From: a virus
Length of the DNA: 27,648 nt
Direction: 5' to 3' (one strand)
IMG/VR virus record: IMGVR_UViG_3300036715_001365
Span: 1-27,648 of that record
The notes beneath the pieces were generated by a model. That model had not been told where the DNA came from. It saw only the letters and a program-made list of their open reading frames with translations, and made no database searches. Each line of letters begins with the position of its first letter. Positions within the stretch are counted from its first letter, which is position 1. The position numbers were made by a program, and so were the translations under genes. Of this stretch, positions 1-27,648 are shown piece by piece.

Positions 1-876
1 GGTCGCCAATACCATTGTCGAAAAACTGTGCAGCAAGTCGCTGACCGACTGGCGAGCGCGCAGCCAGTTGTCGACGTACGGCTTGATCATTTGCGACTGC
101 GCGAGCCCGCCGAAGCTATAGGCCGGCTTCAGCATATCGGGCATTTCCCGGCCGACGATCGTAAACAGGCGCGAGCTATGTACGCGCGACGCCATGACGT
201 ACCAGTACGACGGCCGATAGAAGTCGGGCGCGAGCGGATTGGTGCTTTGGTACGTCCCCGGGTACGACCAGAAGGGTTCAATGATCGTAAAGCCCTTCAG
301 CGACCCGGGCTTGATCTTGGCTTTCGCAATCAGCGGTTTGGACAGCTCGGGCGACGTCGGAGCGTGACCAAGATCGACGAAGAGCTGCGCCCGGCCGAAG
401 AAACCGTCTTTCTCGGCCAGTACGCGAAACCGATCGCGCAGCTTGAAGCGTTTCATGGCCTTCTCGATCAGGTCGATACGCTCTTCGTTGCCCGACAGCT
501 TAATCCATTTGCGGGTTGCTTCGGCCGCCCATATCTCGACGACCCGGCGATACTCGGGGCGTTGCGACAGCTCGGCAAGGTAGGGATAGCCGAGAAAGCC
601 GAGCCCTTCATGCAGCGACCCGCCCAAGGCCCAAGAATATAGATCGGTGATCGACAGGCCGGAATTGTCGGCGCGGTCCATTGCCATATCGGGCGCCAGC
701 CACTTCGGCGGGTCGGGCAATTCGTACGCTTTGAGCGCCCCGACGCCCGCACCGACAACCGACGCGAGCGCTATGGAATTGACTTGCATTGGGCCGCGCG
801 TCGCCGGCGCAGCGGGTGTGGCAACCGGGGCCGAAGTCCCCATAAGCCAGCCGATAAATTGCCGAATTCGCCCCAT
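1..876 (-). CDS. Phage portal protein, DUF1073-like (3' end outside window)
   Basis: The frame opens at ATG 876 and runs open for 292 codons off the left edge, so the C-terminal part is missing. The visible protein has a short Ala/Pro/Thr-rich leader. It then reads like the DUF1073-type portal family: a segment with PDPPKWLAPDMAMDRADNSG, followed by LYSWALGGSLHEGLGFLGYP, the helical stretch YRRVVEIWAAEATRKWIKL near residues 110-130, and a WYVMASRVHSSRLFTIVGRE segment near residue 230. Such portals form the dodecameric ring through which DNA enters the prohead. The start lies 2 bp after the terminase stop, the standard terL-portal order. Some databases label this family with the anti-CBASS name Acb1; nothing seen here supports an immune-evasion role. 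The family call rests on recognition by eye. Confidence 0.75.
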   Translation of the reverse strand, partial: MGRIRQFIGWLMGTSAPVATPAAPATRGPMQVNSIALASVVGAGVGALKAYELPDPPKWLAPDMAMDRADNSGLSITDLYSWALGGSLHEGLGFLGYPYLAELSQRPEYRRVVEIWAAEATRKWIKLSGNEERIDLIEKAMKRFKLRDRFRVLAEKDGFFGRAQLFVDLGHAPTSPELSKPLIAKAKIKPGSLKGFTIIEPFWSYPGTYQSTNPLAPDFYRPSYWYVMASRVHSSRLFTIVGREMPDMLKPAYSFGGLAQSQMIKPYVDNWLRARQSVSDLLHSFSTMVLAT

Positions 877-878
877 GT

Positions 879-2510
879 TCAAATTTCTCTGATTGCCGCT
901 GCGTCGACCATCATAGCGCGGCGCGGCGCTGCGCCAAACAAAATCATTACGCCGTCGCCTAGATTGGGGCTCTTCGACCCGTCGGGCTGCTTCTCGACGA
1001 CGATCTTGCCGACTTCGTCTTTGCGGTACGTCGGCTGCGAAAGCTCGATACAAAGCTTCCCTAAGACGCCGTGCGGGGCTTTCGGCGTCGGCTTGGACAA
1101 GGCCGCTTTGTCGAAGCTGATAATCTGGTCGACGTCGACCGGGTCGCCAAACTTGATCGCGCGATAGGTCAGATAGCAGCGCCGGCGCAGCCCCCACCAT
1201 CGTTGCGCCTTGGCGTTGCGGAAAAAGTCTTTATTCAGCCGGCCAGCAACGTCTTGCGCTTCGGGGCGATAGACGGCGCCCGAGCCGCGGAACGCCGAGA
1301 CGTTTTGCGGCGAGATACGCTCGGCGGCGCGGCGTTCGTTAATCACGCGGGCATTGCCGCGCACGTCGGCCCCGAGCCCGTCGGCGTCGTATTGCCAGTC
1401 GTAAATGGCAAGATCGTCGGCAAGGCCAAAGGCGCGCTCGACGGTCGCAAAGATATCCGAGCCCTTGCCCGACCACTCTTCAGCATGGTTCACGACCGGG
1501 CCGTGCGCGGCGATAAACGCGTTGCTGTCTTTGCCTTCGTCGGCAACGTCGAGCGCGCCCCGGCGCTCCCCGGTTGGCTCGAAGCCGAGCGCGATATGGG
1601 CGTCAATGCACGCCTGTACCCATTCGCTCGGGATAAGTACGCCTTCGACCGACGCCGAATAGTTTATGTCAATTTCCTGCGCCACCGTGACCGGGTCAAG
1701 CTCGGCGCATTGCTTGTCGTACCATGCGTCGTCTTTGCGCGGGTCGTCGCGCCAATGGAAGGTGAACAGCTTGATCTTGCCGCCGGCGCGCTTCTCATAG
1801 AACGGGTTGGCCGTGCCGTTGGCCGAGCTGATATCAATGCGGCAATTGGTCGTCTGCGATAGCGACGCTTCGATCAGTTGCGGCCGTTCAAGGTACGCCG
1901 CTTCGTCGACGAAATAGATCGACGCGCGATCGCCGCGGCCGATATTGTCGCCGGCTTCCCCGGTGATCGTCGACCCGGTGCCCGGGAACGACAGCCGCAT
2001 ATGGGCGCTATCCCGGCGCGACGACCAGTTGCCGTTAAACTCGGGCGGCAAGTGAATTATGAATTGCCGCGCCTTCCAAAAGAGCGACTTCGGGTGCCCG
2101 ATCTTGTCGACGTACTCTTCCTTGCGCGAGCCGAAGCCGATAGTCAGGTCGTCGCGGAAGAGGCATAGCGTCGACGCCAGCGCAACGGCCAGCCATGAAA
2201 CGCCGGCGTCGCGGCTCTTCTCGGCAAGCCCGGGCTCGCGCGACTTCCACCGCTCGACGGTCCAATCTATCCATTCGCGCTGCTTGGGGAAAAGCAGGAA
2301 CGGCATCATAACCGGCTGGTTTACCTCGGCGTTGCGGGGGTCGACGGTCACGCCCCACTCTTCGATAAAATCGGCCGGGTGATCGGCGTACCAAGTTTTC
2401 AGCCGGGGGATAAGCTCGGGCTCGGCCCGCAACGCTTCGAGCTTGCGCAACCGCTCGACGAAGACCGGACCGTAGTCGGGGTTTTTCCAATCGAACGCGG
2501 GCTCGGTCAC
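879..2510 (-). CDS. Terminase large subunit (TerL)
   Basis: 543 aa, the normal TerL size. TerL is the packaging motor: an N-terminal ATPase pumps DNA through the portal and a C-terminal RNase H-like nuclease cuts the concatemer. Visible motifs are a non-classical Walker A ([10 protein letters not shown], about residues 97-106), as in many TerLs that lack the GxxxxGK[ST] form, and a Walker B with the catalytic acid (IYFVDEAAY, about 198-206). An acidic cluster ([14 protein letters not shown]) in the second half fits the first nuclease aspartates. The start is GTG at 2510, overlapping the upstream stop as GTGA, so translation is probably coupled. The portal gene follows after 2 bp. I am confident of the function but not of the DNA-end type (cos, pac or headful). 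Confidence 0.92.
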
Positions 2511-2719
2511 TTCAACCGCAAGCGTGCCGGTTTACCGTTCGCCCCCAAGATATATTCCGCGGCGCCCGCATCGACCAGCGCGCGCACCGTTCCGACGGTA
2601 AACGGGCCGATATCGCCCTGCGCCAAGAAATACCGGCAGCCCGATACTGTTCGCGCAAAGGCACACTCGCCGCCGCGCTCGCGTACCCACTTCAGGGCTT
2701 TTTGCTGCGCGTCGGTCAT
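2507..2719 (-). CDS. Small winged-helix-like protein
   Basis: 70 aa, starting at ATG 2719, which overlaps the upstream stop as ATGA; its own stop overlaps the TerL start. The pattern (T-x2-Q-x2-AL-x-WV-x-ERGG, then [20 protein letters not shown] and a basic end PARLRLK) looks like a small winged helix, with a recognition helix around residues 38-50 and a wing near residues 55-68. Position directly before terL suggests a role in packaging or late control, but that is inference. There is no enzyme motif. Confidence 0.6.
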
Positions 2720-2886
2720 TCCAGCAACTTGGCGACCAGCGGCCGAGCTTTCAACCGATCGACATAGGCTTCGGCGTCGGGCGGCGTCCCACCACCTTTG
2801 GCGCGGTTGATACCGTAGGCGACGGTCGCGGCGACGCCGGCCTTGTACGCCCGCCGCACTTCGTCGTAACCGTCGCCCCGGCCCAT
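2716..2886 (-). CDS. Hypothetical protein, 56 aa
   Basis: The longer open frame upstream is an overlap artefact with the next gene. The real start is ATG 2886 (MGRGDGYDEVRRAYKAGVAA), 4 bp after the upstream stop, and the stop overlaps the next ATG. The protein is Ala/Gly/Lys-rich, with one likely helix (residues 7-28) and a second near the end ([20 protein letters not shown]). I do not recognise a family. Tight packing in the packaging operon supports it as a real gene. Confidence 0.55.
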   Translation of the reverse strand: MGRGDGYDEVRRAYKAGVAATVAYGINRAKGGGTPPDAEAYVDRLKARPLVAKLLE

Positions 2887-2890
2887 TGTG

Positions 2891-3199
2891 TTAGGTGCCG
2901 GCCAGCTTGGTAACGATCGACACAGTGACTTGAACGTTCGCCACACTAACGACCGCCGGGTTGTCTTCCGACCCAAGCGAGCCCCTCCACTGAACGGACC
3001 CATGGACGGAGACTTGCACTTCTTCGCCCTCGCCGGGCGTTGCGGCCAGCGCGCCGAGCATGCCCTTGATCGCTGCTTCGGCGCCGGCGCGATCGGCAGC
3101 GTGTACCGGCTGTTGCTCGATGACCCTGTCAAGCTCGGCAACGGCGCTGAAGAGGCAATCAGCGGCACGCTCGGCGCGTACGGTGAAGGAATAGCTCAT
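2891..3199 (-). CDS. Hypothetical protein, 102 aa
   Basis: It starts at ATG 3199 behind a good ribosome binding site (AGGAG, 9 bp upstream) and 3 bp after the upstream stop. The first half is helical (RAADCLFSAVAELDRVIEQQ). The second half is rich in alternating hydrophobic and polar residues (VQVSVHGSVQWRGSL, then VVSVANVQVTVSIVTKL), which fits a beta domain. No family is recognised. It could be a small structural or scaffolding accessory, given that it lies between TerS and TerL. Confidence 0.6.
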   Translation of the reverse strand: MSYSFTVRAERAADCLFSAVAELDRVIEQQPVHAADRAGAEAAIKGMLGALAATPGEGEEVQVSVHGSVQWRGSLGSEDNPAVVSVANVQVTVSIVTKLAGT

Positions 3200-3202
3200 T
3201 GG

Positions 3203-3469
3203 TCAATCTCCTGAATTTGCCGGGGGTAGCAATACTTCGATCAGGTCGGCAAGGCCCGTCGTCATGTCGTCGGCGGCCAGTGCGCCGAAGTCGATCAGAC
3301 TTTGCTTGATACGTTCAAGCTCTTCGTCGTCAAGCTTGGCTTGCGGTGCCGTCTCGCGCAACAGCTCGCGCAGCTCTTCGCCAGCGCCGACCCAAGCGTG
3401 CGCGGGCAAAGCGGGCAGCTCGCCGACCAGCAAGGCGGGATAGATTGATTGCAGCGTTTCGTATGCCAT
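3203..3469 (-). CDS. Hypothetical acidic protein, 88 aa
   Basis: The frame is open from 3523, but ATG 3469 is preferred. It gives MAYETLQSIYPALL and has a GGGGGC ribosome binding site just upstream, and the longer form would begin inside the operator-promoter. The protein is acidic and helical (EELRELLRETAPQAKLDDEE), with no known motif. It is the first gene behind the operator-promoter at 3495-3523, so it heads the transcription unit that continues through TerL and portal. Confidence 0.6.
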   Translation of the reverse strand: MAYETLQSIYPALLVGELPALPAHAWVGAGEELRELLRETAPQAKLDDEELERIKQSLIDFGALAADDMTTGLADLIEVLLPPANSGD

Positions 3470-3494
3470 GAAGCCCCCGGGGTTGAGAGGCGGC

Positions 3495-3523
3495 ACGCTA
3501 AGACGGCTTGACGGCCCGGTCAA
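3495..3523 (-). promoter_or_regulatory. Operator-promoter 1: TTGAC-N6-GTCAA palindrome with 17-bp-spaced -10
   Basis: The palindrome TTGACGGCCCGGTCAA (plus strand) lies at 3508-3523. On the minus strand TTGACC (3523-3518) is a -35 box, and TAGCGT (3500-3495) follows after exactly 17 bp. The predicted start leaves an 18-20 nt leader to ATG 3469. The -10 is weak by itself; the call rests on the five other copies with identical geometry. The site sits immediately downstream of the terS stop. Confidence 0.55.
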
Positions 3524-3526
3524 CCC

Positions 3527-4297
3527 CTAGTGCTGCGTCGACCCCATAATGCGCTTGTACGCCGCGGCGGCCGCAATCGGGTCTTTCGCCAGCGCGGCAA
3601 GCCCCTCTTCGTCGGGTATCTTCTCGCCCATGATACGCACTTGCGCGACGTCGAAGCCCGAGAGCTTGGCAAACTGTTCGGCCGCCTTGCCCTTGTCGGC
3701 CATTTTTATTTCGATACCCTGCGCCGTTTCCTTGATACCTTCGAAGGCGGCCCGGGCCATGGGCGTCAGCTTCGACGTGTCGGCGATATCCGCGCGCCCC
3801 ACCCCCTTGCCGTGACAATGGGGGCAATCGTCAGCCGGGGGCTTTGTGGCGTCGTAACCGAAGCCGCCGGCTATGTCGGGCAGCTCGACGTCTTTAACGC
3901 GCCGGGCGACCAGCGCTTCAGCCTTGGACAGCTCGCGCATATATTCGTGCGCGCGCCATTGATATTCGTGATCGTCGCCGTAGCAATGCCGACACGCCCC
4001 GATCGCCCAAGCGGTAATTTCCGCCGGGTCATAGATCATCCGGTAATACCACCAGCGCAACAGCCATTCGCGGGTCGCGCCGATCGTCGCGTTGTTCGCG
4101 TCCTGAATTTCGCGAATTCTTCCGGCTATTTTCTCTTTCCCGTTCAGCGCCCAAATATCTTTATGATACGGCCGGCTCGGGTTGGGATTGTACGCTTCCC
4201 GGTACGCTTCGGCATAACTGGTCACGGCGGCGAGCTGACAATAGCGCTCTTCCTTTGCCGATAACGCGCCATGCAGGGTCTTGTTCGCTTCGGTCAT
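3527..4297 (-). CDS. Terminase small subunit (TerS), zinc-binding type
   Basis: 256 aa from ATG 4297; 15 extra upstream codons are in frame but have no better start. TerS recognises the packaging site and hands DNA to TerL. The N-terminus (SAKEERYCQLAAVTSYAEAY, residues 13-32) has the look of the helix-turn-helix opening of terminase small subunits. Two CxxC pairs (C102/C105 in CRHCYG and C158/C161 in CPHCHGKGVG) can form a zinc ribbon, as in large TerS proteins that carry an added treble-clef insert. The position beside the repeat-rich non-coding region fits a protein that binds there. The operator-promoter of the next unit starts right after its stop. Confidence 0.75.
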   Translation of the reverse strand: MTEANKTLHGALSAKEERYCQLAAVTSYAEAYREAYNPNPSRPYHKDIWALNGKEKIAGRIREIQDANNATIGATREWLLRWWYYRMIYDPAEITAWAIGACRHCYGDDHEYQWRAHEYMRELSKAEALVARRVKDVELPDIAGGFGYDATKPPADDCPHCHGKGVGRADIADTSKLTPMARAAFEGIKETAQGIEIKMADKGKAAEQFAKLSGFDVAQVRIMGEKIPDEEGLAALAKDPIAAAAAYKRIMGSTQH

Positions 4298-4347
4298 AAT
4301 GGCCCGTAAATTACCGCAATTGCTGGTCACGGCAAGACCCAAAAATT

Positions 4348-4615
4348 TACCCCGTATGTACCCCGTACTTACCCCGTTGGTACGGGGTACTCTAAACTAT
4401 TGGTGTTGTTAGATAATATCAGAAATACCCCGATACCCCGTACCAACCGCATATCGCTTACGTGTGCGCGCGCATGCGCACGCCCGCCCCCGCATGGAGT
4501 TGAGCGTTTGTACGGGGTATCGGGGTAAATGCCAAAAAGCCCCACAAAAGCAAGGGCTTGGAGTACCCCGTATCGCGGGGTAAATCGGCTATTTGTACGG
4601 GGTAGCGACGGGGTA
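4348..4615. repeat. Cluster of about 12 TACCCCG/CGGGGTA repeats in the 333-bp non-coding region
   Basis: The stretch 4298-4630 has no gene. TACCCCG in either orientation begins or ends at 4348, 4359, 4370, 4381 (inverted), 4426, 4434, 4511 (inverted), 4519 (inverted), 4564, 4574 (inverted), 4596 (inverted) and 4608 (inverted). The first four are spaced exactly 11 bp apart, one helical turn, so they face the same side of the DNA. The left half is mostly TACCCCG and the right half mostly CGGGGTA, so the cluster is roughly mirror-symmetric around the GC-alternating block. An AT-rich segment (4404-4426) separates the sub-clusters. Candidates are a TerS recognition (cos/pac) site, a replication origin with iterons, or binding sites for a late activator. 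Confidence 0.8.
4459..4483. other. 25-nt strictly alternating purine-pyrimidine tract
   Basis: From T4459 to C4483 every step alternates pyrimidine and purine, mostly CG, with a GCGCATGCGC palindrome in its centre. Such tracts can adopt Z-DNA under negative supercoiling. It sits between the two halves of the TACCCCG repeat cluster. Confidence 0.6.
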
Positions 4616-4630
4616 TTTCGCGGCTATAAA

Positions 4631-4858
4631 TTATAGACCGTCTTCAGGCATGCCGAGTATCTTCCGCGCCCGCTTTATATTTGCGTCGGTATCCGCGCGC
4701 GAGCCGCTAAAGCCCCGATCATTCTCAACCAAATTGGCGAGCGCTTCAAATTCTTCGAACAACCATTTGCGGTCTTCGTCGGTCATTGCGGGTACCTGTC
4801 GTACAGCGACCGCTCGGGCGTGCCGAGTATCGTGCGGATTGACGCGTTGACGGGCCAT
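4631..4858 (-). CDS. Hypothetical charged protein, 75 aa
   Basis: Start ATG 4858 overlaps the upstream stop as TAATG; a longer form back to 4903 would overlap the previous gene for no gain. The N-terminus is basic (MARQRVNPHDTRHARAVAVR). The C-terminal half is helical and acidic, then basic (DEDRKWLFEEFEALANLVEN, RADTDANIKRARKILG). No family is recognised. It is the last gene of the early minus operon, before the repeat-rich non-coding region. Confidence 0.6.
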   Translation of the reverse strand: MARQRVNPHDTRHARAVAVRQVPAMTDEDRKWLFEEFEALANLVENDRGFSGSRADTDANIKRARKILGMPEDGL

Positions 4859-5052
4859 TACTTGCTCTCCTTCGGAGTAAAATACTTCGCGCGGCGACCG
4901 CAACCCCCGACAAATTCAAACATGACGCGCTCTTGGGTACAAGATTTGACCGGCGTCACGTCTCGGGCGGTCACTAGGTCCAAAACAACCTTACGCGGCC
5001 TGAAGCACCATTCGCGGTCTTGATGGGCGCAATCGACGCAAAAGCGGGTCAT
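4858..5052 (-). CDS. Small cysteine-rich, probably zinc-binding protein, 64 aa
   Basis: The start overlaps the upstream stop as ATGA and the stop overlaps the next ATG as TAATG. Cysteines at residues 5, 8, 16, 38 and 51 are arranged as CVDCAHQDREWC, then SCTQER, then GGCGRRAKYF. This is a common layout in small phage zinc-ribbon proteins of unknown function, in which a conserved R/E-rich centre is followed by a terminal KYF-x-PK. It may bind protein or nucleic acid; no catalytic motif is visible. Confidence 0.65.
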   Translation of the reverse strand: MTRFCVDCAHQDREWCFRPRKVVLDLVTARDVTPVKSCTQERVMFEFVGGCGRRAKYFTPKESK

Positions 5053-5579
5053 TTACGGTTCGCCACCGGGCACGGCGGCCGCTCTTCATCGGCGCCCCAT
5101 CGCAGCCCGCAACCGCGCGCGACGCAAACCATTTCATCCCCTTCCCGCCGGGCTGACGACGAACAGCCGCCGTTCCCGTCTTCGTAAAACCCGGGCCGCG
5201 GCGGTGCAACGTAGCGGCTGGCGCTGCGCTTGGGGTCGACGACAAGACCGCTTGGCGTGTAGGCGGGCGGCACCATGGCCGACGTCTCGGCCGCCGGCGG
5301 TACGCCCTGTTGCGATCGGGGCGCGGGGATATAGCGGAAGCCGTTGACCGTTACCGGGCGCTTGGGGTCGAAGACCGGGTCGCCGGTGTTGAGCTTGATA
5401 CACGGCTCGACGTTGGTCGGCGTGACGTCTTCAACCCGCCAAGGGATTAGCGGCCAGCGCTTCGCCAACTCGAAGCGGATATGATCAGCGGCTAGTACCA
5501 GCCAGTCGGCCATGGGATAGACCGGGCTGCTATTCGACGGCACGGTGCCGCTGACGCGGAATTCAAAGGGTCTGGTCAT
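5049..5579 (-). CDS. Hypothetical protein with Pro-rich middle and Cys-containing tail, 176 aa
   Basis: ATG 5579 overlaps the upstream stop as ATGA. The N-terminal third (residues 1-45) looks globular (PMADWLVLAADHIRFELAKR). The middle is proline-rich and low-complexity (GVPPAAETSAMVPPAYTPSG). The C-terminus carries four cysteines (CSSSARREGDEMVCVARGCG, then PPC), which could form a small metal site. No family is recognised. It is the longest gene of the early 4631-6587 operon. Confidence 0.6.
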   Translation of the reverse strand: MTRPFEFRVSGTVPSNSSPVYPMADWLVLAADHIRFELAKRWPLIPWRVEDVTPTNVEPCIKLNTGDPVFDPKRPVTVNGFRYIPAPRSQQGVPPAAETSAMVPPAYTPSGLVVDPKRSASRYVAPPRPGFYEDGNGGCSSSARREGDEMVCVARGCGLRWGADEERPPCPVANRK

Positions 5580-5785
5580 ATTCCGCCCCCCGAGTTGAGC
5601 TTGTTCGCGGTGCCTTCCGCTTCGCGGTAGGTCATTTTACGGCCGACCAGCGACCCGACGACGCGCACGTCTTGGGTCGTCATGACCGTTCCGTTTCCCA
5701 CCGGGGACCACCGAACAATTTTTTCCAGCACGGTCCAAAAGCCGGTTTGGCGATCGCGGTACACTTCGAAGCGAGAGAATTCCAT
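5576..5785 (-). CDS. Hypothetical protein, 69 aa
   Basis: I choose ATG 5785 (MEFSRFEVYRDRQTGFWTVL) over the frame's first codon at 5803. GGAAGGAAA lies at ribosome-binding distance before 5785, and this ATG overlaps the stop of the tiny membrane gene as TAATG. The sequence alternates short beta-like stretches (FWTVLEKIV, MTTQDVRVVGSLVG) with a helix (YREAEGTANKLNSGGGI). The pattern of aromatic and charged residues is typical of small early phage proteins. No function can be assigned. Confidence 0.6.
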   Translation of the reverse strand: MEFSRFEVYRDRQTGFWTVLEKIVRWSPVGNGTVMTTQDVRVVGSLVGRKMTYREAEGTANKLNSGGGI

Positions 5786-5886
5786 TAGCGGGTTTCCTTC
5801 CACAATTTAACGGCGCTGAATATCAGCAACGCAAGCACGGCAACCGTGACCAAGTCGCCCCGAAGCGCGATCGACGCGGCGGTCAA
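5785..5886 (-). CDS. Tiny single-span membrane protein, 33 aa (TTG start)
   Basis: This gene is too short for ordinary calling. TTG 5886 opens a 33-residue frame ending at TAA 5785, which overlaps the next ATG. The product has a short polar N-terminus, one hydrophobic span (DLVTVAVLALLIFSAVKLW) and a charged end (KETR), the profile of an inner-membrane mini-protein with its basic end in the cytoplasm. GGGGCG lies 6 bp before the TTG. The TTG also overlaps the stop of a 12-codon frame as TTGA, a coupling signal created by the 35-bp duplication here. The function is unknown; membrane modulators such as superinfection or defence inhibitors often look like this. Confidence 0.5.
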   Translation of the reverse strand: MTAASIALRGDLVTVAVLALLIFSAVKLWKETR

Positions 5887-5925
5887 TTCACGCCCCGAAG
5901 CGCGATCGACGCGGCGGTCAATTCA
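5856..5925. repeat. 35-bp perfect tandem duplication
   Basis: Bases 5856-5890 recur exactly at 5891-5925, and a few matching bases follow. The unit spans the end of the 85-aa gene and the start of the tiny membrane gene. Because 35 is not a multiple of three, the second copy is read in another frame. Confidence 0.9.
5883..5921 (-). other. Duplication-born 12-codon mini-ORF between two genes
   Basis: TTG 5921 overlaps the TGA of the 85-aa gene (TTGA) and reads 12 codons to a TGA that overlaps TTG 5886 of the membrane gene (again TTGA). It has the same start and first nine codons as the membrane gene and ends with the same GVN-stop as the preceding gene. Without the duplication, the two real genes would overlap directly as TTGA. 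It may now act as a translational bridge. Confidence 0.45.
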
Positions 5926-6175
5926 CGCCCCCGGGCGGCGACCACAAAGGCAAAAAGCCATGGTCGACGAAGTGTTGCGCGGAAGCGGGCATGCCGGCAA
6001 TTTCGATATCCGACATAACTTGCGCCCCGGCGCCATGGCGGCGCAGCGAGGGAAAGCGCTGGCGAGCTACTTCGATCGCGATATCCATATCGGCGGCGGC
6101 AATCACGCCGCGGTAATACATTTCTTCTGGCTTCGGGCCGGGCCCAAGCGCGACTTTATACCATTTGAACGCCAT
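5918..6175 (-). CDS. Hypothetical protein, 85 aa
   Basis: ATG 6175 is preferred, with a strong GGAAGGGG ribosome binding site and a 2-bp gap to the upstream stop. The N-terminus (MAFKWYKVALGPGPKPEEMY) starts a compact alpha/beta-looking domain. It is followed by a helix (DMDIAIEVARQRFPSLRR) and ends in the Pro/Gly-rich LWSPPGGVN. The layout resembles small phage proteins that convert a short strand plus helix into a mini-fold, but I do not recognise the family. Confidence 0.6.
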   Translation of the reverse strand: MAFKWYKVALGPGPKPEEMYYRGVIAAADMDIAIEVARQRFPSLRRHGAGAQVMSDIEIAGMPASAQHFVDHGFLPLWSPPGGVN

Positions 6176-6177
6176 GG

Positions 6178-6321
6178 TTATTCGTCCCCTTCCTGCCGGC
6201 CCTTCAAGAGCGCATGGATTAGCCGGGCTTCCTTGCCGCCAATCCGGCCCTTGCCGCCCTTGCGGTTGGCGCCGTCGATCGCGGATTGGACGGCGTCTTT
6301 GTTGTAACGGTGCTGGTACAT
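6178..6321 (-). CDS. Small basic protein, 47 aa
   Basis: This short gene runs ATG 6321 to TAA 6178, 2 bp from each neighbour, with GGGAAG upstream. The protein is strongly basic: MYQHRYNKDAVQSAIDGANR, then KGGKGRIGGKEARLIHALLK. The central Lys/Gly cluster and flanking helices suggest nucleic-acid contact. The motif IGGKEARLIHALLKGR recalls small phage proteins of unknown function. It is supported by spacing and coding character, not by homology. Confidence 0.55.
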   Translation of the reverse strand: MYQHRYNKDAVQSAIDGANRKGGKGRIGGKEARLIHALLKGRQEGDE

Positions 6322-6323
6322 GG

Positions 6324-6587
6324 TCACTTCCCTTCGAGATTGGCGAGCAAGGCGGAGGGTCCCTTGCCCTCTTTCCAGTTGTAGTCGGCGAGCGACACGG
6401 CGAGCGACGCGTTCCGGTCCCCGCCGTCAAGCAGCGCGCCGAGCGCGCCGATTACCCAACTTTCGAGATAATTGCGGACGGGCGCGGCAACCAATGCGTC
6501 GTTCACGTCGCCGTTCGCGTTGGCTTCCCCGCGCAGTCGGCAGATTACGGCGGCGATCGCGCGACGCTCTTTCTTTGACAAGGACAT
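6324..6587 (-). CDS. Hypothetical helical protein, 87 aa; first gene of an early operon
   Basis: ATG 6587 has GGGGAAG at ribosome-binding distance and is the first gene behind operator-promoter 2. The protein is predicted helical: KKERRAIAAVICRLRGEANA, then LVAAPVRNYLESWVIGALGA, then SLADYNWKEGKGPSALLANL. There is no signal peptide or catalytic motif. As the lead gene of an operator-controlled operon of seven more small genes, it is a likely early host-directed or regulatory factor. This is inference from position only. Confidence 0.6.
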   Translation of the reverse strand: MSLSKKERRAIAAVICRLRGEANANGDVNDALVAAPVRNYLESWVIGALGALLDGGDRNASLAVSLADYNWKEGKGPSALLANLEGK

Positions 6588-6610
6588 AACAACTTCCCCT
6601 TTCTGATACC

Positions 6611-6639
6611 AGAATAGAGAGCGTTGACGGCGCCGTCAA
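6611..6639 (-). promoter_or_regulatory. Operator-promoter 2: perfect palindrome TTGACGGCGCCGTCAA
   Basis: The perfect 16-bp palindrome is at 6624-6639. On the minus strand TTGACG (6639-6634) is a -35 and TATTCT (6616-6611) is a -10, with 17-bp spacing. An AT-rich ATTATTTGC lies just upstream. The leader begins GGTATCAGAAAGGGG and includes the ribosome binding site of the 87-aa gene. It is the best sigma70-like match in the set. Confidence 0.75.
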
Positions 6640-6653
6640 GCAAATAATGCACT

Positions 6654-6857
6654 TCAGGCCATTATTTTTGACATTTCCCGGCCGGCGTCAGTCGCACGGA
6701 AATACCCGGTCGCCGGGGAGCGGAACAACAGCCCGTCGGCGGCGAGTTGCTTGGCGTGCGCCAGTGCGTCGGGAACGCCCCGGCAAATGTCGTCGGGGTG
6801 CCGCATGGCTCCAGCGTCGAGCCCGGCGAAGGCGTGCAAGACGGGAAGCCAGTCCAC
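6654..6857 (-). CDS. Small winged-helix-like protein, 67 aa (GTG start)
   Basis: GTG 6857 overlaps the primase-helicase stop as TAGTG, so it is probably translated by coupling. The pattern is that of a mini winged helix: a first helix (WLPVLHAFAGLDAGAMRHPD), a helix-turn-helix-like part (DDICRGVPDALAHAKQLAAD) and a wing (GLLFRSPATGYFRATDAGRE). The ending T-x2-GR is typical of wHTH regulators. It may be a DNA-binding partner of the replication protein before it. The stop is only 15 bp from the operator palindrome of the next operon. Confidence 0.6.
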   Translation of the reverse strand: MDWLPVLHAFAGLDAGAMRHPDDICRGVPDALAHAKQLAADGLLFRSPATGYFRATDAGREMSKIMA

Positions 6858-9253
6858 TAGCCGAACCGTGCCGCGGCGACGCCGGCGGTCGTCGTGTCTT
6901 GGGCTGACGTGTACGCCTTGGCGATCGACGCGGGCTCGGTCAGATTGCAGCTCAAATGCCCGATCGAGACGAACAGCCGCGGCTTGCCGTGATCGGGCTG
7001 CACAACGTTGTTGACCCGGCCGTCGATCAGCCCCGGGTGATAGTCATACCCGATAGATTGCATCATGGCCCGGCGCTTGTTCCGCGGCACGCTCGCCTTA
7101 ATCTGGTCGAGCAGTTTGTCGAGCGCGATCGACGATATCCAGCCGCCGGCAAACCCGGGGCGGCCCTCTTCGATCGCTTCCAATATCTCTTGCTCGGCTT
7201 TCCCGAGCGACAGGCGCAGCGCGAGACTGGTCGACGTCGTCGCCGGGGCGCGCACGCAAAGTTGCGCCGGGTCAAGCTCGGCGGTCAGCTCGAAGCTGGC
7301 GAGATAGTCGTTCACGACCGCAGCGCCGTAGTTCGGCCCGTAGTTGTGGTACCGCCGGCGGCCGTACAGCCAGTCGTACAGATCGGGGAAGTAATCGCCG
7401 CCCATGCCGGCTTCGGCTATGTCGGCCGCGCTTTGCTGCGCCGTGTAAAAGATCGAGTAGCGCCGGCTGTCGACGTCGATCGGCACCGCTTCCTTATGGT
7501 TCGTGAAGAGCAAGCCGTTAATCCGGTTGTCGCCGGTCTTCTGGTCGGTGCCCTTGCCTTCGATCGGCGCTCGGTCGTTGGTCACGGTTGCCTTGAAGCT
7601 CTCTAGGAATTCGCGGCGGTGCCCGACGTAAATCTCTTCAATGCCTAGATAAAGATTACCTTGTATCCACGTATTGAATTGGTTTCCGGTCTTCGCCATG
7701 GCGTCGGGGTTGACCAAGTGACTGTAGCGGTGCCCGATCGCGAACGACATTACCCGGTCGAGCAAGGTCTTGCCGTTGCCTTCGGCGCCTTGGATTACGG
7801 GCCACCATTGGAGTTTGACGCCCGGGTTTTGCCGCATGCTCGCCATATAGTGCAGCAATATCGAGCGGTCCCTTTCGTCGGGGAGCATTTTTTCAAGGTG
7901 GCGCAGGAACGGCCCGGGGTCGCCAGCAATGCGCTTCGTGTCGATCGGAAGGTAGGTGTTGACCAGCGTGCGCCCGTCTTCCTGCACGATCGCGCCCGGG
8001 CCGTACTCGGGGCGGAAGCACGTCGTCGAGACGCGCGGGGCAACAAAGATACGCGAGCGGGTGAACGCGTCGAAGGCGCTGTCGACGACCTTGCGGTTTT
8101 CGCCGTCGATCGGGAAAGCGTGACCGCCATAAACGATATCGAACCGGGACTTATCGAGCATATCGCCCGTTGCCGGTATCCAAATCCGGTGCTGGTCGAC
8201 GACGTAAACGCAGCCGGCAAAAAAGCCGAGCTGGTCGGTGCCCGACATAAATTCCTGTCCGGCGTCGCGCAGCTCGATACCAGCCGCCGCAGCAACGTCG
8301 AGCGACGGCGCAACCGTCTCGCGCGCCTTGCAAACGTTCCCGACGACCGACGCGGCCTTCATGATCGTTGTTTCGAGCCAGTCGGGGCGATCGGTCCAAC
8401 GATCGGCGACCAAGGCTGACTGGCACATTAAGTTGCGAATACGTTCGTGGTTTTTGCCGGTCCAAAAGGCAAGGTGCCCGGCGAGCGCGGCGTCGGCCCG
8501 GCTATGGCTGAAGTCGGCTTTATTTGACGGCCATTTCGCGGCGAGCTTGTCGGCGTTGGCGGTCCAAAGGTCTTCGAAGGTCACGGCTTCGTCGCCGCCA
8601 AACGCCGCGGCGGCCGAGCGTTTGCCCGACGCCAGCGCAATTCGTATCAGCGCTTCGTCGTCAGTCGGCCCCGACCACTCTTCGACGGGCTGGTCGGTCC
8701 AACCGGCAATCTCGCCGTGTACGCTCGGGGGGAAGAATTCGGCGACGATCGCGGCGATCGCCGCGCCGGCGTCGAAGCCCGCGTCGCCTTGGGCCTGAAG
8801 CCCGGTCAGCGCGACAAAGCGGTCGTGCGTGTAAAGCTCAAGACCAAGCTGGATATTGCGGCAACTATGCGCCGGGCACGCCCCGCGGCCGATCAGGTGC
8901 AGTCCCTTGCCCGACTGGCTGACTTCAACCGCGGCGCCGGCCAGCCGCGCGCAAAGGCTGTTCGCCAGCCCCGACCAAGCGGGCCCGGCGGGCGTCTCTT
9001 CGAGCGCCCCGTCGATATCGAGAAACCAGAAGCCGTCAGCTTCGTTGAAAACAAACCCGACCGGGCGGCCTGTCGCCGCCGCTTCGTCGTAAGTGTAATG
9101 GTGCGCGGTGTTCGTGACCGCGATGTTAAAGCCGGTCTTGACGTCGACGGGCCGCTTGATCGTCTTGCCCGGGCGGTCAGGGTCGGGCGTCAGCGTGTAG
9201 TTTACAAAGCGCCGGTATGAAGCAAGCGGCGCCAGCGCGGTCGGTAATGTCAT
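6857..9253 (-). CDS. Primase/polymerase-helicase fusion (NrS-1-like PrimPol)
   Basis: 798 aa, starting at ATG 9253 behind GGGGGG. The N-terminal part carries archaeo-eukaryotic primase (PrimPol) signatures: FWFLDIDGA with D79 and D81, SQSGKGLHLIGRG with the conserved histidine H119, and LELYTHDRFVALTG (about 138-151). The C-terminal part has an SF3-like helicase Walker A (GAEGNGKT, K495) and TNHKEAVPIDVDSRRYSIFY, as in the DUF5906/D5-type helicases of phage NrS-1. One protein can therefore prime and unwind at the origin, replacing separate primase and DnaB-type helicase. It lies behind the TetR-like gene (20-bp gap) under the same operator, so its supply is probably set by that regulator. Confidence 0.85.
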   Translation of the reverse strand: MTLPTALAPLASYRRFVNYTLTPDPDRPGKTIKRPVDVKTGFNIAVTNTAHHYTYDEAAATGRPVGFVFNEADGFWFLDIDGALEETPAGPAWSGLANSLCARLAGAAVEVSQSGKGLHLIGRGACPAHSCRNIQLGLELYTHDRFVALTGLQAQGDAGFDAGAAIAAIVAEFFPPSVHGEIAGWTDQPVEEWSGPTDDEALIRIALASGKRSAAAAFGGDEAVTFEDLWTANADKLAAKWPSNKADFSHSRADAALAGHLAFWTGKNHERIRNLMCQSALVADRWTDRPDWLETTIMKAASVVGNVCKARETVAPSLDVAAAAGIELRDAGQEFMSGTDQLGFFAGCVYVVDQHRIWIPATGDMLDKSRFDIVYGGHAFPIDGENRKVVDSAFDAFTRSRIFVAPRVSTTCFRPEYGPGAIVQEDGRTLVNTYLPIDTKRIAGDPGPFLRHLEKMLPDERDRSILLHYMASMRQNPGVKLQWWPVIQGAEGNGKTLLDRVMSFAIGHRYSHLVNPDAMAKTGNQFNTWIQGNLYLGIEEIYVGHRREFLESFKATVTNDRAPIEGKGTDQKTGDNRINGLLFTNHKEAVPIDVDSRRYSIFYTAQQSAADIAEAGMGGDYFPDLYDWLYGRRRYHNYGPNYGAAVVNDYLASFELTAELDPAQLCVRAPATTSTSLALRLSLGKAEQEILEAIEEGRPGFAGGWISSIALDKLLDQIKASVPRNKRRAMMQSIGYDYHPGLIDGRVNNVVQPDHGKPRLFVSIGHLSCNLTEPASIAKAYTSAQDTTTAGVAAARFG

Positions 9254-9273
9254 GGTGCCCCCCGCCGAGCTGG

Positions 9274-9609
9274 TTAAGCTGTTACGCTATCGAGCGCTCG
9301 CTTCTTCAACTCGGCGGGTAGGTCGGCGACCGCGCCGTGCCCGTCGACGATCGCTTGTGCGATGATCGGAAGGCTTTCGGTGCGCACGGCTTCGACGACG
9401 ACCGCGTCGCGCAAAGCGTCGATCGTGCCGAATTCGTGATTTACCGACCCGAGCGCAACGCCGGCCATTTGGGCGACGACGTCGCGGCCAAGGTTGCGGT
9501 ACCCTTTGGTCGCGGCCAGATCGACCGCGGCGCCAAGGATAGCTGACCGGCGCTCGGCCCGTTGTAGGGCGGCGCGTTCTTCTCGGGGTAGGCGGTTGGG
9601 AAGTGTCAT
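9274..9609 (-). CDS. Truncated TetR-like DNA-binding regulator, 111 aa
   Basis: From ATG 9609 (a TTG at 9615 is in frame but would fall before the predicted transcription start). Residues 20-76 read as a TetR N-terminal domain: RRSAILGAAVDLAATKGYRN, then the helix-turn-helix RDVVAQMAGVALGSVNHEFG and IDALRDAVVVEAV, matching the family's AG-V-x-x-G-x-(hydrophobic)-x2-(aromatic)-F shape with N57/H58 in place of the usual Tyr. Normal TetR proteins have about 200 aa. Here only about 35 residues follow the DNA-binding domain, so there is no room for a ligand pocket. It is the first gene behind operator-promoter 3 and the only such regulator in view, hence the best candidate to bind the TTGAC-N6-GTCAA sites and repress itself and the replication genes. 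Confidence 0.75.
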   Translation of the reverse strand: MTLPNRLPREERAALQRAERRSAILGAAVDLAATKGYRNLGRDVVAQMAGVALGSVNHEFGTIDALRDAVVVEAVRTESLPIIAQAIVDGHGAVADLPAELKKRALDSVTA

Positions 9610-9615
9610 GCGCAA

Positions 9616-9644
9616 GACCTAGATTGGCTTGACGGCTTGGTCAA
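9616..9644 (-). promoter_or_regulatory. Operator-promoter 3, driving the TetR-like gene (leaderless)
   Basis: TTGACGGCTTGGTCAA lies at 9629-9644. On the minus strand TTGACC is the -35 and TAGGTC (9621-9616) the -10, with 17-bp spacing. Only six bases (TTGCGC) separate the -10 from ATG 9609, so transcription should start at or next to the A of the ATG and no ribosome binding site fits. Leaderless messages are common for phage repressors and TetR-type genes. Confidence 0.65.
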
Positions 9645-9654
9645 GCGAGAAAAA

Positions 9655-9747
9655 TTAACGACGCAGACGCCCGCGGGCGTGCCCGGCGACGTAGGTAACG
9701 AACAGCGCGTACAGCACAAGCGCGGTGACAATTTTTTCAGCGTCCAT
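9655..9747 (-). CDS. Tiny single-span membrane protein, 30 aa
   Basis: ATG 9747 to TAA 9655, overlapping the end of the previous gene by 11 bp, with AGGAAA 9 bp before the start. The 30-residue product has a short acidic N-terminus (MDAEK), a hydrophobic span (IVTALVLYALFVTYVAG) and a very basic tail (HARGRLRR). By the positive-inside rule the tail is cytoplasmic. It is the last gene of the 11313-9655 operon and ends 11 bp before operator 3. I cannot assign a function; it belongs with the two other mini membrane proteins in operator-controlled operons. Confidence 0.55.
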   Translation of the reverse strand: MDAEKIVTALVLYALFVTYVAGHARGRLRR

Positions 9748-9949
9748 TGAGTAGTTTCCTGCCTTCGGGGGTTGTCATGACGCACGTCCCGGTCAGCCGG
9801 GCGAACGGGCGCCGGGGCGCGCGGGTTACAAGGTCGAGCCGGGTAAAGCTTTCGGCGGTCACGGCGGGGATAATCACGCCGTATTCTGGCGTTTCGTGCC
9901 GGGCGACGTAGTCGAGCTGCGCCAGCCGGCGGCCGGTTAGCTTGGTCAT
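9737..9949 (-). CDS. Hypothetical basic protein, 70 aa
   Basis: ATG 9949 overlaps the upstream stop as ATGA. The protein opens MTKLTGRRLAQLDYVARHET and continues with beta-like segments (YGVIIPAVTAESFTRLDLVT, RLTGTCVMTTPEGRKLLNGR). The end T-x-EGRKLL resembles the last helix or wing of winged-helix repressors, so a DNA-binding role is possible. It overlaps the 30-aa membrane gene downstream. No firm family. Confidence 0.55.
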   Translation of the reverse strand: MTKLTGRRLAQLDYVARHETPEYGVIIPAVTAESFTRLDLVTRAPRRPFARLTGTCVMTTPEGRKLLNGR

Positions 9950-10314
9950 TCGCCAAGCTCCCAACCATCGCACCGGCCGTCTTCGCCGACGGTAGGGCCA
10001 ATGCGGTACGCAACCCGCCCCTGTCCGCCTTTCGATCGAACATACCATTCGCCGGCGCGCGGGTGGTGATTGGTCAGGCCGCGGTAAACGTCGTCGCCAA
10101 GTACGACAACGCCGCGCTGGTTTTTCGTGCCCCGGCCTCCCGGGGGAAGTACCACTTTCTTGCCGGCCCAAGGGTGTGGCGCGGCCATGGCGTCACGCAT
10201 TTTAGCTTGGCGCAGCTCTTTCTTGAAGGCGTACCCTTCTTCGCTCGCCAGCCTTTCGGTGCGAGCCCGAGCGCGGATATCGGCTTGGATTTCCTCTTGC
10301 GTACGGTCGGTCAT
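9946..10314 (-). CDS. Hypothetical protein, 122 aa
   Basis: The true start is ATG 10314 (MTDRTQEEIQADIRARARTE), overlapping the upstream stop as ATGA; the longer frame upstream is a shadow. A helical, highly charged N-terminus (residues 1-45) is followed by a beta-rich part (KKVVLPPGGRGTKNQRGVVV, then EWYVRSKGGQGRVAYRIGP), which could be a small SH3-like barrel. It sits directly after the VRR-NUC nuclease gene, so a nucleic-acid role is plausible but unproven. Confidence 0.55.
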   Translation of the reverse strand: MTDRTQEEIQADIRARARTERLASEEGYAFKKELRQAKMRDAMAAPHPWAGKKVVLPPGGRGTKNQRGVVVLGDDVYRGLTNHHPRAGEWYVRSKGGQGRVAYRIGPTVGEDGRCDGWELGE

Positions 10315-10700
10315 AGTGTCCCTGTCCCTGTTGCAAATTGGGCGTCGCCGCCGTCGGCATTGATCAGCCCGGCCCATGTTCGCTGCGCCTCTTCATGGTG
10401 GAAAAGATCGCCCGAGAGCGCCGGCTTCCAACCGACCGGCTTGCACTCCCGGCTGACAAACTGCGCGATGTACCGGCCGACGTCGTCCATCGTGATCAGC
10501 CGCGGGCGCCAGCCGATAAGATCGCCGCTCTTGATCGCGTCGTTCAACTTGGCGCTGTCGTTGGCGAGCCCGAAGCGCACCGGGCGCCCGTTGCGGTCGA
10601 TCAGCACGCCGACGTTGTTGCGCCATAGCCGCACGTTTCGTTCCGACGCTTCGAGCCTGATCAGGCTTTGAACGTAGGCTTCGCTGGTCGTGTCAGCCAT
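10311..10700 (-). CDS. VRR-NUC family endonuclease, 129 aa
   Basis: ATG 10700 overlaps the upstream stop by 8 bp; the longer frame from 11093 is a shadow. The protein shows the PD-(D/E)XK core of the stand-alone VRR-NUC domain found in many phages: LWRNNVGVL (25-33), SGDLIGWRP with D60, then RECKPVG with E85 and K87 as the E-x-K pair, and an end GGDAQFATG like the family's GG-x-A-x-(V/F). Related enzymes cut branched DNA such as Holliday junctions or act in repair. Here it could resolve replication intermediates before packaging. The length is normal for the single-domain form. Operon neighbours are small unknown genes. Confidence 0.8.
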   Translation of the reverse strand: MADTTSEAYVQSLIRLEASERNVRLWRNNVGVLIDRNGRPVRFGLANDSAKLNDAIKSGDLIGWRPRLITMDDVGRYIAQFVSRECKPVGWKPALSGDLFHHEEAQRTWAGLINADGGDAQFATGTGTL

Positions 10701-10902
10701 TGCCGCGCATGCTCTTTGCGGCGATCGCGTGCCCTTGGGCGGCGCGCTCGAAATACTCGACGCCGAGTGTCGACGCGGCCAGTTCGTACGCCGCGGCGAC
10801 GTAATCATGCCATTGCGGGGTCGTCTCGGGCCAAGGCTCGCCGGTTGCGGGGTCGTCACGCAAGGCGTCGACGGCGGTTCTAGCTGCGGTCTTTTTTGGC
10901 AT
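10693..10902 (-). CDS. Hypothetical protein, 69 aa
   Basis: ATG 10902 with GAAGGAAAA at the right distance; the upstream extension to 10959 is discarded because it overlaps the previous gene in another frame. Basic start (MPKKTAARTAVDALRDDPAT), then a helix rich in aromatic residues (QWHDYVAAAYELAASTLGVE) and a basic helical end (AAQGHAIAAKSMRGNG). It overlaps the nuclease start by 8 bp. No family is recognised. Confidence 0.55.
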   Translation of the reverse strand: MPKKTAARTAVDALRDDPATGEPWPETTPQWHDYVAAAYELAASTLGVEYFERAAQGHAIAAKSMRGNG

Positions 10903-11017
10903 TGGTCTTTTCCTTCGACATACGATCGGCAACGGCAAGCGCGGGGTACGCGGTGCCAAGCCGGTTGATTGCGCGCAGGGCCCGGGCGCGGCGGGTAAAG
11001 TCGGGGCGGTCGGTCAT
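10880..11017 (-). CDS. Small basic protein, 45 aa
   Basis: This short gene runs from ATG 11017 (ATGA overlap with the upstream gene) to TAG 10880, with its last 23 bp overlapping the next gene, whose ribosome binding site lies inside it. The product (MTDRPDFTRRARALRAINRL ending in KEKTNAKKDRS) is strongly basic and probably helical. Support comes from gene spacing alone. Confidence 0.45.
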   Translation of the reverse strand: MTDRPDFTRRARALRAINRLGTAYPALAVADRMSKEKTNAKKDRS

Positions 11018-11313
11018 GCGTCGACGCGAGCCGAGAAGCGCGGCGAGAAAAAGTTTTGCAGCTCGCCGGTTTCGCGGTCGATATGCCGGTCAATCCCGAA
11101 AACGTCGTGCGCGAAGTTGAAATCGTCGGCGGCGAGCAACCGGGTCAAGTCGAGCGGGTTGCCGTTGGCGTGGCATGCCGAAACGTTCATGGCGTGGTGC
11201 TGAACATTCCGCGCCCGGCTCGCACCGTTATGCTGAACGTCGATCGCAGCCGCGCGCTCGGCAATCGACTGAATTACCGTACGGTCGGCGCTATTGGTCG
11301 TGAATTTGAGCAT
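11014..11313 (-). CDS. Conserved-looking phage hypothetical protein, 99 aa
   Basis: ATG 11313 behind GAAGGGAAAG. The motif series DRTVIQSIAERAAAI (10-24), SACHANGNPLDLTRLLAADD (45-64) and FNFAHDVFGIDRHIDRETGE (65-84) resembles an uncharacterised family I recall from several proteobacterial phages, in which the phrase ACHANG-x-PLDL-x-x-LL is the hallmark. The conserved Cys/His residues could bind metal, but no activity is known to me. A stem-loop precedes the gene. It is the second gene behind operator-promoter 4. Confidence 0.65.
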   Translation of the reverse strand: MLKFTTNSADRTVIQSIAERAAAIDVQHNGASRARNVQHHAMNVSACHANGNPLDLTRLLAADDFNFAHDVFGIDRHIDRETGELQNFFSPRFSARVDA

Positions 11314-11333
11314 GGTCTTTCCCTTCAGGGTTG

Positions 11334-11351
11334 GGGGCGCCGTAGCGCCCC
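11334..11351. other. 7-bp perfect stem-loop between two operon genes
   Basis: GGGGCGC (11334-11340), loop CGTA, and GCGCCCC (11345-11351) lie between the stop at 11359 and the ribosome binding site of the next gene. There is no U-tract, so it is more likely an mRNA-stability or partial-attenuation hairpin than a full terminator. Confidence 0.5.
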
Positions 11352-11358
11352 GGGCTGG

Positions 11359-11586
11359 TCAGGTCGTTACGGCATATCGCTTGACGCCGTCGACGGTGCG
11401 GTCGAAGCGGGGATCGCGACCAAGCGGGCAACCGTGATAGAAGCCGCCGTTATAGGTCCATCCCATTTTACGAACATACTGGTCGTAAACGTGGGCGTCT
11501 TCCTCACTCGCGAACCACTTAATGCCGAAGCAAATGCGGCTTTCCATGGCAACGTGATCGGGCAGCACGGCTTGGGTTTTGGGCAT
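11359..11586 (-). CDS. Hypothetical protein, 75 aa; first gene behind operator 4
   Basis: ATG 11586 with AAGGAGAAA at ribosome-binding distance. The protein looks like a small alpha/beta fold: VAMESRICFGIKWFASEEDA, then HVYDQYVRKMGWTYNGGFYH, then CPLGRDPRFDRTVDGVKRYA. The stretch FASEEDA-x3-YDQYVRK-x-G-x-TYNGG resembles short early phage proteins in which a strand-helix-strand unit ends in G-x-P-x-GR-D. The role is unknown; it is the lead gene of an operator-controlled operon. Confidence 0.6.
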   Translation of the reverse strand: MPKTQAVLPDHVAMESRICFGIKWFASEEDAHVYDQYVRKMGWTYNGGFYHGCPLGRDPRFDRTVDGVKRYAVTT

Positions 11587-11608
11587 AATCGTTTCTCCTT
11601 ACAGATAC

Positions 11609-11637
11609 CCAATACAGAAGGTTGACGACGTCGTCAA
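11609..11637 (-). promoter_or_regulatory. Operator-promoter 4: perfect palindrome TTGACGACGTCGTCAA
   Basis: Palindrome at 11622-11637. On the minus strand TTGACG (11637-11632), 17 bp, then TATTGG (11614-11609). The leader reads GGTATCTGTAAGGAG, nearly identical to those at promoters 2 and 6. The palindrome overlaps the stop codon of the helicase gene. An AT-rich CATTTTTCGC lies upstream of the -35. Confidence 0.7.
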
Positions 11638-13283
11638 GCGAAAAATGCTGGCGGCGTCATATTTATTTTTAGCGTCAGCTCGGCCGCGTCTTTCGCTCCG
11701 AGCGTGCGGGCGGTCATGACGTCGACCCCGAAGCGAAACCAAAAGGCTCGGTGTATTTCGCTCGACCCCCAGCCGATCGCGGCGCCCCGCGCGCAGAAAC
11801 CGACCATGGCGGTGCGCAGCGGCCCTTGGGCGTCTTGCCGGGCGGCATGGTGGCGCAGTTGCGGCGCGGCGACAATTTGCGACCAGCCGGCCAGCGCCAT
11901 TTCGCTGCGCCGGGTCGCTTCGTCTTTGTCGACGTCTTCGACCTTGGCGCGCATGGCGGCCAGCACGTCAGGGTGCAGCTCTTCAAGATCGCCGGCGACT
12001 TGGTCGGGGCGCGCACGGCCCGCGGGCAGGGGGGTATGACCGCAATTGGGGCACGCGCGCAGGATTGCCCGGTATGGGTAAAAACATTCGGTACAGACGG
12101 CTATCGGTATCCCGCCACTCGCGCCCGATCGCCCGCCGTCGCGCCTTGCCAGCGACCAAGCCCGGGGAAGGTCAGGCGGCCCTTCATGGCGTACGACGTT
12201 GCCAGCGTGATCAATGATCAGCGCTTTGTCTTTGCCCGGCATGACGCGCAGCGTGCGCCCGAATTGCTGCATATAGAGCGCGAGGCTTTGCGTCGGCCGG
12301 GCCATGCTCGCGACTTCGATCGCGGGCAAGTCGAAGCCTTCCGATATGATATCGACCGCCACGATTTGCTCGACTTCTCGGGCCGCGAACCGGCGCAGGA
12401 TTTGCCGGCGTACATAGTCGTCGGTCTTGCCGGTCAGCGTTTCGGCTTTCACGCCAGCCGTCCGGTACGCCGCGGTCATTTCGGTAGCGGTCACGACGTC
12501 GGTCGCGAAGGTTATCCCGAGCTTGCCCTTGGCCCATTTGAGATACTGCACGACCACGTCGCCGACGATATGCGAGCGCGCCGACGCTTCCCGGCCCTGC
12601 TTGCTCGACCAGTCGCCCGACGCGCCGGCTTCGGCCATAATCTGAAGGTCGCTCGGCGGGCAGATAATCCGGTAATCGGATAGGTACCCTTCGTCGATCA
12701 GCCAGCGCATAGGCGGCCCGCTGACCATGACGTCGGCGACGCCGCCTTGCCCCCGGCCGAGCCCCTTGCCGTCGGCGCGCTTAGGCGTCGCGGTTGGCAA
12801 GAGCCCGCGCACCGCGTCGTTGGTAAACTTCCCGATCGCGTTGTGCCACTTGTTATCAATGACCAGATGGTGCCCTTCGTCGACGACCCAAAGCGTGACG
12901 CTGGCGACCCATGCCGGGGGAAGCTCGGCGCGTACCAGCGTGTCGACACTGGCGACGACGCACAAGGCGCCCGGGTCGTACAGACAGTACCCCAATTCTT
13001 CGACGTGCGCCTTGGCGATCGCCCGGCGGGTCGTCTCGGCGGCAATGATATTGTGCCGGATACCGTACCGCGCGAGCGTTATCGAGAGCTGGCCGACAAG
13101 TTCCTGTCGGTGCGCTATGACGCACGACGCGCCGGCATGCTCGCGCACGATATCAGCCAGCGTGACCGTCTTGCCCCCGCCCGTATCCAGCCGCATAAGC
13201 ACGTTGCGTGCACCATGCTGCCAAGCCTGTACGACGTCGGATTTAAGCTTGGACTGGAAAGGTCGTAAGACCGGAACGGCCAT
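11634..13283 (-). CDS. SF2 DEAD-like DNA helicase with zinc finger
   Basis: 549 aa from ATG 13283 (MAVPVLRPFQSK). The in-frame extension to 13322 would run through the operator, so it is rejected. Motifs in order: Q-like FQ (9-10), Walker A TGGGKT (34-39), motif Ib SVDTL (112-116), Walker B DEGH (135-138), TATP (164-167), motif V DIISEGFDLP (311-320) and motif VI QQFGRTLR (339-346). Then comes a four-cysteine zinc finger (C397, C400, C411, C414) and a helical tail. It resembles the RecQ/RAD25-like phage helicases that unwind DNA in replication or recombination. The gene diverges from the plus-strand replication operon across operator 5. Confidence 0.88.
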   Translation of the reverse strand: MAVPVLRPFQSKLKSDVVQAWQHGARNVLMRLDTGGGKTVTLADIVREHAGASCVIAHRQELVGQLSITLARYGIRHNIIAAETTRRAIAKAHVEELGYCLYDPGALCVVASVDTLVRAELPPAWVASVTLWVVDEGHHLVIDNKWHNAIGKFTNDAVRGLLPTATPKRADGKGLGRGQGGVADVMVSGPPMRWLIDEGYLSDYRIICPPSDLQIMAEAGASGDWSSKQGREASARSHIVGDVVVQYLKWAKGKLGITFATDVVTATEMTAAYRTAGVKAETLTGKTDDYVRRQILRRFAAREVEQIVAVDIISEGFDLPAIEVASMARPTQSLALYMQQFGRTLRVMPGKDKALIIDHAGNVVRHEGPPDLPRAWSLARRDGGRSGASGGIPIAVCTECFYPYRAILRACPNCGHTPLPAGRARPDQVAGDLEELHPDVLAAMRAKVEDVDKDEATRRSEMALAGWSQIVAAPQLRHHAARQDAQGPLRTAMVGFCARGAAIGWGSSEIHRAFWFRFGVDVMTARTLGAKDAAELTLKINMTPPAFFA

Positions 13284-13293
13284 TGGGTACCCC

Positions 13294-13335
13294 GTTAAAT
13301 TTTCGCTTGACCGCGCCGTCAATCCATTTTACCCC
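13294..13335. promoter_or_regulatory. Divergent operator-promoter 5 (replication operon rightward, helicase leftward)
   Basis: TTGACCGCGCCGTCAA at 13307-13322 lies in the 86-bp gap between divergent genes. Rightward: TTGACC, 17 bp, TACCCC (13330-13335), with the AT-rich AAATTTTCGC upstream as at the other copies. Leftward: TTGACG (13322-13317), 17 bp, TTTAAC (13299-13294), giving an almost leaderless helicase message. One bound dimer could block both directions. Both -10s are weak. TACCCCG, the heptamer of the terS-side cluster, also occurs at 13288 and 13330. Confidence 0.6.
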
Positions 13336-13369
13336 GCCGCTTGTCAACCCATTCGGAGCGAGAAAAGCA

Positions 13370-14110
13370 ATGTTTCATTTAGAGATCGGCGGCGACGCCC
13401 CCCGCGTACAGCTTGAAGCCGCCGCCGCTGCGATCGCTGTTTTGCTCGGCACGCCGGCAACGGTCACGGTGTCAACCGCCGACCCCGCCAAGCTTCCCCC
13501 CATGCCTATTGCGACTGCGGTCCCCATGCCGCCCGAGCCGATCGAAGCGACTTACGAGCATGTTCCCTTGCCCGTCGCTGCGCCCACGCTCGCCGACCAG
13601 CTTATCGCTGGCGAAGAGGCCCGCGTCTCCGCGCTCGCCGTTCCGCTCCCGCCCGCTGGCGTCGAAGTCGACAGCCGCGGCTTGCCGCATGACCTTCGAA
13701 TTCACTCGGCCGAGAAGAGCAAAAAGAAAGACGGCGAATGGCGCAACAAGCGCGGGCTCGACCCGGCCTTGCTCGCCACGGTCGAAGCCGAGTTGAAGGC
13801 GACCATGGCCGTACCGGTGCCGGTCGCCGTACCCGCCCCGCCCGCCGGCGACGCCCCCGTCGTTACCGACCCCGCGGCGGCCTTCGGGGCCGTCGAAGTG
13901 CCCCCGCCGCCTGTTGCTGAAGCGGCACCCGAGCCTAACGCCATGGCCGAGTTTGCCCGGGTAATGCGGGTCGTGACGGCCAAGACCAAGGCCGGGCTGG
14001 TCGACGCCGCACTTGTCGCGTCGATCTGCGCGCAGCTCGGAATTCCGAGCGTCAAAGACTTTGTGAAGCGGCCCGACCTTATCCCGGCCTTCGAAGCGCT
14101 GTTGCCGTGA
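13370..14110 (+). CDS. Conserved phage hypothetical protein of the recombination cluster, 246 aa
   Basis: ATG 13370 behind GGAG. Three parts: an N-terminal helical region (residues 1-40), long Pro/Ala/Val linkers, and a central conserved block, DSRGLPHDLRIHSAEKSKKK plus DGEWRNKRGLDPALLATVEA (about 101-140). I recall this block (LPWD-x-RIHS-x-x-K-x-K-x-DG-x-W-x-x-RR) from many phages, where it accompanies nucleases and SSB-like genes. The last about 40 residues (VDAALVASICAQLGIPSVKD, DLIPAFEALLP) form a small helical domain like those ending other phage replication proteins. The biochemical role is unknown. First gene of the plus operon. Confidence 0.7.
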   Translation: MFHLEIGGDAPRVQLEAAAAAIAVLLGTPATVTVSTADPAKLPPMPIATAVPMPPEPIEATYEHVPLPVAAPTLADQLIAGEEARVSALAVPLPPAGVEVDSRGLPHDLRIHSAEKSKKKDGEWRNKRGLDPALLATVEAELKATMAVPVPVAVPAPPAGDAPVVTDPAAAFGAVEVPPPPVAEAAPEPNAMAEFARVMRVVTAKTKAGLVDAALVASICAQLGIPSVKDFVKRPDLIPAFEALLP

Positions 14111-14403
14111 CCGGGCCGGGCCCCGGGCATAACAGCGACAACCGGACTTGGCGCGAACAAGCCGCCGACGCGGCCCCGACCGACGACCGGCTGCGGCTCT
14201 TGATCGAGCGCGTTGAACGGCTCGAAGAGGAAAAGAAGGGTATCGCCGACGATATCCGCGACGTCTTCAGCGAAGCAAAAGCGGTCGGGTACGATACCAA
14301 GATCATGCGCAAAGTCTTGGCCTTGCGCAAAATGAGGCCCGAAGACCGGGCGGAAATGGAAGCCATGATCGAAGTGTATAAATGTTCGTTGGGGCTCGGT
14401 TAG
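14107..14403 (+). CDS. GapR-like (DUF2312) nucleoid-associated protein
   Basis: GTG 14107 overlaps the upstream stop as GTGA. Residues about 25-98 match the GapR/DUF2312 pattern: RLRLLIERVERLEEEKKGIA, then DDIRDVFSEAKAVGYDTKIM, then RKVLALRKMRPEDRAEMEAM. GapR is an essential alphaproteobacterial protein that tetramerises around overtwisted AT-rich DNA ahead of forks and RNA polymerase and stimulates type II topoisomerases. The 24-residue N-terminal extension here is basic and disordered. The gene sits in the phage replication operon, so it may relieve positive supercoils or mark phage DNA. Its presence points to an alphaproteobacterial host. Confidence 0.9.
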   Translation: MTGPGPGHNSDNRTWREQAADAAPTDDRLRLLIERVERLEEEKKGIADDIRDVFSEAKAVGYDTKIMRKVLALRKMRPEDRAEMEAMIEVYKCSLGLG

Positions 14404-14624
14404 TGCGCGCGCTGCCGCCATCCGTGACCACCCGCGTGCGCGTCGTCGTCGATATCCCGTCGCGCTCGACGTGGGCCGCGTCGACCACCATGGCGCAGAT
14501 TGTCGACCAAGCGAAAACGGGTGCGACCAACACTCTTCGAAAGGCGCTCAAAGACCACGGGTTTACGATCGTTGGCGAGCCGGTCGTTACGGCCGTACTC
14601 GCAAGGGAAGAAGGTATCGTATGA
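14382..14624 (+). CDS. Hypothetical protein, 80 aa
   Basis: ATG 14382 lies 22 bp inside the GapR gene. An alternative GTG at 14403 overlaps its stop as TAGTG and would remove seven residues. The N-terminus has beta character (SVTTRVRVVVDIPSRSTW) and the C-terminus is helical (MAQIVDQAKTGATNTLRKAL, then HGFTIVGEPVVTAVLAREEG). No family is recognised. Its stop overlaps the next gene's ATG (ATGA), so it is part of the operon. Confidence 0.6.
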   Translation: MFVGARLVRALPPSVTTRVRVVVDIPSRSTWAASTTMAQIVDQAKTGATNTLRKALKDHGFTIVGEPVVTAVLAREEGIV

Positions 14625-15760
14625 CTTTGAAGCTCAACCCGTCGAGCGCGCACATTTGGGGCCCGGGCGGTTGCCCGGGGTCGGTTGCCATGCAAGCGCA
14701 GTATCCCGATCTTGTCGAGAGCCCGAAGCGCCGCGAAGGCGACGCCTACGGCTGGTACGTTGCGCGGGCAGTTGGCATTGACGCCGACGCACCGCCACCG
14801 GTCGGAACGACCGCCCCCAACGGCGAGCCTATTACCCGGGAAATGGTCGACTGTGCGGAAGACGTCTTGCGGGATATCCGAGATACGTTCGGGGCGCGAT
14901 CGAGCGGGGCGCTATGGATTGAAGAGCCGGTCAGCGCGGCGGAAACCATTCACCCGAACAACGACGGCCGGGCCGACGTCTATTTGCTCGATACCGCGGC
15001 GCGATGGCTCTGCATATGGGAAAACAAGTTTGGGCACCGCTACGTCGATGCGTACATGAATTGGCAATGTATCAACTATGCCGCGATGATCTTGGAGAGC
15101 AACGGCGTGCCCGTCAGTGATTGGCCGGCCTACATGATCGTGGTCACGATTGCGCAGCCCCGCAACTATCACCCCGACGGCCCGCTGCGCGAATGGCAGT
15201 TTACCGGCGACTTCCTTGTCGAGTACGTCGCGCAACTCGCCACCGCGGCGCAGCTTGCCATGGCGGAACGGCCAATGTTGATGACCGGGGAGCCTTGCCG
15301 GGACTGTAGCGCGCGCCACGCGTGCCCGGCGCTTGAACGCGTTTCCATGCGGCTGGTCGATATGGCGTACGACGGCCAGCCGGTCGACTTGCCCCCCGCC
15401 GCGCTTGGCCTAGAGCTGCGTATTATCCGCGACGCGATGAAGCGGCTCGGGGCGCGTGCCGAAGGGCTCGAAGAGCATGCCCTTTCCATGGCCCGCTCTG
15501 GCGTCAACGTGCCGCACTGGCGCGCGGAGTACAGCCAAGGGCGCGAGCGCTGGCGCGACGACGTCGACGCTGAAGAGATTGCAATTCTCGGGGACATTTA
15601 CGGCGTCGACTTGAAGAAGCCGCTCGCCGTGATTACCCCGACCCAAGCGCGCAAGGCGGGCGTCGACCCCGAAGCCGTCAAAGGCTATTCGCACAAGCCA
15701 ACCGGCGCCATGGCCCTAGTCCCGTTCGACGACGCAGACGTAGCAAAGAGGTTTGGATAG
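14621..15760 (+). CDS. DUF2800 / Cas4-like PD-(D/E)XK exonuclease with Fe-S cysteines
   Basis: 379 aa from ATG 14621 with a GAAGAAGG ribosome binding site. The core has RREGDAYG (37-44), NNDGRADVYLLD with the metal-binding D119, and WENKFG with E134 and K136, the D...E-x-K triad of PD-(D/E)XK nucleases. Cysteines C18, C226, C229 and C235 (CRDCSARHAC) are placed like the four ligands of the Cas4/AddB iron-sulphur cluster. Related DUF2800 proteins occur in phages next to DUF2815 and a family A polymerase, as here. A 5'-3' DNA resection role in recombination or end processing is likely. The C-terminal half (residues 260-379) is helical, with TPTQARKAGVDPEAVKGYSH. Confidence 0.85.
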   Translation: MTLKLNPSSAHIWGPGGCPGSVAMQAQYPDLVESPKRREGDAYGWYVARAVGIDADAPPPVGTTAPNGEPITREMVDCAEDVLRDIRDTFGARSSGALWIEEPVSAAETIHPNNDGRADVYLLDTAARWLCIWENKFGHRYVDAYMNWQCINYAAMILESNGVPVSDWPAYMIVVTIAQPRNYHPDGPLREWQFTGDFLVEYVAQLATAAQLAMAERPMLMTGEPCRDCSARHACPALERVSMRLVDMAYDGQPVDLPPAALGLELRIIRDAMKRLGARAEGLEEHALSMARSGVNVPHWRAEYSQGRERWRDDVDAEEIAILGDIYGVDLKKPLAVITPTQARKAGVDPEAVKGYSHKPTGAMALVPFDDADVAKRFG

Positions 15761-15761
15761 T

Positions 15762-15986
15762 ATGGATACCCGCGCAATTGACGCCTTTTTGCAACGCGCC
15801 CTTAGGGGCGATCGCACGGCGCCAACCGATCAGGAAACCGTAGTCATGCTTGCCGAAGCGGTAGGGGCCGTGAAGACCCTTATCGTCGATATCAGTCGCA
15901 TCGCCAACGCGCTCGAAAAGCTCGCCGAGCCGGTCGATTACTTCGATAACCAGCCGTTTTACCGTTCCGCCCCTACGTTCCGTTGA
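15762..15986 (+). CDS. Hypothetical protein, 74 aa
   Basis: ATG 15762 directly follows the nuclease stop (1-bp gap) with AGAGG upstream. It is predicted mostly helical: AIDAFLQRALRGDRTAPTDQ, then ETVVMLAEAVGAVKTLIVDI, then SRIANALEKLAEPVDYFDN. A coiled-coil dimer is possible. It lies between the nuclease and the SSB-like gene, so an accessory role in recombination is conceivable but not shown by any motif. Confidence 0.6.
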   Translation: MDTRAIDAFLQRALRGDRTAPTDQETVVMLAEAVGAVKTLIVDISRIANALEKLAEPVDYFDNQPFYRSAPTFR

Positions 15987-15998
15987 AAGGAAACCCAA

Positions 15999-16949
15999 AT
16001 GTCAAAGACCCGCGAAGTATTTACGACCCCCGTCGGCCGCTTAGTGCAAGGCGATTGTTTCGAAGCGCAGACGAAAGACCAGCAAGGTAATCCGCGCGTC
16101 GTCAAGCAGGGTCCGAACGTCGGCCAACCCAACCCGACGTACTTTATCGCCGTCGCGTTCCCCAAGCTCGACGCCGCCGGCCAGCCGAACGCCGAATTTT
16201 CCGCCTTTTACGGGTTGCTTGATCGGGTCGCCCGGGCCGAATGGCCGGCGCTTTTCCCGAACGGCGGCGCTTGCGTCAACCCCAAGTTTTCGTGGAAATA
16301 TATCGACGGCGACGGGGTCGATACTAACGGCAAGCCGAATTCCGAGAAGGAAGGTTTTGCCGGGCATTGGGTTGTGCGGTTCGCCAGTTCCTACGCCCCC
16401 AAGGTCATGCGCCCGAACAACGGTTCATGGGAGAGCATTACCGATAAAAATGCGGTCAAGCGCGGGTACTTCGTGCGCGTCGCCGGGTCCATTTCGGGCA
16501 ACGACAATACGCAAAACCCGGGCCTTTACGTCAATCTCGATATGATCGAGTTGGCCGGGTACGGGCCGGAAATTATGGGCGGTATGGACGCCGCGACGGC
16601 GTTCGGCGCTCCCGCTGCCTTGCCCCCCGGCGCCAGCGCAACGCCGATCTTGCCGGCCGGTATCGCAGCGCCCGTCGTCGCACCGGCCCCGGTGGTAGCG
16701 GCCCCTTTGGTCGCACCGGCCCCGGTGGTAGCGGCCCCGGTGGTAGCGGCCCCTTTGGTCGCACCTGTGCCGGTTGTGGCGTCCCCTGTCCCCCCGGTCG
16801 TTCCGCCTTCACCTTCTGCCCTTCCTGCGACGATATCCCCTTCTAGGGTAATGACGGCCGCCGCGGCGGGTCAGACGTACGAAGCGTACATTGCGGCCGG
16901 TTGGACTGACGACCAGCTTGTCGCCCATGGCTACATGGTAATTCAGTAA
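15999..16949 (+). CDS. DUF2815 single-stranded-DNA-binding-like protein with long Ala/Pro/Val linker
   Basis: 316 aa from ATG 15999 behind AAAGGAAA. Residues 1-205 match the DUF2815 family (TTPVGRLVQGDCFEAQTKDQ, FSWKYIDGDGVDTNGKPNSE, GHWVVRFASSYAPKVM, then NPGLYVNLDMIELAGYG), thought to be an OB-fold ssDNA-binding protein of phage replication. The tail is unusual: residues about 215-285 are low-complexity APVV-type repeats encoded by DNA repeats, followed by a small C-terminal block (QTYEAYIAAGWTDDQLVAHG). That block probably takes the role of the acidic tip by which SSB proteins recruit partners. It lies between the nuclease and polymerase genes. Confidence 0.85.
   Translation: MSKTREVFTTPVGRLVQGDCFEAQTKDQQGNPRVVKQGPNVGQPNPTYFIAVAFPKLDAAGQPNAEFSAFYGLLDRVARAEWPALFPNGGACVNPKFSWKYIDGDGVDTNGKPNSEKEGFAGHWVVRFASSYAPKVMRPNNGSWESITDKNAVKRGYFVRVAGSISGNDNTQNPGLYVNLDMIELAGYGPEIMGGMDAATAFGAPAALPPGASATPILPAGIAAPVVAPAPVVAAPLVAPAPVVAAPVVAAPLVAPVPVVASPVPPVVPPSPSALPATISPSRVMTAAAAGQTYEAYIAAGWTDDQLVAHGYMVIQ
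16677..16757 (+). repeat. 33-bp in-frame repeats in the SSB-like linker
   Basis: The unit starting GTCGCACCGGCCCCGGTGGT covers 16677-16709 and recurs at 16710 with an extra internal GGTGGTAGCGGCCCC duplication; a diverged third copy begins at 16758. It encodes VAPAPVVAAPL and can change length by slippage. Confidence 0.85.
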
Positions 16950-16981
16950 CACCTATCTCTCGCGTCGGCGGCTCCCCTTCC

Positions 16982-19312
16982 ATGACCCAAGCTGACGCCG
17001 GCGCGAGAGTACCGCACGCGACAATCGACTTCGAAACCAAGAGCGCGGCGGGCTTCATTTGGGATATTGCCGGGGAAAAATGGAAGGGCCCGCCCGGCGC
17101 CGCGCAGAATAAGATAGGGCTCGGTGTCGTTGGTACGTCGGTGTACGCCGAGCATCCGTCGACGCGGGTCTTGACCCTATCCTACGCGCTCCCGGGCTGG
17201 TCACGGCCTAAGCGCTGGCGCCCCGGCATGCCGCCCCCGCAAGAGCTGTTCGACTGGATAGCCGCGGGCGGCCGGGTCGAAGCGCACAAGGTCATGTTTG
17301 AGCGGGCAATCTGGCATTACGTTTGCGAACGCCTGTACGGCTTCCCGCCGCTCCCGCCCGGCCAGCTCGCTTGTTCCATGGCGACGGCGCGGGTCAATCA
17401 GTACCCCGGCGCGCTCGAAAACTTGGGCGACGTCTTGCGGCTCGATATCCGCAAAAACAAAGACGGGCGCCGGCTGCTCAACCGCTACAGCATACCCCGC
17501 AAGCCGACCAAGGGCGACCCGCGGATATGGATTGACCCGAGCGACCCGGGCGAAGAGCGCGACGCGGAAGGGCTCTATTCGTATTGCGACGACGACGTCT
17601 TGAGCGAACGCGAAGCAAGCGACCGCATGCCGCCCATGACCGAAGCCGAACGCGAATTCTGGCTGGTCGATCAGGAAATTAACTGGCGCGGGCTCGCGAT
17701 CGACAGGCCGGCGGTGCGCGACTGCATCGCGGTCATGAACCAAGCGATCGCGCGCTACGGCGACGAATTGGCCGAGCTGACCGGGGGTATCAAGCCGACC
17801 GAGCTAGAACAGCTCAAGGGCTGGCTATCGGCCCAAGGCGTTAGAGGCGTGACCAGTCTCGACGCCGACCATATCGAGTACCTTCTGTCGCGCACCGACC
17901 TTCCCCCGCGCGCGTACCGGGCGATTGAGATACGCGCGCTGGTCGGCTCGGCGAACGTCAAAAAGCTGTTCGCCATGGAAAACATGGCGAGCGCCGATAA
18001 CCGGCTGCGCGACCTGATCGTGCATCATGGCGCGCGCACTGGCCGCCCGACCGGGGAAGGCGCCCAACCGCTCAATATGCAGCGCGCCGGGCCCAAGCTC
18101 GCGACGTGCGGGGCGTGCCGCCGCCCGTTCCGCCCCGACCATAATTGCTGCCCATGGTGCGCCGCACCGACCCCGCCGGGCGCGAAGACGGCATGGAAGC
18201 CGGAAATGGTCGACCATGTCCTAGGGATTATGGCGTACCGCTCGCTAGAGCTGGTCGAATGGTTTTTCGGCGACGCCATGTTTACGATCGGCGGTTGCCT
18301 TCGCGGCATGTTCGTCGCCGGCGACGGGCTCGAAATGGTCGCCAGCGACTACAGCGCGATCGAGGCAGTCGTGACCGCTATGCTCGCCGGCGAGCAATGG
18401 CGCATTGACGCCTTCGTATCCGGCAAGCCGATCTATCTAATGTCGGCCGCCAAGATTACCGGCAAAACGCTCGAAGAGTACGAAGCCTATTTCGAAGCGA
18501 ACGGCGAGCATCACCCCGACCGGCAAAAGATTGGCAAGGTCGCCGAGTTGGGCCTTGGTTTCGGCGGCTGGCTGAACGCTTGGCTCGCCTTCGACGACAG
18601 CGGCACCTTTGACGAACAGCAAATAAAAGACCTGATCAAAGCATGGCGCAACGCGTCGCCGGCGATCGTCGAGCTATGGGGCGGCCAATGGCGCGGGGCG
18701 CCTTGGAGCGGGTACGCCGAGCGCTACGGCTTCGAAGGCGCGGCAATCAACGCCGTGCAGTACCCCGACACCGACTTCCGCCCCGTAATGCGCGACTGGT
18801 CAGCCGGGTACATGGCAGACTGGCGCGACGGGCCGCCGATCGTTTTCCGGTACGACAGCAAGCGCGACGCGCTATTGGTCACGCTTCCGTCGGGTCGTCA
18901 ACTTACGTACCACAACCCCCGGCTGACCCCGTCGACGCGCGACTACGCCGCCCCCGGGGAGCTGTCGCTGTCCTACATGACGTGGAACAGCAACCCGAAG
19001 TACGGCATGATCGGTTGGGTCGAAATGTCGACCTTCGGCGGCCGGCTGACTGAAAATATCGTTCAGGCCGTCGCGCACTGTCTCTTGCGCTACGCGATCT
19101 TGAACCTTCGCGCCGCCGGCTTCCCGACGGTGCTGCACGTTTACGACGAAATTGTCGTCGAGATACCGAAGACCGTCCCGACCCCGCCGGGTATGGCCGA
19201 CCCTTGGGTTGCCCGGGTCGAAGAGATTATGTCGACGGTGCCGCCATGGGCCGCCGGCTGGCCGGTGAAAGCGTCGGGCGGCTGGCGCGGGCGTCGGTAC
19301 CGGAAGGGCTAG
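16982..19312 (+). CDS. Family A DNA polymerase with 3'-5' exonuclease domain and zinc-ribbon insert
   Basis: 776 aa from ATG 16982; no good ribosome binding site in the 32-bp gap. The exonuclease domain carries DFE (D16, E18) and YCDDD, but the second exo motif reads HKVMFE (E107 where Asp is usual). The polymerase palm shows motif A DYSAIE (D456), motif B RQKIGKVAELGLGFGG (514-529) and motif C HVYDEIV (D722, E723). Between exo and palm is a zinc ribbon, C376-x2-C379 and C389/C390-x2-C393, in the linker that ends with WKPEMVDHVLGIMAYRS. T7-like phages use such enzymes as the replicative polymerase. It is the last gene of the plus operon and its stop overlaps the convergent wHTH gene in a shared CTAG. 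Confidence 0.93.
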   Translation: MTQADAGARVPHATIDFETKSAAGFIWDIAGEKWKGPPGAAQNKIGLGVVGTSVYAEHPSTRVLTLSYALPGWSRPKRWRPGMPPPQELFDWIAAGGRVEAHKVMFERAIWHYVCERLYGFPPLPPGQLACSMATARVNQYPGALENLGDVLRLDIRKNKDGRRLLNRYSIPRKPTKGDPRIWIDPSDPGEERDAEGLYSYCDDDVLSEREASDRMPPMTEAEREFWLVDQEINWRGLAIDRPAVRDCIAVMNQAIARYGDELAELTGGIKPTELEQLKGWLSAQGVRGVTSLDADHIEYLLSRTDLPPRAYRAIEIRALVGSANVKKLFAMENMASADNRLRDLIVHHGARTGRPTGEGAQPLNMQRAGPKLATCGACRRPFRPDHNCCPWCAAPTPPGAKTAWKPEMVDHVLGIMAYRSLELVEWFFGDAMFTIGGCLRGMFVAGDGLEMVASDYSAIEAVVTAMLAGEQWRIDAFVSGKPIYLMSAAKITGKTLEEYEAYFEANGEHHPDRQKIGKVAELGLGFGGWLNAWLAFDDSGTFDEQQIKDLIKAWRNASPAIVELWGGQWRGAPWSGYAERYGFEGAAINAVQYPDTDFRPVMRDWSAGYMADWRDGPPIVFRYDSKRDALLVTLPSGRQLTYHNPRLTPSTRDYAAPGELSLSYMTWNSNPKYGMIGWVEMSTFGGRLTENIVQAVAHCLLRYAILNLRAAGFPTVLHVYDEIVVEIPKTVPTPPGMADPWVARVEEIMSTVPPWAAGWPVKASGGWRGRRYRKG

Positions 19313-19593
19313 GCCCGCACTGTCAGCCGGTACGCTTCAGCGTCGGGCAGATAGTCGATGGTCAGCTCGCGCGGTAGCGCTTGCCGGATTGCGCAGACGT
19401 GTACGCGCAAGGTATCGTTTTTCCGAACGCCGCCGTTCGTGCCGCGCAGCTCGGTCTTCTTCACACCGCCCGGGCGCTCGGCCAGCTTGATCAGAATTCG
19501 CGCGCCCATGGGCGTTAAGGCCAACTTGGTTTGGCCCGCATAAACAGCGGCCGGTTTGTCGATCGCGAACAGCCCGAAAGACAGCGGCTTCAT
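19309..19593 (-). CDS. OmpR/PhoB-type winged-helix DNA-binding protein, 94 aa
   Basis: ATG 19593 overlaps the Rz stop as ATGA. After about 20 residues of beta hairpin (FGLFAIDKPAAVYAGQTKLA) the sequence follows the Trans_reg_C pattern: LTPMGARILIKLAERPGGVK, KKTELRG, then NDTLRVHVCAIRQALPRELT and IDYLPDAEAYRLTVRA, the closing wing where response regulators end in GYRL. There is no receiver domain, so it is a stand-alone effector. It terminates the lysis block and converges on the polymerase gene. It could be a late-gene activator or a regulator of host genes. Confidence 0.75.
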   Translation of the reverse strand: MKPLSFGLFAIDKPAAVYAGQTKLALTPMGARILIKLAERPGGVKKTELRGTNGGVRKNDTLRVHVCAIRQALPRELTIDYLPDAEAYRLTVRA

Positions 19594-20270
19594 GGCCCCG
19601 GCGTGACCAGCTTGGCGACCGCGCTTTCGTACAGCGTACGCACCTTGGCGTCGCGTTCCCGGTACGCCGCTACTTTGGCGATCGCGTCGTCATGTTCCCG
19701 GGCCCGGTCGACGAGCCACGGCCAAGGCACGACGGCGTACCCGTTGTCTGAAGGCACTTCAAGTCGGGGAGCATCGGGGTCGGGAGCGGGGTCGCCGGGT
19801 CTTCCGGCGGCGCTGGATAGGCGGGGAGTATTACCGGGTCGGGCGCAATCAAGCGCAGCTTTTCCCGGCCCCCGCACGCGCAAAGCGTCAGCGTCAGCAA
19901 GATTATTGCGAAGCGTTTCATCATGTTTTGCCTTTATCTGCACGACCAGTTCGCCGGCCGCTAGATCGTAACTGCGGCGCCATTGGTCCGCTTGGCTATG
20001 CGCCGCCGCAAGCTGAACGGTCCACTTCGCGTCGGTCGCTGTCTCCCCGGCCGCGTTGCCGTCGCGATAGGCGACTTTCACGGCATGCCCGTGCCAAAGC
20101 CACGCGAGCGCGATCAACAAGACGCCGGCGAGCGCGTAAACGACCTTCGCGGGTATCTTGTCGAGCAGCTTTAGGCCGGCGGGAATTAACGCCGGCCACA
20201 GGCCCGACACAATTACCCCGATCAGGCCGAGACCCCCGCCGATACCGGCCAAACCGAGCAGCCAGCTCAT
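19590..20270 (-). CDS. Inner-membrane spanin (Rz-like)
   Basis: 226 aa, ATG 20270 overlapping the endolysin stop as ATGA. The N-terminal 60 residues are hydrophobic (IGGGLGLIGVIVSGLWPALI, then VVYALAGVLLIALAWLWHGH) and anchor it in the inner membrane, with one or two more spans than classic Rz. The rest is periplasmic, helical and charged (DAKWTVQLAAAHSQADQWRR). A complete lipoprotein gene lies in another frame inside it, the defining arrangement of an Rz/Rz1 pair. Together they fuse inner and outer membranes at the end of lysis. This implies a Gram-negative host. Confidence 0.8.
   Translation of the reverse strand: MSWLLGLAGIGGGLGLIGVIVSGLWPALIPAGLKLLDKIPAKVVYALAGVLLIALAWLWHGHAVKVAYRDGNAAGETATDAKWTVQLAAAHSQADQWRRSYDLAAGELVVQIKAKHDETLRNNLADADALRVRGPGKAALDCARPGNTPRLSSAAGRPGDPAPDPDAPRLEVPSDNGYAVVPWPWLVDRAREHDDAIAKVAAYRERDAKVRTLYESAVAKLVTPGP
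19670..19924 (-). CDS. Outer-membrane spanin lipoprotein (Rz1-like), nested in Rz
   Basis: 84 aa from ATG 19924 (a tandem ATG-ATG) with AAAGG upstream, wholly inside the Rz gene in another frame. The N-terminus is a lipoprotein signal: MMKRFAIILLTLTLCAC with lipobox LCAC and the acylated Cys at 17. The mature part is proline-rich (PVILPAYPAPPEDPATPLPT), typical of Rz1. It would be lipidated in the outer membrane and bind the Rz periplasmic tip. Confidence 0.85.
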   Translation of the reverse strand: MMKRFAIILLTLTLCACGGREKLRLIAPDPVILPAYPAPPEDPATPLPTPMLPDLKCLQTTGTPSCLGRGSSTGPGNMTTRSPK

Positions 20271-20818
20271 TTCGGAAGCGCCCCGGTAATACAGTATGCG
20301 GTTTCTTCGTTCCGCCGGCGCACAAGGCCGGGGTACTGCACGCCGCGGGCGGTCGTGTACCAGCCGCGGAAAGCGACGCAGCCTTCAGCCCACTTGCCGG
20401 CATTGAAATTGCGCGCCATTGGCGAGCGGCAAACCGCAGCCGGGCCGGCGTTGTACGCCGCGTCGAGCGCGGCGCCAAAGGCCCATTGGAAGCGCGGGTC
20501 GGCGAAGTCGGGAACGCACTTAATCAACGGCGCGGCGTAGTCCCGGGCCATGCGCACGCGCAGCTTGGCGGCGCACTGGTCTTTCGAATAGATCACGCTC
20601 GGGTCGACTTGGCGCTCGCCATAGCATTGCGTCAGATAGCCGGCCGGGTCGCGATAGACCTTGCCGACGTACCCTTCGTTGGGTTGGGTCAACGCGCCGG
20701 CGACGGCCGCCGTTACGACGGTAATCAACGTGACCAGCGCGGGCCCCTTCAGGCGGCCCTTGTCGGCGCTCGGCGGCGCGAGCGGTACGATCGGAGTTGG
20801 CTTGACCGGCTCAATCAT
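20267..20818 (-). CDS. Endolysin, T4-lysozyme (GH24) type with N-terminal signal anchor
   Basis: 183 aa from ATG 20818. A hydrophobic stretch (GPALVTLITVVTAAVAGAL, about 25-44) precedes the catalytic region, as in SAR endolysins that insert in the membrane and are released on depolarisation. The catalytic triad fits E-x8-D-x5-T: E48 in NEGYVGKVYRD, D57 and T63 (AGYLTQCYGE). A helical lobe follows (FQWAFGAALDAAYNAGPAAV). It cleaves peptidoglycan between MurNAc and GlcNAc. It starts 8 bp inside the holin end and its stop overlaps Rz. Confidence 0.85.
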   Translation of the reverse strand: MIEPVKPTPIVPLAPPSADKGRLKGPALVTLITVVTAAVAGALTQPNEGYVGKVYRDPAGYLTQCYGERQVDPSVIYSKDQCAAKLRVRMARDYAAPLIKCVPDFADPRFQWAFGAALDAAYNAGPAAVCRSPMARNFNAGKWAEGCVAFRGWYTTARGVQYPGLVRRRNEETAYCITGALPK

Positions 20819-21056
20819 TATCGGCGCTCGGCGGGCTCGGCTGTTGCATCATGCGAACGATCGTCGGCACCGCGAAGACAATGGCGCCGATCGCGACCGA
20901 CGCGGCCGGGCGCCACTCTTCCGGCACGTAGGCGACCAGCTGCTGAAGTTGCGCCGGGTAGGCGGCCAGATATCCGGCGGCGATACCGGCGATCGCGGCG
21001 AGCCGCACCGACCAGTATTGCCAGAATTTACGCGCGTCTTCGACAAAAAAGCCCAT
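20811..21056 (-). CDS. Holin-like membrane protein, 81 aa
   Basis: ATG 21056 with a GGGGG ribosome binding site; the frame's earlier codons overlap the previous gene and are dropped. An amphipathic start (GFFVEDARKFWQYWSVR) precedes two transmembrane segments (LAAIAGIAAGYLAAYP and AASVAIGAIVFAVPTIVRMM) and a short polar tail. The position immediately before the endolysin identifies it as the likely holin or pinholin. With a signal-anchored endolysin, a pinholin would suffice to trigger release. Confidence 0.7.
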   Translation of the reverse strand: MGFFVEDARKFWQYWSVRLAAIAGIAAGYLAAYPAQLQQLVAYVPEEWRPAASVAIGAIVFAVPTIVRMMQQPSPPSADND

Positions 21057-21072
21057 GCCCCCGCACCCCCTG

Positions 21073-21381
21073 TTAGCGTTGCACGCCCCGCTCTTTAGCA
21101 TTGTCGACCAAGATTGTCACGTTGGCGTCGATACGGGCAACGGTCACGGCTTGCTGCGCGATCGCGGCTTGCTGAACGACGCTGGCCGTCTCGACCTTAG
21201 TCAGCCGAGCGTCTTGCGCCTGAAGCTGACCGTAAAGCACGCCGGCCGAGAAAAGGGCCGTTGCCGCGCTGATGATCAGGGATACAACAACCCCCCATTC
21301 CGCTCTCTGCAATTCTCGGCCCGCCCCGTTTGAAACTGTCCGCGTCTCGACGACGCTTTCAATTCGGTCTGTCTGTTCCAT
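21073..21381 (-). CDS. Membrane protein with C-terminal coiled coil (holin-associated)
   Basis: 102 aa from ATG 21381. A charged, cytoplasmic-looking N-terminus (residues 1-30) is followed by one span (VVVSLIISAATALFSAGVLY, 31-50) and a heptad-rich helix (LQAQDARLTKVETASVVQQA to VDNAKERG). The arrangement resembles XhlA-type or antiholin proteins that sit beside holins. It is the first gene of the lysis block after a 65-bp gap. The function is inferred from its location. Confidence 0.6.
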   Translation of the reverse strand: MEQTDRIESVVETRTVSNGAGRELQRAEWGVVVSLIISAATALFSAGVLYGQLQAQDARLTKVETASVVQQAAIAQQAVTVARIDANVTILVDNAKERGVQR

Positions 21382-21425
21382 AATGCCTTAACCTTTTTTA
21401 TCGTTCAAGGACATAACGTTGATCG

Positions 21426-21440
21426 GGGTCAAAAAGACCC
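21426..21440. other. Stem-loop between tail fibre and lysis genes
   Basis: GGGTC (21426-21430), loop AAAAA, GACCC (21436-21440), beginning 7 nt after the tail-fibre stop. On the minus-strand RNA the loop is U5. With no U-tract following, it is at best a partial terminator or pausing site within the 65-bp gap 21382-21446, which holds nothing else clear. Confidence 0.4.
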
Positions 21441-21446
21441 AATCCG

Positions 21447-22397
21447 TTACGCCGGGCCGATCGCCGCCCAGTCGAAACCGCGGATATAGCTGCCCGAGCT
21501 TCCGGTATCGTCGTCTTGGATTTGCCAAGTAAATCCCGTTGTGCCGGTATCGTCGGTCATGATTATATGTTTTTGGTTATAGGCACCGCCGATATTGTCG
21601 TACCGAGCGTAAAGAACCGCATAAGGCGACGCCGAGAAGGCGTGCGGGTAGGTCACGGTATGCGCGACGCCGGTCGTATTCGTGACGGTGCGGTCTTTGC
21701 CCCATTGCAGCATAAGGCCGCCGGGCAAGATGATATGATTAGCGTCGGCCGTCAGCCCTTGAAGCAGACCGTACGCGGTTAGATACTTGTGGTCGTCGGT
21801 GCCGGCCTGAACGTCGCTCGGGGTCGCCCGGGCGCCGTAAAATGCCGTCGGCGTCATAAAGAGGCTCGGGCTGGTGCCGGCGATAATGTCGGCCGAGAGC
21901 GCGCGAAGGCTGGCGAGCCCGGCCGGCGTGACGAATTTGGTCGTCAGCGCGCCGGCGGCGGTTTCGGCGTTGCTCGCCGGGGCGGGAACGACAAGGGTCC
22001 AGTTGGCCGCGCCGACGCCTTCAGGGTCAGTGCTGTTGCTGTCGGCGGTCGAGACGTAGAAGACGCCCGGGGTCGTTGCCGACTGCACGACGCCGCCCTT
22101 GGGATAGCCGCCGATCAGGGCCGCAAAAGCTCCGTCGAAGAAGACCGGGCCGCCGGCGGATTGCCAGCGCGCCCAACCCGAGACTTCGAACAGAATTCCG
22201 TTCATATCCTTGATATCGGGCGGGACGCCGCCGGCGCCAATCGGGGTCGCGTTCAAGGGCACGAAGCCGTCGGTCAGTGACGCGGCGCCGTCGGTCACAC
22301 CGATTTGTGAAGCGACCGGGATTGACCGGATATACCCGCCGCTCGCAGCGTTGCCGAAGGGAATTGGCAGTTTGGCCGGTATGTCGGTACTGTGCAT
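21447..22397 (-). CDS. Tail fibre protein with gp53-like C-terminal receptor-binding domain
   Basis: 316 aa from ATG 22397 behind GGGGG. The N-terminus (IPFGNAASGGYIRSIPVASQ to NATPIGAGGVPPDIKDMNGI) is the baseplate-attachment part seen in many short tail fibres, where PDIKDMNGIL is a hallmark. A repetitive middle contains TKFVTPAGLASLRALSADII. The C-terminus, GGLMLQWGKDRTVTNTTGVA through YPHAFSASPYAVLYARYDNI and GFDWAAIGPA, matches the beta-sandwich tip of phage fibres that bind surface sugars. It is followed by the lysis block. Confidence 0.85.
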   Translation of the reverse strand: MHSTDIPAKLPIPFGNAASGGYIRSIPVASQIGVTDGAASLTDGFVPLNATPIGAGGVPPDIKDMNGILFEVSGWARWQSAGGPVFFDGAFAALIGGYPKGGVVQSATTPGVFYVSTADSNSTDPEGVGAANWTLVVPAPASNAETAAGALTTKFVTPAGLASLRALSADIIAGTSPSLFMTPTAFYGARATPSDVQAGTDDHKYLTAYGLLQGLTADANHIILPGGLMLQWGKDRTVTNTTGVAHTVTYPHAFSASPYAVLYARYDNIGGAYNQKHIIMTDDTGTTGFTWQIQDDDTGSSGSYIRGFDWAAIGPA

Positions 22398-22406
22398 GCG
22401 GGCCCC

Positions 22407-23042
22407 CTAGAGCTGAACGATTGTTGCCGAAACGCCGGCGGGGCGCGGCAAAACGCCCGATTGCGAGACGATCGCGAAGTCGACTTGCGAAAGGTGCGAA
22501 CCGAAGGTGTACGTCATGGTCATGTTCCCGCCGTCGGTAACATAGCAGTTGCCGTATTGCGAGAAGAGGTTGATTAAGATTTGATTGATCGCCGGTATCG
22601 AGCCGTCGCAGATATTTGCCAGCGCTTTCGCCAAGATCAACCGGCGGTACGCAGCGTCAGACAGCGCATAGTTTTGGGTCAGCGTGCCGCCGCCATAGAA
22701 CGGCGCTTCGTCGAAACTGTGCGCGTCGCCGCTTTCACTGAAGCCGAAATAGTCGCCGACCGACGGCAATTGCAGCACGCGCGAGACGCCGACAATCCGG
22801 CCCCAAACGTCGAGCCCATGCGCAACGGCCGTGTCGACGTTGAATACCAGCGTGAAGAAGGCGTCGACGTCGGCGGTCGGGTCAACGTGCGACGCGATAT
22901 TTTCGATCAGGGAAAGCAAGACCGGGCTGTTTGCGTACTGGCTGATAACCGTCGCAAACCAGTCGAATACTTGCGACGCCGGCAAGGCGCTGTCGAAGCC
23001 TTCCGCTATCGAAAGCTCGGCAAGGCTTTCTTCGCCGATCAT
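22407..23042 (-). CDS. Baseplate protein, DUF2612 family
   Basis: 211 aa; ATG 23042 overlaps the upstream stop as ATGA. The sequence SQVFDWFATVISQYANSPVL (22-41), VDAFFTLVFNVDTAVAHGLD, VWGRIVGVSR and LSDAAYRRLILAKALANICD is the DUF2612 signature. This family follows the Baseplate J-like protein in Mu-like and Pam3-like phages, where it connects the wedge to the fibre. The order J, DUF2612, fibre is preserved here. Confidence 0.85.
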   Translation of the reverse strand: MIGEESLAELSIAEGFDSALPASQVFDWFATVISQYANSPVLLSLIENIASHVDPTADVDAFFTLVFNVDTAVAHGLDVWGRIVGVSRVLQLPSVGDYFGFSESGDAHSFDEAPFYGGGTLTQNYALSDAAYRRLILAKALANICDGSIPAINQILINLFSQYGNCYVTDGGNMTMTYTFGSHLSQVDFAIVSQSGVLPRPAGVSATIVQL

Positions 23043-24244
23043 ATGGCCGTGACGCCGATATCTGCACTGGCGATCGTCGGTACTTGGTCAATCTGCACCG
23101 TGACGTCGTCGAGCGTCGGGGTCGACGTGCCGAGCTTCAGGGACACAATTTGCGCCCAAGAGCCGAGCGCGGCGATCGGCGCGTAAAACCGGCTGGCAAA
23201 GATTGTCGCGCCGATACGCGCCCGGGGCCCGCCGTCGGCCCCGCTGAACGCCGAGATAATCGCCGCCTTGATCAGCGCCGGGGCGTCGGCTGGTACGGCC
23301 GCGCTGTTCGCAATGACGACCGCGAATTTGATCGGGGTCGGCGTCGCGGCGGTAAATTTAACGTCGTACGTCGGATATGGCAAAGCGTACCCCGAGTTGT
23401 CGTCGGTAATCGTGACCGTCGTTGTGCCGGTGTACCCGCAACCGGGCGGCTTTTTGCGGAAAATCGCTTCGGCGATATCAGCGTTGGTTCCGCCGGTGGC
23501 GCAGACGTACAGCGATCGGGCGGCAATGGTCACGCCGCCGGTTGTGACGGGCGACCCGGTGTTGTTTTCGGTTGCGTAGGCGTCGAGTACGTTGGGGACG
23601 TTCAGCACGTTGGCGCGGATTGCCCCGAGTACCCCGACCGCATTTAGCGCCACGCTCGCCGCGCGCCGCGCTTCGAATTCCGCCGCGGTTTCGACCAGCC
23701 GGCCAAGTACGCCGTCGCTGGCGTTGGTAATCGTATCCCAACCCGGGATTGCCCGGTAAATGGTCGTCAGCGCTCCCGTAGGGCACGCCACCGGCCCGGC
23801 GGTCAGACAGGCGAAGGGTATGTCGATCGAGCCGCCGAGCGGTATCGTTGCGGCTTCGGTGCTGGCGTAGCTGTTGCCGTCGGCCGCCTTGGCGAGCGCG
23901 CCGAGCGGGATAGCCGTCCCGGCCGCCCCGGTGCAAGTTGCGACGACGACGGTCGGCTCGGCCGGGTTGCGGTCCAAAAAGTAGATACGGCCGAGCGCGT
24001 CTTGCATCCGGCCGGTGGCGTACGCCGGGTCAAATTGATTGGTCAGGTTGACGAAGGTGTCGTTGCAAAAGCCAATGACCGCGCCGATCGACGCCGAGAG
24101 CTGGCCTTGCGGCGTCTCGGGCGCGTCGTTCAGGCCGCCGCCGAAAGCTTGGTTTATGTCGGCAAAGACGCCGGCGACGATATCGCTCTCGGCTGGCGCG
24201 ATGAAGCCGTTCGGGCCGAAAGTTGGACGTGGAACGCTCGACAA
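23039..24244 (-). CDS. Baseplate J-like wedge protein
   Basis: 401 aa from TTG 24244, chosen because GGGGGC lies 6 bp upstream and no ATG gives a full N-terminus. The sequence FDPAYATGRMQDALGRIYFL (72-91), the beta-rich AAGTAIPLGALAKAADGNSY and TIPLGGSIDIPFACLTAGPV, and ETAAEFEARRAASVALNAVG are typical of the Baseplate_J family (P2 gpJ, Mu gp47). It joins the gp25-like protein to build the baseplate wedge of contractile tails. Confidence 0.9.
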   Translation of the reverse strand: MSSVPRPTFGPNGFIAPAESDIVAGVFADINQAFGGGLNDAPETPQGQLSASIGAVIGFCNDTFVNLTNQFDPAYATGRMQDALGRIYFLDRNPAEPTVVVATCTGAAGTAIPLGALAKAADGNSYASTEAATIPLGGSIDIPFACLTAGPVACPTGALTTIYRAIPGWDTITNASDGVLGRLVETAAEFEARRAASVALNAVGVLGAIRANVLNVPNVLDAYATENNTGSPVTTGGVTIAARSLYVCATGGTNADIAEAIFRKKPPGCGYTGTTTVTITDDNSGYALPYPTYDVKFTAATPTPIKFAVVIANSAAVPADAPALIKAAIISAFSGADGGPRARIGATIFASRFYAPIAALGSWAQIVSLKLGTSTPTLDDVTVQIDQVPTIASADIGVTAI

Positions 24245-24254
24245 GGCCAGCCCC

Positions 24255-24608
24255 CTAAAGTGTGACGATCAACGGCCCCGCGGCCGTTCGAACCTGAATT
24301 TGACCGCCTATAGCGCGCTCTTCGACTTTTGTCAGGAAGACTTGCGCGGAAAGCACGCCGGGCACGGTCAGCGCCGCGTCGACCAGCTTTTGCTTCAAGA
24401 TCGACGTTGGCGCCGGCTGGCCGAGCGCGTCGGTGAAGTAGGGAATTCCCTTCGTCGGCGGCCCGTAATACAGCTCGCCAAGGAACAACCGGGCCGCGCT
24501 CGCGACGTCTTGCACGATCGAATAGGGAGCCGACGCCATGGCGATATTGCCAAGCGCGTCCATACACAAGTCCCAAGGGCCGCGATCGAGAAGCAAGGTA
24601 TCCGCCAT
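24255..24608 (-). CDS. GPW/gp25 baseplate wedge protein
   Basis: 117 aa from ATG 24608. The pattern MADTLLLDRGPWDLCMDALG, the strand NIAMASAPYSIVQDVASAARL, FLGELYYGPPTKGIPYF and VPGVLSAQVFLTKVEERAIG fits the gp25/W family, which nucleates sheath assembly. There is no clear ribosome binding site. The plus-strand cassette lies directly upstream, so this gene needs its own leftward promoter in the 97-bp gap 24609-24705 or read-through from the spike gene. Confidence 0.88.
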   Translation of the reverse strand: MADTLLLDRGPWDLCMDALGNIAMASAPYSIVQDVASAARLFLGELYYGPPTKGIPYFTDALGQPAPTSILKQKLVDAALTVPGVLSAQVFLTKVEERAIGGQIQVRTAAGPLIVTL

Positions 24609-24656
24609 GGCGCGAGAGCGTAGCGTAAAAAAATCGCATCGGCATGCACTTTTTGC

Positions 24657-24685
24657 TTGACGACGCCGTCAACCCGTTGTATCTG
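24657..24685 (+). promoter_or_regulatory. Operator-promoter 6, heading the inserted plus-strand cassette
   Basis: TTGACGACGCCGTCAA at 24657-24672. TTGACG (24657-24662), 17 bp, TATCTG (24680-24685), then the leader GGTATCTGAAAGGAACGG up to ATG 24706. An AT-rich CACTTTTTGC lies upstream of the -35, as in the other copies. A T7 run on the minus strand (24628-24634) faces the baseplate gene and could be an upstream element for a leftward promoter. Confidence 0.75.
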
Positions 24686-24705
24686 GTATCTGAAAGGAAC
24701 GGCCC

Positions 24706-24972
24706 ATGAAATTCCACCTTCGCGCCACGATCAACGGAAAGACGGTTTGCGCCAGCCGGCCCGCCGTCAAAGGGAAGGTTCGCCCTAACGCCCGCGGCAC
24801 CTACGCGACGATTCCGGTTGAGTTTGTTCTTTCTCCCGAAGAGTTTCGCGCGGCACCAGACGCCCGGCGCTGCATGCACTGTTGCGACCGGTTTACGGAA
24901 GTTATGAACGCTCGGCGGGCCGTGAGCGGGAAGCCACCTTACAAAAACGCCATGACGAAAGAATTGGCATGA
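24706..24972 (+). CDS. Small CxxC protein of the inserted cassette, 88 aa
   Basis: ATG 24706 with AAAGGAA at ribosome-binding distance, first gene behind operator-promoter 6. A basic beta-like N-terminal half (MKFHLRATINGKTVCASRPA, then GTYATIPVEFVLSPEEFRAA) leads to CMHCCDRF (residues 57-64), which could form a zinc site with C15. Short phage proteins ending in SPEEF-x3-P-x-x-RRC-x-x-C are familiar to me without a function. It carries the only GANTC site I found in the window (GATTC at 24810). Confidence 0.65.
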   Translation: MKFHLRATINGKTVCASRPAVKGKVRPNARGTYATIPVEFVLSPEEFRAAPDARRCMHCCDRFTEVMNARRAVSGKPPYKNAMTKELA

Positions 24973-25112
24973 TCGCCCGCCTCAAAGCTCGCGCGCTGGC
25001 GCTCCCCGGCTGGCAAAAAGGCGTCGTCATTGGCCTAGCCTTCGTGACGGTGATCGGCGCGGCTCTCGCGCTTTGGGGTTTTTCAGTTTGGAACGAAAGG
25101 AAGTCGATATGA
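24969..25112 (+). CDS. Tiny single-span membrane protein, 47 aa
   Basis: ATG 24969 overlaps the previous stop as ATGA. A basic amphipathic start (MIARLKARALALPGWQK) precedes a strong hydrophobic span (GVVIGLAFVTVIGAALALWG) and a short charged end (NERKSI). It carries the ribosome binding site of the next gene (GAAAGGAAG) within its last codons. It is a mini inner-membrane protein of unknown role, the third of its kind in the window. Confidence 0.6.
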   Translation: MIARLKARALALPGWQKGVVIGLAFVTVIGAALALWGFSVWNERKSI

Positions 25113-25393
25113 TCAAGATCGAAGTATGGCGGCGCGTGTACGTCCCGCTAGACCCCTCGCAAATTGAGCTGGCCGTAAAGGCGCACCGCGCCGGTTTCCC
25201 GGCGATCGTACTCGCCGCCCCCAACGCCGACTTCACCGCGCCCGGCAAGCGAACCGCCAAGGTCGTACAGACGACCGGGCGCATGGGCGCGAGCCGGCAA
25301 TTGCGCTGGTACGTCGGCGGCCGGATTTGGCGGAAGTTATCGCCCACGCCCGAGAATATCGCTATGACCCGCGAATGGCTGGCCGCACAATGA
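25109..25393 (+). CDS. Hypothetical basic protein, 94 aa
   Basis: ATG 25109 overlaps the upstream stop as ATGA and follows GAAAGGAAG. It looks like a compact basic alpha/beta protein: MIKIEVWRRVYVPLDPSQIE, LAVKAHRAGFPAIVLAAPNA, then KRTAKVVQTTGRMGASRQLR and WYVGGRIWRKLSPTPENIAM. No family is recognised. It is the longest gene of the inserted cassette and hence a candidate effector. Confidence 0.6.
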   Translation: MIKIEVWRRVYVPLDPSQIELAVKAHRAGFPAIVLAAPNADFTAPGKRTAKVVQTTGRMGASRQLRWYVGGRIWRKLSPTPENIAMTREWLAAQ

Positions 25394-25563
25394 CCGCTCG
25401 GTTTACAGCTCGCGCGACGGATATGTTGCGCCAAGCCCGGGCCGTCGCGATCGACGAAGAAAAGCACAATAACGACCTAAGAGCCGCCGGCTGGATTTGG
25501 GATAGCGTTTGCCGCTATTGGCGCCATCCCGAACGCCCGGGCGAAGAGATTTGGCCCGGCTAG
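25390..25563 (+). CDS. Hypothetical protein, 57 aa
   Basis: ATG 25390 overlaps the previous stop as ATGA. It begins MTARFTARATDMLRQARAVA, continues helical (IDEEKHNNDLRAAGWIWDSV) and ends with a Trp-rich motif (CRYWRHPERPGEEIWPG). The stop shares CTAG with the convergent spike gene, so the cassette ends exactly where the structural operon resumes. The function is unknown. Confidence 0.55.
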   Translation: MTARFTARATDMLRQARAVAIDEEKHNNDLRAAGWIWDSVCRYWRHPERPGEEIWPG

Positions 25564-26192
25564 GGCGTCGGCGTTCCCGACGTCCCGCCGCCGGTCGTGA
25601 CGCCAAGGTGTTTGTGCGTCTTCAGGTGAATTGCCCCGCTGACGACGTCGGTATCCCCGGTGATCGTGCCGGTGCAATGCAAGTCGCCTTCCACCGTGAC
25701 CGTCGCCGCGGGCTTTATGGTCACGTTGCCGTCAGCGTCGAAGCGGATATAATTCGTCGGCGTGCCGTTCAGGAAGCCGCCGATATAGAGCCCATCGGCC
25801 CAATCGAACCGCCGGCGCGACCCCGGGTTGCCCGCCGCTTTCGTATTCTTGACGCTCGATATGTCGTGGCTGGCGAAGACCGCTAGGCCAATGTCGCCGA
25901 CAGCCGGGTCCATTATGACCGCGTTTTGCCCGCCCTGAAGCCGGAAGTAGGGAACGTTGTTGATCGTGCCGTGCGGCGTCGCTTGGCTTTTGCCGTCGAG
26001 CTGCGCCACCATCGGCTGCACGTCGACCAGCCCGACCGGGGCGACCCCGCCGGTATTGTTGACCGCTTTGACGACGACCAGCATTGCGGTCGCTTGCTCC
26101 GACATAATCGAGCGCACGACGAAGTCGATTTGGTTATGCTCGCTAGTGCCCGATGAAAGGCGCTGAAGCCCGGCGTACGCTTCGTCAGCCAA
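25560..26192 (-). CDS. Gp138-like membrane-puncturing baseplate spike
   Basis: 210 aa. I choose TTG 26192, with GAGGTGG upstream and overlap with the hub stop; TTG 26210 in the same frame is the alternative. The N-terminal OB-like part (IDFVVRSIMSEQATAMLVVV, VDVQPMVAQLDG, PHGTINNVPYFRLQGGQNAV) matches the Gp138 N-terminal domain. The rest is the beta-helical needle (ADGNVTIKPAATVTVEGDLH), ending in a metal-binding tip, HLKTHKH before VTTGGGTSGTP, where histidines hold an iron ion. The protein pierces the outer membrane. Confidence 0.85.
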   Translation of the reverse strand: MADEAYAGLQRLSSGTSEHNQIDFVVRSIMSEQATAMLVVVKAVNNTGGVAPVGLVDVQPMVAQLDGKSQATPHGTINNVPYFRLQGGQNAVIMDPAVGDIGLAVFASHDISSVKNTKAAGNPGSRRRFDWADGLYIGGFLNGTPTNYIRFDADGNVTIKPAATVTVEGDLHCTGTITGDTDVVSGAIHLKTHKHLGVTTGGGTSGTPTP

Positions 26193-27057
26193 TTGCCACC
26201 TCGTGCCCAAATGTGGAACATTCGAGCGTCGTAAACCATTTACCTTGCGGCGTCTCGGCTTCGAGTTCGTGCGAAACGCGAAAGATTGTCCATTGCCCGT
26301 TTGCCGGGGTCAGGCTGCTTTCGACCTTGATCTTGGCGCCAAAAATAACCGACGGGTTGAAGAGCAATTGCAGCTCGACCCCGTTTTCGGTTCGCATGGG
26401 GTACCCGATCAGGCCGGTATCTGGCGAGATAAGCAGCTCTTGGCCGGCGCGCACTCCGTCCATAGGCCAGATTGCGACCGTGCCGTCGTCGATAACACAA
26501 TTGAAGTCTCCCGCCCGGGCGATCTTTTGCAATTGCTGAAGCGACGTTCCCGACAAATAGGGGTCGGCAATCTGCACGTTGACGCCACTATTCTCGAAGC
26601 CGAGCCCGGTTTGCTGCGCGATCGACGCGACGACAAGCGCGGCGTCGACGGTGCCCTTGTAACTGACTGGCGGCACTGGTTTGGACGCTTCGATAAGGCC
26701 CGAGAAGGCCGAAACGATAAACGCTACTTGTGGCGCGTTGGTCGGGTCAATCCACGCTTCCGAAATGACGCCCACGAAGACCACGGCCAGCCCGCTATCG
26801 TCGTCGCCGGCGCTGACCGTAATCGTATTGTGGCGGTTCTCGACCAGCGGCTTGCCGAGCAAGGTCAGTTTGTTCATGACTTCGAGCGGAAGCCCGAACG
26901 CGCGCAGCGACAACCACGTCATATCGACGCCGCCGGTTTTCTCGATCGACGCCGACGCGCGGATACCCGAAATTTCGAAGGTGTTGCTTCCGTCTTCGCC
27001 GAAAGCCCCTTCGCCCAACTCGACCTTCAGGCTGATATGGCGCTTGACGAAGGTCAT
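26185..27057 (-). CDS. Baseplate hub protein (gpD/gp44/gp27-like)
   Basis: 290 aa from ATG 27057, overlapping the plug stop as TAATG. Beta-rich throughout: KRHISLKVELGEGAFG, TFEISGIRASASIEKTGGVD, FVGVISEAWIDPTNAPQVAF. A small helical insertion (LQQLQKIARAGDFNCVIDDG) matches hub proteins in which the sequence SLxEQLxxIAxAxGxxFxIDDGxVxI is typical. It forms the trimeric hub that carries the spike. The order plug, hub, spike agrees with simple contractile-tail phages such as Pam3. Confidence 0.82.
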   Translation of the reverse strand: MTFVKRHISLKVELGEGAFGEDGSNTFEISGIRASASIEKTGGVDMTWLSLRAFGLPLEVMNKLTLLGKPLVENRHNTITVSAGDDDSGLAVVFVGVISEAWIDPTNAPQVAFIVSAFSGLIEASKPVPPVSYKGTVDAALVVASIAQQTGLGFENSGVNVQIADPYLSGTSLQQLQKIARAGDFNCVIDDGTVAIWPMDGVRAGQELLISPDTGLIGYPMRTENGVELQLLFNPSVIFGAKIKVESSLTPANGQWTIFRVSHELEAETPQGKWFTTLECSTFGHEVAIG

Positions 27058-27356
27058 TAGATCGCGTCGTCATAAATCAGCAAGTAGCGCGAGCCGACGC
27101 CAGCCCATTGCGGGTCATTGCGCCCCTGCGTATCGAACATATAGAAGTCGCCGGTAACGCCGAGATATTTCGAGCGCACAATTCGGTTAAAATGGTGCGC
27201 CAGTACGCCGCCGACGATCAGTACGTCGTTGACATATATGTCAACAAAATACCCGAAAGCTTTCTGGTACGCGTTCAGCCGCACGCGCTGGTCGTTAAGC
27301 GAAACCGTGACCGTCTGCGCCGGCACCGCGGACAAGGGGATAACCGATTGGGTCAA
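27057..27356 (-). CDS. Baseplate plug protein (Pam3 gp18-like)
   Basis: 99 aa from TTG 27356, which overlaps the upstream stop as TTGA, with GGAG about 10 bp before. The sequence IPLSAVPAQTVTVSLNDQRV, YFVDIYVNDVLIVGGVLAHH and DFYMFDTQGRNDPQWAGVGS, ending RYLLIYDD, is the pattern of the plug family: Q-x-x-x-V-x-LN-Q, then F-D-x-QG-x-x-DP-x-W-GLG-x-RY-LLY. The protein closes the tail-tube hub. An 18-bp perfect palindrome lies inside the gene. Confidence 0.82.
   Translation of the reverse strand: MTQSVIPLSAVPAQTVTVSLNDQRVRLNAYQKAFGYFVDIYVNDVLIVGGVLAHHFNRIVRSKYLGVTGDFYMFDTQGRNDPQWAGVGSRYLLIYDDAI
27228..27245. other. Intragenic perfect 18-bp palindrome containing TTGAC-N6-GTCAA
   Basis: GTTGACATATATGTCAAC is a perfect palindrome with the same half-sites and spacing as the six intergenic operators, but inside the plug gene and without a TA-starting -10 after 17 bp on either strand. 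It could be an accessory operator or a codon coincidence (V-D-I-Y-V-N). Confidence 0.4.
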
Positions 27357-27648
27357 AACAGCACTCCGAAAGGTTGCGCTTTTTCAGCATCGGCTTCCGC
27401 CTTCAGCGCGGCCGCAACCGGGTCGCTTGGCGTTTGTGGGCGCACCGGGCCGCCGTTGACGCCGTCGGTACCGCTCGGCTCGGTTGTCTTCGTGTACGCT
27501 GCTTCGGCGCTCTGGCGTACTTCTATCGCCTGAATTTCAATGATCAGCAACGCCGCGCCGCTTTCGGCCGACTGGCGATATTCCCGGCGTATAAGGTTGA
27601 AGCTCGGGAATATCTTGTTGGGGGTCGCGATCGTGTAAAGATCGGTCG
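27353..27648 (-). CDS. Tail/baseplate protein, C-terminal part (Dit-like?), 5' end outside window
   Basis: The frame is open from the right edge to TGA 27353, about 98 residues; the ATG at 27550 is internal. It reads TDLYTIATPNKIFPSFNLIR, then REYRQSAESGAALLIIEIQA, IEVRQSAEAAYTKTTEPSGT and VRPQTPSDPVAAALKAEADA. A beta-strand end followed by EVR and a Thr/Pro/Ser-rich tail is how the gene before the plug usually ends in these phages, where it is described as a Dit-like or baseplate hub-adaptor protein. Identification is tentative because the main domain lies beyond the edge. Confidence 0.45.
   Translation of the reverse strand, partial: TDLYTIATPNKIFPSFNLIRREYRQSAESGAALLIIEIQAIEVRQSAEAAYTKTTEPSGTDGVNGGPVRPQTPSDPVAAALKAEADAEKAQPFGVLF

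Follow-up and report, generated by a model that had tools for sequence, protein, structure and literature searches.

An inverted iteron array at the early/late boundary of tailed phages as a candidate replication origin

PICI origins lie immediately 3' of rep and consist of two iteron sets around an AT-rich region (PMC6092414). The pRN1 origin, a 21-nt stem with a 58-nt loop, is found 3' of an AEP-primase/SF3-helicase gene, and an origin of this type has also been proposed for Bordetella phage BIP-1 (PMC4234260). The protein class of the NrS-1 polymerase forms SF3-like hexameric rings (PMC7102993), and P4 alpha, as summarised in PMC4234260, is a multifunctional primase-helicase whose winged helix binds origin repeats. 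Repeats also occur at packaging sites: in SPP1 pac, next to the gene for TerS, they lie on either side of the cut site (PMC6316719, PMC4737164). The iteron origin is therefore known as a kind. New here are its layout across autonomous tailed phages, the doubled copies and a GC-rich alternating core; no paper describing such an array in tailed phages was found in the literature searched (most subscription journals lay outside it).

We analyzed a 27,648-bp phage fragment from an IMG/VR record (the window, meaning the whole stretch), in which an array of TACCCCG repeats is flanked by terS and by a small early gene, both on the minus strand. The array and the genes that bear on it are as follows.

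879–2510, minus strand: terL (phrog_2)
3527–4300, minus strand: terS, the first late gene downstream of the array (PF03592 just under the cut-off, phrog_51)
4308–4335, minus strand: weak promoter-like pair TTGCCG-N16-TAATTT leading into terS, read by eye and under the scan threshold
4348–4376, plus strand: TerS-proximal outer iterons, three exact TACCCCG at 4348, 4359 and 4370 (11-bp steps)
4383–4389, minus strand: inverted outer iteron, exact, forming TACCCCG-N6-CGGGGTA with the copy at 4370
4426–4440, plus strand: TerS-proximal inner tandem pair (4426, 4434), exact; with its inverted partner it makes up the conserved 'quad'
4441–4512: core between the inner pairs, 72 bp, GC 0.62
4459–4483: alternating purine-pyrimidine run of 25 nt in the core (0/500 shuffles)
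4513–4527, minus strand: inner tandem pair on the early-gene side (4513, 4521), exact
4548–4560, plus strand: IHF-like element AAGCAAGGGCTTG in the arm, one mismatch to WATCAANNNNTTR, of putative function
4564–4582, both strands: outer iterons TACCCCG (4564, plus) and CGGGGTA (4576, minus), exact
4598–4615, minus strand: distal outer iterons at 4598 and 4609 (11-bp step), exact
6857–9253, minus strand: proposed initiator, with AEP prim-pol, NrS-1-type HBD, DUF5906 (SF3-type) helicase and a C-terminal domain
9274–9615, minus strand: TetR-like HTH protein, an alternative repeat reader (PF00440, phrog_8723)

Twelve exact copies of TACCCCG or its complement CGGGGTA occupy 268 bp (4348–4615), as a sequence-only reading of the window had estimated. 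The whole window holds 24, against 3.7 expected in shuffled sequence, and a search of 4250–4700 returned no one-mismatch copies. The same reading had spaced the first four copies 11 bp apart, which holds for three of them (4348, 4359 and 4370); the fourth, at 4383, is inverted and follows 13 bp on. It had described the left copies as mostly TACCCCG and the right copies as CGGGGTA; the strand order is + + + - + + / - - + - - -, a dyad. The GC-alternating core that it noticed is real. Around this core runs an inner inverted repeat (4426–4447/4506–4527) with 22-nt arms, 95% complementary, and 58 nt between them; folded as a single DNA strand, the array region reaches z = -7.4. The counterpart of the IHF-like element in the opposite arm is weak in the window phage. 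Five site pairs share one centre, a value reached by 63/5000 random placements and 362/5000 strand shuffles, so that the symmetry inside this single array has only modest significance, and the comparison between phages provides much stronger evidence.

In relatives identified via TerS and TerL, an array with this layout stands immediately upstream of terS. The sequence-only reading had suggested looking for conserved repeats at the same place in relatives. What recurs is the layout (two tandem copies, a 60–100 bp core, two inverted copies and outer inverted copies), with a word that varies, among others TACCCCG, TTCCCCG, ACCCCCG, TACACCT, TCCGAGCT and AGTGACGTT. The quad, defined as two copies of a 7-mer, 40–130 bp and two inverted copies, was detected in 24/223 loci and in 0/60 shuffled ones, and its position was almost always the boundary between early and late genes. 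When 2.9 million viral contigs were scanned blind for the TACCCCG layout, 15 contigs were returned, all real arrays on inspection; six bacterial genome contigs that matched were rejected as chance matches. In closer relatives the outer sites face the opposite way to the inner pair and stand 43–46 bp from it, a distance that hardly varies, and many arrays have an IHF-like element between outer and inner sites (25 matches vs 8.7 expected). Cultured phages with the array include MEW1, B2, SppYZU01 and Scuro, and Acinetobacter phage 4316 has it beside terS; no comparable array was found beside terS in well-known TerS relatives (F116, DC1, Itty13, BcepIL02 and others). One phage record obtained from a TerS match, which also has an enterotoxin gene (L098), was excluded from the array comparisons. 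The core is AT-rich in MEW1, G013-type phages and phage 4316 (GC 0.22–0.30), and also in L032; in the clade of the window phage, a GC-rich alternating purine-pyrimidine tract takes its place. Alternating tracts and AT-rich DNA both give way under negative supercoiling, so the two kinds of core may have the same role.

Some genomes carry the array twice. Five metagenomic phages (G013, G014, G017, G020 and G030) have a second array before the Neck1/tail operon, and Klebsiella phage MEW1 (Jedunavirus) has arrays at both places, before terS and before the Neck1/tail operon. The MEW1 twins (L329, 38075–38343 and 3646–3970) are unannotated. Their AT-rich cores, ~100 bp long, are nearly identical, and ahead of the second array there is a direct repeat of 65 bp. 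The two arrays of G013 (L248 and L249, 35489–35740 and 50079–50330) are identical at 274/277 positions, whereas in the other two-array genomes the array types at these places are distinct, which points to probable gene conversion between the G013 copies. A comparison of strand runs between one-array and two-array genomes was too noisy for use.

We read the array as a phage replication origin, with a probability of roughly 0.65, because two iteron sets around a melting core, 3' of a gene for a primase-helicase, are the published layout of SaPI/PICI origins. The window primase-helicase carries NrS-1 HBD and DUF5906 domains (phrog_1829) and matches the NrS-1 primase in the PDB; its prim-pol part matches 7ola ('DNA primase', grouped with 7om0; E = 2e-7), which we take to be a staphylococcal-island protein. 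The 3' end of its gene lies 2.2 kb before the array. As in SaPI/PICI origins, two symmetric iteron sets flank a central region on the 3' side of a primase-helicase (pri-rep) initiator gene, and the word varies between lineages while the layout stays. Unlike those origins, the arrays belong to autonomous tailed phages, occur once or twice per genome, stand against a late operon, and include extra inverted outer sites and IHF-like elements; the core of the window clade is a GC-rich alternating tract. Since its centre is not AT-rich (GC 0.62), as the centres of MEW1, the G013 type, phage 4316 and L032 are, we regard the window array as a variant, not a member, of the SaPI/PICI type. With pRN1 it shares a large inverted repeat, a stem-loop of about 100 bp, 3' of an AEP-primase/SF3-helicase gene (21/58 nt in pRN1, 22/58 nt in the window), as well as low sequence conservation with the layout kept; the pRN1 origin is described without iterons, whereas in the window iterons make up the stems and further copies lie beyond them. 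Phage P4 has two cis regions (ori and crr), which the two-array phages resemble, and a primase-helicase that binds origin repeats, as proposed here; P4 alpha has a Toprim primase.

On the model of the SaPI/PICI and pRN1 origins and the SF3-like rings of the NrS-1 class, we propose bilateral binding, core opening and the loading of two helicases. The C-terminal domain of the primase-helicase would contact the TACCCCG iterons, with sets of the protein on the two arms facing in opposite directions, and bends at the IHF-like elements in the arms would bring outer and inner sites together. Such two-sided binding would strain and open the core, a head-to-head pair of hexameric helicases would be loaded, and both strands would be primed by the prim-pol domain. 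Several observations count against an origin: in the window the core is not AT-rich and 2.2 kb separate the array from the primase, and in the six genomes with two arrays both stand before late operons, an arrangement that fits late control at least equally well. GC skew, one of the checks that the sequence-only reading had put forward, does not turn at the array; its minima lie at least 5 kb, mostly 11–25 kb, from the arrays, and its small amplitude follows gene direction.

The genes that recur with the arrays encode a primase-helicase, an SF2 helicase, a VRR-NUC protein, DUF2800, a TetR-like protein and an SSB of the Enc34 type. Of 27 cases, 26 have the array 3' of the primase/helicase gene, and G025 has it on the 5' side of the primase. 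In seven lineages (G028, G026, phage 4316, G011, G023, G027 and G039), which have different primase families, only 10–141 bp separate it from the primase-helicase gene. The array tracks the AEP primase/SF3-helicase replication module and not the terminase. All CCCCG-word arrays that could be checked occur with a primase-helicase whose helicase/C-terminal half is of the window type. G025 is the informative case: it shares with the window the type of its TetR-like protein (49%), its prim-pol domain (39%) and its SF2 helicase (60%), but its helicase/C-terminal half is of another type, and its word is TCAGTCA. The word class goes with the helicase/C-terminal half of this protein, with two exceptions (G041 and G022) that combine a window-type C-terminal half with a different word. 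KRR in the putative recognition helix goes with CCCCG (13:1 vs 1:4, Fisher p = 0.006, kinship ignored). The modelled C-terminal domain has the predicted order helix-strand-helix-helix-strand-strand, that of a winged helix, with a pLDDT of about 90 there; a PDB fold search gave no significant match to it, and a sequence search against the PDB returned nothing. The TetR-like gene is also conserved beside the primase. Its product was rejected as the repeat reader, since changes of the word are not matched in the recognition helix (SVNHEF with TACCCCG and ACCCCCG, SVNHYF with TCAGTCA) and G025 is a counter-example.

Three options had been offered from the sequence alone, and synteny, layout and the comparison of word with protein favored the one in which the primase-helicase acts at an origin. 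The packaging option, a pac or cos site modelled on SPP1 pacL-pacC-pacR, where TerS would bind the repeats of either side and TerL would cut in the core, now looks improbable. The array does lie beside terS in most genomes, its core is flanked by repeat sets, SPP1 pac likewise has repeats around its cut site close to the gene for TerS (PMC6316719, PMC4737164), and position 1 of one contig (L007; compare G028) is inside the array core, which may reflect an assembly break or a physical end. However, the same array occurs with terminases of four families, phrog_2 (window phage), phrog_3717/phrog_2 (G013 type), lambda-like phrog_15 (G034) and T7-like phrog_38 (G022), and second copies stand before tail genes, which together argue against a TerS-specific packaging site. 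For G034 the adjacency of array and terminase is presumed from circularity only: a Neck1/minor tail gene stands next to the array there, and terL lies beyond the end of the contig. In contrast to SPP1 pac, then, the arrays are independent of terminase family and do not accompany a terminase small subunit of their own. Nor does TerS similarity predict the word, which is exactly the same with TerS proteins 30–39% identical to that of the window, with quite different HTH segments, and differs with TerS proteins 50–56% identical to it. We rejected the zinc-ribbon TerS as repeat reader, as its HTH segments do not follow the word; the G013 TerS is still in the broad phrog_51 family and lacks the zinc ribbon. 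Where a window-type TerL is combined with another TerS, the stretches fetched from those relatives had no such word cluster. Contig ends were considered as genome ends and dismissed: several lie near arrays, and because their offsets differ (0, 70, 225 and about 640 bp) they look like assembly breaks. In three other phages (L034, L051 and L064), GGTACGCA iterons are found about 200–280 bp ahead of the match to TerS, where a longer TerS gene begins its coding sequence, and might be a real pac-type repeat set there.

Control of the late operon is a serious rival, alone or added to an origin, because the arrays abut late transcription units and promoter-like elements follow several of them. An early-encoded regulator, for example the TetR-like protein (9274–9615), would bind the array and switch on or hold off the late promoter downstream. 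Without exception the arrays stand against the start of a late transcription unit, ending about 5–100 bp before the first late-operon gene in nearly all phages (more where a small gene intervenes), and the six two-array genomes place one array before each of two late operons. The promoter-like elements read TTGACC-N17-GACAAT (G013/G014) and TGTGGTATTAT (G013b-type arrays and SppYZU01), and the TetR-like gene is conserved. We nevertheless consider late control by itself unlikely: a promoter needs no 270-bp dyad with a melting-type core, the promoter scan of the window found no consensus promoter, the recognition helices of the TetR-like proteins do not change with the word, and the word was not found at the early divergent promoters of relatives. 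A combination of origin and late switch is likewise a tentative idea on our part. The initiator on the dyad would open the origin and couple late transcription to replication, two late units would account for two copies, homogenised in some phages, and a Z-DNA-prone GC-rich alternating tract would melt in place of an AT-rich core. Partition sites can contain clustered iterons of this kind, but the scan of the window proteins recognised no partition gene, and a partition or immunity site, or another cis element of extrachromosomal life, seems very improbable.

If the array is a replication origin, many autonomous tailed phages would share one origin design, among them a cultured Jedunavirus of Klebsiella that has it twice, and satellites and phages would be joined under one replicon type. 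The layout would provide a sequence signature for predicting phage origins, and recognition could be decoded from the initiators and iteron words that the lineages pair naturally. How an origin opens without AT-rich DNA could be tested on the GC-rich alternating core.

Further repeats accompany these loci. Two TACCCCG copies, 42 bp apart (13288–13294 and 13330–13336), lie at the divergent early promoter region of the window; the pair was not conserved in the early divergent promoter regions of relatives. CTGGTCACGGC occurs twice in the window (4218–4228 and 4323–4333), GTGACC(A) is also found after the arrays of many relatives, and GTGACCAG stands several times before array b of G013; these repeats are possibly another operator. 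A phage with a window-type primase (L221) has at least 25 copies of CTGCGCC at ~11–12-bp steps between 11693 and 12006.
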